Source: Acidocella aromatica
Lineage (GTDB): Bacteria; Pseudomonadota; Alphaproteobacteria; Acetobacterales; Acetobacteraceae
Assembly (NCBI RefSeq): GCF_014201825.1
Contig: NZ_JACHFJ010000007.1
Location: 62,001 to 126,000, forward strand
Length of the DNA: 64,000 nucleotides
Reading direction: 5' to 3'
Both the position numbers and the translations under genes were made by a program. This document shows positions 1-64,000 of this stretch, piece after piece. The notes below the pieces were generated by a model that ran no database searches, was not told the DNA's origin, and saw nothing but the letters and a program-made list of their open reading frames with translations. Position 1 is the first letter of the stretch, and each line of letters begins with the position of its first letter.

Positions 1-915
1 GTGCAGGTGGGAGCGGCGCTGATGCTGCAGGTCTCGCGCATCGAGTCGCTGGCCAATGAGAGCGGGCTGATCCTGGCCGGGTCCGCCGCCGGTATCGCCG
101 CCGCCTTCAACGCGCCGCTGGCCGGGGTGGTGTTCGCCATCGAGGAAATGAGCCGTTCCTTCGAGGTCCGCACCAATGGGCTGGTGCTCACCACCGTCAT
201 CATATCCGGCCTGGTCTCGCTGGGCGTCACCGGCAATTACACCTATTTCGGCATCACCCATGCCGCCGTGGTGCATCCGCGCGATTGGCTGCTCACCGTG
301 GCCTGCGGCGGGCTGGGCGGGCTGGCAGGCGGCGCGTTCTCGCGGCTGATGCTGGAGGGCTCGCGTTTCGCGAGCCGGTGGATCGCCGCCCACGACTCGC
401 GCCGACGTTTCATCTTCCCCCTGCTCTGCGGCCTCGTGGTAGCGGGCATCGGCGTGGCCACGCATGGCGCCACCTTCGGCACCGGCTATGCCCAGGCCCG
501 CGCCGCCGTGGAGGGCCACGCCCCAGGCTGGGATTTCTGGCTGGCCAAATTCGCGGCCACGCTGGTCACCGCCATCTCGGGCCTGCCGGGCGGTATCTTC
601 GCGCCATCACTGGCTGTGGGGGCTGGCTTGGGGGCCTGGATCGCCGGGGCCAGCGGCGCCAGCCTGGGTGCGGTGCTGGGCATGGCCGGGTATTTCGCGG
701 GCGTGGTGCAGTCGCCCATGACCGCCTTCGTCATCATCATGGAAATGACCGGCAACCACGCCAATGTCATCCCGCTGATGCTGGCCTCGATGCTCGGCCT
801 TGGCGCTTCCAAGCTGATCGCGCGTGAGCCGCTTTATCACGCGCTCTCACACAATTTCCTCAGACCTTCGGCTGATACCGCGGATCGCCCGTCCGCCACA
901 GCACAAACGCCATGA
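1..915 (+). CDS. ClC-family chloride channel/transporter, C-terminal part (5' truncated by window edge)
   Basis: This is the C-terminal 304 residues of a ClC voltage-gated chloride channel or Cl-/H+ antiporter, an inner-membrane protein moving chloride. It has the conserved segment GSAAGIAAAFNAPLAGVVF, followed by FAIEEM, and later the LPGGIFAPSLAVGAG ion-binding loop and a run of membrane helices. The N-terminal selectivity motifs (GSGIP, GREGP) must lie before the window. The GTG at position 1 is simply the window edge and not a chosen start. No C-terminal CBS pair is present. The end overlaps the 3' end of the convergent peptidase gene by 56 bases. The family call is firm, but channel versus antiporter cannot be decided from this part. 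Confidence 0.9.
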   Translation: MQVGAALMLQVSRIESLANESGLILAGSAAGIAAAFNAPLAGVVFAIEEMSRSFEVRTNGLVLTTVIISGLVSLGVTGNYTYFGITHAAVVHPRDWLLTVACGGLGGLAGGAFSRLMLEGSRFASRWIAAHDSRRRFIFPLLCGLVVAGIGVATHGATFGTGYAQARAAVEGHAPGWDFWLAKFAATLVTAISGLPGGIFAPSLAVGAGLGAWIAGASGASLGAVLGMAGYFAGVVQSPMTAFVIIMEMTGNHANVIPLMLASMLGLGASKLIAREPLYHALSHNFLRPSADTADRPSATAQTP

Positions 916-3052
916 TGTCGGCGGTTTCCTGATCGCGCTGGGCGCGGGTGGAGCCGATCCCGTGCCCGGCATCCGTGTCCACGCGCAGCAGCACCGGATT
1001 GCCCGAGGCCGTGGCCGCCTGTAGCCGCGCCGCCATCTTGGCGGGCTCCCAGGGCGCCACGCGCGGATCGTTCATCCCGGTGGTCAGCAGCACGGACGGG
1101 TATTTCACCTTGTCATGCACATGCTGGTAGGCATCCATCGCCAGCAGGTCGTGGAACCCCTCTTCGGTTTTCACCGTGCCGAATTCAGGGATGTTCGGCG
1201 GGCCGTTGGGCGAGAACTCGCTGCGCAGCGCATCTGAAACGCCGACCATGTCGATCACCGCCGCCACCAACTCCGGGCGCTCGGTGAGCAGCCGCCCCAC
1301 GGTGATGCCGCCCGCCGAGCCGCCGATCACCGCCACGCGCCGGTGCGAGGTGTATCCAGCCTCGATAAGATGCAGCACGCAATCCTCGGCATCCTGCCAT
1401 GTATGGTATTTCTCCGCCTTCTGCCCTGCCAGATGCCATTCCTCTCCCAGCTCCCCACCGCCGCGCACATGCGCCACGGCGAACACCCCACCGGCATCGA
1501 GAAACGGCAGCCAGCGCGCCAGAAAAACCGGATCGAGCGTGATGCCGTAAGCACCGTATGCTTCCATCAGCAGCGGCTCGGCCCCGTCCCGCTTCACTCC
1601 TTTGCGATAGACAATGGAGAGCGGCACGCGCGCACCATCCCGCGCGGTGGCGAACACCTCTTCCGAGACATAGGGGGAAACGTCGATCTCCGGCCGGGGG
1701 GCGATGTCCGTTTGCATCACCCCGCCATCGGGTGCCACATGGCAGATCACCTGCGGCCGCACCCAGGATTCCAGGCCGAACCACGCACCGCCATGCAGCG
1801 TGTCGGCGTAGAAGCTGTCCTCATCGATGGCGCCGGAAAACGGCAGCGCCACCTGGGTGATCTTGCCGTCCGCGCCCAAGTGCCGCAGCCCGGCCAGCCC
1901 GGCATCGAGTTCGCGGATATACAAGCCATCCCGCGCCGCCGCGATGGCGCGGATCACCGCCATGCTCTGCGGCACCACCTCCACGGCATTGGCGATTTGC
2001 GGCTTTTCCGCCGCGAGTTTCAGCACCTTGTAATGCGGCGCATGTTTGTGCGTGAGCAGAAAGATCTCCGCTCCACGCACGGCGAACCCGGTCACCGCAT
2101 CCTCCGGGGCGCAGATCTTCACCCAGCCCGGATGCCCAGCCAGCACATCCGTAAGCTTCGCGGCATAGAGCGTCAGCTCATTCTGCACACCGGACTCCAG
2201 CATGCCGATTGCAATATCCGAACCCGGCGTGACAGCGATCCCCGGCGCATCGATGTCCTGCACCGGTACCGAGGCATCCAGCCCATGGCCGAAAAGCTTC
2301 ACATCCTGCGCCGGGTCGGTATTCAACCGATGCAGCCAGCACAGGCTGTTCTTCTCGTAATCCAGGCTGTCGGGCGATACGTCCTGCAACCGGTTGTAGA
2401 AAAAACCCGAGCCATCCGGCAGCCAGCTCGGGCTGGCCCAGTTGGTGCGGTCGATCTGCTCAGGCAGCACGGTGTTTGTCGTCACATCCAGCACGCGCAG
2501 CACCGAACGCTCCGACCCGCCGGAAGAAACGCCGAAAACGACATGCGCGCCATCGGGCGAGGCTTCCCACCAATCCAGCTCGGCATGCTCGCCGGGCTTG
2601 GCGTAGCTGTCGGGGTCGATAAGCAGCGTCTCCGCGCCGTTGGCCCCCGCACGCATGAACAGCTTGGAGGTATTGGCCCCGGCCGGGCGGCGCTCGATGA
2701 ACAGCGTCTCCCCGCCCGTCTGCACGCTCACCACCGCAGCCACGGCGGCAGTGTTTTTGCCGATGGCCTCGGCCAAGGCATCGCGCCCGGGAAGCGCAGC
2801 CAGAACCTTGGCGGCATAGGCGCCCTGGGCGCGCATATAAGCCTGCCATTCCGGGCCTTGCGCCTCCATCCAGCGATACCTGTCGGTGATCTGGTGTCCC
2901 CAGAGCGTTTCTACCACTGGGCGTACCGGCGCCACCGGAGGGCCACCGCCGGGGGTAAAATCCACCGGTTTCACATAGCCCTCGGCGCGGGCCGCGTGGG
3001 CAAAAGCCAAACAGGCGGTGCTGGCGAGAAAGGCGCGGCGGGAAAAACGCAT
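860..3052 (-). CDS. Prolyl oligopeptidase family serine peptidase (S9A), Tat-exported
   Basis: A serine peptidase that cleaves short peptides, usually after proline. The N-terminal half is the beta-propeller-type domain and the C-terminal third is the alpha/beta hydrolase. The nucleophile lies in GGSAGG, the Asp in the TGMNDPRV segment and the His in DAGHG. The chosen ATG at 3052 starts directly before MRFSRRAFLAS, a twin-arginine signal followed by a hydrophobic stretch and an AHAARA cleavage region, so the enzyme is probably periplasmic. A GGAG-type ribosome site precedes it. A 23-codon upstream extension is open but would bury the signal peptide. It stands alone between convergent clc and the dnaE operon. 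The length of about 730 residues is normal for the family. Family S9A is clear, but the substrate is unknown. Confidence 0.9.
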   Translation of the reverse strand: MRFSRRAFLASTACLAFAHAARAEGYVKPVDFTPGGGPPVAPVRPVVETLWGHQITDRYRWMEAQGPEWQAYMRAQGAYAAKVLAALPGRDALAEAIGKNTAAVAAVVSVQTGGETLFIERRPAGANTSKLFMRAGANGAETLLIDPDSYAKPGEHAELDWWEASPDGAHVVFGVSSGGSERSVLRVLDVTTNTVLPEQIDRTNWASPSWLPDGSGFFYNRLQDVSPDSLDYEKNSLCWLHRLNTDPAQDVKLFGHGLDASVPVQDIDAPGIAVTPGSDIAIGMLESGVQNELTLYAAKLTDVLAGHPGWVKICAPEDAVTGFAVRGAEIFLLTHKHAPHYKVLKLAAEKPQIANAVEVVPQSMAVIRAIAAARDGLYIRELDAGLAGLRHLGADGKITQVALPFSGAIDEDSFYADTLHGGAWFGLESWVRPQVICHVAPDGGVMQTDIAPRPEIDVSPYVSEEVFATARDGARVPLSIVYRKGVKRDGAEPLLMEAYGAYGITLDPVFLARWLPFLDAGGVFAVAHVRGGGELGEEWHLAGQKAEKYHTWQDAEDCVLHLIEAGYTSHRRVAVIGGSAGGITVGRLLTERPELVAAVIDMVGVSDALRSEFSPNGPPNIPEFGTVKTEEGFHDLLAMDAYQHVHDKVKYPSVLLTTGMNDPRVAPWEPAKMAARLQAATASGNPVLLRVDTDAGHGIGSTRAQRDQETADIMAFVLWRTGDPRYQPKV

Positions 3053-3161
3053 GGAGGCTCCGCTTAAACTGGCGCGGGGAGGATAGACAGCCCCGTCACG
3101 GTGCACAATGCGCCGGATCAACCCCGCCCGAACCGCGCCGCTTCGTTACGCGCTCAGCCTG

Positions 3162-6100
3162 TCATACATCCTCGACCAATTCCACCCCCGGCACGAGCTT
3201 CATCGCCTGGGCAAGGCGGGGCGAGACATTGTACCCGCCGGGCAGCCAGATATCGAGGCTGCGCTCCTCCCCGGTTCTGGGCACCAGTACCACGCGGCCC
3301 TTGCCCCTGCCTTCGCGCTCCAGCAGCGATTTAATGTGCGGCACGGCCTCGGTGCGGTCGAGCCAGATCTTCATCCCCGCCCCGGCATCGGCGGCGGCAC
3401 TATCCAGCAGGCTGACATCCGATGCCGTGATGCGCAGGGACTCACCTTCCATCTTCACATCGGCGGTCACCAGCAGCGCCACGCCATCTTCCAAAATTTC
3501 ACGGCTGCGGTTGAGTACTTCCGAAAACAGCGTGACCTCGAAACTGCCCTGCATATCCGAGAGCGTGGCCCACATCATGCGGCTGCCGGTGCGGGTGATG
3601 CGCTCCTTCTTCGCCCCCAACGTGCCAGCGAGCTTGATCCGGCATGCCCCTGCCTCGGCGCGGCGCTGAATCGCCCCGGACGGCACCACATCCAGCCGCT
3701 TCAGCGCCTGGGCGTACATGTCCAGCGGATGCGCCGACACATGGAACCCGATCGCCTCCGCCTCATGGCTCAGCCGCTCCAGCTCCGGCCAATCGGGGAT
3801 TTCAGGCAGGCGGATCTTCTCCGGCTCACCGCCGCCGAACAGCCCGATCTGCCCGGAGGAGCGCTCCTGCGCCTCGGCCTGGGCGGTGCGCATGATCATC
3901 TCCGCCGCCGCGAAGACTTTCGCGCGGTTCTTCTCCAGCTTGTCGAACGCGCCGGCCTTGGCGAGGATTTCGATCTGCGCGCGGGTCAGCGTCTTGGCGT
4001 CGATCCTGTTGGCGAAATCGGAAATATCCTTGAACGGCTTATCGCCGCGCGCTTTTACCAGCTCCTCCATGGCGCCAACGCCAACGCGCTTAACCGCCCC
4101 GAGCGCGTAACGGATGCCGTAACCCTCATCCTCTTCCAACAACTCAGGCTGAAAGTCGGCGCCGGATTTATTCACATCCGGCGGCAGCACCTTTATCCCC
4201 GAGCGCATCGCATCGCCGCGTAGAATTGCCAGCTTGTCGGTGTTGGTGATGGAGAGCGACATACAGGCCGCGAGGAGCGCCACCGTATGGTTCGCGCGCA
4301 AATACGCGGTCTGGTACGAAACCAGCGCGTAAGCGGCGGCGTGCGATTTGTTGAAGCCGTAATCCGCGAACTTCGCCATAAGGTCGAAGATCTCGTTGGC
4401 TTTCGCTTCGGTGAAGCCCTTCTTCAGCGCACCTTCGCAGAAGATCGCGCGCTGCGTGTCCATCTCGGCGCGGATCTTCTTACCCATCGCACGGCGCAGC
4501 AGATCGGCTCCCGCAAGCGTATAACCCGCCATCACCTGGGCGATCTGCATCACCTGTTCCTGGTACACGATGATGCCGTAAGTCTCAGCCAGGATATGGT
4601 GAATCGCCGGATCGGGGGCTTCCCACGGCTCGCCGCGCTTGCGTGCGCAGTAATCGGGGATGTTCGCCATCGGGCCAGGGCGGTTGAGCGCCTGGATGGC
4701 CACGAGATCCTCGAATCGGTCCGGGCGCATCTGCTGCAAGGCGGCACGATAGCCGGCGGTTTCAAACGTGAACACGCCGGCGGTATCGCCGCGCCCGATC
4801 ATCTCGTAAGTCTTCTTGTCATCCAGGGGGATTTTTGAAATATCCAGCTCAATGCCCTGCTGGCGCAAAAACTTCAGCGCACGGTCGATGATGGTGAGCG
4901 TGGTGAGGCCCAGGAAGTCGAATTTTACAAGGCCCGCCTGCTCCACGTACTTCATCGAGTACTGCGTCACCAGCAGATCAGAACGCGGATCTTTGTAAAG
5001 CGGCACCAGCTCGACAAGCGGACGATCACCAATCACCACGCCCGCCGCGTGCGTCGAGGCATGGCGGTAAAGCCCTTCGATCTGCATCGCGATTTCCATA
5101 AGCCGGCCCAGGCCCTCATCGGAATCGCGCAGCTCGCGGAGCTTGATCTCGCCGTCGATCGCTTCCTTCAGCGTCACCGGCTTGGCCGGGTTGTTGGGGA
5201 TCAGCTCCGCAACCTTGTTGACCTGGCCATAGGGAAGCCCAAGCACCCGCCCCACGTCGCGTACCGCCGCGCGGGCCTGGAGCTTACCGAAGGTGATGAT
5301 CTGCGCCACACGGTTCGCGCCATATTCACGCGTCACGTAGGAAATAACTTCGTCGCGCCGCTCCTGGCAGAAATCGATATCGAAGTCCGGCATGGAGACG
5401 CGTTCCGGGTTCAGGAAGCGCTCGAACAGAAGCGCGTAGCGCAGCGGGTTGAGGTCGGTAATCCGCAACGCCCAGGCGACGAGCGAGCCCGCACCCGAAC
5501 CACGCCCCGGCCCCACGGGGATCTGATGATCCTTGGCCCATTGGATGAAGTCCGACACGATGAGGAAGTAGCCAGGAAAGCCCATCTGAATGATGATCCC
5601 CAGCTCAAACTCCAACCGGTCCCAATACTCCTTCTCGGCGTCCCCAGAGATGCCCTCGAAGGCCAGCCGCGCGCGCAAGCCTTCTTCCGACATGGCGCGC
5701 AACGTCTCGGTCTCGGTCGCGCCATCGCGCACCTTCGGGCAGGTTGGCAGCAGCGGCTTGCGGCTGACCGCCATCACCGCGCAGCTTTTGGCAATGGCGA
5801 TAGTATTGTCGCAGGCATCCGGCAGATCCGCGAACAGCTCGCGCATCAGCTTGGCGGGCTTGAACCAATGCTCGGGCGTCACCCGGCGGCGATCCTTCTC
5901 GGCCAGCACGCGGCCCTCGGCGATGCAGAGCAGTGCGTCATGTGCCTCGTACATCTCGGGCTTGGCAAAGAAGCACTCATTGGTGGCGACGATGGGGAGC
6001 GCGAATGTCTCCGCCAGTTGCAGAAAACCCGGCTCCACCGCCTCTTCCAGCGCCTCGCCATGGCGCTGGATCTCCACCGCGATCCGTCCGGCGAACGCCT

Positions 6101-6575
6101 CGGCCAGCACAGCGAGATAGGCCTGCGCCTCCTCCATCTGGCTTTCCGCCAGCAACCGCCCAATCGGCCCTTGCACCCCGCCCGTGAGCAGGAACAGCCC
6201 CTCGGCATGCTCCAGCAGCGCCTCGCGGGTGATTTGCGGCTTGATGCCATCACCTTCGAGAAAGCTGATCGATGTCAGGCGTTGGAGATTGGCGTAACCG
6301 GCATCGTTCTGCGCCAGCAGCACCACATTATCCGGGGCAAGATTCACGCCCTCGCGCTTCAACCCGAGCTGGCAGCCGATGATGGGCTGCACACCGGCAC
6401 CGGTGCAGTACTGGGAGAACTCCAGCGCGCCGAACATGTTGGAGGTGTCGGTAATCGCCACCGCCGGCATGGCGTACTCTTTGGCCAGCCCGGCGATCTT
6501 GTCGGGCTTGATCGCGCCTTCAGACAGCGAGAAGGCGGAGTGGACCCGAAGATGGACGAAATCGGCGTGTGGCAT
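3162..6575 (-). CDS. dnaE: DNA polymerase III subunit alpha
   Basis: Replicative polymerase catalytic subunit of about 1137 residues, the usual DnaE length. An N-terminal PHP domain begins at HLRVHSAFSLSEGAIK. The palm carries GRGSGAGSLVAWAL and the catalytic aspartates of PDFDIDF. The helix-hairpin-helix and OB-fold regions make up the C-terminal third. The ATG at 6575 has a good AGGGAG site seven bases upstream and matches the family N-terminus. A TTG at 6599 would add eight residues and overlap the upstream acyltransferase gene. It is the last gene of the def-fmt-truA-acyltransferase run. It acts in the replisome with the clamp, clamp loader and DnaQ, none of which is in this window. Confidence 0.97.
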   Translation of the reverse strand: MPHADFVHLRVHSAFSLSEGAIKPDKIAGLAKEYAMPAVAITDTSNMFGALEFSQYCTGAGVQPIIGCQLGLKREGVNLAPDNVVLLAQNDAGYANLQRLTSISFLEGDGIKPQITREALLEHAEGLFLLTGGVQGPIGRLLAESQMEEAQAYLAVLAEAFAGRIAVEIQRHGEALEEAVEPGFLQLAETFALPIVATNECFFAKPEMYEAHDALLCIAEGRVLAEKDRRRVTPEHWFKPAKLMRELFADLPDACDNTIAIAKSCAVMAVSRKPLLPTCPKVRDGATETETLRAMSEEGLRARLAFEGISGDAEKEYWDRLEFELGIIIQMGFPGYFLIVSDFIQWAKDHQIPVGPGRGSGAGSLVAWALRITDLNPLRYALLFERFLNPERVSMPDFDIDFCQERRDEVISYVTREYGANRVAQIITFGKLQARAAVRDVGRVLGLPYGQVNKVAELIPNNPAKPVTLKEAIDGEIKLRELRDSDEGLGRLMEIAMQIEGLYRHASTHAAGVVIGDRPLVELVPLYKDPRSDLLVTQYSMKYVEQAGLVKFDFLGLTTLTIIDRALKFLRQQGIELDISKIPLDDKKTYEMIGRGDTAGVFTFETAGYRAALQQMRPDRFEDLVAIQALNRPGPMANIPDYCARKRGEPWEAPDPAIHHILAETYGIIVYQEQVMQIAQVMAGYTLAGADLLRRAMGKKIRAEMDTQRAIFCEGALKKGFTEAKANEIFDLMAKFADYGFNKSHAAAYALVSYQTAYLRANHTVALLAACMSLSITNTDKLAILRGDAMRSGIKVLPPDVNKSGADFQPELLEEDEGYGIRYALGAVKRVGVGAMEELVKARGDKPFKDISDFANRIDAKTLTRAQIEILAKAGAFDKLEKNRAKVFAAAEMIMRTAQAEAQERSSGQIGLFGGGEPEKIRLPEIPDWPELERLSHEAEAIGFHVSAHPLDMYAQALKRLDVVPSGAIQRRAEAGACRIKLAGTLGAKKERITRTGSRMMWATLSDMQGSFEVTLFSEVLNRSREILEDGVALLVTADVKMEGESLRITASDVSLLDSAAADAGAGMKIWLDRTEAVPHIKSLLEREGRGKGRVVLVPRTGEERSLDIWLPGGYNVSPRLAQAMKLVPGVELVEDV

Positions 6576-6595
6576 GGCGACTCCCTGTTCTGGCC

Positions 6596-7612
6596 TCAAG
6601 CCTTGGCCAATTGCAGCCGCGCGGCAAGGGCAGCACGCACGGGCTCATCATACCAGCGCAGCAGCGCATAAGCGAGCGCCACGGCCAGTGTCATTGCCCA
6701 ATAACCTTGGGCTGATCCCGCCCCAGCCAGACGGAACACGCCGCGCAGCACTGGCTCATGCACCACATAAACGGGGTAGGACAGCGCGCCGCATAACAGC
6801 CAAAACCTCGACAAACCGTGGCTCTCAACCGCTTGGCTCCCCAGCCCCAGCAACACGGGAAACACCAACAGCACACACAGTACGTCATACCACCAGCCAC
6901 AGGCGGGCATCACCAGTAGCAGCGTCAACACACCGGCCGGTACATAATCAGGCACCGCCGGAAACCGGCGGTGCACGGAGAACCGGAACATCAGCACGCC
7001 GGCACCGAATGAAAAAGCTACCCGAGGAAACCCCGCGAGGAATGCCACCCCACTGTTCACGCCCACAGCTCCAAGTTGCGTCGCCCAATGAGCGATCACG
7101 GCAAGTATCAAGCCCGTAGCCGCCAGATAGACCACAGCCTTGGTCACCTCCCGCTCGGGCAGCCGGGCGGCAGAAAAATAGACACCATTCGCGCAACACT
7201 CGAAAAACAAAGACCAAAGCGGAATATTGACCGGAAAAGTCGCGAGATGGAACAATAGCCCCAGAGGCAAAAGCACAAAATCGGCAGTGTTCAGAACCGC
7301 CAATTCAGCCGTCTTACCGGGCCAACCCGGGCTGAAGCATACTGCGCCCAACACTCCCGCGGCGAAGATCATCGGATACAGCCGAACAAAGCGCAACCTA
7401 GCGAAAGTCCCGAAGCTCATCCCGCCGGCAATCTGCCGCTCATAGGCGTAGGCCAGCACGAAACCACTGAGCATGAAGAAGAAATCGACAGCCAGATAGC
7501 CATGTTCCGCGCACACCGGGATACCGAAACCTACCCCCGCATGCCGATCCATCACGGTGAAAGCAGCGATTCCACGCATACCGTCCAATACGCGGAAGCG
7601 ATGTACGCTCAT
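6596..7612 (-). CDS. Acyltransferase 3 family membrane protein (OafA-like)
   Basis: A polytopic inner-membrane acyltransferase of 338 residues. The N-terminus has the family pattern of RVLDGMRGIAAFTVMDRH, with the DG-RG-A opening and the catalytic-type histidine, followed by DFFFMLSGFVLAYAYE. About ten hydrophobic segments follow. Such proteins acetylate or otherwise acylate surface sugars (O-antigen, exopolysaccharide, Nod factor). The sequence does not reveal the substrate. Its ATG overlaps the truA stop (ATGA), and dnaE follows, so it is probably co-transcribed with housekeeping genes by position alone. Confidence 0.85.
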   Translation of the reverse strand: MSVHRFRVLDGMRGIAAFTVMDRHAGVGFGIPVCAEHGYLAVDFFFMLSGFVLAYAYERQIAGGMSFGTFARLRFVRLYPMIFAAGVLGAVCFSPGWPGKTAELAVLNTADFVLLPLGLLFHLATFPVNIPLWSLFFECCANGVYFSAARLPEREVTKAVVYLAATGLILAVIAHWATQLGAVGVNSGVAFLAGFPRVAFSFGAGVLMFRFSVHRRFPAVPDYVPAGVLTLLLVMPACGWWYDVLCVLLVFPVLLGLGSQAVESHGLSRFWLLCGALSYPVYVVHEPVLRGVFRLAGAGSAQGYWAMTLAVALAYALLRWYDEPVRAALAARLQLAKA

Positions 7613-8370
7613 TCCAACGGCAATGCCGGGTCATACACAACCCCGGTAAAATACAGCCCCTCGGCTGGCGCGGTCACAGAGGCGGCGGCACGGGACTTGG
7701 CGTCCAGCACCTCGGCCAGCTTGGGGGCGGGCCAGCTGCCCTCCCCCACCTTCACGAGGCTGCCCACCATATTGCGCACCTGGTGGTGCAGAAAGCTGCG
7801 CGCACGTGTCTCCACGTAAATCTTGTCCCCCTCGCGCGTCACGGCGAGGAAATCCAGCGTCCGCATCGGCGATTTCGCCTGGCAGGCCGAGGCACGGAAG
7901 GACGAGAAATCATGATGCCCCAGCAGCGTTTGCGCCGCATCGTGCATCAGCCCGGCATCCAGCTTCTGGCGCACATGCCACACGCGCCCGGCCTCCAGCG
8001 CGGGCGGCACCGCGCGGTTGGAGATGATGTAGCGGTACGAGCGGGACGTCGCGGAGAAGCGTGCATTCCAGCCATCGGGCGCCGGGCAGCAGCGCAGCAC
8101 CACGATCGGGTTCGGCTTGAGATGGAAATTCATCGCCTCACGGATGCGGAACGGCGTCAGCTCCGGCAGCTCGATCTGCACGATCATGCCCATCGCATGC
8201 ACCCCGGCATCGGTGCGCCCGGCGGATACAGCCTCTGTTACCTCCGCCCCGCCGCGCACGCGCGCCGCCGCCTCCTCCACCACCTGCTGGATGGCAAGGC
8301 CATGCTTCTGCCGCTGCCAACCCATGAAGGGCCGGCCGTCATACTCGATTTCCAGCGCCCAGAGGGTCAA
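7609..8370 (-). CDS. truA: tRNA pseudouridine(38-40) synthase TruA
   Basis: Converts uridines 38-40 of the tRNA anticodon stem to pseudouridine. The catalytic aspartate lies in the AGRTDAGVHA motif near residue 52, and the N-terminal EYDGRPFMGWQRQ segment is typical of TruA. Its 253 residues are normal. The start is a TTG at 8370 overlapping the fmt stop (TTGA), with no in-frame ATG nearby that would keep the first strand. Fourth-last gene of a def-fmt-truA unit, a conserved alphaproteobacterial order. Confidence 0.95.
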   Translation of the reverse strand: MTLWALEIEYDGRPFMGWQRQKHGLAIQQVVEEAAARVRGGAEVTEAVSAGRTDAGVHAMGMIVQIELPELTPFRIREAMNFHLKPNPIVVLRCCPAPDGWNARFSATSRSYRYIISNRAVPPALEAGRVWHVRQKLDAGLMHDAAQTLLGHHDFSSFRASACQAKSPMRTLDFLAVTREGDKIYVETRARSFLHHQVRNMVGSLVKVGEGSWPAPKLAEVLDAKSRAAASVTAPAEGLYFTGVVYDPALPLE

Positions 8371-9272
8371 TAAAACCGCGCCCCTTCCGGCAGGGTAAAG
8401 CCGCGCAGGAAGTCGGCGGTGGACATCGCCGCTTTGCCCGCGCGTTGCAGGCGGGTGGGGCGCAGCGCGCCTTCGCCGCAGGCAATGGTGAACTTGTCGT
8501 CGATGATCTCGCCCGGAACACCCTCGCCCGGTACCACCTCGGCGGCCAGGATCTTGATGACCATGTCCCCCAGCAGCCCCAGCGCCCCCGGCCAGGGGGT
8601 AAAGGCGCGGATGCGCCGCTCCAGCACCACGGCAGGCAGAGTAAAGTTCAGCCGCGCATCCTCGCGCGAGAGCTTAGGCGCGTAATTCGCCAGAGCCTCG
8701 TTTTGCACCACGGGTTCGCTCGGCTGCGCCAGCTCGGCCAAAATCAGCTTTGCGCCGATGCCCGCCAGACTGTCGTGCAGGTCAGCCGCAGTGTCATGCG
8801 TCCCGATCGGCAGCGCCCCGCGCCGCAGCATCGGGCCAGTATCCAGCCCGGCTTCCATCTGCATAATGGTGATGCCTGTCTCCACGTCGCCCTCAGCGAT
8901 GGCCGCCTGAATCGGCCCCGCCCCGCGCCAGCGCGGCAGCAGGCTGGCATGGATGTTCAAACAGCCGCGCTTGGGCGCGTTGAGAAACGCCTGCGGCAGA
9001 ATCAGCCCGTAAGCGGCCACCACGGCGGCATCCAGCCCCAGGGACTGGAAGAACGCCAGCTCCTCCGCATTGCCGCGCAGCTTGGCAGGCGTGCGCACCG
9101 GCAGGCCCAGCGCCTCGGCGGCTTGATGCACCGGGCATTTCTGCTCCTTCTGCCCCCGCCCGGCGGGCTTGGGCGGCTGGGCGTACACCACCGCCACCTC
9201 ATGCCCGGCCTTCACCAAGGCCTGCAACGCCGGAACCGAGAAGTCCGGCGAGCCCATGAACGCTAATTTCAT
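8367..9272 (-). CDS. fmt: Methionyl-tRNA formyltransferase
   Basis: Formylates initiator methionyl-tRNA using 10-formyl-tetrahydrofolate. The N-terminus MKLAFMGSPDFSVPAL is diagnostic. The formyl-transfer site includes NIHASLLPRWRGAGP, and the C-terminal OB-like tRNA-binding domain follows. It is about 301 residues long. ATG 9272 overlaps the def stop by one base (TGATG). A GTG three bases upstream is also possible. Together with def this forms the formylation/deformylation pair for translation initiation and protein maturation. Confidence 0.96.
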   Translation of the reverse strand: MKLAFMGSPDFSVPALQALVKAGHEVAVVYAQPPKPAGRGQKEQKCPVHQAAEALGLPVRTPAKLRGNAEELAFFQSLGLDAAVVAAYGLILPQAFLNAPKRGCLNIHASLLPRWRGAGPIQAAIAEGDVETGITIMQMEAGLDTGPMLRRGALPIGTHDTAADLHDSLAGIGAKLILAELAQPSEPVVQNEALANYAPKLSREDARLNFTLPAVVLERRIRAFTPWPGALGLLGDMVIKILAAEVVPGEGVPGEIIDDKFTIACGEGALRPTRLQRAGKAAMSTADFLRGFTLPEGARFY

Positions 9273-9811
9273 CACCGCGCGTGCATTTCCTTCTGCGCCT
9301 TGGCCAGCTTGCGGAGCAGGATGTTGCGCTTCAGCGGGGTGAGGTAATCCACGAACAGCACACCGTTCAGATGGTCGATCTCGTGCTGGAGGCAGGCTGC
9401 CAGCAGCCCATCCGCCTCGATCTCCTTCTTATGGAAATTCTCATCCAGATAGCGCACGGTCACCCGCGCCGGGCGCACAACATCGGCATACTGGTCGGGG
9501 ATGGACAGGCACCCCTCCTGCTGCACCGCCGTCTCCTCGGACTTGGCGATGATCTCCGGGTTGATCAGCGCAATCGGGGCGGGCACGTCCTTGGGCGCAA
9601 CATCCACGGTAATCACCCGCAGCAGCCGCCCCACCTGCGGCGCGGCCAAGCCAATGCCAGGCGCCTTATACATGGTGGCGAACATCTCGGGGATCAGCTC
9701 GCGCACCTCCTCGGCGTCCTCCTGCGTCACCGCGCGGGCCACCTTGCGCAGTTTCGGGTCGGGGCAGATGAGGATGGGCAGAAGCTCGGCTTCGGTCTGT
9801 GTCTCTAACAT
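9272..9811 (-). CDS. def: Peptide deformylase
   Basis: Removes the N-formyl group from nascent proteins with an Fe(II) or similar metal. All three family motifs are present: GIGLAAPQVG, EGCLSIP and QHEIDHLNG (HExxH metal site). The 179 residues are typical. It is the first gene of the leftward def-fmt-truA-acyltransferase-dnaE run and is divergent from hsp20, so its promoter lies in the 130 bases between them. Confidence 0.97.
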   Translation of the reverse strand: MLETQTEAELLPILICPDPKLRKVARAVTQEDAEEVRELIPEMFATMYKAPGIGLAAPQVGRLLRVITVDVAPKDVPAPIALINPEIIAKSEETAVQQEGCLSIPDQYADVVRPARVTVRYLDENFHKKEIEADGLLAACLQHEIDHLNGVLFVDYLTPLKRNILLRKLAKAQKEMHAR

Positions 9812-9890
9812 GCCACGGATGTAGTCTGCGATGCCCGCTCCTGCAACGAGCCTCTTGCATCCCGCCCCAGATATGACAACATGGACATCC

Positions 9891-9946
9891 GGACGCCTTC
9901 GGGGTCCATCAACCTGCTTCGCTCAACTCGGGGGAGCCCTACCATG
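9891..9946 (+). promoter_or_regulatory. Candidate ROSE-like RNA thermometer in the hsp20 leader
   Basis: The hsp20 5' leader can fold into two hairpins. The first is GGACGCCTTCGGGGTCC (9891-9907). The second pairs 9916-9924 with 9930-9937, contains a single bulged G at 9921, and fully closes the GGGGGAG ribosome site (9930-9936), seven bases before the ATG at 9944. A final hairpin that hides the Shine-Dalgarno with a bulged G is the hallmark of ROSE elements in alphaproteobacterial small heat-shock genes. Pairing was done by eye and includes two G-U pairs. Confidence 0.55.
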
Positions 9947-10417
9947 AATACACGCGTATTCACTTCGCCTTTGTTTCTCGGCTTTGACCATCTGGAGCAG
10001 ATGATCGAGCGCGCCGCCAAAAACTCGTCGGATGGTTACCCGCCCTACAATATAGAACAGCTTAGCCCAATCTCTCTGCGCATTACCCTGGCTGTCGCCG
10101 GGTTCACCATGGACGACCTCCAGATCACCCTGGAGGATAACCAACTGGTAATCCGAGGCCGCCAGACTGACGACGGACAAGGCCGGGTGTTCCTGCATCG
10201 GGGCATCGCGGCCCGGCAGTTCCAGCGCGCCTTCGTCCTCGCCGAGGGTATCGAGGTGAAGGGGGCGTGGCTTGATAACGGCCTGCTGCATGTGGACCTC
10301 GTACGCCCCGTGCCGCAGCCGGTGGTGAAGACGATCCCGATTTCCCGTGGCCAGAGCAGCAAGGCCGTGGCCCCGGCCCGGGTGGTGGACAGGGATACCG
10401 AAAACGCCGGGGGCTAA
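9944..10417 (+). CDS. Hsp20 family small heat-shock protein
   Basis: An ATP-independent holdase of 157 residues with an alpha-crystallin domain. SPISLRITLAVAGFTMDDLQ and LVIRGRQ form its first half, and GAWLDNGLLHVDLVRPVP holds the conserved G-x-L near its end. The N-terminus (MNTRVFTSPLFLGFDHLEQM) matches IbpA-type proteins. The ATG at 9944 follows a GGGGGAG site, whereas an in-frame ATG at 9881 lies inside the proposed leader structure. DUF1150 follows 80 bases downstream, a pairing common in alphaproteobacteria. Heat control by the leader is inferred. Confidence 0.95.
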   Translation: MNTRVFTSPLFLGFDHLEQMIERAAKNSSDGYPPYNIEQLSPISLRITLAVAGFTMDDLQITLEDNQLVIRGRQTDDGQGRVFLHRGIAARQFQRAFVLAEGIEVKGAWLDNGLLHVDLVRPVPQPVVKTIPISRGQSSKAVAPARVVDRDTENAGG

Positions 10418-10497
10418 GGCCCCGGCGACCGTAAATTGAACACATTGCCGCTGTGAGATCGGCTCCAAGGCCCTCAGCGGCAGGAAAGGATATCACG

Positions 10498-10752
10498 ATG
10501 AACATCAAAGACCATGACGGCACGGCCAATTTCGTCCCCGGCACGGTGCTGGACATTCATCACATCTCCGCAGACCAGCTTGCCATGCTGGGCATGGAGG
10601 AGATCGCCTTCGTCAAACCCGTGATGACCGAGCAGGGCCCGGCCTTCGCCATTCACGCGGCGGACGGCACACCCATGGCCATCGCCACCAACGCCACGCT
10701 CGCGGCGGCGGCCATCGTCCAGAACGACATGAAGCCCAGCCTGGTGCACTAA
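10498..10752 (+). CDS. DUF1150 family protein
   Basis: An 84-residue acidic protein matching the DUF1150 pattern (ADQLAMLGMEEIAFVKPV, then AIHAADGTPMAIA). No biochemical function is established. Genes of this family usually sit beside small heat-shock genes, as here, suggesting a stress role. The ATG at 10498 has a clear AGGAAAGGA site. An ATG at 10453 would add 15 unlikely residues. Confidence 0.85.
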   Translation: MNIKDHDGTANFVPGTVLDIHHISADQLAMLGMEEIAFVKPVMTEQGPAFAIHAADGTPMAIATNATLAAAAIVQNDMKPSLVH

Positions 10753-10772
10753 CCCCCTTGCCTGTCCGGCCT

Positions 10773-10800
10773 CCTCCCGTCCAACATCCGGGGCGGGAGG
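10773..10800 (+). other. Hairpin covering the GST ribosome-binding site
   Basis: CCTCCCG (10773-10779) pairs perfectly with CGGGAGG (10794-10800). The 3' arm is also the GGGAGG ribosome site of the GST gene, whose ATG is at 10808. It may end the hsp20-DUF1150 transcript, although there is no T-run, or it may limit GST translation. Seen in the sequence; its role is not known. Confidence 0.4.
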
Positions 10801-10807
10801 AACGGAC

Positions 10808-11428
10808 ATGGCCTTGATTTTCTACACCAACCCAATGTCGCGCGGCCGTATGGTGCGCTGGATGCTCGAAGAAATCGGGCAGCCCTACGAGACGAAAGTC
10901 ATCCCCTACGGTCAGGAAATGAAGGCGCCCGCCTATCTGGCGATCAACCCCATGGGTAAGATTCCCGCCCTCGTCCACGACCATACCATCATCACCGAAA
11001 CCGCGGCGATCATAGCCTATCTGGCGGACGCCTTCCCCGAGGCCGATCTCGCCCCCACCCCCGGCACGCGCGAACGTGGCCCCTATTACCGCTGGCTGTT
11101 CTTCGGCGCCGGACCATTCGAGGCCGCGGTGATGGACAGGGCGCTGGGCGTGCAAATCCCGCCCGAGCGCAAGGGTTCGGTGGGCTATGGCAGCCTGGAA
11201 GAGGTGCTGGCAACGCTAGAAACCGCCCTGCACCCCGGCCCCTATCTGCTCGGCGACACTTTTTCGGCGGCGGACATCTATCTCGGCTCACAAATCGGCT
11301 ATTGCCTGCGCTTTGGCACCATCGAACCGCGTCCAGCCTTTGTCAGCTATGTCCAGCACCTCCTGGCCCGCCCCGCCGCCCAACGTGCCGCCGCCATGGA
11401 TGATGCGCTCATGCCGCCGAAAGCCTGA
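10808..11428 (+). CDS. Glutathione S-transferase family protein
   Basis: A 206-residue cytosolic GST. The N-terminal thioredoxin fold (LIFYTNPMSRGRMVRWMLEE) ends with MGKIPALVHDHTIITETAAI, the glutathione-binding cis-Pro and E-T/S pair. An all-helical C-terminal domain follows (LLGDTFSAADIYLGSQIGY, the usual N-capping D). The serine of the N-terminal turn is the likely catalytic residue. Substrate unknown. It sits alone between DUF1150 and hisG. Confidence 0.88.
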   Translation: MALIFYTNPMSRGRMVRWMLEEIGQPYETKVIPYGQEMKAPAYLAINPMGKIPALVHDHTIITETAAIIAYLADAFPEADLAPTPGTRERGPYYRWLFFGAGPFEAAVMDRALGVQIPPERKGSVGYGSLEEVLATLETALHPGPYLLGDTFSAADIYLGSQIGYCLRFGTIEPRPAFVSYVQHLLARPAAQRAAAMDDALMPPKA

Positions 11429-11474
11429 GGCTCCACCCTAGCCACCCCCTTGCCCCGGTGGTAATCCCCCCGCC

Positions 11475-12122
11475 ATGTCGATCGTTCTCGCCCTGCCCAA
11501 AGGTCGTATCTTAAAGGACGCCGGTCCGCTGCTGGCCCGCGCCGGGATTTTCCCCGAAGCCGATTACGCGGACGAATCCTCGCGCCGCATGCGCTTTCCC
11601 ACCAACCATCCGGAGCTGGACGTGATCCGCGTCCGCTCGTTCGATGTCGCCACTTTCGTCGCCTTCGGTGCGGCGCAGATCGGCATTTGCGGGTCGGACG
11701 TGCTGATGGAATTCGACTACCCCGAGGTTTACGCCCCGCTCGATCTCGGCATCGGCCAATGCCGCATCTCGGTGGCCGAGCCCAAGGACGACGCCGGGCA
11801 GACCGATTTCACCCGCGCCTCGCGCATCCGGGTGGCCAGCAAATACCCCAACATGGCCAAGAAGCATTTCGCCGCCAAGGGCATCCAGGCCGAGATCGTG
11901 GCCCTGAACGGCGCCATGGAGCTGGCCCCCGGCCTCGGGCTCTCGCGCTTGATCGTGGATCTGGTGCAGACCGGCAGCACGCTGAAAGCGAACGGCCTCG
12001 TCGAGACCGACGTCATCGCGCAAGTCTCCTCCCGCCTGATCGTCAACCGCATCGCGCTCAAGACCCGGCCGGATGAGATCGGCGCCTGGATCGAAGCGTT
12101 CAGAAAGGCATTGTCCGCATGA
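11475..12122 (+). CDS. hisG: ATP phosphoribosyltransferase, short form
   Basis: First step of histidine synthesis: ATP plus PRPP gives phosphoribosyl-ATP. At 215 residues it is the short HisG, lacking the regulatory ACT-like C-terminus, so it should need a HisZ partner, which is not in this window. The conserved opening LALPKGRILKDAGPLL and the later ELAPGLGLSRLIVDLVQTGSTLK (PRPP loop region) are visible. It overlaps hisD by four bases (ATGA). Confidence 0.95.
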   Translation: MSIVLALPKGRILKDAGPLLARAGIFPEADYADESSRRMRFPTNHPELDVIRVRSFDVATFVAFGAAQIGICGSDVLMEFDYPEVYAPLDLGIGQCRISVAEPKDDAGQTDFTRASRIRVASKYPNMAKKHFAAKGIQAEIVALNGAMELAPGLGLSRLIVDLVQTGSTLKANGLVETDVIAQVSSRLIVNRIALKTRPDEIGAWIEAFRKALSA

Positions 12123-13408
12123 GGCTGCTGGCGACCAAACACCCGAATTTCGCCGCCGATTTCGCCGATCTGCTGACCCGCGAGGGTAGCGCCCCGCAGG
12201 TGGGCAGCGCCGTGGCCGAGATCATCGCCCGCGTGCGCCGGGAAGGCGATGCCGCCCTGCTGGACTACACCAGCCGCTTCGACCGCGTGAATCTGACGCC
12301 CGAAACCCTGCGCGTCTCCCAGGCCGAGATCGATACCGCCCTGGCCTGTACCTCCCATGAGTTGCGTGAGGCACTGACCCTGGCAGCACGGCGGATCGAG
12401 ACCTTCCACAAAATGCAGCTCCCCAGCGGCATCGAATTCACCGACGATGAAGGCGCCACCTGCGGCATGCGCTGGACCCCGCTGGACGCCGCCGGGCTCT
12501 ACGTGCCGGGCGGCAAGGCGAGCTATCCGTCCTCGGTGCTTATGAACGCCATCCCCGCCCGCGTGGCCGGTGTGCGGCGCTTGGCCATGTGCGTTCCCGC
12601 CCCCCATGGCGAGCTGAACCCTCTGGTTCTGGCCGCCGCGCATATCGCCGGGGTGAAGGAGATCTACCGCATCGGCGGCGCGCAGGCCGTGGCCGCCTTG
12701 GCCTATGGCACGGCAAGCATCCGCCCGGTGGACCGCATCGTCGGCCCCGGCAACGCCTATGTGGCCGAGGCCAAGCGCCAAGTGTTCGGGCAGGTGGGCA
12801 TCGACTCCATCGCCGGGCCCTCCGAGGTGCTTATCCTGGCCGATGACAGCGCCAACCCGGAGCATATCGCCATCGACCTGCTGGCCCAGGCCGAGCACGA
12901 CGAGGACGCTCAATCCATCCTCATCACCACCAGCGGCCCCCTCGCCTCCGCCGTGGCCTCCGCCGTGGAAGCCCTGCTGCCCACCCTGCCGCGTGCGGCC
13001 ATCGCCTCTGCAAGCTGGGCGAATAACGGCGCCATCATCCTGGTGCATAATTGGGACGAGGCCGTGGACCTCGCCAACCGCATCGCGCCCGAGCATCTGC
13101 AGCTCATGCTGGCCGAGCCAGACGGGCTGTTCAGCCAGATCCGCCATGCCGGGGCCATCTTCCTCGGCCACACCACCCCCGAGGCCGTGGGCGACTACGT
13201 GGCAGGCCCCAACCATGTGCTGCCCACCTCGGGTACGGCGCGCTTCGCCTCGGGGCTTTCGGTGTACGACTTCATGAAGCGCACCACCTATCTCTCCGTG
13301 CCGCCGCACGCGCTGGCAGCCATCGGCCCCGCCGCCGTGGCCCTGGCCGAGGCCGAGGGGCTGACAGCGCATGCCCGCTCTGTGTCCACCAGACTGGGCA
13401 AAACTTGA
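12119..13408 (+). CDS. hisD: Histidinol dehydrogenase
   Basis: Zinc-dependent, NAD-linked oxidation of histidinol to histidine, the last step of the pathway. The 429 residues show [44 protein letters not shown] and the C-terminal [14 protein letters not shown], all hallmarks of HisD. Translationally coupled to hisG. The other his genes are elsewhere. Confidence 0.97.
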
Positions 13409-13468
13409 CCGCAACGAAAACCCGGCCCATGTGAGCCCCAGGTTTTTCACAATCCCAGAGGTATTTAT

Positions 13469-13687
13469 TTGTCTAAAGAAGATATGATCGAGTTCAGCGG
13501 CATGGTGACAGAGCTGCTGCCCAATGCGATGTTCCGCGTGAAGCTCGATAACGACCACGTCATCCTGGCCCACACCAGCGGCAAAATGCGCAAGAACCGC
13601 ATCCGCGTTCTGGCCGGGGACCGCGTGAATGTCGAGATGACCCCCTACGACCTGACCAAGGGCCGGATCACATTCCGCTTCAAGTGA
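13469..13687 (+). CDS. infA: Translation initiation factor IF-1
   Basis: A 72-residue S1/OB-fold factor that binds the ribosomal A site during initiation. The sequence ([19 protein letters not shown] and the [15 protein letters not shown] core) is unmistakable. It starts at TTG 13469 with AGAGGT upstream; the residue count fits IF-1 exactly. It begins the coupled infA-maf-rng-yacG run, conserved in alphaproteobacteria. Confidence 0.97.
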
Positions 13688-14235
13688 TTCTGGCCTCGGC
13701 CAGCCCAAGACGGCTGGAATTGCTGCGCCAGATCGGCATCACGCCGGAGAAGATTTTCGCCCCCGAGATCGACGAATCGCCCGCCCCCGGGGAGATGCCG
13801 CGCGCCTATGCGGCACGGATAGCACTCGCCAAATTATCGCCGCAGGATGGCTATGTGATCGCCGCCGACACGGTGGTGGCGGCTGGTCGGCGGATTCTGC
13901 ACAAAACCGCCTCCCGTGACGAGGCCGAGGCCTATCTGCGCCTACTGTCTGGCCGTCGTCACAAGGTCTTCACAGGCGTGGCCGTGCGCGCGCCAGATGG
14001 CCGCATCGCAAGCCGCGTGGTGCCTTCGGTGGTCGGCTTCGCCCGGCTCGATGAACCGCAGATCCGCGAATATCTCGATAGCGGCGAATGGGAAGGCAAG
14101 GCCGGGGGCTATGCCATCCAGGGCCGGGCCGCCACCTTCATCGACTTCATCGCCGGGTCCTATTCGGGCGTGGTCGGGCTGCCGTTGCACGAAACCGCCG
14201 CCCTGCTGCGCGGCCTGGGCTGGCGGCGGGAATGA
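13684..14235 (+). CDS. maf: Maf-family nucleotide pyrophosphatase
   Basis: House-cleaning nucleoside triphosphate pyrophosphatase of 183 residues. The start [14 protein letters not shown] is the Maf signature. [15 protein letters not shown] carries the catalytic Asp, and [16 protein letters not shown] follows. The GTG start at 13684 overlaps the infA stop (GTGA). The exact nucleotide (dTTP/UTP or m7GTP) cannot be read with confidence. Confidence 0.93.
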
Positions 14236-15086
14236 TCGCGGTCTCCCGGCGCGGAGACCTCGTGCGCATCGCCCTGCTGCGCGGAGACGACCTCGCCGAA
14301 TACTGGCTCTGGAACCTCGCCGCCCCTGACGGTCTGGGCGATATCTACACCGCCCGCGTGGACGCGGTGATGCCCGCTCTGGCCGGGCGCTTCCTCGCCC
14401 TGGGCAACGATCTCTCCGGCTTCCTGCCAGACAGCGCCGGGGGCAAAAATCTTACCGTGGGCGACTACGTGGCCGTGCGCGTCACCCGCGCCCCGCAAGG
14501 CGACAAAGGCCCGCGCCTGGAGGTGGTGGCCGAGCCGCATGGCGACGCCCCCGGCCTGATCCGCCGCGGCCCCGGCCCACTGCTGGATCTGGCCGCTCGG
14601 TTTCCGGCCGCGGAAATCGTGCTCGACGATTACGAGCTGATGGCCCAGCTCCGCCCAACTCTGGCAGGGCGGATGCGCCATGACGCCAAGGCGTTCGACA
14701 CTGTGCTGGAAGACGAGGTCACCGCCCTCGCCGAGCCCACCGCCCCCCTGCCGCACGGGGCGGCCATGCACATCTCCCCGGCCAAGGCGGCGACGCTCAT
14801 CGACATCGACGCCGCTTCCGCCAGCGCCATCAACCCGCTGGCGCTGAACACCGCCATCATCCCGGAGATCTGCCGTCAGATCGTGCTCCGCAATCTTTCG
14901 GGCGGTATCCTCATCGACTTCGCCGGGCTGAAATCCGCACAACGCCAGAAACTAGCCGAGCCCCTGCGCGCCGCCCTGACCGCCGACACGCTGCGTCCCA
15001 GCCTGCTTGGCTTCTCCCATCTCGGTTTCGCCGAGATCAACCGGCGGCGCATCCGCCCCCCCTTGCATGAGCTGTTATCGCCATGA
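14232..15086 (+). CDS. Ribonuclease E/G family protein, short form
   Basis: A compact 284-residue relative of RNase E/G. An S1-like segment is near the N-terminus ([15 protein letters not shown]...), followed by the catalytic region, where LIDIDAAS and [10 protein letters not shown] match the two metal-binding aspartate segments of RNase E. The zinc-link cysteine motif is absent, as in other short alphaproteobacterial forms. It is coupled to maf (ATGA) and to yacG. Whether it is an active endonuclease in RNA maturation is inferred from the conserved aspartates. Confidence 0.85.
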
Positions 15087-15259
15087 AATGCCCGATCTGC
15101 GGCAAGCCCGCCGCGCCCGACCACAAACCCTTCTGCTCCAAGCGCTGCGCCGATATCGATCTGGGCCGCTGGATGACGGATAGCTACAAGATCCCGCAGC
15201 AGCACGGCGAGGATGAAGACGAAGAAGAGCCTACCCCGCCCCCGGCTTCTCAGCACTGA
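15083..15259 (+). CDS. yacG: YacG-type zinc-binding protein (DNA gyrase inhibitor family)
   Basis: A 58-residue protein that begins [10 protein letters not shown] and continues [15 protein letters not shown]. The Cx2C and Cx3C pairs make the YacG zinc site, and the W-x(n)-Y segment and acidic tail are typical. In E. coli YacG binds GyrB and inhibits gyrase. Its ATG overlaps the RNase stop (ATGA). The stop at 15259 lies 29 bases inside the 3' end of the convergent methyltransferase gene. Confidence 0.93.
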
Positions 15260-16124
15260 GATAGATCATCCGGCGGGTCGAGGACGTCTGCCCGGCTTCC
15301 ACCCTGGGGCGCATAAAGGCTTCCAGCCGCACCGCTTCCTCCGGGGTGAAGCTCTGGGCCATAATCTTACGTAAGGACGGCGCCAAGGGGTGCGGCGCGA
15401 TGGCGCAAAACACCCCCCAATCGCGCGGCGGGGTGGGGGCAATGTCGATGTGCAGTTCCAGATGCGCCGTGCCGAACCCAGCCTTTGCGGCTAGGCGGAG
15501 CAGGTCGCGCTCGGTGTAGCTAGCGATCGCGCTGGCCGCCATCGCCGCCTCGCTGTACGGGTACTGCGCCGCTTTCCAGCGATACAGCAGCTCCAGCATC
15601 GGTTGCGGCGCGGCCTCCAGTTCCCTGCGCATGGCACAGACGGCCTCGGCCTCCTCGCGGAACAGCGGCTCGGCTAAGGAAAGCCGCCCGCCTGGCTTCA
15701 GCACCCGAAATATCTCCCGGAACGCGGCATCCTTATCCGCCACATAGGCCAGAGCGGAACGGCTGGTCACCACGTCCAGGCTGGCGTCCTCCACTCCACT
15801 CAGGCTATCGCCCCCGCGATGCAGAAACCGGCATTGTCCGGCGACGCCTAAATGCCTGGCCGTCTCCTCCGCCTGGCGGAGCATCGGCTCCGAGACATCC
15901 GTGAGCAGCACACGCAGCGCCGGGCAGCGTTCCAGCGCCGCCCAGGCCATCAGGCCCTCGCCGCTGCCAATATCCAGCAGGGCCATGCCGGGACGCAGCT
16001 CCACCGCATCGAGAATTTTCGCCGCGAAACGCCCCGTCTCCACCGCCACGCGGGCGGCAGTTCGCGCGTCTCCACCGTCGCGCCCGCGGCGCAGCCAAGC
16101 GGACCAGATATCATCTATACTCAT
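15231..16124 (-). CDS. Class I SAM-dependent methyltransferase
   Basis: A 297-residue cytosolic methyltransferase with motif [15 protein letters not shown] (near residue 50), [11 protein letters not shown], and [14 protein letters not shown]. The C-terminal third is lineage-specific and does not reveal the substrate (small molecule or quinone-like are possible). It lies 34 bases downstream of the EamA transporter gene on the same strand, so the two may be one transcript. Function beyond SAM-dependent methyl transfer is not assigned. Confidence 0.85.
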
Positions 16125-16158
16125 GCCCGCACCATGACCGGGAGGGCTGAAGACAACG

Positions 16159-17040
16159 CTAACGCGCGGACGGGCCGCGCTGGCTGATAAATACCGAGAA
16201 CAGGATCAACCCGCCGCCCAGCAGCTCGACGGCTGTGAGCGGCTCGCCTAGCACCATCGCGCCACCGCCAGCGGCGAATACAGGCAGCAAATAGAGGAAC
16301 CAGCCTGAGGCCTCGGCCCCCAAAGCCGCCGAGCCCTTGGTCCAGGCCACCATGGCGATCATCGACGGTCCGAGGGCCAGCGCCACGGAAATCTCCCAGC
16401 GCGTCGCATCCATCATCGCCAGCATATGGCTCATGCCGGGCGCGCCCACCAGCAGCATTGGCAGCGTGCCGGCGGTCATCGCCACCGCACTCACCTGCAA
16501 GGCGCTGCGCGCCACCAGCAGCGGCGGGATCAGCACGCAGTAGCAGGACCAGTTGAAGGCGGCGAATAGCACCAATGTAATCCCCAGCGCGTCGCCCTCG
16601 GCGGGACCAGCACTGCGGGCCAGCAGGACAATGCCAGCAAAACCGACAACGGCGGCCAGGAACGTCCATATCCCCGGCACGCGGCGGCTGCGCAGGCTCA
16701 CCAGCAGCACGATAATCAGCGGCTCGGTGGCGTTCAGCAGCCCCACCATGCCCGCCGAAACCGTGCGGTTACCGATGGAATTGGGCAGGTTATAGCCCAT
16801 CACCCCCAGCACGCCGCAAAGCGCGCCGAGCAGCAGGTCTCGCTTCGACCAACTCCGCAACGCCTGCACCAACCAGGGGAAAAAGCAGACCGAGGCCATG
16901 CCGTAGCGCAGCGCCGCGAAGGGCGCACCTGGCAGCGCGGCATGGTTGTCGCCCAGCAAATACCGCGTGCCTACCGGTGCGATGCCCCACAGCATCACGG
17001 CAAAGAATGTCAGTAGCACGGCTTGCAGGCGGGGAGACAT
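16159..17040 (-). CDS. EamA/DMT-family transporter
   Basis: A 293-residue inner-membrane protein with ten predicted helices in two EamA repeats (first: MLWGIAPVGTRYLL...; second: LVLFAAFNWSCYCVLIPPLL...). This drug/metabolite superfamily exports amino acids, purines or other small molecules. The substrate is not deducible. It lies between the pgk terminator and the methyltransferase gene. Confidence 0.88.
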   Translation of the reverse strand: MSPRLQAVLLTFFAVMLWGIAPVGTRYLLGDNHAALPGAPFAALRYGMASVCFFPWLVQALRSWSKRDLLLGALCGVLGVMGYNLPNSIGNRTVSAGMVGLLNATEPLIIVLLVSLRSRRVPGIWTFLAAVVGFAGIVLLARSAGPAEGDALGITLVLFAAFNWSCYCVLIPPLLVARSALQVSAVAMTAGTLPMLLVGAPGMSHMLAMMDATRWEISVALALGPSMIAMVAWTKGSAALGAEASGWFLYLLPVFAAGGGAMVLGEPLTAVELLGGGLILFSVFISQRGPSAR

Positions 17041-17062
17041 GCGCGGGCTTTTCCCAGGGCAT

Positions 17063-17091
17063 AAAAAAGGGGGCCATGCATGGCCCCCTTT
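17063..17091 (-). terminator. Rho-independent terminator after pgk
   Basis: The perfect palindrome GGGGGCCATGCATGGCCCCC (17069-17088) is followed, reading leftward, by TTTTTT (17068-17063). It lies 20 bases past the pgk stop and ends the tkt-gap-pgk transcript. Confidence 0.85.
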
Positions 17092-17109
17092 CGCGTTTGG
17101 CTCGGGCGT

Positions 17110-18315
17110 TTACCCGAGGTTCGAGAGATCCTTGCTCAGCGCGATCACGCCGGGGAGCACCTTGCCCTCCATCCACTCCAGGAAGGCGCCGCCAGCGCTG
17201 GAGAGATAAGTCATGTGCTCGTGATAGCCCGCCAACTTCAGCGCGGAGACAGTATCGCCACCACCGCCGACGGAGACGATCTTGCCTTCCTTGGTGGCCA
17301 GCGCGATGGCTTCCGCCAGCACGTTGGTCGCGGCGTCGAACGGCTTGGTCTCGAACGCGCCGAGCGGGCCATTCCAGATGATCGTCTTGATCTCGGGCAG
17401 GCGGTTGATGAAGGCGGCGACGGTGGCGGGGCCAACGTCCAGCGCCATCGCGTTGTGCGGGATGGCGTCGATCTTCACCACCTGGGTCGGGGCGTTGGCC
17501 TCGAACTTCTCGGCTACCACCACATCCTGCGGCAGGATGATCTCGCAGCCCTTCACGGCGGCGGTCTTCAGGATCTCGCGTGCGGTGTCATGCAGGTCGG
17601 CTTCCTGGAGGGACTTGCCAACATTATAGCCCTGCGCAGCCAGGAAGGTGTTGGCCATGGCGCCGCCAATGACCAGGATGTCCACCTTGGCGACCAGATT
17701 GTTCAACAGGTCCAGCTTGGTGGAAACCTTGGAACCGGCCACGATGGCGGCCACCGGGCGCACCGGGTTGCCCAGAGCGGCTTCCAGCGCGTGCAGCTCG
17801 GCCTGCATCAGACGACCCGCGAAGGACGGCAGGTGCTTGGCCACGCCCTCGGTGGAGGCATGGGCGCGGTGCGCGGCGGAGAACGCGTCGTTGACGAAGA
17901 TGTCGCCCAGCTTGGCCAGCGCGGCGGCGAATTCGGGGTTGTTCTCCTCCTCGCCAGCGTGGAAGCGGGTGTTTTCCAGCACCAGCACGTCGCCGTTCTG
18001 CAGCTTGGCGACGGCCTCCTCAGCCACGGGGCCAACGCAATCCGCGGCGAAGGCCACCGGCTTGCCCAGCACCGTGCCCAGCGCCTCGGCGATGGGACGC
18101 AGCGACAGCGCCGGAACGACCTTGCCTTTGGGACGGTCGAAATGGCTGAGCACGATCACCTTCGCGCCCTTTTCGGAAAGTTCGCGGATCGTGGGAGCAA
18201 GACGCTCCAGGCGGGTCAGGTCGGAGACCTTGCCCTCATGCACCGGCACGTTGAGGTCGGCGCGGAGCAGCACGCGCTGCCCCGCCACCTTCACATCGTC
18301 AAGCGTTTTGCTCAC
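17110..18315 (-). CDS. pgk: Phosphoglycerate kinase
   Basis: Glycolytic enzyme making ATP from 1,3-bisphosphoglycerate. The 401 residues include [11 protein letters not shown] at the N-terminus, [21 protein letters not shown], and the C-terminal nucleotide loop [19 protein letters not shown] 18315 overlaps the gap stop (GTGA) and gives the normal N-terminus [11 protein letters not shown]; longer starts would run into gap. Last gene of tkt-gap-pgk. Confidence 0.96.
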
Positions 18316-19325
18316 AGCGCACCAAAGTAGGCGGCGGTGTCGGACATGCGGTTGGAGAAGCCCCACTCATTGTCGTACCAGGAGAGCACGCGGGTGAGCG
18401 CGCCATCCACCACCGTGGTCTGCGGCGCGTCGAAGGTGGACGAAGCCGGGACGTGGTTGAAGTCCTGGCTCACCAGCTTGTCGGTGCTGTAGCCCAGAAT
18501 GCCCTTCAGCTCACCCTCGGAGGCGGCCTTCATGGCGGCGTTGATCTCGGCCACGGTCGGCTGCTTCTTCAGCACCACGTCCAGCGAGATCAACGACACG
18601 TTCGGGGTCGGCACGCGGATGGCGGTGCCGTCCAGCTTGCCCTTCAGCTCCGGCAGCACGAGGCCGACGGCCTTGGCCGCACCGGTGGAGGTCGGGATCA
18701 TGGACAGGGCGGCGGCGCGGGCGCGGTGCAGGTCCTTGTGCAGGGTGTCCACGGTCTTCTGGTCACCCGTGTAGGAGTGGATGGTGACCATGTAGCCGCG
18801 CTCGATGCCGAAATTCTCGTGCAGCACCTTGGCGACCGGCGCCAAGCAGTTGGTGGTGCAGGAGGCGTTGGAGATGATCTCCATGTCCTTGGTCAGGGTC
18901 TTGTGGTTCACGCCGAACACGATGGTGGCGTCCACGCCGTCAGCCGGGGCGGAAATCACGACCTTGCGCGCACCGGCGGCCAGCAGGGCGGCGGCGGCTT
19001 CGCGCTTGGTGAACAGGCCGGTGCACTCCATCGCCACGTCCACGCCCTGCAGGGGCACCTTGGACGGGTCGCGCTCGGCGGTCACCTTGATCGGCGCATA
19101 GGTGCGGCCGTTATGGGTGATGACCAGGCTGTCGCCCTGCACTTCGACGGTGCCGGGGAAGCGGCCATGCACGGAGTCGTAGCGGAACATATGGGCGTTG
19201 TCCTCGACCGAGCCGAGGTCGTTGATCAGCACCGGCTCCACGTCGGTGCGGCCGCTCTCGATGAGCGCGCGCAGGACCAGACGGCCGATGCGGCCGAACC
19301 CGTTGATTGCAATTTTCACAGCCAT
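18312..19325 (-). CDS. gap: Type I glyceraldehyde-3-phosphate dehydrogenase
   Basis: NAD-dependent oxidation and phosphorylation of glyceraldehyde-3-phosphate. The 337 residues show [18 protein letters not shown] (Rossmann fold), the catalytic Cys in [17 protein letters not shown], and [20 protein letters not shown]. Coupled to pgk and 34 bases after tkt. Confidence 0.97.
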
Positions 19326-19359
19326 TTTTGTTCTCGCTCCGTTATGTGGATGTATTTAT

Positions 19360-21399
19360 TTAGGCGTTGACCGCCGACGTAACAGCCTTGACCACCGCGG
19401 CCTCGGTAATGCCGAAATGCTCGTACAGCACTTCCGCCGGGGCCGAGGCACCGAAGCCGGTCATGCCAATGAACACGCCGTTGGCCCCCAGCCAGCGCTC
19501 CCAGCCGAAGCCGCAGGCGGCTTCCACGCCGATGCGCGGCGCATCGCCCAGCACCTCGGCCTGGTAGGCGGCGTCCTGCTTGGCGAACAGCTCGAAGCAG
19601 GGAGCGGAGACCACGGCCACCTGGATGCCCTGAGCCGCCAGCGCCTTGCGCGCGCCCATGGCGATGGAGACCTCGGTGCCTGTGGCGATGATGGTGGCGG
19701 CGCGCTTGCCCTCGGCCTCGGCCAGCACATAGGCGCCACGGGCGACCTTGTTGCCGTTGGCCACGTCGCGCAGCGCGGGAACGCCCTGGCGGGAGAGCAC
19801 CAACAGGCTCGGGCCAGTAGTGTTCTTCACCGCGACTTCCCAGGCCTCGGCGGTCTCGATAGCGTCCGCCGGGCGGATGGTCAGCACGTTCGGCATGGCG
19901 CGGAAGGAGGCCAGATGCTCGATCGGCTGATGGGTCGGGCCGTCCTCGCCCAGGCCGATGGAGTCATGCGTCAGCACATGGATGGCGCGCACGCCCATCA
20001 GCGCCGCGAGGCGGATGGCCGGGCGCATATAGTCGGCGAACACGAAGAACGTGCCGCCATAGGGGATGAGCCCGCCATGCAAAGCGAGGCCGTTCATCGC
20101 CGCCGCCATGCCGAATTCGCGCACACCGTAATAGATGTAGCGCCCCGCGTAATTGCCAGGCTCCACGCCCGCCATGCCCTTCACCAGCGTCAGATTGGAG
20201 CCGGTGAGGTCGGCGGAGCCGCCCACCAGCTCGGGGATGGCCGGAACCAGCACTTCCAGCGCCTTCTGGCTGGCCTGGCGGGTGGCGAGCTTGGGCTTGG
20301 TCTCGGCGAGCTGCGCCTTGTAGGCGGACATCGCCTCAGCCCAGCCCTCGGGCAGCTTGCCCTGCATCACGCGCTCGAACTCGGCGCGCATCGGGTGCTT
20401 GGCCAAGCGCTTCAGCCAAGCGCGGCGGGTGACAGCGCCGCGCGCACCGGCCTCGTGCCAGGGCTTATACACGTCCTCGGGCACCACGAAGGGCAGTTGC
20501 TCCCAGCCCAGGGCGCGCTTGGCGGCCTCGGCCTCGGCACCGCCCAGCGGGGCGCCATGACTGCCGGCGGTGCCGGCCTTGGTCGGCGCGCCGAAGCCGA
20601 TGACGGTGCGGCAGGCGATGATCACCGGCTTGGAGGATTTCTGCGCGAAGGCCAGCGCGGCCTGGAGTTCCGCGAAATTATGGCCATCGACCCGGCGGGT
20701 GGCCCAGCCATAGGCGGCGAAGCGCTTCAGCGGGTCCTCGGAGGTGGAGGTACCGGTGGCGCCGTCGATGGTGATGGAGTTGTCGTCCCACAGCACGCAG
20801 AGCTTGTTCAGCTTCAGATGCCCGGCCAGGGCGGCGGCCTCGTGGCTCACGCCTTCCATCAGGCAGCCATCGCCCGCGACGACCCAGGTGCGGTGGTCAA
20901 CAAGGCTCTTGCCGAACTTGGCGGCGAGCATGCGCTCGGCCAGCGCCATGCCGACGGCGGTGGCGAAGCCCTGGCCCAGCGGGCCGGTGGTCATCTCGAT
21001 GGCCGGGTGCTCGTGATATTCCGGATGCCCCGCGGCGGGGGAATGCAGCTGGCGGAAGGTCTTCAGCTGCTCGATGCCCATGCCCTCATGCCCGGTGAGG
21101 TGCAGCAGCGCGTAGAGCAGCATGGAACCATGCCCGGCGGAGAGCACGAAACGGTCGCGGTCCCACCAGGTAGGATCGGCGGCGTCGAATTTCAGCGTGC
21201 GGGTCCACAGTGCCGTGGCGGCGTCTGCCATGCCCATCGGCATGCCAGGGTGGCCGGACTTCGCGGCTTCCACGGCGTCGATCGCCAAAGCCCGGATGGC
21301 GTTGGCCATGATCCGGTCCTCGGTGAGCGGTTGGGCGAGAATCTCCGCCTGCCGCGCCAGTGCCGCCTCGTTGCCCGAATTATCGCCAATGCTTGCCAT
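19360..21399 (-). CDS. tkt: Transketolase
   Basis: Thiamine-diphosphate enzyme of the pentose-phosphate pathway, 679 residues. GHPGMPMGMADAATALW near the N-terminus, the ThDP motif GDGCLMEGVSHEAAALAG, and the central pyrimidine domain (EFGMAAAMNGLALHGG) are clear. It heads a tkt-gap-pgk unit, linking pentose phosphate and lower glycolysis. In autotrophs such a trio can serve the Calvin cycle, but no RuBisCO or PRK gene is in this window. Confidence 0.96.
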   Translation of the reverse strand: MASIGDNSGNEAALARQAEILAQPLTEDRIMANAIRALAIDAVEAAKSGHPGMPMGMADAATALWTRTLKFDAADPTWWDRDRFVLSAGHGSMLLYALLHLTGHEGMGIEQLKTFRQLHSPAAGHPEYHEHPAIEMTTGPLGQGFATAVGMALAERMLAAKFGKSLVDHRTWVVAGDGCLMEGVSHEAAALAGHLKLNKLCVLWDDNSITIDGATGTSTSEDPLKRFAAYGWATRRVDGHNFAELQAALAFAQKSSKPVIIACRTVIGFGAPTKAGTAGSHGAPLGGAEAEAAKRALGWEQLPFVVPEDVYKPWHEAGARGAVTRRAWLKRLAKHPMRAEFERVMQGKLPEGWAEAMSAYKAQLAETKPKLATRQASQKALEVLVPAIPELVGGSADLTGSNLTLVKGMAGVEPGNYAGRYIYYGVREFGMAAAMNGLALHGGLIPYGGTFFVFADYMRPAIRLAALMGVRAIHVLTHDSIGLGEDGPTHQPIEHLASFRAMPNVLTIRPADAIETAEAWEVAVKNTTGPSLLVLSRQGVPALRDVANGNKVARGAYVLAEAEGKRAATIIATGTEVSIAMGARKALAAQGIQVAVVSAPCFELFAKQDAAYQAEVLGDAPRIGVEAACGFGWERWLGANGVFIGMTGFGASAPAEVLYEHFGITEAAVVKAVTSAVNA

Positions 21400-21532
21400 G
21401 TATCGCCCGTTCTATCCTGGAATGGCGCGTGCATAATGCCACCGGCCTTGGGCTTCAACCCGGCGCGCGCGCATGGCCACTTTATTATCTGCCGATTTAC
21501 GCCCCAGCCGCGCTATCGCGCCGCCGTAACGG

Positions 21533-21943
21533 TCAGCGCGCCTTGCCCCGCCAAGCCATGGCCTCGGCCAGCTGACCCAGGGCGTTGTCCATTTTTTCAG
21601 CAAGTTCCGGCTCAACGCCCACCTGCCGGATGGCGTCGCGCATCGCGTCCATCCATTGCCGGGAGGTTTCCTTGGTCACGTTCATCTTGGCGTGGCGGGA
21701 CATAATGCAAAACCCGCCGCGCTTCTCAATCCACTCGCGCGGGCCGCCGAGCCAGACGGTGAAAAACCCGGTCAGCGAGTCGCGTGTGGGGCCGAGATCC
21801 GGCTCATGCATTTCGCGCAGGGCGATGTAATCGGGGTTGCTGTCCATCACGTCGTAGAACGCATCCACCAACCGCCGCACGCCCTCGGCGCCGCCGATCA
21901 CCTCGTAAGGGCTGCGCTTTTCCTCGATAACCGTTCCGTCCAT
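21533..21943 (-). CDS. Truncated hemoglobin (group II-like globin)
   Basis: A 136-residue 2-on-2 globin. YEVIGGAEGVRRLVDAFYDVMDSNP is the typical N-terminal segment, FFTVWLGGPREWIEKRG follows, and SRHAKMNVT carries the proximal heme histidine. Likely roles are O2/NO binding or detoxification. An FNR-type box lies 60 bases upstream of the ATG, fitting induction at low oxygen or by NO. The heme-protein call is secure; the ligand is inferred. Confidence 0.9.
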   Translation of the reverse strand: MDGTVIEEKRSPYEVIGGAEGVRRLVDAFYDVMDSNPDYIALREMHEPDLGPTRDSLTGFFTVWLGGPREWIEKRGGFCIMSRHAKMNVTKETSRQWMDAMRDAIRQVGVEPELAEKMDNALGQLAEAMAWRGKAR

Positions 21944-22002
21944 CTAGCCTGTCTGCCTATTTTAAGAACGGAGCAAACAAGCAAAATTTTTTGTCCAGAA
22001 CT

Positions 22003-22016
22003 TTGATCTGGATCAT
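22003..22016 (-). promoter_or_regulatory. FNR/CRP-type box upstream of the globin gene
   Basis: TTGATCTGGATCAT matches the FNR consensus TTGAT-N4-ATCAA at nine of ten fixed positions. Its centre lies about 66 bases before the globin ATG, so class II activation (box at -41.5) would give a leader of about 25 bases. An NnrR/Dnr-type NO sensor could use the same sequence. Confidence 0.65.
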
Positions 22017-22049
22017 GGCAGCGAAAAAACCTCGTGCGCGGCAACCCAC

Positions 22050-22079
22050 AAAAAACAGCAGCGCCCGGAGGCGCTGCTG
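22050..22079 (-). terminator. Rho-independent terminator after amt
   Basis: CAGCAGCGCC (22056-22065) pairs perfectly with GGCGCTGCTG (22070-22079), and reading leftward the stem is followed by TTTTTT (22055-22050). It lies about 50 bases past the amt stop. Confidence 0.85.
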
Positions 22080-22130
22080 CGGAAGGCGACAGGACCACAA
22101 GGCGTTTGGCGCGCCCCGTGGCGGTATAGC

Positions 22131-23468
22131 TTAGGCGAACTGCTGCAACTTCTCGCCGTGCTGGGTAATGTCGAGACCCTCGACCTCCTCTTCCTTGCTC
22201 ACGCGCAGCCCCATGGTCAGGTCGATGAGCTTGAGGATGATGAAGCTGACGATGCCGCTATACAGCAGGGTGACGATGATACCCTCGGCCTGCAGCAGCA
22301 TCTGGTGCGGCGCACCCTCCAGCAGGCCGGGGTGACCGCCGACCTCGTTCAGCGCGAACACACCGGTGAGCAGCGCGCCCAGGATGCCGCCGAGGCCATG
22401 CACGCCCCAGACGTCCAGTGCGTCATCGTAGCCGAACATGCCCTTGAAGCCGGTGACGCCCCAGTAGCAGACCACGCCAGCGGCCAGACCGATGACCAGC
22501 GCGCCGGGAACACCGACGAAGCCGCAAGCCGGGGTGATGGCGACGAGACCGGCAACCGCGCCAGAGACCGCACCCAGCAGGCTCGGCTTGCCCTTCACGA
22601 TCCACTCAACCAGCGTCCAGGAGACGACGGCGGCGGAGGTGGCGAGATGGGTGTTGATCATGGCCATGCCAGCCTGACCGCCAGCGGTCAGAGCGGAACC
22701 GGCGTTGAAGCCGAACCAGCCCACCCACAGCAGGGCGCCGCCGAGCATGGTGTAGCCCAGATCGGCCGGGGCCATGTTCTCGCGGCCATAGCCGGTGCGC
22801 TTGCCGACCATGATGGCGGCGACCAGACCGGCCACGGCGGAGTTGATGTGCACCACGGTGCCGCCAGCGAAGTCCAGCACGCCAGCGGAGCCGAGGAAGC
22901 CGCCCGGCCCCCAGACCATATGGGCGATCGGGGCGTACACGGCGAGCAGCCAGATGCCGAGGAAGATCATGGCGGAAGAGAACTTCAGACGGTCAGCCGG
23001 GCCGCCCAGGATGAGCACCGGGGTGATGATGGCGAAGGTGCATTGGAACATGGCGAACACGGTCTCGGGGATGGTGCCCGAGAGGCCGTTGAGGCCAGCG
23101 CCATTGAGCATGACGCGGGAGAAACCGCCGATGAACGGGGCAAGCGGGCCGGAACCAGCGGTGAAAGCCAAGCTATAGCCGACAACAACCCACAGCACCG
23201 AAATTAGGCCGGTGGCGAAGAAGCACTGCATGAGCATCGCCAGGATGTTCTTACGGCGCAGCAGGCCGCCGTAATACAGCGCCAGGCCCGGCACCGTCAT
23301 CATCAGCACGATCACCGAGGAGATCAACATCCAGGCGGTGTCGCCGGAGTTCAACGTGGGGGTGCTGCTCTGCGCCATGGCGGGCGCGGCACCCGCAACG
23401 AGCATGCCCAAACCTGCCGTGACCGCCGCCAATTTCGATCGCTTACTCATCGAGTTCATGTTCCTCAT
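22131..23468 (-). CDS. amt: Ammonium transporter
   Basis: Inner-membrane ammonium channel of about 445 residues. A cleavable signal peptide (KLAAVTAGLGMLVAGAAPAMA) precedes eleven hydrophobic helices; FMMTVPGLALYYGG-like and GFNAGSAL segments are typical of Amt. Three in-frame ATGs (23468, 23459, 23450) are possible starts; the last has AGGAA ten bases upstream. No glnK gene flanks it, which is unusual because amt and glnK are commonly paired. A sigma-54-type promoter lies about 90 bases upstream, so nitrogen limitation via NtrC is the likely control. Confidence 0.95.
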   Translation of the reverse strand: MRNMNSMSKRSKLAAVTAGLGMLVAGAAPAMAQSSTPTLNSGDTAWMLISSVIVLMMTVPGLALYYGGLLRRKNILAMLMQCFFATGLISVLWVVVGYSLAFTAGSGPLAPFIGGFSRVMLNGAGLNGLSGTIPETVFAMFQCTFAIITPVLILGGPADRLKFSSAMIFLGIWLLAVYAPIAHMVWGPGGFLGSAGVLDFAGGTVVHINSAVAGLVAAIMVGKRTGYGRENMAPADLGYTMLGGALLWVGWFGFNAGSALTAGGQAGMAMINTHLATSAAVVSWTLVEWIVKGKPSLLGAVSGAVAGLVAITPACGFVGVPGALVIGLAAGVVCYWGVTGFKGMFGYDDALDVWGVHGLGGILGALLTGVFALNEVGGHPGLLEGAPHQMLLQAEGIIVTLLYSGIVSFIILKLIDLTMGLRVSKEEEVEGLDITQHGEKLQQFA

Positions 23469-23554
23469 GTTTCTCTGCCTTGGGCGGTCTGGAGCCTGAA
23501 CAGACCGGCAGAGCACTTTGTGGACGGCTCCAAAACGTGACGGATTAACGCAAA

Positions 23555-23569
23555 GCAAAGAACGTGCCG
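23555..23569 (-). promoter_or_regulatory. Sigma-54 (-24/-12) promoter of amt
   Basis: On the minus strand the sequence reads CGGCACGTTCTTTGC, matching TGGCAC-N5-TTGC at all but the first base. It is 87 bases upstream of the ATG at 23468. Sigma-54 control of amt by NtrC is well established in proteobacteria. I did not find a convincing NtrC site by eye. Confidence 0.65.
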
Positions 23570-23757
23570 AAGCCAGGAGCGCCGGGAACAAAATGTTCGC
23601 GCATCAGCCTTACGGCCGAAACAATCCAACAGCCCAAATTATAGGCAACGCCGTGCCCAAAATTACCCCAAAGCCCCTACCTCCATATCCGCCCCGGGGG
23701 TTGGCGGCTCGGCGGCGCTCTGGCAGACTGGCCGCCTCACAACCAAAGAGGGGCGGC

Positions 23758-24942
23758 ATGACAACCACCCATGACATCGCGATTATCGGCGCCGGCCCGG
23801 TGGGCGGCACACTGGCTCTGGCCCTGGCCGCGCGCGGCTGGCGGGTGCTGCTGGTGGACAGGGCGGATCTTTCGCCCATGGAGAGCGCGGATTTCGACGG
23901 CCGCGCCTACGCCATCTCCGCGGGCAGCAAGACGATCATGGAGTGGGCGGGCATCTGGGACAGACAGCCCTACGCCCCCTGCCCCATCCTCGATATCGAC
24001 GTGACGGACGGCAAGCTGGGCCGGGCGCCCTCGCCGCTGAAACTGCATTTCGACCACCGCGCCGTGGGCGAGGATCCGTTCGGCTGGATCATCGAGGCCC
24101 GCTCGATCCGCATCGCCCTTAATAATCGACTGCACGAGGCGGAGAACCTCACTTTGCGCGCCCCGGCCGAGGCCGTGGTGGAGCGCAGCGCCGAGCAGGT
24201 GCTTCTGCGCATCGGCGCGGAGGAGTTCACGGCCAAGTTGGTGGTCGCCGCCGAGGGGCGCAAATCCCCGCTGCGCGATCAGGCTGGCATCGGCCTCACC
24301 CGCTTGCCCTATCATCAGACGGCGGTGATCTTCGCCATAGACCACGAGACGCCGCATAACGGCGTGGCGCTGGAGCATTTCCTCCCCGGCGGCCCCTTCG
24401 CGGTGCTGCCGATGACCGGCACGCCCGAGCACCCCAACCTCTCCGCCGTGGTGTTCACCGAGCGCGATGCCACGGCGCAGAAACTCTACGCCATGGAGCC
24501 GGAGCCCTTCATGCGCGAGGTGGAAAAGCGGCTGAACAACCGCCTGGGCCGCGTGGCGCTGGCCGGACGGCGCTGGCTGTACCCGCTCTCGGCCCAGTAT
24601 GCGTCGCGGTATTACGACACGCGCCTCGCCCTGGTGGGCGATGCCGCGCATGGCGTGCATCCCATCGCCGGCCAAGGGCTGAACCTGGGCTACCAGGATG
24701 CCGAGGCCTTGGTGCGCCTCCTGGAAGGTGCAGCGGACCCCGGCGCTCCGGCGCTGCTGGCGCGCTATCAAGCGGCGCGGCGGCCGATCAACATGGCCAT
24801 GCTGCTGGGTATGGACACGCTAGACCGGCTGTTCTCCACAAACTTCCCGCCCATCCGCCTAGCGCGCGACCTGGGCTTGGCGGCTGTGGAACGCATGCCC
24901 CGGCTAAAGAAGCGCTTCATGCTGGCGGCTATGGGGCGGTGA
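23758..24942 (+). CDS. UbiH/UbiF/COQ6-family FAD-dependent monooxygenase
   Basis: A 394-residue flavoprotein hydroxylase, probably adding a hydroxyl to the ubiquinone ring. AIIGAGPVGGTLALALAARG is the FAD-binding Rossmann motif, and DAAHGVHPIAGQGLNLGYQD is the second FAD motif of the UbiH family. The ATG at 23758 follows AAGAGGGGCGG. Which ring position it hydroxylates cannot be told from sequence alone. It is divergent from amt and followed at 41 bases by the antiporter gene. Confidence 0.9.
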   Translation: MTTTHDIAIIGAGPVGGTLALALAARGWRVLLVDRADLSPMESADFDGRAYAISAGSKTIMEWAGIWDRQPYAPCPILDIDVTDGKLGRAPSPLKLHFDHRAVGEDPFGWIIEARSIRIALNNRLHEAENLTLRAPAEAVVERSAEQVLLRIGAEEFTAKLVVAAEGRKSPLRDQAGIGLTRLPYHQTAVIFAIDHETPHNGVALEHFLPGGPFAVLPMTGTPEHPNLSAVVFTERDATAQKLYAMEPEPFMREVEKRLNNRLGRVALAGRRWLYPLSAQYASRYYDTRLALVGDAAHGVHPIAGQGLNLGYQDAEALVRLLEGAADPGAPALLARYQAARRPINMAMLLGMDTLDRLFSTNFPPIRLARDLGLAAVERMPRLKKRFMLAAMGR

Positions 24943-24983
24943 AAAACTAGTCGCACCGGGAGCAGGAGCGGCTAAGAAGGGGC

Positions 24984-26750
24984 ATGTCTCTTACTATTGT
25001 CGTCCTGCTCGCAGCCATTGTCATCGCCGTGCCGCTGGCGCGTTATGCCGGGCTTGGCAGTATCCTCGGCTATCTCGCCGCCGGGGTGGTCATCGGCCCG
25101 GCCTGTCTCGGGCTGGTGACGGATAACCACGCCATCAGCGAGACCGCCGAGCTAGGCGTGACCATGCTGCTCTTCCTCATCGGGTTGGAGCTGCGCCCGC
25201 ACCGTTTGTGGATCCTGCGCAAGGCGATCTTTGGGCTCGGGCTCGGGCAGATGCTACCCACGGCGCTCGTCATCGGCGGACTGACATGGCTCTTCGGCAT
25301 CCCCGTAGCTGACGCCGCGGTGCTCGGCATCGGGTTCGCCCTCTCCTCCACGGCCATCGTGCTGCCCATGCTGAACGAGCGGAAGCTGCTGCCTTCCATA
25401 CCAGGGCGCGACGCCTTCGCCGTGCTGCTGTTTCAGGACATGGCGGCCATCCCCGTCCTGGCCCTGCTTCCCATGCTGGCCCAGGGCGGCATGGCGGGCC
25501 AGATCTCCTGGCTCACGGTACTGCGCGGGGTCGCCGTGGTGGCGGGCATATTGCTGGCGGGCACGATCGCCGTACGTCCGTTGTTCCGCATGGTGGGGCA
25601 TGCCAAATCCCGCGAGCTGTTCACCGCCACGGCGCTGCTGCTGGTGGTGGGCACCGCCGCCCTGGCCGAATGGGCTGGGCTCTCCGCCTCGCTCGGCGCC
25701 TTCATGGCGGGCGTCATGGTCTCGGACTCGGAGTACCGGCACGAGATCCAGGCCAATATCGAGCCCTTCGAGGGGCTGCTGCTCGGCTTTTTCTTCATCT
25801 CGGTCGGCATGTCGGCCGATATCGGGCTGCTGCTGCGCCACCCGGCGCAAATCCTGGCGCTGGTCGCGGCACTGGTGCTGCTGAAGGCGGTAATCGGCTT
25901 CGCCGTCAGCTATGTCCGCCGCCACCTCACGGGCTCGGCGCTGCGCTTCGGCCTCGCGCTTTCCGAGGGCAGCGAGTTCAGCTTCGTCCTCTTCGCCGCT
26001 GCCGTGGCGGACAAGGCGCTGGCCCAGTCGTTGGCGGATACCGCCACGCTGGTGGTTGCGCTCTCGATGATGGCGACCCCGGTGCTCTTCGCCGCCGCCG
26101 AGCGCTTCGTGGTGCCCCGGCTGGAAGCCGCCAAGCCCAAGCCGTTCGATAAAATAGCCCCCGCCCAAGTGGACGAAGCAGTGCCGGTGATCATCTGCGG
26201 CTTCGGCCGGTTCGGGCAGATCATCGGGCGCGTGCTCTCCATGCAGCGCATCCGCTTCACCGCGCTGGATTGGAGCCAGGAGCAGGTGGACGTGGTGCGC
26301 CGCTTCGGCGGCAAGGTGTTCTTCGGCGACCCGATGCGCGAGGAGGTGATGCGCGCCGCCGGGGCGGACGAGGCGCGCGTGCTCGTCATCGCCATCGACG
26401 ACATGGAAGCCTCGCTGGCCGTAGCGCAGATGGTGCGCCGCAAATTCCCACATCTGCGCGTCGCCGCGCGGGCGCGTAACCGGCGCCACGTGCATCTGCT
26501 AATGGCTGCGGGGGTGGAGATGATCGTGCGCGAGACCTTCCACTCCAGCCTGCGCCTGACGGAGCTGCTTCTGGAGGAGTTGGACGTGCCCACGGCGCAG
26601 GCGCGCCGGGCGATCGAGCTGTTCCGTGAGCATGACGAGAAGATGCTGGCGGAAACCTACGCCATCGCCCATGACGAGAAGCAGCTGATCCAGACTGTGC
26701 AGGACGCGAACAAGGAGCTGCTGGACCTGTTCAAGTCAGATAAACACTAA
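24984..26750 (+). CDS. CPA2-family cation:proton antiporter with RCK domain (KefB/KefC-like)
   Basis: A 588-residue membrane protein. Residues 1 to about 385 form the antiporter domain with some twelve helices (LGVTMLLFLIGLELRP, FALSSTAIVLPML, LFQDMAAIPVLALL). About residues 400-520 are a TrkA-N/RCK domain opening with VIICGFGRFGQIIGRVL, which binds NAD(H) or similar. Related proteins are K+ efflux systems gated by glutathione adducts or pH. No KefF/KefG partner gene is adjacent. Confidence 0.92.
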   Translation: MSLTIVVLLAAIVIAVPLARYAGLGSILGYLAAGVVIGPACLGLVTDNHAISETAELGVTMLLFLIGLELRPHRLWILRKAIFGLGLGQMLPTALVIGGLTWLFGIPVADAAVLGIGFALSSTAIVLPMLNERKLLPSIPGRDAFAVLLFQDMAAIPVLALLPMLAQGGMAGQISWLTVLRGVAVVAGILLAGTIAVRPLFRMVGHAKSRELFTATALLLVVGTAALAEWAGLSASLGAFMAGVMVSDSEYRHEIQANIEPFEGLLLGFFFISVGMSADIGLLLRHPAQILALVAALVLLKAVIGFAVSYVRRHLTGSALRFGLALSEGSEFSFVLFAAAVADKALAQSLADTATLVVALSMMATPVLFAAAERFVVPRLEAAKPKPFDKIAPAQVDEAVPVIICGFGRFGQIIGRVLSMQRIRFTALDWSQEQVDVVRRFGGKVFFGDPMREEVMRAAGADEARVLVIAIDDMEASLAVAQMVRRKFPHLRVAARARNRRHVHLLMAAGVEMIVRETFHSSLRLTELLLEELDVPTAQARRAIELFREHDEKMLAETYAIAHDEKQLIQTVQDANKELLDLFKSDKH

Positions 26751-26830
26751 CCCCCCTGCGCAGAAGCATGCCGCCCAGCTCCTTGTCGGTTGGGGGGCGT
26801 TACGCCCAAACCTCGCGGCGGCGGAGCGGC

Positions 26831-27832
26831 TCAGGGCGGAAATGGCACCATGCGGTTTGACGCTTCGTCCCATAGCGCATAGCTCGGGGCTTTGAAGGCA
26901 TCGCGCAGGGTAAGCACCGTTACCGACTTCATTTCTTTGACCAGGCCATCCTGGCAAGCCTGCAGACAATAATTTGGAATGCCGGGGCGCAGGTGATGGA
27001 TGTGGTGCAAGCCGATATTCGCGCTGAACCAGCGCATGACGAGCGGCAACTTCAGGTACGAGGTGCCGTGCAAGGCTGCCTGACTGAAACTCCAATCTTC
27101 CGCCTTTGACCATTGCGCATCCTCGAACCTGTGCTGCACCGCGAACAGCCAGATTCCCGTGATCGCGGCGATGGCCATGGCGGGCAACTGCACCAGTGCA
27201 ACGCTCCTTATGCCAAAAAGGGCGATCAGCAGCGCGAACATGCCTGCGAGCGCCATATTCAGCAGGTAAACGCTGCGGCGCTCGCGCCGGAAAGATGCCG
27301 GGGTATCAAAGGGCACACGGTAAAGCAGAATAAAAATAACCGGCGGCAACAGGAGGTGGATCAGCACCGGGTGATGCGAGACGCGGTACAGGAATTTCGC
27401 CGAGGGGCGGAGAGCATTGTATTCCGCCAGCGTCAGGCAATCTGAAAAGAAATCGGCCGGGATGCCGCGCTTGTCGAGGTCGTTCCAGCTTTTATGATGC
27501 CGCGCGTGCAGACGGCGCCAGTAGGCGAAGGGCGTCAATGTGACCAAACTACAGGCGGCGCCAACAATTTTGTTCAGGCGGCGCGATGGAAACAGCGAAT
27601 TATGACCACAATCATGCTGAAGCATGAAGATGCGGACAATGAGGCCGCTGGCAGGCACGGCGAGCGCCAGCGTCAGCCAGACCGAGACATGCAGTGCCGC
27701 ATACATCGCCACGACGCAGGCTATGTAAAGCCCAAATGCCGAAGCGGTCTGCCAAGCCGCTGCGCCCAGCGATGGGGTCTGGTAAGCGCGAAGCATCGAC
27801 GGGGTTAGGGTTTCGGTCGGCGGGTTTAGCAT
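26831..27832 (-). CDS. Membrane fatty-acid desaturase (omega-6/DesA-like)
   Basis: A 333-residue di-iron membrane desaturase. The three histidine boxes are HDCGH (73-77), HARHH (109-113) and HHIHH (276-280), with four to six hydrophobic helices between. This family introduces double bonds into acyl chains of membrane lipids; the position is not deducible. It is convergent with the antiporter gene. A GGGCGTTACGCCC hairpin sits in the 80 bases between them, without a T-run. Confidence 0.9.
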   Translation of the reverse strand: MLNPPTETLTPSMLRAYQTPSLGAAAWQTASAFGLYIACVVAMYAALHVSVWLTLALAVPASGLIVRIFMLQHDCGHNSLFPSRRLNKIVGAACSLVTLTPFAYWRRLHARHHKSWNDLDKRGIPADFFSDCLTLAEYNALRPSAKFLYRVSHHPVLIHLLLPPVIFILLYRVPFDTPASFRRERRSVYLLNMALAGMFALLIALFGIRSVALVQLPAMAIAAITGIWLFAVQHRFEDAQWSKAEDWSFSQAALHGTSYLKLPLVMRWFSANIGLHHIHHLRPGIPNYCLQACQDGLVKEMKSVTVLTLRDAFKAPSYALWDEASNRMVPFPP

Positions 27833-28062
27833 AGACGATTGAGTCCTGGACTCTTTATATCACCCTGTGTCCTCTGGTGATCAAAGGCGATCCAGGCAAA
27901 TATTGGTGGCCCCATAGGTCAGGATTCTGGGCGTAATGCAACCATCGCGGCCCGAAAGACGAAATTCCGTTCCAGCGGCAGTAGCGTTTCGCCGTACCAT
28001 CCGGCAGTCAGACACGGCCCTGGAAAGGGCAAAAAAACCGCCGCTTCTAGGCAGTTATCCCA

Positions 28063-29862
28063 TCACCCGCCCAATCCGCTTGCAATCGTCTTGAATATCT
28101 CCGCCGGTAAAGTCCCGCCCAGCACTTTATTTGTAGGCGAATTGTCATCATTGCCCAGCCATACGGCGATGATGTCGCCGCCCGCATAGCCGATGAACCA
28201 GGCATCGCGGTAATCCTGCGTCGTGCCGGTTTTGCCCGCCGTGTAGATATTGGGAATGAACGCCCCCTTGCCGGTGCCGCTGGTCACCACGGCGCGCATC
28301 ATCTGCCCCACCGCCTGGGCCTGGCCAGAATCCACCACCGGCACGGGGGCCGGGTGCGGTGCGGGTGCGTGGTTGATGGCGGTGACGGCGTAGGGCGTCA
28401 CGCGCTCCCCGCCGTTGAAGAAAGTAGCGTAAGCCCCGGCCATTTGCAGCACACCCACCCCCCCGGTGCCCAGCGCCATGGTCGCGTCGTCGGGGAAATT
28501 GTCGTTCAGGCCCAGCTCCCGGGCCAGCGCGATCACCCTCCGCGCCCCGCCCGCGCGCAGCAGGATACGGATGGCGGCGGTGTTCATCGAGTCCGCCAGC
28601 GCCTGGGTCATCGAGACCTCGCCGTGATACCCGGCCTCGTAGTCATGCGGGTGGTAGCCGTGCAGGTAGAGCGGGCCGTCGAGCACGGTGTCCGACGGTG
28701 ACATGCCAGCACGCAGCCCCGCCAGCCAGACGATGGGCTTGATCGCCGAGCCCGTCTGCCGCCGCGCGAGGGTAGCGCGGTTATAGCCCTCGCGGTTGCC
28801 CACCCCGCCGATGAGCGCGCGCACCGCCCCGGTCTTAGCCTCCAGCACCACCACCGCGCCCTGCGAGATGTGCAGCGCCGGGCCCTGAGTGGCGATGGCC
28901 GTGTCCAGCGCGGTCTCGGCCGCGTTTTGCAGCGCCGGGTTCAGCGTGGTGGAGAAGGTGATGTCCTCGCCCTCGGGGATCTGCGCGCTCTCCTGCTGCA
29001 TTACCCAGAGCGCGAACCAGGAGGTGCGCGAGACCGGCTGCGCCGCGTCGGCCAGCTGGGCCTCGGCGGCGTTCTCCTGCTCGGGGCTGATCGCCTGGGT
29101 CCCCACCATGTCGTCCAGCACCTGGGTGGCGCGGTTGGCGGCGGCTTCGGGGTTGGCCAGCGGGTTGAGGCTGGAGGGGGCCTTGGGCAACCCGGCCAGA
29201 ATGGCCGCCTGGGCGATGCTCAGCTGCGTGGCCGGGACGCCGAAATAAAGCCGGGCCGCGGCATCCACACCGTAAGCCCCCTCACCCAAATAGACACGGT
29301 TGAGATAGATGCCGAGGATTTCGTCCGGCGTGTAATGCCGGGTGAGCCAGAGGGCGAGCACCGCCTCCTGCACTTTGCGGCGGAAGGTGCGCTCATTGCC
29401 CAGGAACAGCGTCTTCGCCACTTGCTGGGTAATGCTGGAGCCGCCCTGCATCACGCGCCGGTGGATGAGGTCGGTAACCACGGCGCGGGCGAGGCCCTGG
29501 GTGTCGAACGCGCCATGCTCATAATAGCGCTTGTCCTCGATGGCGATGAACGCTGCCGGCACGTAAGGCGGCAGCGCGGAGGGCAGCACCACCTGGCCCG
29601 AGGCATCGCCGAACCGGGCGGCGAGCTGGCCCGACGGGGCGAGCAGCAGAATGGCCGGGCGACGCGGAGTGGTGACGGCGCTGGCGGGGTTCGGCATGTC
29701 CCAGGTGAACCAGAGTCCGGCCAGAAACAGGACCAGCCCGCCCCAGATGGCACCAATGACAAGCAGCCGCGTGACCACCCAGCCCCGGCGCAGGTTACGG
29801 ACGAGCTGCCGGGTCTTCGGCTTGGGCCTGGGAGCTGGCGGTTGTTGCTTGGCGCGGGGCAT
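28063..29862 (-). CDS. Class A penicillin-binding protein (PBP1A family), transglycosylase/transpeptidase
   Basis: A bifunctional peptidoglycan synthase of 599 residues. A basic proline-rich cytoplasmic tail and one helix (about 29-50) are followed by the GT51 domain with AIEDKRYYEHGAFD and GGSSITQQVAKTLFL, and by the transpeptidase domain with GSAIKPIVWLAG (SxxK nucleophile), SMN (SxN) and KTGTT. It is shorter than E. coli PBP1A/1B, resembling compact PbpF-like forms. Single gene; the 230 bases between it and the desaturase hold nothing I recognise. Confidence 0.94.
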   Translation of the reverse strand: MPRAKQQPPAPRPKPKTRQLVRNLRRGWVVTRLLVIGAIWGGLVLFLAGLWFTWDMPNPASAVTTPRRPAILLLAPSGQLAARFGDASGQVVLPSALPPYVPAAFIAIEDKRYYEHGAFDTQGLARAVVTDLIHRRVMQGGSSITQQVAKTLFLGNERTFRRKVQEAVLALWLTRHYTPDEILGIYLNRVYLGEGAYGVDAAARLYFGVPATQLSIAQAAILAGLPKAPSSLNPLANPEAAANRATQVLDDMVGTQAISPEQENAAEAQLADAAQPVSRTSWFALWVMQQESAQIPEGEDITFSTTLNPALQNAAETALDTAIATQGPALHISQGAVVVLEAKTGAVRALIGGVGNREGYNRATLARRQTGSAIKPIVWLAGLRAGMSPSDTVLDGPLYLHGYHPHDYEAGYHGEVSMTQALADSMNTAAIRILLRAGGARRVIALARELGLNDNFPDDATMALGTGGVGVLQMAGAYATFFNGGERVTPYAVTAINHAPAPHPAPVPVVDSGQAQAVGQMMRAVVTSGTGKGAFIPNIYTAGKTGTTQDYRDAWFIGYAGGDIIAVWLGNDDNSPTNKVLGGTLPAEIFKTIASGLGG

Positions 29863-29949
29863 GGAAGGAGAGGTGCCAAGCCTGCCCGCTTATGGCAAGC
29901 CAGCAGGTTATTGCCCCGAACCGCCCCTCCGGGGTAGGTGAAGGAGATC

Positions 29950-30036
29950 GCGGGTGTGGCGGAATGGTAGACGCACCGGACTTAAAATCCGTTGGGGCTT
30001 TGCCCTGTGGGGGTTCGACTCCCCCGACCCGCACCA
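29950..30036 (+). tRNA. tRNA-Leu (anticodon UAA)
   Basis: An 87-base class II tRNA with GCGGGTG acceptor arm, anticodon loop CTTAAAA (anticodon TAA), a long variable arm as expected for leucine, the GGTTCGACT T-loop, and an encoded CCA end. Only the seventh acceptor pair is mismatched. It sits directly before an AT-rich island. Confidence 0.95.
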
Positions 30037-30073
30037 GTTACCCTCTCTTACAATTTTCACAAACACGCGAACC

Positions 30074-30180
30074 ACGAACAAATTATTGTGATTTAATTCA
30101 TCTGCATTTTTTAAAATCATCCGAATACGAACAAATTATTGTGATTTTTAAATCATATCGATACGAATAAACAACAATAT
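30074..30180 (+). repeat. Iteron-like direct repeats (21-bp core, two exact copies and a partial third)
   Basis: The core ACGAACAAATTATTGTGATTT occurs exactly at 30074-30094 and 30127-30147. A diverged third copy begins ACGAATAAAC at 30163. Each exact copy is followed by a TTTTTAAA(A)TCAT tail and a (T/A)CGA(A)T stretch, so the real unit is longer than the core. Probably multiple binding sites for one regulator. Confidence 0.75.
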
Positions 30181-30281
30181 AAAACCACTTAATATTTCAA
30201 GCAAAAACCTTTAATAATCCCCCTAAATTTACTTGGCACAAATCGATTTTATTTGATCAAAAAGAAAAAGATTTTAAAAGA

Positions 30282-30299
30282 GTCACATTGACATGTGAC
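30282..30299 (+). promoter_or_regulatory. 18-bp operator-like palindrome upstream of tadG
   Basis: GTCACAT-TGAC-ATGTGAC is a perfect inverted repeat with 7-base arms. It overlaps a TTGACA hexamer (30288-30293) of the possible tad promoter and lies 90 bases before the tadG ATG. The regulator is unknown. Confidence 0.55.
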
Positions 30300-30387
30300 G
30301 TCCGCGTGACTGTTATAATAATTAATTCTTGTTATAATATCCCTCAACTTATCGCCTTACCTTAACTGCCAAATATCTCTGCACTTT

Positions 30388-30960
30388 ATGCGTATTGCCG
30401 CTTCCTCGATAGCACAGAGCGTCTCTATGTTAGTTTTTCTTATCAGGCTTATCCCGGCGTTCTTACGCAACTTCCTCGCGTCCCGGCGGGCGGGTCTAGC
30501 GGTGATGTTTGCCCTGAGCATGCCTATGCTTTTGGCGGTGACCGGGTTAAGCGTGGATGTCGGCTACTGGTATCAGAACCAGACAGCTTTGCAGTCTGCC
30601 GCCGATGCCGGAGCCATGGCGGCGGCAATGAACGATGCACGCCTCGGGCAAACAACCGACGACACCAAAGTCTCGGCGGCGCTACCTTACGCCAAGGCCA
30701 TGGCCGATGCCGCCACCAGCCAGCAATTTGGCTTCGTCAGCGGCGCACCCGGCACCTCGGTCACCCTGACGGCCAATACCGGCACCGCGCAAACCGTTAA
30801 CAGCAAGAGCGTCGCCACCACCACTTATACGGCGACCGTCTCCGCGCCGCGCCCGGTATTCTTCTCGGCTGTCGGGGGGGCTGGGCTTCAAGGGTTTCTC
30901 GGCCGGCACGCAAAGCGCCAGCGCCACCGCCTCCATCGTTACCACCACATCGGGCACTAG
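30388..30960 (+). CDS. TadG-like pilus-assembly/vWA-type protein, N-terminal part (frameshifted)
   Basis: The first reading frame of a TadG-related protein. A basic stretch and one helix (SRRAGLAVMFALSMPMLLAVTGLSVDVG, residues about 32-60) match the Tad_N domain, followed by YQNQTALQSAADAGAMAAAM. The true frame breaks at a run of seven G (30874-30880): removing one G joins it smoothly to the frame that continues to 32533 (GFKGFSAGTQSASATAS...). As written it ends with a nonsense His/Arg-rich tail at 30960. TadG proteins are envelope proteins of Flp/Tad pilus loci, but no tadA, cpa or flp genes are here. It could be a sequencing error, a broken gene or phase variation. Confidence 0.8.
   Translation: MRIAASSIAQSVSMLVFLIRLIPAFLRNFLASRRAGLAVMFALSMPMLLAVTGLSVDVGYWYQNQTALQSAADAGAMAAAMNDARLGQTTDDTKVSAALPYAKAMADAATSQQFGFVSGAPGTSVTLTANTGTAQTVNSKSVATTTYTATVSAPRPVFFSAVGGAGLQGFLGRHAKRQRHRLHRYHHIGH
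30874..30880 (+). other. G7 homopolymer at the tadG frameshift
   Basis: Seven consecutive G separate the two halves of the TadG-like reading frame. With six G the frame would run from 30388 to 32533 without a break. Homopolymer G runs slip both in cells and during sequencing. Confidence 0.8.
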
Positions 30961-30973
30961 CGGCGGGTGCCTC

Positions 30974-32533
30974 ATGGCTCTTGGCACCTCGGGCATCGAT
31001 ATTTATCTCACCGGCGGCGCCAAACTCGACGCTTCCGGATGCAGCGGCACCGGCATCGTCTCCAACTCAACAGCCTCGTGCAATAGCAGCACGGATGCGG
31101 GGTCGATCTCCGTCAACCCCTCGGCCTCCATCGTTACATCCTCGGTCGAATCAGCCGGGTGCGTGTACGTCGACACCAATGGCGGCGCCAAAATCGTCAA
31201 CGCCTCGGGTAGCAACCCCACCTACAGCACGGGCAGCGCTACCGACCCTTATCAGGCCCTCGCCAATGCTGGCTTTCCCAAATGGCCAAGCCAGCCAAGC
31301 CAGCCGAGCCTGAGCAATACCGTCGCAACCTCGACCTTTTCGCTGGGCTATGTAAAATCCTATTCCACAGCCTATGCCGGTTGTAGCCCGGATTATGCGG
31401 CCAAATGCTGGCTGAACCCGTATGAGTTCACCGGCAACCTCAGCCCCAATGTTGTCTCCCTGGAATTATACGACGGCATCGATGCCGCTAATTACGATTC
31501 CACCTACGTATTCACCGGCAGCTTCAAAACCGGCAACGGCACGCTGACCTTCGACAGCACAAGCTCAATCCCAGCGACTTATTATTTTCAGGGCGCCACC
31601 ACCACCAAGCGCGGCACAACCACGACCACCGGCTATGGGCTCGAACTCAGCTCCCCCACCATCACCTGGGGTACGGGCGGCGTTTATTATTTCAACGGTG
31701 GTTGGGCGGTCGATGGCAGCTCCCCCACCATGAAAGTGGGCACCAGCACCATGCTCTCCACCAAATATAGCGGCGCCTCCAACGGCGCCACTTACCTACA
31801 GGAAGGCAATATCACCTTCGGCGGCGGCACTTACTACTTCGATGGCGGGCTGGTGATCGGCGGCAGCGGCAACGTCACCTTCGGGCCAGGCATATATTAT
31901 ATCGTCAACGGCCCCTTCTCCGTCACCAATGGCGGTACGCTCACCGCCAACGGCGCAACCTTTGTACTCGAAGGCACATCCTACTACGCCTTCAACGGCG
32001 GCACCAACCTCACACTCTCAGCCCCAGTGCCCAACAGCGCCACCGCCCCCACCAACTGCGTGCTGCCCTTCTCCTCCGGCAGCACCACGGGCACGCCGTA
32101 TCCGCAAACCACCTACACAATCGACAATACCACCGTCACCGCCACCCCCACCTATGGCACGCCCATCACAACCAATGTCGGCTATGGTTATCCAGGCAAG
32201 CCGTACCCGTGGGATGGCACAAACGGCAAAGGCATTTGCGGCGTGCTCATCTATCAGGCACCTACCGACAGCTCGACCGACTATATCACCGAGGGCACGA
32301 CCAACACGGTCAACGGCATCATCTACACCCCTGCGGCGGCAGTCACCATGTCGGGCGCCGGCTCCATGAAGGCCGGCACCAATTCGGACGGCACAGCCGG
32401 AACACTCGCCGTTATCGCCAACAGCATCTCCCTCACGGGCAGCGCCAATCTTACGCTCTCCACGGGCTCCAGCACCTCGAACTATGGGCTGAGCTCCTCG
32501 ACCACCACCAGCCAGATCCTGCTGACCAACTAA
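30974..32533 (+). CDS. TadG-like protein, C-terminal part
   Basis: Continuation of the TadG-like protein, 519 residues from the first ATG in this frame, though the frame is open back to the G7 tract. It is rich in Gly, Thr, Ser and Tyr, with repeated strand-forming units such as ITFGGGTYYFDGGLVIGGSGNVTFGPG, resembling a beta-helix surface domain. The whole protein would be about 714 residues. Its stop overlaps the next ATG (TAATG), so the downstream tadE genes are coupled to it. No ribosome site precedes 30974, which argues that this half is not an independent gene. Confidence 0.75.
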   Translation: MALGTSGIDIYLTGGAKLDASGCSGTGIVSNSTASCNSSTDAGSISVNPSASIVTSSVESAGCVYVDTNGGAKIVNASGSNPTYSTGSATDPYQALANAGFPKWPSQPSQPSLSNTVATSTFSLGYVKSYSTAYAGCSPDYAAKCWLNPYEFTGNLSPNVVSLELYDGIDAANYDSTYVFTGSFKTGNGTLTFDSTSSIPATYYFQGATTTKRGTTTTTGYGLELSSPTITWGTGGVYYFNGGWAVDGSSPTMKVGTSTMLSTKYSGASNGATYLQEGNITFGGGTYYFDGGLVIGGSGNVTFGPGIYYIVNGPFSVTNGGTLTANGATFVLEGTSYYAFNGGTNLTLSAPVPNSATAPTNCVLPFSSGSTTGTPYPQTTYTIDNTTVTATPTYGTPITTNVGYGYPGKPYPWDGTNGKGICGVLIYQAPTDSSTDYITEGTTNTVNGIIYTPAAAVTMSGAGSMKAGTNSDGTAGTLAVIANSISLTGSANLTLSTGSSTSNYGLSSSTTTSQILLTN

Positions 32534-33084
32534 TGGCGAAGCCTCTCACCATGCCCCTCGCCAAAATGCTCCTCACAAGGCTTACCGCTTTTGCTCACGC
32601 CCGCTCGGGCGCCGCCGCGGTCGAGTTCGCGCTGCTCGGCCTCAGCACATTCGCGTTTTTCTTCGCCATCCTCAACCTTGGACTGCTTGGCTTCACGCTC
32701 ACCACATTACAGCGCGCCGTGGAGATGACCGCCCGCACCGCCGCAGTGAACGCCACTGCCGCTGGCAGCAGCACCGGCTCTGGTGTCTGCCCCTCGGTTT
32801 CCGATGTCACCGGTTATTTCAACCAATATGTCGGGCGCATGATTCCCAAGGCGGGAACCGCCCAAGGCCCGACCCTGACCTTCTATACCAATGCCTCCGG
32901 CAAACCTGTCTCTTTTACCGGCCCGTGGGTGAACAGCACCTCCAATGCTCCCACCGGCACTTATATCGCTCTTGGCGCCAGCTATACTTGGTCGCCGATC
33001 GGCTTCGCCAAGCTCATTTCGATTCCTCTCACCATCAAGACCGTCGCCTTCGCCATGGGTTCCCCCTCATGCGCCGACGACTGA
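32533..33084 (+). CDS. TadE-like pilus-assembly pseudopilin
   Basis: A 183-residue protein with the TadE signature: basic start, then RSGAAAVEFALLGLSTFAFFFAILNLGLLGF, where the E at position 5 of the helix is the pseudopilin glutamate. The extracytoplasmic rest is Thr/Ser-rich. ATG 32533 overlaps the tadG stop. Processing would need a prepilin peptidase, not found here. Confidence 0.85.
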   Translation: MAKPLTMPLAKMLLTRLTAFAHARSGAAAVEFALLGLSTFAFFFAILNLGLLGFTLTTLQRAVEMTARTAAVNATAAGSSTGSGVCPSVSDVTGYFNQYVGRMIPKAGTAQGPTLTFYTNASGKPVSFTGPWVNSTSNAPTGTYIALGASYTWSPIGFAKLISIPLTIKTVAFAMGSPSCADD

Positions 33085-33587
33085 TCCCCATGCGTGCCCT
33101 GCCACATCTCGGTCGGCGCGGCAGCGTCACCGTGGAATTCGCCCTCATCGCAACATTCTTCCTGCTGCCTCTGTTTGGCGGGAGCCTGGACATGGTGGAG
33201 TACATCTCCGCCCGCGCCCAGCTCAACACGGCGCTACAAGCGTTGTACTACTACGCCCTGACCAATCCCTCGGCAGGCACGAACAGCGCCAACACCACGG
33301 CGATCATGTCGCTAATGAGCAGCAGCCTGCATCCGCTCACTTTGGTCAGCTCTTCGGTCTCCTATAATTGTATCGCCAACAGCGCCACGACAGTCACTTA
33401 TGTCTCGCAGTCGAGCACGGCGATAACGTCCTGTCCCGCATCGGGCAGCTATACCGCCTCTCAGCAGACATTGCAGATCACAGTTACTTACACCGTGCGC
33501 ACCTCGGTCCCCTTGACCATGCCAATGCCGTTTGTGCCCTCCAACCCGCTGGTTCTGACACAGACCGGCATGATTCAGGTGCAGTAG
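33069..33587 (+). CDS. TadE-like pilus-assembly pseudopilin (second copy)
   Basis: A 172-residue paralogue with RRGSVTVEFALIATFFLLPLFGGSLDMVEYISARAQ, again with the helix glutamate. ATG 33069 overlaps the previous gene by 16 bases; ATG 33090, just after its stop, is an equally possible start. Last gene of the tadG-tadE-tadE set. Confidence 0.83.
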   Translation: MRRRLIPMRALPHLGRRGSVTVEFALIATFFLLPLFGGSLDMVEYISARAQLNTALQALYYYALTNPSAGTNSANTTAIMSLMSSSLHPLTLVSSSVSYNCIANSATTVTYVSQSSTAITSCPASGSYTASQQTLQITVTYTVRTSVPLTMPMPFVPSNPLVLTQTGMIQVQ

Positions 33588-33600
33588 GCGCCCCTCAGAT

Positions 33601-33614
33601 TTGCGCCAGATCAA
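33601..33614 (+). promoter_or_regulatory. Degenerate FNR-like site upstream of hypC
   Basis: TTGCGCCAGATCAA keeps the right half (ATCAA) and TTG of the left half of an FNR box, with two mismatches. It lies 53 bases before the hypC ATG. Plausible because hyp genes are FNR-controlled in E. coli, but weak on its own. Confidence 0.35.
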
Positions 33615-33666
33615 TGTTTTTCCAGGCAACCGACGCATGTAAGGTAGGAGCGGGGGTGATGTAGCT

Positions 33667-33897
33667 ATGTGTCTTGGTATTCCGATGCAGGTGGTGGCGA
33701 TCGACGGCTTCAACGCCGAGTGCGAGGCACGTGGCGTGAAGCGCAACGTCTCCCTGTTCATGATCGGCGAGAATGAAGTCGAGGTCTGTGATTATGTAAT
33801 GGTCCATGTCGGCTATGCGCTGCGGAAGATGACGCCCGAGGATGCGCGCCTGAGCTGGGAACTGTTCGACGAAATCCTCGCGGTCGCCGGCGAATGA
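33667..33897 (+). CDS. hypC: Hydrogenase maturation chaperone HypC
   Basis: A 76-residue chaperone that begins MCLGIPMQVVAIDG. The N-terminal Cys2 carries the Fe(CN)2CO group with HypD and delivers it to the large subunit. First gene of hypC-hypD-hypF-hypE; overlaps hypD by four bases. Confidence 0.96.
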   Translation: MCLGIPMQVVAIDGFNAECEARGVKRNVSLFMIGENEVEVCDYVMVHVGYALRKMTPEDARLSWELFDEILAVAGE

Positions 33898-34994
33898 AGG
33901 AGGATTTCACCGCCGCCAAGGGATGGCTGGAGCGCATCGGGGAGCTGCCCATCGCGCATCCCGTGGCGGTGATGAATGTCTGCGGCGGGCATGAGCGCAG
34001 CCTCACCCAACTCGGCCTGCGCGGCGTGCTGCCGCCGAACGTGAAGTTGATCTCTGGCCCTGGCTGCCCGGTCTGCGTCTGCCCCGAGGAGGATCTTGCC
34101 GACGCCATCGCCCTGGCGCTCACCGGCGATGTCACGCTCGTCGCCTTTGGCGATATGCTGCGCGTGCCCATCAATGCTGCCAAAGGCGAGGTGCGCTCTT
34201 TGGCCGAGGCGCGGGCCAAGGGCGCCGATATCCGCCCGATCAGCGCGCCGCAGGAAGCCGTGGCCCTGGCCGCCTCCAATCCCGCCCGGCCCGTGGTGTT
34301 CTTCGCCGCCGGGTTTGAGACGACAACCGCCCCTGTGGCCGCCATGCTGGCCCAGGGCGTGCCGGAGAACCTCTCCGTGCTGCTGGCCGCGCGCCTCACT
34401 TGGCCGGCGGTGGATATGCTGCTGGCAAGCGGAGATGCCGCGCTGGACGCGCTGATCGCCCCCGGCCATGTGGCGGCGGTGATGGGTGCTTCGGAATGGG
34501 GCTTCATCCCGGAGCGGTACCATCTGCCTGTGGCGGTGGCCGGGTTCTCGGCCAATTCGCTGCTGGCGGCGCTGTATTCCGTGCTGCGGCAGAAGCTGGC
34601 GGGCAAGCCGTTCCTCGATAATTGCTATGCCGAACTTGTGGCCCCCGAGGGTAATCTCCGCGCCCAGGCTTTGCTGGCCGAAGTGATGGAAGTGACTGAC
34701 GCCAACTGGCGCGGCATCGGAGTGGTCCCGCGCTCCGGCTTTGCCCTGCGCGGCGAGTGGAAACGCTTTGATGCCCGCGCCCGCTTCGAATTCTCCGCCC
34801 TGCCCCGCCGCCGCGCGGGCGAGATGCCCCCGGGCTGCGACTGCGCCGCCGTGGTACTGGGCAAGAAGCAGCCGGACCAGTGCCGGCTCTATGGCACCGC
34901 CTGCACGCCGCAGAATCCGGTGGGGCCGTGCATGGTCTCGGATGAGGGCGCCTGCCATATCTGGTGGCAGGGAGGCACGCGGGCAGCGGCCTGA
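33894..34994 (+). CDS. hypD: Hydrogenase maturation protein HypD
   Basis: Iron-sulfur scaffold on which the Fe(CN)2CO group of [NiFe]-hydrogenase is built. The 366 residues show VMNVCGGHERSL with the Cys that binds iron, SGPGCPVCVCP, FFAAGFETTTAP, and the [4Fe-4S] cysteines in the last third (MPPGCDCAAVVLG, ACTPQNPVGPCMVSDEGAC). Coupled to hypC. Confidence 0.97.
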   Translation: MKEDFTAAKGWLERIGELPIAHPVAVMNVCGGHERSLTQLGLRGVLPPNVKLISGPGCPVCVCPEEDLADAIALALTGDVTLVAFGDMLRVPINAAKGEVRSLAEARAKGADIRPISAPQEAVALAASNPARPVVFFAAGFETTTAPVAAMLAQGVPENLSVLLAARLTWPAVDMLLASGDAALDALIAPGHVAAVMGASEWGFIPERYHLPVAVAGFSANSLLAALYSVLRQKLAGKPFLDNCYAELVAPEGNLRAQALLAEVMEVTDANWRGIGVVPRSGFALRGEWKRFDARARFEFSALPRRRAGEMPPGCDCAAVVLGKKQPDQCRLYGTACTPQNPVGPCMVSDEGACHIWWQGGTRAAA

Positions 34995-34998
34995 CGCC

Positions 34999-37173
34999 TT
35001 GGCCTGCGAGCGGATTGTCCTCGGCGGGGTGGTCCAGGGGGTCGGATTCCGGCCCTTCGTGTACCGTCTGGCGCAACAGCTTGGCGTAGCGGGCTGGGTG
35101 CGCAACAACGCTGGCGTGGTGGAGATTTGCGCCGCCGCAGCGCCGGAGACACTGAACGATTTCCGCGCCGCACTGCTGGCCGAGGCACCACCCGCCGCAA
35201 GGCCGGAACTGCATGCCGTTTCGCCAGGGGCATTCACCGGCACCGGCTTCACCATCCTGGACAGCACGGCGGGAGAAACCGTACAGGGCCTGCCGCCCGA
35301 CCTCGCCCCCTGCCCGGATTGCCTAGCGGAGATGAAAGCCCCAGGGCGGCGGCACCGCTACCCCTTCATCAACTGCACCCAATGCGGGCCGCGCTATTCC
35401 ATCATCCGCGCCCTGCCCTATGACCGCGCCAATACCACGATGGCCGAATTCCCCCTCTGCCCGGCCTGCGCGGCCGAATACGCCAACCCGGCGGACAGGC
35501 GCTTCCACGCCGAGCCGGTGGCCTGCCCGGACTGCGGACCGCGCCTGCGTTTCGGCGCCCAGGAGGGTGAAGCGGCGTTGGCCGCCTGCCTCATGGCGCT
35601 GCGGGCGGGCCAGATCGTCGCGGTGAAGGGCGTCGGCGGGTACCATTTGTTCTGCGACGCGGCGGACGAAGCGGCCGTGGCCCGGCTGCGGACGCGCAAG
35701 CACCGGCCCGAGAAACCGCTGGCCCTGCTGCTGCCTGAGGCACGGGTAATGGACTACGTGGTGGCGGATGCCCCGGCCTTGCACCTGCCCTCCCGCCCCA
35801 TCCTGCTGCTGGAGAAACGCCCCGGCCTGCCGGAAGTCCTTGCACCAGGCCTCACCGAGTTGGGTGTGATGCTGCCGGATTCGCCGCTGCATCACCTGCT
35901 GGCGGAAGGTTTCGGCGCCGCCTTGGTGGCCACCTCCGCCAACCGCTCCGGCGAGCCGATGGTGACGGACGAGGCTCAGGCGGAAGCCGAACTGGCGGGC
36001 ATCGCCGACGGGTTCCTGCACCATAACCGCAGGATCGAGCGTGCGGTGGATGACTCAGTGGTGCGGATCATCGACGGTGCGCCGCACATCCTGCGTGCCG
36101 GGCGGGGGCTCAGCCCTATCGAGATGCAACTGCCCTTCACGCTGGGGCGCCCCGTGCTGGCGCTGGGCGGGCATATGAAGTCAGCCATCGCTTTGGCCTG
36201 GGGGAACAAGGCGGTGATCTCCCCGCATCTGGGCGAGTTGGACAACGCCCCAGCCCACGCGGCCTTCGCCCGCATGGCGGCGGATCTGCAGGCGCTTTAC
36301 GGCGTACGGGCGGAAGTGCTGATCACCGACGCGCATGAGGGGTACGCTAGCACGCGCTGGGCACGCACCCAGGACCTGCCCGTGGAAACCGTGTGGCACC
36401 ATCACGCCCATGCCAGCGCCGTGGCGGGCGAGCATGGCGGAGCGGAAATGCTGGCCTTCACCTGGGACGGTGTCGGGCTGGGCTCCGATGGCGCGCTCTG
36501 GGGCGGCGAGGCGCTGCTCGGGAGGCCCGGGGCTTGGCGCGTGGCGGCGCGGCTGAAGCGGCTACGGCTGCAAGGGGGCGATGCCGTCTCCCGCGCCCCC
36601 TGGCGCTCTGGGGCGGCGATGTGTTGGCATACCGGCATCACCCCGCCAGAAGGACTGGTGCCAGACCCCCTGCTCCACACCGCCTGGACGCGCGGGCTGA
36701 ACTGCCATGAGAGTTCCGCCGCGGGGCGGCTGTTCGACGGCGCGGCGGCTTTGCTCGGGCTGCGCCATACCGCCAGCTATGAGGGCCAGGGCCCAGCCCT
36801 GCTGGAAGCCCTGGCGGGGCCATTGCCCAATGCCGCTCCTCTGCCGTTGCACGAAGTGGGCGGCGTCTGGGAGGCGGATTGGTCGCCCCTGGTACCGATG
36901 CTGCTGGATGATACCCTGCCCAACCCTGAACGCGCCGCGCGCTTCCACGCCGCACTGGTGGCCACGGGCGTGGAGATTGCCCGGCTCGTGGGGGCGAAGA
37001 CCGTAGGGCTGGCGGGCGGGGTGTTCCAGAACCGCAAGCTGGCCGAGGCGCTGCTCGCCCGGTTGCGGGCGGCGCGGATTACGGCGCATCTGGGGCGCAA
37101 AATTCCCTGCAACGATGCGGGCCTGAGCTTCGGCCAGGTGATTGAGTTTGGAGCACGGCAATGGATGAGATGA
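34999..37173 (+). CDS. hypF: Carbamoyltransferase HypF
   Basis: Transfers a carbamoyl group from carbamoyl phosphate to the C-terminal cysteine of HypE, the source of the cyanide ligands. Domains in order: acylphosphatase (VVQGVGFRPFVYRLAQQLG), two zinc fingers (CPDC...CTQC and CPAC...CPDC), YrdC-like (KGVGGYHLFCDA), and a Kae1-like domain with WHHHAHASA. The likely start is TTG 34999, four bases past the hypD stop; in-frame ATGs farther upstream would lie deep inside hypD. At about 724 residues the length is slightly short but complete. It overlaps hypE by 13 bases. Confidence 0.95.
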   Translation: MACERIVLGGVVQGVGFRPFVYRLAQQLGVAGWVRNNAGVVEICAAAAPETLNDFRAALLAEAPPAARPELHAVSPGAFTGTGFTILDSTAGETVQGLPPDLAPCPDCLAEMKAPGRRHRYPFINCTQCGPRYSIIRALPYDRANTTMAEFPLCPACAAEYANPADRRFHAEPVACPDCGPRLRFGAQEGEAALAACLMALRAGQIVAVKGVGGYHLFCDAADEAAVARLRTRKHRPEKPLALLLPEARVMDYVVADAPALHLPSRPILLLEKRPGLPEVLAPGLTELGVMLPDSPLHHLLAEGFGAALVATSANRSGEPMVTDEAQAEAELAGIADGFLHHNRRIERAVDDSVVRIIDGAPHILRAGRGLSPIEMQLPFTLGRPVLALGGHMKSAIALAWGNKAVISPHLGELDNAPAHAAFARMAADLQALYGVRAEVLITDAHEGYASTRWARTQDLPVETVWHHHAHASAVAGEHGGAEMLAFTWDGVGLGSDGALWGGEALLGRPGAWRVAARLKRLRLQGGDAVSRAPWRSGAAMCWHTGITPPEGLVPDPLLHTAWTRGLNCHESSAAGRLFDGAAALLGLRHTASYEGQGPALLEALAGPLPNAAPLPLHEVGGVWEADWSPLVPMLLDDTLPNPERAARFHAALVATGVEIARLVGAKTVGLAGGVFQNRKLAEALLARLRAARITAHLGRKIPCNDAGLSFGQVIEFGARQWMR

Positions 37174-38152
37174 TTACCCTGGCGCATGGCAATGGCGGGC
37201 GGCGGATGCGCGCGCTGATCGAGGAGATTTTCGCCCCTGCCCTGGGCCGCCCGGATACCCAGGCCGACGCTGCGGCCATCGCCCTGCCGGAAGGCGAGAT
37301 CATGGTCACCACCGATGGCTTCACCGTGCAGCCCGCGCGGTTTCCGGGCGGGAATATCGGGGCGCTGAGCGTGCATGGTGTGGTCAATGACCTCGCCGTC
37401 TCCGGCGCCACACCGCTCTACCTCACCCTGGCGGCACTGATCGAGGAAGGCACCTCCGTTGCGCTGCTGCGCGAGTTGGTGGCCAGCCTGGGCGAGGCCG
37501 CGCACGAGGCCGGGGTGCGTGTGGTGGCTGGCGATACCAAGGTGCTGCCGCGCGGCCAGGGCGGCGGGGTGTATTTCACGCTCACGGGAATCGGCGTGCG
37601 CACGCCGGGCTGCCCACCGGGGCTGTCCGCCATCCGTCCTGGCGACAGGCTTCTGGTGAGCGGCCCGGTGGGCGACCATGGCATCGCGGTGATGCTGGCG
37701 CGGGAGGATTTCGGCCTGCGCGGCGATGTCCGCTCCGACGCCGCCTGCGTACTGCCCCTCACCCGCGCGTTGCTGCCCCTGCGCGGCCTGCGCTTCATGC
37801 GCGACCCCACGCGCGGCGGGCTGGCCACGGTGGCGCATGAGATCGCGTTAGCGACGGGGCTGGGGATTGAACTGGAGGAGGCGAATATTCCGGTGCGCGA
37901 AAGCACGCAGGCGGTGTGCGCGATACTGGGCTATGACCCGCTTTATCTGGCCTGCGAGGGCCGCGTGGTTGCGGTGCTGGCGCCCGAGGAGGCTGATGCC
38001 GCCCTCACCGCATGGCAGGCTTTGCCTGGCGGGGCGGAAGCAGCGATCATCGGCTGCATCGGCGCCACACCCGGCCCGGTGGTGCTGCGCACGCCGATCG
38101 GCGGCAGCCGCGTGCTCCCCGAGCTGGAAGAGGACGCGTTGCCACGAATTTG

Positions 38153-38156
<4 letters not shown>
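37161..38156 (+). CDS. hypE: Hydrogenase expression/formation protein HypE
   Basis: Dehydrates the carbamoylated cysteine to a thiocyanate for cyanide transfer. The 331 residues of the PurM/AIRS fold begin [16 protein letters not shown] and end PRIC, the C-terminal cysteine that HypF carbamoylates. Its stop overlaps the stop of the convergent hypB by four bases (38153-38156). Confidence 0.97.
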
Positions 38157-38953
<797 letters not shown>

Positions 38954-38954
38954 G

Positions 38955-39296
38955 TCAGGATACCTCCAGCTGCTTGACCCGCATCTGCTGGCCTTCGAGA
39001 ATCTGTAATTGGTAGCTGCCGCAATTCGGGCAACCATCGCCATGGCGGCGCACCGCCACGCGGGTGGAGCATTGCATGCACCAAGCCTCGCCGTCCACCA
39101 GCTCGGTGACCAGTTCCGCGCCCTCGGCCAACGTGCCGCGCGCGACGATGGGAAAATTGAACCTCATCGCCTCGGGCTCGATGGCCGCGAGCGCGCCGAT
39201 TTCGAGCCATACCCTATGCACCTTGGCAAAATTCTGCGCGGCGGCTTGGTCCTCTAGCGTTTGCACCAGCCCTTCACACAACGACATCTCATGCAT
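38955..39296 (-). CDS. hypA: Hydrogenase maturation nickel chaperone HypA
   Basis: A 113-residue nickel donor. [10 protein letters not shown] has His2, the nickel ligand. CMQC and CPNC form the structural zinc site. ATG 39296 overlaps the rubredoxin stop. One base separates it from hypB. Confidence 0.95.
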
Positions 39297-39465
39297 CCGG
39301 CTCACCCAGGCGGATGAACTTGTCCTTCGTCGCCTCGCAGATTGGACAGGTCCAGTCCTCAGGCAGTTCCTCAAAGCCCGTGCCTGCCTCAATCTGCCAG
39401 ACATCGTCGCCCTCTTCAGGGTCGTACACATGCCAGCAGATGCGGCACTCCCAACGCTGGCTCAT
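39289..39465 (-). CDS. hupI: Hydrogenase-associated rubredoxin (HupI/HoxR type)
   Basis: A 58-residue rubredoxin. WECRICWHVYDPEEGD supplies the first CxxC and DWTCPICEATKDKF the second, together binding one iron. The sequence was translated from 39465 (MSQRWEC...) to a TGA at 39289-39291 that overlaps the hypA start. In Ralstonia the homologue HoxR is needed for hydrogenase function under oxygen. Its place between hupH and hypA fits this role. Confidence 0.93.
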   Translation of the reverse strand: MSQRWECRICWHVYDPEEGDDVWQIEAGTGFEELPEDWTCPICEATKDKFIRLGEPDA

Positions 39466-40241
39466 TGATACATGCCGCGCACGGCCCTAACGCGCTTGGC
39501 GGAATCGGCAATGTCGTCCAGCGCGGCGCAGGCCACGGCGGGAATCTCGGCGATATCCAGCGAGTTCAGGATGAGCTGGTTGGAGGCGTTGGAGAACTGC
39601 ACCCACCATGTGGCGGCCAGATGCGTGGAGCGGATGCGGCAGGAGCCGTAACCAGCCGAGACGATGACAACATCGCCCTCGCCCAGCGTGCGCACCAGCC
39701 AACTGAGATCGGCGTCCGACATCGGTACGAGGTCAAGGTTGAAATTGTGCGTCTCGCCCGTGGCCATGAAGCGCTCGCTGCGCGCGACAATCTCGGCCAG
39801 CACATGCGGGGCATTGATCACGTCGTCCGGGATGGTCTCCGGGTCCGGCAACTTCATCACCGGGGCGGCGGCCCGCTGGCGCAGCACCTGCGGCACATCA
39901 CCAACTTCCAGGTAATCCACCCCCTCGCCACGCACGCGCCAGAGCCCAGCGAAGATGGTCTCTTCCACCTGTAGATCCGGGCTGCCCATCGCCAGGGCCG
40001 AAACCTCGCCAGAGCCAAGAACCTCCTTCAGGAAGCGCGAAGCCGCCGGGGGGGCTTCGCGCAGATCCAGCATTTGCGGCGCGCCGGGCTTATAGGCGGT
40101 GAGCGCCCGCTCAATCCGGTCCAGCCAGATTTCGCCGGCTTGGCGCAACTCCGCATCGTCGGGCAGCAGCGGCGGAACATACTGCGCCACGCTGCTGGGC
40201 ATGGGCAGATAGGCGGGGCCTTCTTCCGGCGTGACGGACAT
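39462..40241 (-). CDS. hupH: Hydrogenase expression protein HupH/HyaF/HoxQ
   Basis: A 259-residue assembly factor for the small subunit, recognised by the C-terminal SYGSCRIRST-like segment (AGYGSCRIRSTHLAATWWVQFSNASNQLILNSL region) and its place in the operon. HyaF/HoxQ homologues act in assembly of Fe-S small subunits of oxygen-tolerant hydrogenases. Four-base overlap with the rubredoxin gene. Confidence 0.92.
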   Translation of the reverse strand: MSVTPEEGPAYLPMPSSVAQYVPPLLPDDAELRQAGEIWLDRIERALTAYKPGAPQMLDLREAPPAASRFLKEVLGSGEVSALAMGSPDLQVEETIFAGLWRVRGEGVDYLEVGDVPQVLRQRAAAPVMKLPDPETIPDDVINAPHVLAEIVARSERFMATGETHNFNLDLVPMSDADLSWLVRTLGEGDVVIVSAGYGSCRIRSTHLAATWWVQFSNASNQLILNSLDIAEIPAVACAALDDIADSAKRVRAVRGMYQ

Positions 40242-40627
40242 TATGCAGCTCGCTCCGGGCTGAGGATCTTATTGATTTCTTCAATATACACCGCCCAGTC
40301 GCGCATGCGAGGCAGGCTGAGCACCACGGCGCCATCGCGCAGGAACAGCAGGGTCGGCCGCACGCTGACCTTGAAGCGCACCGCAAGTTTCCTCTCCACA
40401 TCCGGGTCGATAACGCCGACGCGGAACTTGTCAGGAAACTCCTTCAGCAACTCCGGCAACACCACGGCGAGATCGTCGATCTCCGGGTAGCGCGTGGGAT
40501 TGCCGGTGAAGAACAGAGCGGTGAGGCCATGAGCGGTAAAGCCCTCCACATCATCCTGCCCCAGCGCGGCAATGCCAGGCATTTGTAACAAGCGGCGCAG
40601 TGAGGGCGAGGGTGTATCTGCATTCAT
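40241..40627 (-). CDS. hupG: Hydrogenase assembly thioredoxin-fold protein HupG/HyaE/HoxO
   Basis: A 128-residue thioredoxin-like chaperone without the CxxC redox pair (FRVGVIDPDVERKLAVRFKVSVRPTLLFLRDG region). HyaE/HoxO homologues bind the twin-arginine signal of the small subunit. ATG 40627 overlaps the hupD stop (ATGA); longer reading runs into hupD. Confidence 0.9.
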   Translation of the reverse strand: MNADTPSPSLRRLLQMPGIAALGQDDVEGFTAHGLTALFFTGNPTRYPEIDDLAVVLPELLKEFPDKFRVGVIDPDVERKLAVRFKVSVRPTLLFLRDGAVVLSLPRMRDWAVYIEEINKILSPERAA

Positions 40628-41184
40628 GCGAAGGACCCTGCCTCGTAATTTTCCAGCGCCACGGAGTCCGGCCCTAGGGAGGCCGCCGCATCCCGCGTGG
40701 TGCGCAGCCTCGGCACCACGCCGAACCGCGAGAGATAGGAAATAGCTTCGGCGATCGCCGCGTCGATCTGCGCACGCACGGGCGCGGTGACGCTGCCGCC
40801 GTAATTCTCCAGGTCCAGCGGTTGCACGCCGATGAGCCGAATATGCAAAGGCAGCGTGTCCTTCAGCCGCGCCAGACCCAGCACATCCACCATGCTGGTC
40901 TGGTGCAGGCTCATCTTCTTGGCGGTCAGGCATTGCGGCACGTCGTCATCCTCGACCAGTACCAGCTCGCCGGGTTCGCGCCCGAAATCCACCGCATCCA
41001 GGATGATCAGCACATCCGTGTCCTCGACCAGCGGCAGCAGGGCCAACCCCTGCGTGCCGCCATCAACGAGCTTCACATTCTCGGGGAACACGTAGCGCGC
41101 ATGCAGGGTCTCCACGGCACGCACGCCGAAGCCCTCATCCGCCCACAGGATATTGCCGACACCAAGGATGGTGATGTTTCTCAT
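40624..41184 (-). CDS. hupD: Hydrogenase maturation endopeptidase HupD/HyaD
   Basis: A 186-residue protease that clips the C-terminal tail of the large subunit after nickel insertion. ITILGVGNILWADEGFGVRAVE holds the first nickel-sensing acid, and DAVDFGREPGELVLV and MSLHQTSMVDVL hold the next acid and histidine. ATG 41184 overlaps the hupC stop by four bases. Confidence 0.95.
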   Translation of the reverse strand: MRNITILGVGNILWADEGFGVRAVETLHARYVFPENVKLVDGGTQGLALLPLVEDTDVLIILDAVDFGREPGELVLVEDDDVPQCLTAKKMSLHQTSMVDVLGLARLKDTLPLHIRLIGVQPLDLENYGGSVTAPVRAQIDAAIAEAISYLSRFGVVPRLRTTRDAAASLGPDSVALENYEAGSFA

Positions 41185-41879
41185 GACCGGCTGTCTTTGA
41201 AATAACGCCAACCGCTGATCATCGTGCTGATCATGGTCTGGCGGGACATGATGTCCTCGCGGATGACGAGATAGATATGCGCGATGACGAAGATCAGGAT
41301 GTACCACATAGCCAGATGGTGCCAGGTGTGCACCTCCATGCTGCCGCCAAAGAGCGGGATCACCCAGGAGGTGAACAGCGTGTGCGCCCAGCCACCCGCC
41401 CCCTCGCCATACAGCGCGAAGCCGGTGACGAGCTGGAACAGAACACCAAGCACAAACACCGCGAGGATGGCCAGCTGCGCCACCGGGTTATGCCCGACTT
41501 CGCGCATGGGCTCACTCTTCTGGAAGCTGTACCAGCGCAGGGTCTGGAACAGCTCGTGCCACCAGGATTTGCGCCACACCGCCAGGATGAAAATCTCCTT
41601 GGCATAGCGGTTGCCCATCAGCACCCAATAGACGCGCAGCAGGAAACCAATGCCGAGGATGTACGCGGCGGTGAAATGGATGAAGCGGATGTCACCCATG
41701 ACGTAGTGGTGGAACGGCTCGCCCGCGATGAGCGGCCAAGCCGGATTGCCGATGAGATAGCCCGTGGCGGCAAGGATGATGATGCAAGGCGCCGTCACCC
41801 AGTGCCAGAGCCGCACGGGAAGCTCATAGACATAGACGGGGGCATGCACCTCCGCTTTGTTGGTTTCGGGCGCGCTCAT
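41181..41879 (-). CDS. hupC: Ni/Fe-hydrogenase b-type cytochrome subunit
   Basis: A 232-residue di-heme cytochrome b that anchors the hydrogenase and passes electrons to the quinone pool. Four helices carry heme histidines (LPVRLWHWVTAPCI, FHHYVMGDIRFIHFTAAY, WHHLAMWYILIFVIAHIYLV). Follows hupL by two bases. Confidence 0.95.
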   Translation of the reverse strand: MSAPETNKAEVHAPVYVYELPVRLWHWVTAPCIIILAATGYLIGNPAWPLIAGEPFHHYVMGDIRFIHFTAAYILGIGFLLRVYWVLMGNRYAKEIFILAVWRKSWWHELFQTLRWYSFQKSEPMREVGHNPVAQLAILAVFVLGVLFQLVTGFALYGEGAGGWAHTLFTSWVIPLFGGSMEVHTWHHLAMWYILIFVIAHIYLVIREDIMSRQTMISTMISGWRYFKDSRS

Positions 41880-41881
41880 GG

Positions 41882-43669
41882 TCAGCGCACCTGCACGCGG
41901 ACCAGCTCGCCGCCATCCGGTGCCATCACATGGGTGGAGCAGGCCAGGCAGGGGTCGAAGCTGTGCAGCGTACGCAGGATTTCGAGCGGCTGGTTTGGGT
42001 TAGCCAGCGGCGTGCCAAGCAGCGCGGCCTCGAACGCGCCGACATTGCCTGCCGGGTCGCGTGGCGAGCCGTTCCAAGTGGTCGGCACCACGGCCTGATA
42101 GGACTCGATCTTCGCGTCCTTGATGTGCAGCCAATGGCCGAGCGCGCCGCGCGGAGCCTCGGCGAAGCCAACGCCCTTGACCTCGGACGGCCAGGTGGTC
42201 GGCTCCCAGTTGTCGGTATTCGCGGTGGAACTGTCCCCCGCCGCGATGGTGGCGATCAGGTGGTCGAAGCAATCCTGCAACTTATGCGCGGCCCAGCTGG
42301 CTTCCAGCGCGCGCGCCGCGGTGCGGCCCAGCGTGGTGAACAGCGCGTTGAACGGCAAGCCGAGATCGGTAAGCAGCTTGTCCACCGGATCCTTGAACTC
42401 CGCATTGCCCTGGGCATAGCCGAGGGTGAAGCGCGAGAGCGGGCCGACCTCCATGGCATGGCCGCGCCAGCGTGCGGCCTTGATGTAGGAGTATTTCGCC
42501 CCTTCATCGAGCTGCTGGATATTGGTCTTGGTGCCGATTGTGTTGGGCCCAAGCTCGAAGTTCGGATCGGTAATGCCCTCCCACGGATGCAGGCCCTTCG
42601 ACTCGTCCGGGTATTTGTACCAGGAATGGTCAACGAATTCCTGCACCTGATCCAGGTCGGCGAGATCGACCGGCAGGATCTCGTTGAGATTGCCGTTGAT
42701 GATCGCGCCGCGCGGGATCATCAGATTGGTATAGTCGTTGGCGTGGAGCGGGAACTCACCGTAGGAGATGACATTCTTGCCCGCGAGGCCCTGGCCGTAA
42801 TCCCAGTTCTTGTAGAAGCTGGCGATGGCTTTCATGTCAGGAACGTAAACCTGATCGATGAATTGAATGGTCCGGCTGATAATATCCGCCACCAAGTTGA
42901 GCTGTGTGACGTTGACTGGCGCGCCCGCGCCCATCGTGGCATCCATGTTGATGGCGCAAGCCATGCCGCCCACCAGCCAGTTCGGATGCGGGTTTTTGCC
43001 GCCGAACACGGTGTGGATCTTCACGATCTCGCGCTGGAAATCGAGTGCTTCCAGATAATGCGCCGTGGCCATCAGATTGGCCTCGGGTGGCAGCAGATAG
43101 GCCGGATTGCCCCAATAGCCGTTCATGAACGGGCCGAGCTGGCCGGAATCGACAAAGCGCTGCAGCCGGGCCTGAACATCCGAGAAATAGCCCGGCGAGG
43201 ACTTGGCCCAGGGCGAGATGGACTGCGCCAGTGCGCTGGTCGCCTTCGGGTCGGCCTTCAGCGCGGAAATCACATCCACCCAATCCAGCGCGTGCAGATG
43301 GTAGAAATGCACGAGATGGTCATGCACCCACAGCGTGAGCTGCATCATGTTGCGGATGGTGTTGGCGTTTTCGGGGATCTGGATGCCGAGCGCATTCTCC
43401 ACCGCACGCACGGAGGTGAGCGCGTGCGTGCCGGTGCACACGCCGCAAATGCGCTCGCAGAACGCCCAGGCATCGCGCGGGTCACGGCCCTTGAGGATAA
43501 TTTCCAGCCCGCGCCACATCGTGCCCGTGGAGACCGCGTTGCGGATGATGTTGTTGCTGTCGAGATTCACTTCGCAGCGCATATGGCCTTCGATGCGCGT
43601 CACCGGGTCCACTACCATGCGGCGGCCGGAATTATCGAGCGCGAAGCCGTTCGGGGTCTGCACGTTCAT
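41882..43669 (-). CDS. hupL: [NiFe]-hydrogenase large subunit, group 1 uptake type
   Basis: Catalytic subunit of 595 residues. Nickel is held by [10 protein letters not shown] near the N-terminus and DPCLACSTH at the C-terminus. The tail [15 protein letters not shown] after that histidine is what HupD removes. [15 protein letters not shown] is the usual opening. Its ATG overlaps the hupS stop (TAATG). Exported with HupS by the Tat signal of the small subunit, it oxidises H2 in the periplasm. Confidence 0.98.
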
Positions 43670-44769
43670 TACTGCTTGTCTCCCTCACCCGGCTTGCGGG
43701 TGAAATGCTTGATGGCGCTGGCACCGGCATGAGCGGCCACACCAGCAAGCGCGGCGGCGGCGGCGGTGCCACCAACGGTATCGGCCGTGGCCTCCACGCC
43801 GAACCCGGCGCCGATATTGGCCAGGCGCGAGTAGAACGGCCCGTTATCCCAGAAATTATCCTCGGAGCAGCCGATGCACCCATGGCCCGACTGAATGGGG
43901 AAGGATACGCCGCCATTCCAGCGCACGGTGGAGCAGGCGTTATAGGTGGTCGGGCCTTTGCAGCCCATCTTGTAGAGGCAATAGCCCTTGCGCGCGCCTT
44001 CGTCGTCCCAGGACTGCACGAACTCGCCAGCATCGAAATGCGGGCGGCGGTAGCATTTGTCGTGGATGCGCTGGCCGTAGAACATTGCCGGGCGACCGCG
44101 GCTGTCCAGCTCGGGCAGGCGGTCGAAGGTGAGGATGTAGGAGATCACGCCGGTCATCACCTCGGCGATGGGCGGACAGCCCGGCACCTTGATGATCGGT
44201 TTGTCTGTGATCACCTTGTCGATGGGCACGGCCTGGGTGGGGTTGGGCTTGGCGGCCTGCACGCAGCCCCAGCTGGCGCAAGCGCCCCAGGCGATGACGG
44301 CCTTGGCGTTTGCTGCGACCGATTTCAGCCGCTCCACGAACGGTTTGCCGCCGATGATGCAGTACATGCCATCTTCGTTCAGCGGCGGGTTGCCTTCCAC
44401 CGCCAGGATGTACTCGCCCGGATATTTATTGGGAATTTCATCGAGAATCGCCTCGGCGTCATGCCCGGCGGCGGTCATCAGCGTGTCGTCGTAATCGAGC
44501 GAGATCATCTTGAGGATGACATCCGAGGAAAGCGGGTTGCCGGAGCGGATAAAGGATTCCGAGCAGCATGTGCATTCCAGCCCATGCAGCCACAGCACCG
44601 GCAAACGAGGCTTGGTTTCCATCGCATGGGCGATCTTGTCAGCATAGACTGGCTCAAGGCCCAGCGCCGCGGCCGTCAGACTGCAAAACTTAAGAAAAGA
44701 GCGCCGGGATGTGCCCTGCGCCCGCATCAGCTCGTAAAAAGTCTGAGGTTTATCCGCCACGCTGATCAT
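43669..44769 (-). CDS. hupS: [NiFe]-hydrogenase small subunit, oxygen-tolerant (group 1d) type
   Basis: Electron-transfer subunit of 366 residues. SRRSFLKF (Arg22-Arg23) is the twin-arginine signal. The proximal cluster site reads ECTCCSES, Cys66, Cys68 and Cys69, and WGACASWGC supplies Cys164 and Cys169, with VPGC giving Cys198. These six have exactly the spacing of E. coli Hyd-1 C17, C19, C20, C115, C120, C149, the [4Fe-3S] ligands of oxygen-tolerant enzymes. The distal cluster cysteines follow, and a hydrophobic Ala/Gly-rich C-terminal helix anchors it. ATG 44769 follows GGAGGGGAG. First gene of hupSLCDGHI-hypAB. Confidence 0.97.
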
Positions 44770-46612
<1,843 letters not shown>

Positions 46613-46624
46613 GACTGAGAAAAC

Positions 46625-46659
46625 CCTCGCGCGGTTGGTTAACCCCGCGCGAGGCTTTT
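46625..46659 (+). terminator. Rho-independent terminator after aarC
   Basis: CCTCGCGCGG (46625-46634) and CCGCGCGAGG (46645-46654) form a perfect 10-base stem, followed by CTTTT. It starts 13 bases past the aarC stop and overlaps the last codons of the convergent kinase gene (stop at 46639). Confidence 0.8.
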
Positions 46660-48091
46660 CATGACCGCGTCGCGCTGCGCCGCCTTGGGCTGGGCAGCGT
46701 CGATCCGGGTCCACCTTATCTCTCCCGTCTCCAGCTCCCGCTGCAGCCGCAGCACCGCCGCACCGGCATCTGAGGCATCGTCCCGCCTGGCATCGAGGCG
46801 CGCGATCAGCACTTCATCCGGCGCATCCAGCCAGACCCCTGTAAAATCCACGCCCATATGCTCCGCAAACACGGCGGCGGCTTCCCGCTCCTCCTGACGC
46901 AGGAAGGCTGCGTCCAAAATCACGCTGTAACCGGCGGCCAGTGCCGACACGGCCTGATTGTGCATTTCGGCGTAAACCCTCGCGCTCATTTGCGGCGTAT
47001 AGGCGCTCTCGGGCAGGCGCGTTTCAGGCTCCACGCCGCATAGGGTTTTACGCAGTACGTCGCTCCGCAGCACCCGCGCCCCAGGCACGGGCGCGAATTC
47101 GGCCGCCACAGCCGCCGCCAGGGTGGACTTGCCCGAACCGCTGACCCCGCCAATGGCGAGCAGGCGCGGCGCGGCGGGGCGCAACGCCTCCGCCGCCAGG
47201 GCGAGATAGGTTTTCCCTTCCTTGTCCCTGCCCTGCGCCGCCAACACATGGGCGCGGATGACCGCCCGCACGGCAATGAACAGCGGCATCGCCGCCACGC
47301 CCTCGGCCTCGGCGGTGCGGTCGAGATAGCGGTTGAACACCAATGCCGCGAAGAATCGTTCGCCCCGGCGCAGCAAATCCATGAGCAAAAAGGCGAGGTC
47401 ATAGAGCGGGTCGATGCAGGCGAAATCGTCGCAGAACTCGATGCAGTCGAACAACAGCGGCTGGCCCTGCCAGAGCACGATATTGCCGAGATGCAGATCG
47501 CCATGGCAGCGCCTGATGCCCGGTCCCCGCACCGCCAGCAACGGCGCATGTGCCTCCACCGCCGCGCGGCAGGCGGTATTCACCTGTTCCACCAGCACTG
47601 GGTCGAACCCCGCCTTGGCGAGATTGGCCGCATTGCCCTCCACCACCCCTCGCAGCAGGGCAGCGCCGTCGCGCGGGGTTCGCTCGGCCTGTTGGTGGAA
47701 AGCCACGATATTGTCTGTGAGGTCGCGCAGCAGCCGGGCCGTCAGCTTCCCGGCCCGGGCCAGGGAATCGAACAGATCCACCTCGGCGAAGCGCCGCATC
47801 TCCAGCACATACTCCACCGGCTCACCCGGACCCTCGAACTCCAGCCCGCCTGAAGCCGAACGGGTGATGGCGCGGACACGGCGGTAAAGCTCCGGCGCGG
47901 TGCGGCGGTTGAGTAGCAGCTCGGCCTCGCAAAACATCTTGCGCCGGGCCAGAGTAGAGTAATCGAGATAGGAGAACCGCACCGCGCGCTTCAGCTTGTA
48001 AGCGGTATCGGCGTGCAGGAAGACGATGGAGATATGTGTCTCCGCCCGGGCCTCGGCGCCCCGGGCGAGGAAGGCAATAACCTCGTCCTGG

Positions 48092-48099
<8 letters not shown>
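46639..48099 (-). CDS. Aminoglycoside-phosphotransferase-like and P-loop kinase fusion protein
   Basis: About 486 residues with two enzymes joined. The N-terminal part has the APH-type Brenner motif CHGDLHLGNIVLW and FDCIEFCDDFACIDPLYDLAFL. The C-terminal part has the P-loop GGVSGSGKSTLAAAVA of a small-molecule or nucleotide kinase. The fusion is known in proteobacteria but has no firmly assigned substrate. I chose GTG 48099, which overlaps the ftsH stop by eight bases; an ATG at 48135 would overlap by 44. Not evidence for drug resistance. Confidence 0.85.
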
Positions 48100-49930
<1,831 letters not shown>

Positions 49931-49961
49931 GTCAGGCCTCTCCAGTGCCGCAGCGCGGCGT

Positions 49962-50429
49962 TCAGCCCTTAAGCCGGCCCGCGGCGACGGTACGGATAAT
50001 GTCGGCGCGGCTGACGATGCCGACCACTTTGCCCTCACGCAGCACGGGTACGCGTTTGATATGGTGCTGCGCCAGCAGATCCACGATATCGGCCACGGCA
50101 ACATCCTCCGTCACGCTGACCACGTCATGCGTCATCAGATCCCCGGCGGTGCGCTTTTCCTGCTTCAGATATTCAACGAAATCCGGCGCCAGATCCTCGC
50201 CCTCGGCCAGCATCTCCAGCCACCAGGCGCGGCGGCTCTCCTGCTTGGCGCCGAGCTGGCGCATCAGATCCTGCTCGCTCACCATGCCGAGCAGCTTGCC
50301 CTCGGCATCAACCACCGGCGCCGCGCTGATCCCATGCTCGGCCAGCACGCCAGCCACCTTCGACACGTTGTCGAACGGGTGCACCACCACCACGTTGCGG
50401 TTCATGATATCGGCTGCCGTCACGGTCAT
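49962..50429 (-). CDS. Paired CBS-domain protein
   Basis: A 155-residue soluble protein of two CBS motifs (MTVTAADIMNRNVVVVHP... and AGDLMTHDVVSVTEDVAVAD...), separated by a charged 35-residue linker. CBS pairs bind adenosine nucleotides. Upstream of ftsH and probably co-transcribed; a perfect FNR box lies 58 bases before the ATG. A sensor of energy state acting with FtsH is a guess. Confidence 0.9.
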   Translation of the reverse strand: MTVTAADIMNRNVVVVHPFDNVSKVAGVLAEHGISAAPVVDAEGKLLGMVSEQDLMRQLGAKQESRRAWWLEMLAEGEDLAPDFVEYLKQEKRTAGDLMTHDVVSVTEDVAVADIVDLLAQHHIKRVPVLREGKVVGIVSRADIIRTVAAGRLKG

Positions 50430-50486
50430 CTCTGTTCATCCCATTATTCTGTGGACCGGACATTGCCACGCGCCGCCCGTACCGCA

Positions 50487-50500
50487 TTGATTTCTATCAA
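50487..50500 (-). promoter_or_regulatory. FNR box upstream of the CBS-ftsH operon
   Basis: TTGATTTCTATCAA is a perfect FNR-type box. Its centre is about 65 bases before the CBS ATG, leaving room for a leader of about 23 bases in class II spacing. Confidence 0.75.
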
Positions 50501-50525
50501 CAGGAACGGGCGGACGCCAGAGACA

Positions 50526-50892
50526 TTACAGGCTGAGCGCGGCCAGTTCGGCCTCGGTAAACAGACGAGAACGGGTAAGGAAACGCTTGCCCGTGCCGTT
50601 CTCCAGCGAAAACATCCCGCCAATCCCCTCGACCACGTCGATAATCAGCTGGGTATGTTTCCAGTATTCGAACTGCGAGGGGCTCATATAGAACCCCGCG
50701 CCGCCGATCTCACCAAGCTTCACGTCATCCGGGCTCAGCAGATAATCGCCGACCGGATAACACATCGGCGCGGACCCGTCGCAACAGCCGCCTGACTGAT
50801 GAAACAGAACCGCGCCGTATTTTGCCTGAAGCTGGGCTATCAGCTCCAGCGCGGTGTCTGTCGCCAGAACCCGCGCTGGAACCGTGTTCAGC

Positions 50893-50912
<20 letters not shown>
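50526..50912 (-). CDS. DUF779 family protein
   Basis: A 128-residue protein with [17 protein letters not shown], the cysteine-rich DUF779 signature, and [24 protein letters not shown]. Function is not established, but genes of this family sit next to aldehyde dehydrogenases like the one here, whose 3' end overlaps it by 20 bases. It probably assists aldehyde oxidation or metal handling. Confidence 0.88.
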
Positions 50913-52425
<1,513 letters not shown>

Positions 52426-52504
52426 GTCTGTTTCCTCGTTATGTTTACAAAGCGGATACGTTGTCCGGCCCGTTTATCTGGGACAGGCCTCGACCAGCTT
52501 CAAG

Positions 52505-52519
52505 GCAAGACCCGTGCCA
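52505..52519 (-). promoter_or_regulatory. Sigma-54 (-24/-12) promoter of the aldehyde dehydrogenase gene
   Basis: Minus strand TGGCACGGGTCTTGC matches TGGCAC-N5-TTGC exactly. It is 80 bases before the ATG at 52425 and faces away from the sigma-54 activator gene. Confidence 0.85.
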
Positions 52520-52591
52520 AACCGGCAAGGCGTGGAAAACCCCCGGCAGAAATGGATTATAGTGCATGTCGGATGGGGAAGCTACTCAGTT

Positions 52592-52614
52592 TGTCACGCG
52601 CCGAAATGTCACGC
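52592..52614. promoter_or_regulatory. Candidate activator-binding repeats for the AcoR-like regulator
   Basis: TGTCACGC occurs at 52592-52599 and again at 52607-52614, 15 bases apart, about 75-100 bases upstream of the sigma-54 promoter where an enhancer site is expected. A CTGT-N6-ACAG inverted repeat starts two bases later. Function is inferred from position. The rest of the 324-base gap (52426-52749) holds nothing else I recognise. Confidence 0.45.
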
Positions 52615-52749
52615 TGTACCAAAACAGGACAGACTGCTAAGATATTTGCATTGGCGCCCTAGCCACGCCAACCTTAAAAACCAAGGACGCTGCACAATAA
52701 AGCAAGAAGCGTCCGCCTAAAACCACTGGGACAGGAAACCGCGAAGGCC

Positions 52750-54660
52750 ATGCAGCCGTTCTCACTATCCGCTAGGGCAGAAGCGTTGAATCACTTTGCC
52801 GCCGCGCCAGGAGGCGTCGATCCCGGGGATATCAGCCGGTCCTGGCAGCGTTGCCGGACCGCCGGGCTGACGCCCGAGCAAAACCGGCGGGACGACCCGC
52901 ACCTCACCCATGCCGAGCGGCGCATGGCGGCCGAGCGGCGCGCGACGCTGGTGACCCAGGCGCGGCCGGTGATGGAATATTTCTACAGCCAGATCAAAGA
53001 CTCCGGCTGCGTGATGCTGCTCTCGGACGAGAACGGCTACCTGCTGGATTCCGCCGGCGATGCCGATTTTTGCACCCGCGCCGCCCAGGTGGCGCTCAGC
53101 CCCGGCGCCTCCTGGGCCGAGGAGGCGCGCGGCACCAACGCCATCGGCACAGCGCTCATTGAGCGCAAGCCGATTGTGGTGACAGGCGCCGAGCATTACC
53201 TGCGCCATAACAGCTTCCTGGCCTGCGCCGCCGCCCCGCTCACCGAGCCGGACGGCAAGCTCCTCGGCGCGATCGACATCTCCTGCGACGCCCGGCGCTA
53301 CCACCCGCACACTTTCGGGCTGGTGCGCGCCGCCGCGCAGATGATCGAGAAGCGTATTTTCGAGCTGAATTTCGTCCTCCAGACCAAACTGCGCTTCCAT
53401 ATGTCCAGCAACTGCCTGGGCAGCCTGATGGAAGGTGCCGTGGCCATCGGCGAGGATGGCCGAATCCTGGGCGCCAACCGCCCCGGCTTTGCCATGCTGG
53501 GCCTGAAGTACGAGGATATCGGCAAGCGCGACATTTGCAGCCTGTTCGACATGACCATCCCTGAGTTGATGGCGCTGGGGCTGCGCTCGCAAACCGAGGC
53601 CGCGGGCGTACGCCTGCGCAATGGCGAGTTGCTCTACCTCACCGTGGAGCAGATGCGCGCCCCGGTGATTCGCCGCCCCGCCGTCCCCGCGGCGGACATT
53701 CAACAGCCCGACGCCCTGGCCGAACTGGACACCGGCGATGCCCGCGTGTCCAAGGCCATCAGCCAGCTCCGCCGGGTGCTGGGACGCAAGGTGCCCATCC
53801 TGCTGCAAGGCGAAACGGGGGCGGGCAAGGATTTCTTCGCCCACGCCATCCATGCCGCGGGGCCGCGCGCCAACGGGCCGTTCGTGGCGGTGAACTGCGC
53901 CGCCCTGCCGGAGACGCTGATCGAGTCCGAGCTGTTCGGCCACGCTCCCGGCGCCTTTACCGGCGCGCGCAAGGAGGGCTCGCCCGGGCGCATCCGCGAG
54001 GCGCATGGCGGCACGCTGTTCCTGGACGAGATCGGAGACATGCCGCTGGCGATGCAGACCCGCCTGCTGCGCGTGTTGGAGGAAGGTACCGTCACCCCCA
54101 TCGGCGGCAAGCCCGTGCCGGTGGATTTCCTGCTCATCTCCGCCACCCATGCGGATTTCACGGCCCGCATCGCGGCCAAGACCTTCCGCTCCGACCTGTA
54201 TTACCGGCTGAACGGGCTTTCCGTCTCGCTGCCGCCCTTGCGCGAGCGCACCGACGTAGCGGCGCTGACCGAACGCATCCTGGCGCGCGAGGCAGCCGCG
54301 CGCGGAGGCCGGGCCCCTACCCTTTCGCCCGAGCTGGCCGAAGCCTGCGCCCGCTATACCTGGCCCGGCAATCTGCGCCAGCTCTCAGGGATGCTGCGTA
54401 CCGCCTGCCTGATGCTGGACGAGGGTGAGGACACACTTCACCTGCATCACCTCAGCGAGGAAGCTTTGCGCGAACTCACCACCAAGCGCCCCACCACTGT
54501 AACGTTGGAAGCCTCCGGCGCCACGTTGCGGGAACAGTCGGACGCGATGATCGCCGCCGCGGTGGCGGAGGCGGGCGGCAACATCGCCGCCGCCGCGCGC
54601 AATTTGGGCATCAGCCGCAACACACTGTACCGCCGCCTTGGCAATGTGCGCGAGCATTAA
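52750..54660 (+). CDS. Sigma-54-dependent Fis-family transcriptional activator (AcoR-like)
   Basis: A 636-residue enhancer-binding protein. A GAF-type sensor region covers roughly residues 60-210, a PAS-like segment about 215-300. The AAA domain (about 320-545) has GETGAGKDFFAHAI (Walker A), ELFGHAPGAFTGARK with the GAFTGA loop that contacts sigma-54, and the Walker B FLDEIGDMP. A Fis-type helix-turn-helix ends the protein (NIAAAARNLGISRNTLYRRL). Divergent from the aldehyde dehydrogenase and its sigma-54 promoter, its almost certain target. Confidence 0.93.
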   Translation: MQPFSLSARAEALNHFAAAPGGVDPGDISRSWQRCRTAGLTPEQNRRDDPHLTHAERRMAAERRATLVTQARPVMEYFYSQIKDSGCVMLLSDENGYLLDSAGDADFCTRAAQVALSPGASWAEEARGTNAIGTALIERKPIVVTGAEHYLRHNSFLACAAAPLTEPDGKLLGAIDISCDARRYHPHTFGLVRAAAQMIEKRIFELNFVLQTKLRFHMSSNCLGSLMEGAVAIGEDGRILGANRPGFAMLGLKYEDIGKRDICSLFDMTIPELMALGLRSQTEAAGVRLRNGELLYLTVEQMRAPVIRRPAVPAADIQQPDALAELDTGDARVSKAISQLRRVLGRKVPILLQGETGAGKDFFAHAIHAAGPRANGPFVAVNCAALPETLIESELFGHAPGAFTGARKEGSPGRIREAHGGTLFLDEIGDMPLAMQTRLLRVLEEGTVTPIGGKPVPVDFLLISATHADFTARIAAKTFRSDLYYRLNGLSVSLPPLRERTDVAALTERILAREAAARGGRAPTLSPELAEACARYTWPGNLRQLSGMLRTACLMLDEGEDTLHLHHLSEEALRELTTKRPTTVTLEASGATLREQSDAMIAAAVAEAGGNIAAAARNLGISRNTLYRRLGNVREH

Positions 54661-54702
54661 GGAACGCACGCGGCCAAAAAATTTCCGGGTTGTTTTCAAC
54701 TT

Positions 54703-54716
54703 TTGATTTGTATCAA
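54703..54716 (+). promoter_or_regulatory. FNR box in front of a gene-less transcript
   Basis: TTGATTTGTATCAA is a perfect FNR-type box 43 bases past the acoR-like stop. Class II spacing predicts a transcript start near 54751-54753, with CATATT (54741-54746) as a possible -10. The only thing downstream is a strong terminator. Confidence 0.75.
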
Positions 54717-54750
54717 GGAACGGATCCGCAAAGAGAGGCACATATTGGTC

Positions 54751-54813
54751 ATCCCAAAGCGGATACACTCCCCAGACTTGGCCCTGCCATGAGAAATCAT
54801 GGCAGGGTTTTTT
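54751..54813 (+). ncRNA. Candidate FNR-activated small RNA
   Basis: Between the FNR box and a strong terminator lies a stretch of about 60 bases with no credible reading frame. It contains ACTCCCCAG (54767-54775), whose CUCCCC is complementary to GGGGAG-type ribosome sites, and ends with an 11-base hairpin and TTTTTT. The layout (FNR box, short body, C-rich seed, terminator) is that of an anaerobically induced sRNA such as enterobacterial FnrS, without sequence similarity being claimed. The 5' end is predicted from box spacing only. Confidence 0.5.
54782..54813 (+). terminator. Strong rho-independent terminator
   Basis: CCCTGCCATGA (54782-54792) pairs perfectly with TCATGGCAGGG (54797-54807) around a GAAA loop, then TTTTTT (54808-54813). 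It could end the acoR-like mRNA, 120 bases upstream, or the proposed small RNA. Confidence 0.9.
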
Positions 54814-54900
54814 CTTGAGACCCATCCAACACAAAACGCTTCAATTTCGGAATTAAAGTGTTGTAGCGTCCGCCTTAAAGTAACAAAATTTTTTGGTTCA

Positions 54901-54950
54901 GCTTTTTTCAAAAAGCCGCAATGACACCGCCTTTTTCACAAAAAAGGCGG
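54901..54950 (-). terminator. AT-cored hairpins downstream of hemN
   Basis: CCGCCTTTTT (54927-54936) pairs with AAAAAGGCGG (54941-54950), 20 bases past the hemN stop, and GCTTTTT/AAAAAGC follows at 54901-54916. The T-run is inside the stem, so it could serve either strand. The rest of 54814-54970 is AT-rich with no gene. Confidence 0.5.
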
Positions 54951-54970
54951 CGCCAGAAACTTTCAAAACA

Positions 54971-56347
54971 TCAAACCGCAGCAGAGTGGCGCGGCGTCGC
55001 GGCGTTGGCCTGCTTCAGATAGACATCGAAAAGCGCTGCAACATTGCGCACGAAGGGACGGCCGCGCTCAGTCACGCGCACGCGCTTTCCATCCCACTCC
55101 ACCAGTCCATCTGCGGCAAAACCACTGAGTGGTACTGCATCTTCCAGCAGCGGCGCGGGGTCAGACCCCATGGTTTTGGCCAAGGCGGGGATATCCAACT
55201 CCAGATCGCACATGATGCGCTCGATCACCGCGCGGCGCAGCCGGTCATCCGCGCTCAGCGCCACGCCGCGCGCAACGGGCAAGCGCCCCTCGTTGATCGC
55301 TGCCTCGTAAGCGGGCACGCCAGTGGCGTTCTGCACATAACCCTGCGGCAGCGCGCCGATGGACGAAGCCCCGAGCCCGAGCAACACGGGCGTGGCATCG
55401 GTGGTGTAGCCCTGGAAATTGCGGTGCAGCGCTTTCTCCTGCACGGCAGCGGCCATGGCATCGCCCGGCAAAGCGTAATGGTCCAGCCCGACGGGGATAT
55501 ACCCCCCCTCATGCTCCAGCACTTGGCGGATCATCCGCTCCTGGGCGAGACGCGCCTCGCCCCCCGGCAACGCGGCTTCGGGGATCAGGCTCTGGTGTTT
55601 CTTCATCCAGGGCACATGGGCGTAGCCGAACACGGCGGCGCGGTCGGCCTTGAGCGCCAGGGCTTGGCGCGCGGTGCGGGCCACGGACTCGGTGGTCTGG
55701 TGCGGCAGGCCGTAGATCAGGTCGAGATTGAGCGAGGTGACGCCCAGCCCGCGCAGCGCCTGGGCCGCGGCGGCGGTTTCCTCGAAGCTCTGGTGCCGGC
55801 CGATGGCCTCCTGCACCGCCTCGTCGAAATCCTGCACGCCGAGGCTGGCGCGGTTCACGCCCATCAGGCGCAGCGCGTCCAGGCAGTCAGGCGTCAGCGA
55901 GGTCGGGTCGATCTCGATCGCCACCTCGGCATCGGCACGCAGATGGAAGCGCTTGCGGACATGGTCCATGATGCCGGTAAGGCAGTCCTCCGGCATGGCG
56001 GTGGGCGTGCCTCCGCCCCAGTGCACCTGAGTGACGATGGCGCGGCGGCCGATCAGGTCGGCCAGCAGATCCAGCTCGCGCGAAAGCCACACCGCATAGG
56101 CGCGCTTAGGCCTGTCATTGCGCACCACGGTGGTGTTGCAGCCGCAATACAGGCAGAGCCGGTCGCAGAAGGGAACATGGATATAGAGTGAGACGGCGGC
56201 GTCAGGCGGCAACTCGGCCAGCCATTGCGCGTAGGTCTCGGCGCCTATACCGGGGTGGAAATGCGGCGCGGTGGGGTAGCTGGTATAGCGTGGTACGCGC
56301 CCATGGTAGCGGGCGATCAGCTCGGCATCGGTCATGGGCTTGTCCAT
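54971..56347 (-). CDS. hemN: Oxygen-independent coproporphyrinogen III oxidase
   Basis: Radical-SAM enzyme converting coproporphyrinogen III to protoporphyrinogen IX without oxygen. The 458 residues include PRYTSYPTAPHFHPG and HVPFCDRLCLYCGCNT, with the three [4Fe-4S] cysteines and the extra Cys typical of true HemN, and VHWGGGTPTAM. ATG 56347 or ATG 56335 (MTDAELIARYHG) may be the start; the FNR box 24-36 bases upstream favours the latter. Confidence 0.94.
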   Translation of the reverse strand: MDKPMTDAELIARYHGRVPRYTSYPTAPHFHPGIGAETYAQWLAELPPDAAVSLYIHVPFCDRLCLYCGCNTTVVRNDRPKRAYAVWLSRELDLLADLIGRRAIVTQVHWGGGTPTAMPEDCLTGIMDHVRKRFHLRADAEVAIEIDPTSLTPDCLDALRLMGVNRASLGVQDFDEAVQEAIGRHQSFEETAAAAQALRGLGVTSLNLDLIYGLPHQTTESVARTARQALALKADRAAVFGYAHVPWMKKHQSLIPEAALPGGEARLAQERMIRQVLEHEGGYIPVGLDHYALPGDAMAAAVQEKALHRNFQGYTTDATPVLLGLGASSIGALPQGYVQNATGVPAYEAAINEGRLPVARGVALSADDRLRRAVIERIMCDLELDIPALAKTMGSDPAPLLEDAVPLSGFAADGLVEWDGKRVRVTERGRPFVRNVAALFDVYLKQANAATPRHSAAV

Positions 56348-56370
56348 GAACCGGCGCCAAGCCGCTTACA

Positions 56371-56384
56371 TTGATTCACGTCAA
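56371..56384 (-). promoter_or_regulatory. FNR-type box upstream of hemN
   Basis: TTGATTCACGTCAA matches TTGAT-N4-ATCAA at nine of ten positions. It overlaps the last four bases of cysK (stop at 56381). Class II spacing predicts a start near 56336, one base before the second possible hemN ATG. Confidence 0.65.
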
Positions 56385-57295
56385 GCTGGCAGGAAATCCG
56401 GCACCGAGAGGTAGCGCTCGCCCGTGTCGTAGTTGAAGCCCAGGATGCGGCTGCCGGCGGACAGCTCGGGCAGCTTCTTGGCAATGGCCGCCAGCGTGGC
56501 GCCGGAGGAAATGCCGACGAGCAGCCCCTCGGTGGTGGCGGAGCGGCGGGCGAAGTCCTTGGCCTCCTCGCCCTCCACCTGGATCACGCCGTCGATGGCG
56601 TTGAGATGCAGGTTGGCGGGGATAAACCCGGCGCCGATGCCCTGGATGGGGTGCGGGGCCGGGGAACCACCCGAGATCACCGGCGAGGCGGCGGGCTCCA
56701 CGGCATATACCTTCAGGTTCGGCCAATGGGGCTTCAGCGTCTCGGCCACGCCGGTGATGTGGCCGCCCGTGCCAACGCCGGTGATGATGACATCCAACCC
56801 CTCGGGGAAGTCAGCCAGGATTTCCTGCGCCGTGGTGCGAGCGTGGATGGCGATATTGGCCGGATTTTCAAATTGCTGCGGGATGAAGGAGCCGGGATTC
56901 TGCTCGGCCAGCTCGGCGGCGCGGGCGATGGCGCCCTTCATGCCCTTCTCGCGCGGAGTGAGGTCAAAGGTCGCGCCATAAACCTGCATCAGGCGGCGGC
57001 GCTCGATGGACATGCTCTCCGGCATCACCAGGATCAGCTTATAGCCCTTCACCGCCGCCACCAAAGCGAGGCCCACGCCGGTATTGCCGGAGGTCGGCTC
57101 AATGATCAGCCCGCCCGGCTTGAGCACACCGGAGGCTTCAGCCGCCTCGATCATGGCCAGCGCGATACGGTCCTTGATCGAGCCACCCGGGTTGGTGCGT
57201 TCGGATTTCACCCACACGTTTGCCTCGGGGAACAGGCGGCCGAGGCGGATATGCGGGGTCTTGCCAATGGTTTCGAGAACGCTGTTAACCGGCAT
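56381..57295 (-). CDS. cysK: Cysteine synthase A
   Basis: PLP enzyme making cysteine from O-acetylserine and sulfide, 304 residues. The PLP lysine is in [12 protein letters not shown], followed by [15 protein letters not shown] and [11 protein letters not shown]. It belongs to the sulfur-assimilation theme with the sulfite reductase at 60.9-62.9 kb, though not in one operon. Confidence 0.96.
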
Positions 57296-57384
57296 GCCAT
57301 CTCTCCATAATTCTTATAGGTTTATTGCGCCATTCCGGGAGCCGCGCAAGCCCTGCCCGAGCTAACCATAAAAGCCGCCGCCTG

Positions 57385-58827
57385 TCAGGCTGCCGATACA
57401 GTCTCTTCCCCCGCCAGCACCACCTGGTTCCGCCCGCCGCGCTTGGCGGCATAAAGCGCCTGGTCGGCGCGTGCGATGGCTGCCTCGATCGTATCGCCCG
57501 GCACGATCTCGGCCACCCCGGCGGAGATCGTCAGGCTAAGCCCAGGCTCGATGCTATCGAACGGCGTATGCGCCAGCAGCGCCCGCAACCGCTCGAGGCA
57601 TAAAGCCGCCGTCTGCAGCCCGGTATTAGGCAACATCAGCAGAAATTCCTCGCCGCCCCAACGGGCCAGCACGTCGCCGCAGCGCAGGGCATCAACACAG
57701 GCATGGGCAACGATGCGCAACGCCTCGTCCCCCGCGAGATGCCCGTAATCGTCGTTCACGGCTTTGAAGTGATCGAGGTCGATCATCGCCAGACAGGTGG
57801 GCTGCACGTCCTCCGCCCTCTCCTGCCGGACCTGCACCTGCCGTTTGACCAGCGGGACCATGGCCCGGCGGTTCAGCAGCCCGGTCAGTTCGTCGAGATC
57901 CGCCAGGGCTCGCACCTCCTTCTGGCGCTTTTCCATGATCTTCTTCTCTGCCCGGAGCATGGTGAGGCGGCGCTGATTCTCCTCGAACACCTCCAGCGAG
58001 CGCACGATGGCGCCGAACTCGTCATGGCGGCGCAGAGGGTACAAATCGATATCCAGCCGCCCGGCGGCGAGACGCTCCGTGGCTTGGCAGATTTCCCCCA
58101 CCGTCTGCCGGATGGCGGCAAAAACCAGCCACACCACCGTCACCACCAGCAACAAGGTGAGCAGCACGCCAGCCACCGCGATGATGGCGATCCGCCGTGC
58201 CACCCCCTGGCTTTGCACCGCGAGCGCCCGCGCCTGCTCGTTCATCGCCATGGCCAGCTTATCGAGCTGCGCGGCCGCGCGTTCACGCTCCAGCTCATAC
58301 GGCACGATATACCGCCCCGCACTGCCGAAATTATCATCCGTGAAGGCGGCGAGGCGGCTGATCGCGCCACGGTAATCATCCAGCTCCTGCAGGGCCTGGG
58401 CATAATCCCCCCGCTCGCTGGGCGGCACGAAGCGCTGCACCCGGCGCAAATTCTGGCGCGCCGTGTCGAGCTGGGCCAGCACGTCCTGCAACCCGGCCTG
58501 CACGGCGCCGGGAGTGCCGCCATTGGCCTGCCAGCCAAGGCAATGATAAAACGCGCCGTTGGCGATTGAGATCGCCTTGGCGCTAATCTCAAGCTGGTTT
58601 CGGGCGTTATCCTCGGCCAGTACCGCGTTCAGCACCGCGAGCTGGCGCTGCTGCGACCACAGCGCACAGCCCAGAGCTACAACCAGCATCACCATGGCGA
58701 AGGCCGGCGCGATGCCGATTTTCACCAGCAACGGCAGGTCGGCAAAGCGCGGCAGAACCCCCGTGGCCCCTGGCGCCGGAGCAGCCCTGCCAACACGCTG
58801 AAAACCAGCCGCGCCTTCGCCTTCCAT
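57385..58827 (-). CDS. Membrane-bound diguanylate cyclase (GGDEF)
   Basis: A 480-residue sensor that makes cyclic di-GMP. A helix (about 36-60) and a second (about 210-235) flank a periplasmic sensory domain of some 150 residues, followed by a HAMP-like segment and the GGDEF domain. The active loop reads GGEEF, and RCGD five residues before it is the inhibitory I-site. No EAL domain. ATG 58827 has a GGAAGGTGG site. Signal unknown. Confidence 0.92.
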   Translation of the reverse strand: MEGEGAAGFQRVGRAAPAPGATGVLPRFADLPLLVKIGIAPAFAMVMLVVALGCALWSQQRQLAVLNAVLAEDNARNQLEISAKAISIANGAFYHCLGWQANGGTPGAVQAGLQDVLAQLDTARQNLRRVQRFVPPSERGDYAQALQELDDYRGAISRLAAFTDDNFGSAGRYIVPYELERERAAAQLDKLAMAMNEQARALAVQSQGVARRIAIIAVAGVLLTLLLVVTVVWLVFAAIRQTVGEICQATERLAAGRLDIDLYPLRRHDEFGAIVRSLEVFEENQRRLTMLRAEKKIMEKRQKEVRALADLDELTGLLNRRAMVPLVKRQVQVRQERAEDVQPTCLAMIDLDHFKAVNDDYGHLAGDEALRIVAHACVDALRCGDVLARWGGEEFLLMLPNTGLQTAALCLERLRALLAHTPFDSIEPGLSLTISAGVAEIVPGDTIEAAIARADQALYAAKRGGRNQVVLAGEETVSAA

Positions 58828-58989
58828 CGCACCACCTTCCGCAACGATATTGACGAAATATGGTTTCCAAACGCTTAACCTTAATCGCGTGCCGGCACCC
58901 AAACGCCGAACGCCGCCAGGTACGGGATACCCAGCGGCGAACCTGCTGTTTCGACTATCAGCGTGTGTGGTTAAGCGGCTATTTCGGCC

Positions 58990-60345
58990 TCAGGCCACTT
59001 TGGATTCGCCGGGGCGCGCCCCCAAACGGGCGCGCAGGCCCGTGGGCAATTGGCGGGCGGACTTGGCGCGCGGATATTCCATCTCGGCAATCGGCTCCAC
59101 CGGGGCAGAGCGCTCATCCCAGTTATGGAAGTTCATGCGATCGATATTGTCGACGAACGATTCGGTCGGCGCCCCCTCGGCCAGCAGCAATTCATGCGCA
59201 TCCAGCTCGACATGATAGTAGTCGAAGACCTCCGGCATGCCATACTCACGCGTGATGCCGGGGAAACCAACCAGCGCCGCAGCCTGAACCAGCACACCAT
59301 CAAGGAACATGGCATGGTCGGGCGAGACCAGCAGAGCGCGCACGGGCAGATTATCGCCCAGCGCACCAGCGGCGATGCGGATGGGAAATGCGCGCAGCGG
59401 ATCGGCAAAACGGGTGGCAACGCGGCTGGCGCCAACCCAGCGGACCTCGGCCACACGGCCATCGGCCAAGCGCAGACGGGTGCCGGGCACCACGTCCTGA
59501 ACCTCGATCTCGCCCTCCTCAGCCGCCAGACGCGTGCCAGCGCAGAAGCAGGGATAGGTATATTCGGTGCCACTCGAATTCAGCAGCGTGATCGTATAGC
59601 CCGAAGCCGCCCCGCTCGCCCCCGCCGTGCCGGCAGCCAGCGTCACTGTGCCAAAGGATGCGCCAGAGCTGTTTTCCAAGTCGTAGATGGTCTGGCCGCT
59701 GGCATTCTCGCTGCCGGTCGAAACCAGCTTCAGCACCTGCCCGCCGCAAGAAATCTGGTCCCCGTAGGAGAAATTCTCGATCACGAGATTGCTCGGCCAT
59801 TGCGGCAGGTTCAACACGTTCTTCGTGCCGCCACTCGTCACCGGGTCAAAATAAATCGCCACGGTCGGCGAGGCGCCGGTAAAATCCACGGTCGCCCCGT
59901 TGAGGGTCAGCAAGCCGGCACCGGAGAAGGCCGTCGGCGAGGACAGGGTCGTGTTCGTCAGGATGAGATCCTGCCCTCTGGCCAGCGTCGCACCGGTACT
60001 CACCGTCACGATACCGCCGGTAATGCCGAAATTTCCCGTGCCGGTGGGGCTGATGGCGCCGGAAATCACCAGCTTGGTCGTGCTGCCGAGTGCCAGCGTC
60101 TCACCACCATTCTGGAAATCGAGGCCGTTGGTGTTGAGCGTGTAGGCGCCAGTGAACGTGGCGGTGCCGGTACCCGTAACGGTAATCGCGCTGAGAGTTG
60201 GCGAGCTGGTGAGGGTGATTGACGATCCACCCGGCACAAAAATGCCCGCATTGTCGCTATTGTCCGGTACTGTAGCCGGGCTCCAGTTAGCCGCCGTGCT
60301 GAAGCCGCCGTCGCCAGCAGCGCCCGTCCAAATCCACCCCGCCAT
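58990..60345 (-). CDS. Hint-domain (Hedgehog/intein-like) surface protein
   Basis: A 451-residue protein. Residues 1 to about 260 are Gly/Thr/Ser-rich repeated strands (WTGAAGDGGFSTAANWSP, then beta-helix-like units), typical of adhesins or autotransporter passengers. From CFCAGTRL (Cys266) starts a Hint_2 domain with VPGTRLRLADGR and SPDHAMFLDGVLVQAAAL. Hint folds carry out self-splicing or self-cleavage at the first Cys. Proteins like this are common in Acetobacteraceae, role unknown. No classical signal peptide. ATG 60345 has GGGGGAT upstream. Confidence 0.85.
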   Translation of the reverse strand: MAGWIWTGAAGDGGFSTAANWSPATVPDNSDNAGIFVPGGSSITLTSSPTLSAITVTGTGTATFTGAYTLNTNGLDFQNGGETLALGSTTKLVISGAISPTGTGNFGITGGIVTVSTGATLARGQDLILTNTTLSSPTAFSGAGLLTLNGATVDFTGASPTVAIYFDPVTSGGTKNVLNLPQWPSNLVIENFSYGDQISCGGQVLKLVSTGSENASGQTIYDLENSSGASFGTVTLAAGTAGASGAASGYTITLLNSSGTEYTYPCFCAGTRLAAEEGEIEVQDVVPGTRLRLADGRVAEVRWVGASRVATRFADPLRAFPIRIAAGALGDNLPVRALLVSPDHAMFLDGVLVQAAALVGFPGITREYGMPEVFDYYHVELDAHELLLAEGAPTESFVDNIDRMNFHNWDERSAPVEPIAEMEYPRAKSARQLPTGLRARLGARPGESKVA

Positions 60346-60484
60346 CAGATCCCCCAAGCTTCCCCAAATGCGCGTTAATTCCGTTAGCGCACAAAAACAT
60401 TACAAATCGTACACCTTTCCCTTATTAAGAACACTCAAATTTCGTCAAATCACCTTTTTGTGCACACAAGGCTGGCAATTCATC

Positions 60485-60520
60485 AAAAAAAAGACCGCAG
60501 CGGCAATGCCGGCTGCGGTC
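60485..60520 (-). terminator. Rho-independent terminator after the cysI operon
   Basis: GACCGCAGC (60493-60501) pairs with GCTGCGGTC (60512-60520); reading leftward it is followed by eight T (60492-60485). It lies 35 bases past the DUF934 stop. Confidence 0.85.
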
Positions 60521-60554
60521 CGCAACGGTTATTCAGCTTGACTGAAAGCTTACA

Positions 60555-60935
60555 CTACCCCTCCAGCGCGCGCCCCAGGCTCCGGCGCAGCAACTGGCCC
60601 GGCTGGCGGTGCTCGCGCAGCGCGGCGGCGAATTGGGCCGGGGTATGCTCGGGCGGCGTGAGGAATGAGGTGAAGCCGCAGGCGATCAGCGCTGCGAACT
60701 GGTCGGGGATGAAATGCCCGACGGCGCGCAAATCGCCCTTATAGCCATGGCGCTCCCGCAACGTGCGGGCCAGGGTAAAGCCGCGCCCGTCTCGGAATTT
60801 CGGGAACTCGATCTCGATCAGCGCCGCCCCGGGGAGCTGGGTGGCGATGTCCTCGATCTTCGCATCGGGCGTCAGGCGCAGCCCGGCCACGCCGGCGTCC
60901 GCGATTTCCTCGCCCTTGGCGTTAACGAGCGGCAT
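60555..60935 (-). CDS. DUF934 family protein (sulfite reductase-associated)
   Basis: A 126-residue protein downstream of cysI, with FPKFRDGRGFTLARTLRERHGYKGDLRAVG, the DUF934 core. The family is always found next to assimilatory sulfite reductase but its function is not assigned. It overlaps cysI by 14 bases and precedes a terminator. The usual next gene, cysH, is absent. Confidence 0.9.
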   Translation of the reverse strand: MPLVNAKGEEIADAGVAGLRLTPDAKIEDIATQLPGAALIEIEFPKFRDGRGFTLARTLRERHGYKGDLRAVGHFIPDQFAALIACGFTSFLTPPEHTPAQFAAALREHRQPGQLLRRSLGRALEG

Positions 60936-62916
60936 TGACGGCCTCCTTGAACGGCGCCGCGCCGAGGCGGCGGTAAGTGTCGATGAACTTTTCGCCCGGT
61001 GTGCGCTGGGCCACATAGGCGTTCACGATCGCCTCGATGGCATCCGGCACATTGGCCGTGGGCACGGCCGGGCCGATGATGGAGCCGATCGCGGCGTTCT
61101 CATCCGCCGCACCGCCGAGGGTAATCTGGTACACTTCCTCGCCGTTCTTATCGACGCCGAGCAGCCCGATATGCCCGACATGGTGATGCCCGCAGGCATT
61201 GATGCAGCCGGAGATGTTCACGTACAGCGTGCCGATCTCCCGCTCGCGCCCGGCGAAGCGCTCGGCCAAGCGCTGCGCCACCGGAATGGAGCGGGCCGTG
61301 GCCAAGGCACAGTAATCCATACCCGGGCAGGCGATGATGTCCGAGATCAGCCCCACATTGGCCGAAGCGAGCCCCACCTTCACCAGCCCCTGATACAAAG
61401 CGGGGAGATCGTCCTTGGCGACATGCGGCAGAACCAGATTCTGCACATGGCTCACGCGGATCTCGCCCAGCGAATATTTGTCGGCCAGATCGGCCACCGC
61501 GTCCATTTCATCGGCGCTGGCATCGCCGGGGATGCCGCCGATCGGCTTCAGCGATATCTGCGCCGAGATATAGCCCGGATCGCGGTGCCCATGCGTGTTC
61601 CGCTCCACCCAGGCGGCGAAATCCGCATCCTCCGCCAGGGCTTTCGCGAACACGCCGCTATCCTGGCGCGTGAATTCCGGCACCGGGAAGCGCGCGGCCA
61701 CGGCGGCAACCAACTCCGGCGTCAGCACGCAATAATCCGGCGGCAACGCCGCGTATTCGTCCTCGACCATCTGGATGAAGGCTTCCGGCTTCATCTCGCG
61801 GATCAGGATCTTGATGCGCGACTTATACATATTGTCGCGCCGACCGAGCGCGTTGTACACGCGCAGAACCGCCTCGTTATAACGCAGCAGCTCGGCCAGC
61901 GGCACGTCGTCGCGCAGCTTGATCGCCACATAGGGCGTGCGGCCCAGACCGCCACCGGCGAAGATGCGGAACACCGGCTCACCGGCTTCGTTTTTATGCA
62001 CCTCGATGCCGATGTCATGCACACGCACAGCTGCACGGTCATGCGGCGCGCCGGTGATGGCAATCTTGAACTTGCGCGGCAGATAGGTGAACTCGGGGTG
62101 ATCCGTGGACCACTGGCGCAGGATCTCGGCGTAGAGGCGCGGGTCGATCACCTCATCCGCCGCCGCACCGGCGTACTCGTCCGTCGTCACGTTGCGGATG
62201 CAGTTGCCAGAGGTCTGGATACCGTGCAGATCCGCCTCGGCCAGCGCGGCCAGGGCGGCAGGGGTATCCTCCAGCCGCAGCCAGTTGAACTGGATATTCT
62301 GGCGGGTGGTGAAATGGCCGTAGCCACGGTCGTAATGCCGGGCCACATAGGCGAGCTGGCGCAGCTGCGTGGCGCTGAGCACGCCATACGGAATGGCGAT
62401 GCGCAGCATGTAGGCGTGCAGTTGCAGATACAGCCCGTTCATCAGGCGCAGCGGCTTGAACTCGTCCTCGGAGAGCTCGCCCGCGCGGCGGCGTTCCACC
62501 TGCTCGCCAAATTCACGCGCGCGCTGGCGCAGGAAGTCGCGGTCATATTCGTCGTAGTGATAGATGCCGGCATGGGGCGAGGTGGAACTGGCCGATGGCA
62601 GCGGTGGCAGCTTGTCCGCGCCGTCACGCCATGGGCCCGCGGGCAAATCGGCGCGTACCGAGGGACCGCGTGCGCGGATCTGCTCGCGATGCGCCACCGG
62701 CATCAGCTTGCCATCTTCCTGCGTCACCTCAACGGCCCGTACCTCCACCACATGCGCCGCCACATCGGCGGGCTGCGCCGCCGCCAGCGCGCCGGGCAAG
62801 GCCGTGTCGTCATACGTTGCGGCGGCATCCACATGCTCCGCCCAGCCATGCTCTCCGGCGAACCAGACGGACACACCATCGCGCAGACGGTTGGCGGTGA
62901 TCACATGCAAAGACAT
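60922..62916 (-). CDS. cysI: Assimilatory sulfite reductase hemoprotein with fused N-terminal DUF2849
   Basis: A 664-residue siroheme enzyme reducing sulfite to sulfide. The [4Fe-4S]/siroheme site is CPGMDYC and later CINAC (Cx5C...Cx3C), and HFTTRQNIQFNW is the usual substrate-side segment. The first 90 or so residues (SLHVITANRLRDGVSVWF...AHVVEVRAVEV) match DUF2849, normally a separate small gene just upstream of cysI, here joined in one frame. ATG 62916 gives a clean DUF2849 start. A plain CysI is about 100 residues shorter. Confidence 0.93.
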   Translation of the reverse strand: MSLHVITANRLRDGVSVWFAGEHGWAEHVDAAATYDDTALPGALAAAQPADVAAHVVEVRAVEVTQEDGKLMPVAHREQIRARGPSVRADLPAGPWRDGADKLPPLPSASSTSPHAGIYHYDEYDRDFLRQRAREFGEQVERRRAGELSEDEFKPLRLMNGLYLQLHAYMLRIAIPYGVLSATQLRQLAYVARHYDRGYGHFTTRQNIQFNWLRLEDTPAALAALAEADLHGIQTSGNCIRNVTTDEYAGAAADEVIDPRLYAEILRQWSTDHPEFTYLPRKFKIAITGAPHDRAAVRVHDIGIEVHKNEAGEPVFRIFAGGGLGRTPYVAIKLRDDVPLAELLRYNEAVLRVYNALGRRDNMYKSRIKILIREMKPEAFIQMVEDEYAALPPDYCVLTPELVAAVAARFPVPEFTRQDSGVFAKALAEDADFAAWVERNTHGHRDPGYISAQISLKPIGGIPGDASADEMDAVADLADKYSLGEIRVSHVQNLVLPHVAKDDLPALYQGLVKVGLASANVGLISDIIACPGMDYCALATARSIPVAQRLAERFAGREREIGTLYVNISGCINACGHHHVGHIGLLGVDKNGEEVYQITLGGAADENAAIGSIIGPAVPTANVPDAIEAIVNAYVAQRTPGEKFIDTYRRLGAAPFKEAVNAAR

Positions 62917-63147
62917 CTCAAAGCTTTCCCACACTCGAACCTTGGCGCCAGATAAAGATTTTTTCCGCCTCGTCCAGAGCAAGGCGGCGATTTCATGGGA
63001 AATAATTTTTCAGAAACCTAGCCTATAAAGCCACTGAAAAGTAATTTTTTCCCACACGCCTCATCACGAGAAAATCCACACAAGAAAATATGGAACGGGA
63101 GAGCATGATTACCAGCACCGCAAAACATGCCCAAGGAGGCGTGCGAA
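62917..63147. other. Divergent promoter region between cysI and yeeE
   Basis: About 230 AT-richer bases between divergent genes. CCGCCT...AGGCGG (around 62967-62989) can pair. No FNR box or sigma-54 element was seen. Confidence 0.4.
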
Positions 63148-63180
63148 ATGCGGCGGATCCACATATATCAGGATGCATGA
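63148..63180 (+). CDS. Possible 10-codon leader peptide
   Basis: ATG 63148 follows a perfect AAGGAGG site at eight bases and reads MRRIHIYQDA, stopping at TGA 63178-63180, which overlaps the yeeE ATG (ATGA). It may couple translation of yeeE. The match to an ideal ribosome site is the main evidence. Confidence 0.35.
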   Translation: MRRIHIYQDA

Positions 63181-63602
63181 CGATTATTCTCAACCCCGCC
63201 ATGCTGGCGGACTCCCTCGCGGGCGGCGCAGTGATCGGCACGGCCTCGGCCGGGCTGCTGCTCGTGAATGGCCGCATCGCCGGCATCAGCGGCATCTTCG
63301 CCCGTGCCACCAAACCCGATGCTACACTCTGGCAATGGGCGTTCCTGGCCGGGCTGCTCGCCGCCGGGGCTGGGGCGGCCCTGGCCGGATACCCCCTGCC
63401 CGCCGACATCACCAAACAGAGCCTGCCCTTGCTTGCCCTGGCCGGGCTGCTCACCGGGGTCGGCACGCGGTTGGGCGGCGGCTGCACCAGCGGGCATGGC
63501 GTCTGCGGTCTGGCCCGCCTCTCCCCGCGCTCGCTGGCGGCGGTGCTGGTGTTCATGGGTGTCGCCGGGCTTACAGTATTCGTGCGGAGGCATGTGCTGT
63601 GA
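63177..63602 (+). CDS. YeeE/YedE-family membrane protein, first half
   Basis: A 141-residue membrane protein with four helices and GGGCTSGHGVCG, the conserved cysteine motif of the YeeE family, some members of which import thiosulfate. Start at ATG 63177; ATG 63105 in the same frame, with GGGAGA upstream, would add 24 residues. The partner half follows with a TGATG overlap. Next to sulfite reductase it may supply sulfur. Confidence 0.85.
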   Translation: MTIILNPAMLADSLAGGAVIGTASAGLLLVNGRIAGISGIFARATKPDATLWQWAFLAGLLAAGAGAALAGYPLPADITKQSLPLLALAGLLTGVGTRLGGGCTSGHGVCGLARLSPRSLAAVLVFMGVAGLTVFVRRHVL

Positions 63603-64000
63603 TGCGCGCATTGACCGCCTTCGCCTTCGGGCTGCTGTTCGGGCTGGGCCTGCTGCTCTCGGGCATGACCGACCCGGACCGCGTGAAAGCCTTCCTCGAC
63701 ATCGGCGGGGACTGGAACCCGGCTTTGGCGCTGGTGATGGGCGGGGCCATCGCCATCGCCCTGCCCGCTTTTGCCCTGGCCAAACGGCGTAAAAATTGCC
63801 TGCTGGGCGAGGCCATCGACCTGCCCGCCAAACGCAGGATCGACGCCAGGCTGCTGCTCGGCGCCGCGATTTTCGGGCTGGGCTGGGGGCTGGCTGGCAT
63901 CTGCCCCGGCCCTGGCCTGGTGCTGGCCGGGCGCTTGGCCCCTGGCGCGCTGGTCTTCACCGCGGCGCTGTATTGCGGCGCGCGGCTGGCCGAGCGGCTC
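63602..64000 (+). CDS. YeeE/YedE-family (DUF6691-like) membrane protein, second half, 3' truncated by window edge
   Basis: Translation from ATG 63602 gives 133 residues and no stop before the window ends. MRALTAFAFGLLFGLGLLLS and GLAGICPGPGLVLAG match the second half of split YeeE transporters, which work as a pair with the gene before. Three to four helices are seen. Confidence 0.85.
   Translation, partial: MRALTAFAFGLLFGLGLLLSGMTDPDRVKAFLDIGGDWNPALALVMGGAIAIALPAFALAKRRKNCLLGEAIDLPAKRRIDARLLLGAAIFGLGWGLAGICPGPGLVLAGRLAPGALVFTAALYCGARLAERL

Follow-up and report, generated by a model that had tools for sequence, protein, structure and literature searches.

The window, by which we mean the whole 64,000-nucleotide stretch of DNA that was analysed, comes from an Acidocella genome of 2.88 Mb in 29 contigs. 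Between a regulator gene and the convergent gene hemN it holds the following features.

52750-54660, + strand: gene for a sigma-54-dependent GAF/Fis regulator (acoR in the initial annotation), ending on the strand of the RNA
54703-54716, + strand: FNR box TTGATTTGTATCAA, perfect consensus match, centre 54709.5, at -41.5 from the conserved A
54739-54746, + strand: -10 region by sequence, CACATA or CATATT, register uncertain; relatives have equivalents at the same place
54751-54813, + strand: predicted small RNA of about 62 nt, +1 at A54751, the position at which conservation begins and to which the -41.5 rule also points
54751-54764, + strand: 5' hairpin, AUCC (54751-54754) with GGAU (54761-54764); 99% of cells paired, with a double change in two relatives
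54765-54779, + strand: seed region ACACUCCCCAGACUU, anti-Shine-Dalgarno-like, unpaired in the predicted fold
54782-54813, + strand: intrinsic terminator and six-T tail; double changes in 7 of 11 pairs, 88.8% of cells paired
54971-56347, - strand: hemN, the convergent neighbour, encoding oxygen-independent coproporphyrinogen III oxidase (NCBIfam TIGR00538, 439 bits against a cut-off of 325)
56371-56384, no strand assigned: FNR-like box of hemN itself, with one mismatch, from an FNR-box scan of the window

The TIGR00538 score bears out the identity given to hemN in the initial annotation. The upstream gene encodes a GAF/sigma-54/Fis regulator; for the name acoR there was no support from NCBIfam, where none of 25 listed matches reached its cut-off. 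The 3' end of the predicted RNA lies 157 bp from the hemN stop codon, and a separate inverted repeat, noted by eye, is found between the two (about 54927-54950). The stretch behind hemN at 54876-54962 has 14 other matches in the same genome (77-96% identity). It is a repeat dispersed through intergenic DNA, and an inverted repeat resembling a terminator forms part of it; an Rfam match to the Glutamine-II riboswitch at 54892-54950 was below threshold (19.2 bits compared to a cut-off of 33).

The box at 54703-54716 had been called perfect, which the window scan confirmed. There are three perfect FNR boxes in the window, and matches with at most two mismatches number 22, compared to a shuffle mean of 10.6. 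Class II FNR promoters have their box centred at -41.5, and it is this geometry that leads to the predicted +1 at A54751. The possible -10 of the initial annotation (CATATT, 54741-54746) is present, but the exact hexamer is uncertain, because two registers are possible in the relatives (-12 to -7 or -10 to -5 from the conserved A), with sequences such as TATAAG, TAAGCT and TATTCT at the same place. A sigma-70-type promoter scan found no site here, and the -10 region at 54739-54746 was not among its results. The genome encodes two CRP/FNR proteins above the Pfam cut-off, one of which (L137) has a Cx2Cx7C motif with a further Cys and the helix ETVSR, motifs that we take to be marks of an oxygen-sensing FNR; L137 is thus the predicted oxygen sensor. 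The other perfect boxes in the window precede the uptake-hydrogenase genes (hupS; 44869-44882, followed by a weaker box at 44883) and a CBS-domain gene (49962-50429, - strand; box at 50487-50500).

The terminator reported by the initial annotation, with 11 base pairs and six T, is found as described: it reads CCCTGCCATGA-GAAA-TCATGGCAGGG (54782-54807), its 11 pairs are extendable to 13, and the six T occupy 54808-54813. The proposed CTCCCC seed is likewise there, at 54768-54773, in the unpaired part of the predicted fold. The fold of 54750-54814 is unusually stable (z = -4.48), with none of 200 shuffles as stable. Nevertheless, a terminator scan alone was at chance (1 found compared to 1.7 expected) and no sigma-70-type promoter was predicted; conservation is what raises the feature above chance.

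We found strong BLAST matches to a 141-base query in 16 genomes of the same genus (17 matches), and 7 of the 17 start at base 62 of the query, corresponding to 54751, the predicted +1. Alignment A1 and RNA model R1 were built from these 17 copies; R1 holds the RNA alone, and the FNR box is no part of the model. R1 added eight genomes with divergent RNAs (G028, G018, G010, G032, G006, G001, G005 and G004), and although the model holds no box, all eight have an FNR box in register. With a copy in G245 from a family-wide search, all 26 copies went into model R3. This model has matches in 29 of the 38 genus genomes (E <= 0.1); counting only matches with an FNR box, the RNA is present in 25 of the 38, in 26 copies, two of which, both from G016, are on short contigs and could represent a single gene that was assembled twice. 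The named carriers include A. aminolytica and A. facilis. The other 13 genomes are without a box-bearing copy. Four of them have uncounted R3 matches of at most 37.3 bits each: in G015, G031 and G003 there is no FNR box in the 75 bases upstream of the weak match, while in G002 the upstream sequence fell outside the box check. The G015 relative (L075 1501-1569, + strand; 37 bits) has a TATAAA-like -10 and is possibly a copy under other control.

The box has at most one mismatch to TTGATNNNNATCAA in all 26 copies (none in 19, one in 7). Measured from the first hairpin base, normally an A, its centre is at -41.5 in 20 copies and at -40.5 in 6; thus, relative to the predicted +1, every copy has the box geometry of a class II activated promoter. 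The spacing from box to RNA is constant, and the sequence in between varies except for a few box-adjacent bases and the AT-rich -10 region.

Structure was assessed in a 26-row alignment (A2) with all rows used and two helices named (15 pairs). In A2, 91.5% of cells pair, and compensatory changes occur in 10 of the 15 base pairs. None of 500 shuffles reached the observed value on four of five measures, and 17 of 500 did so on the fifth (further pair types); all six slid controls were lower than the named helices. In G005 and G001 the 5' hairpin has changed on both sides, from A-U to G-C. In 14 of the 26 rows the innermost pair of the terminator is unformed, and the pair changes of G004 depend on the alignment, which is shifted in that row. 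The seed sequence ACACUCCCC is invariant in the 17 copies of A1 and altered in 8 of the 9 further copies of A2. The initial annotation had made its reading depend on conservation of box and hairpin in relatives, and both are conserved, the boxes in register in 26 of 26 copies and the hairpins through compensatory changes; box, register, structure and conservation can all be read directly from the DNA.

A scan for box plus seed in a genome contig collection gave 27 stretches, of which 22 are from Acidocella (13), Acetobacteraceae (1) or Proteobacteria MAGs (8), all 22 with hemN in the locus; the remaining five, in unrelated taxa and without hemN, fit chance. We also searched the family with R1 (249 genomes, E <= 0.01) and R3 (397 genomes, E <= 5e-4), in overlapping draws under strict filters. 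Among the matches read from these searches there was no copy outside the genus with a box in register, except possibly in G241. Sixteen R1 matches outside the genus had no FNR box in the preceding 90 bases (L126, L128 and L129 left out), and we rejected these sixteen as copies of the RNA; several of them resemble alphaR8 RNAs or ordinary terminators. In G241, from another genus of the Acetobacteraceae (g83), an FNR box precedes, at the spacing of the -41.5 rule, an element made up of a 7-bp 5' hairpin, then CACACCUCCCACAACUGG, then a terminator. This element (L246 4412-4530, - strand) lies at the end of a gene that by eye is isocitrate-lyase-like, and not beside hemN; it could be distantly related or have arisen in parallel.

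These comparisons support the main proposal of the initial annotation, an FNR-activated small RNA between acoR and hemN. We conclude that the feature is probably a free-standing gene for a trans-acting small RNA that FNR activates, a reading to which we assign a probability of about 0.86. The further assertion that this layout is exclusive to small RNAs was too strong as logic, but few alternatives do remain, because the start is conserved, no reading frame is conserved and the upstream neighbour changes.

We considered that the RNA might instead act locally on the convergent hemN transcript, as an antisense regulator or at the 3' end, which would explain its linkage with that gene. Indeed, hemN is convergent and within about 1.5 kb in 24 of the 26 copies, and 10 of the 13 non-carrier genus genomes, G015 among them, have no HemN match at E <= 1e-80. 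Co-occurrence of RNA and HemN over the 38 genomes has a Fisher p of 6e-6, a figure that is only a guide, since 7 of the 13 non-carriers are less than 90% complete (77-89%). In this figure G004, whose locus is at a contig end with no hemN seen, was counted as hemN-negative without a search. The other three non-carriers have hemN with an FNR-like box before the gene and no adjoining small RNA. However, control of both genes by FNR explains co-inheritance equally well, the RNA of the window ends well short of the hemN stop codon with an inverted repeat in between, and G014 has its nearest hemN at a distance of about 2.6 kb. Moreover, pairing of the RNA to the hemN start is unremarkable, with 55% of random window stretches as good. 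A purely local role is thus quite improbable.

A terminator that merely ends the transcript of the upstream regulator, next to a box that is there by chance or that serves hemN, would fit a regulator gene that ends at 54660 on the strand of the RNA, and also the failure of terminator scans alone to rise above chance. However, that gene was seen within about 1.5 kb of only 11 of the 26 copies (two others are too near a contig end to tell), whereas box, register, structure and terminator persist. In addition, hemN has a box of its own at its 5' end, and constant spacing across variable sequence is not what this explanation leads one to expect, so that we regard it as very improbable. We give still less credence to a small protein gene or leader peptide, either on the + strand or in a GGGGAG..ATG frame on the minus strand, where GGGGAGTGTATCCGCTTTGGGATG does precede a frame of 18 codons. 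Among seven copies compared, the minus-strand frame ranges from 18 to 136 codons with variable sequence, and its ATG is gone where the RNA starts TATCC; the RNA itself has no obvious start codon with its own reading frame, and the sequence changes follow base pairing. A coding function is hardly credible in the face of this evidence.

Rfam at gathering level gave only a tRNA in the window and no family at the locus, where the best-scoring match was RF00519 (suhB/MmgR), the widespread bacterial alphaR8 family, at 21.9 bits compared to a gathering cut-off of 41. The score does not place the RNA in alphaR8, and the copies in G007 (27.9 bits) and G017 (26.8 bits) are also below the cut-off. The alphaR8 10-mer UUUCCUCCCU is absent from all 26 copies of A2, and the window has ACACUCCCCA in its place. 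An N-formylglutamate amidohydrolase gene, which according to excerpts of one study adjoins most single alphaR8 copies (PMC12559287), is not next to the RNA, flanked as it is by the sigma-54 regulator gene and hemN, although this neighbour is not required of alphaR8 siblings elsewhere in a genome. In contrast, the layout is that of alphaR8, with a weak 5' hairpin, an unpaired CU-rich anti-Shine-Dalgarno stretch and an intrinsic terminator. Thus, the Acidocella RNA is like alphaR8/MmgR/SuhB (RF00519) and the SisA-D RNAs in its architecture, and unlike them in having ACACUCCCCA instead of the 10-mer and an FNR promoter.

The same genome also has canonical alphaR8 copies, two above the cut-off (54.7 and 46.8 bits) and one just below (39.2 bits); one canonical copy (suhB; L130 1016-1089, + strand) adjoins the tmRNA gene in convergent orientation. 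Comparison of the alphaR8 core GTTTCCTCCCTAAACTTGGC to CTCCCCAGACTTGGC in the window places the common part just before the terminator, where ACUUGGC occurs in both the RNA and the Acidocella alphaR8 copies. In G005 and G001 the seed reads UUUCCUCC and then AAACUUGGC, and the match to the alphaR8 core (TGGAC..TTTCCTCC..AAACTTGGC) extends over 25 bases with a score of 33, which none of 400 shuffles equalled. At most 3 of 400 shuffles were as good in 11 of the 26 copies, and at least 19 of 400 in the other 15. A cmscan of the G005 and G001 loci (L071 and L073) gave no RF00519 match up to E 1. In cross-searches, 10 of 11 matches of model R2 fell at the small RNA locus, covering 10 of the 26 loci with a best E of 0.01, and 12 of 13 matches of R3 fell at the alphaR8 locus, covering 12 of the 21 with a best E of 0.07; individually these matches are weak. 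Since G005 and G001 keep a near-alphaR8 core, the comparison suggests that the RNA has an alphaR8-like body and is a diverged alphaR8 sibling under putative FNR control, not a formal member of the family. We put at even odds a history in which an FNR promoter next to hemN took over a duplicated alphaR8 gene in an ancestor of most Acidocella, and the seed of that gene then changed through intermediates like those of G005 and G001 (UUUCCUCC) to ACACUCCCC. The outcome would be a distinct regulon under oxygen control, of which G241 may have a related form.

The mechanism that we propose is as follows. At low oxygen, [4Fe-4S] FNR would bind the box at -41.5 and activate a class II promoter, from which RNA polymerase would start at A54751 and stop at the intrinsic terminator to give an RNA of about 62 nt. 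With the help of Hfq, the C-rich ACACUCCCCAGACUU stretch between the hairpins would pair to G-rich ribosome-binding sites and so repress a set of mRNAs. We infer Hfq dependence from an hfq gene in the genome (Hfq, 110.9 bits) and from the U-tail after the hairpin; transcription, FNR dependence and the targets are likewise predictions from sequence. The most concrete model for such action is provided by Caulobacter, in which, as described in excerpts of PMC12559287, SisA-D are alphaR8 siblings that share an anti-Shine-Dalgarno 10-mer but whose promoters are unrelated, and many mRNAs are under repression by SisA.

Two genes of the window had been pointed out as having ribosome sites complementary to the seed, and GGGGAG is found at ribosome-site distance both before hsp20 (9944, + strand; named by eye) and before the probable start of hupS (44760, - strand). 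As targets they gained no support beyond this generic match. Duplex energies were modest, with 4% (hsp20) and 17% (hupS) of 2000 random window stretches pairing as well. In 10 genomes, the strict pattern GGGGAGTGT..ATG had 28 matches compared to 11 for a backwards-pattern control; seven of the 28 are the small RNA gene on its other strand, and no orthologue recurred among frames of more than 60 codons. A looser pattern (GGGGAGT..ATG, 6 genomes) gave 182 matches by strand counts, compared to 90 for the backwards control. For this pattern we followed up 27 of 28 new loci (L173-L199, with L200 left out) and 40 further stretches, using BLASTP to compare those frames that had 60 codons or more (36 rows). 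Among the matches listed, which cover the genomes other than G007, genes that by eye are secretin-like (5 of 6 genomes), hydrolase-like (3) and extradiol-dioxygenase-like (2) recurred. We do not name any of the three as a target, since strong Shine-Dalgarno sequences recur anyway, and also set aside GGGGAGTTCCGGCATG (4 of 5 genomes, among the matches listed), which looks like coding sequence. Before the pilus-secretin-like gene (L196, L181, L176, L234 and L235) the sequence GGGGAGTTYAARTTCTGATG is conserved in 5 of 6 genomes among the matches listed; it may mark a target, or it may just be a strong ribosome site.

FNR-controlled small RNAs as such are already known. Excerpts of PMC8139620 describe FnrS as an FNR-activated small RNA, made anaerobically, whose pulse overproduction repressed more than 30 mRNAs. 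The initial annotation took FnrS as the closest analogue, which is fair in logic, as the predicted Acidocella RNA would also be FNR-activated, but in its body the RNA is nearer to alphaR8 (MmgR/SuhB/Sis). We saw no sequence relation to FnrS, the 5' hairpin and C-rich seed being alphaR8-like, and Rfam gave no FnrS match either in the window at gathering level or among the 12 matches at the locus up to E 10. In Rhodobacter sphaeroides, PcrZ is induced at low oxygen, under FnrL control that may be indirect, and RSs0019 and RSs2461 have promoters with FnrL ChIP sites and were called functionally uncharacterised in a 2014 paper (excerpts of PMC8139620 and PMC4263372). We liken these alphaproteobacterial small RNAs tied to FnrL to the Acidocella RNA by description, not by sequence. 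Among the results listed by searches of open-access full texts there was nothing on an Acidocella small RNA or on an FNR-driven alphaR8 RNA. If our interpretation is correct, the RNA is a conserved candidate for a directly FNR-driven small RNA in the Acetobacteraceae, and this in acidophiles exposed to fluctuating oxygen. Such an RNA would add an oxygen branch to the alphaR8 family, whose known roles are in carbon and nitrogen control, and would make evolution of an alphaR8-type seed traceable within one genus.

We also note that the FNR box of hemN (56371-56384) is just 24 bp 5' of the first ATG (56347). The -41.5 rule puts transcription start about 1 nt before a second in-frame ATG (56335), and thus hemN may be leaderless. 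The hemN locus of L241 is similar by eye.
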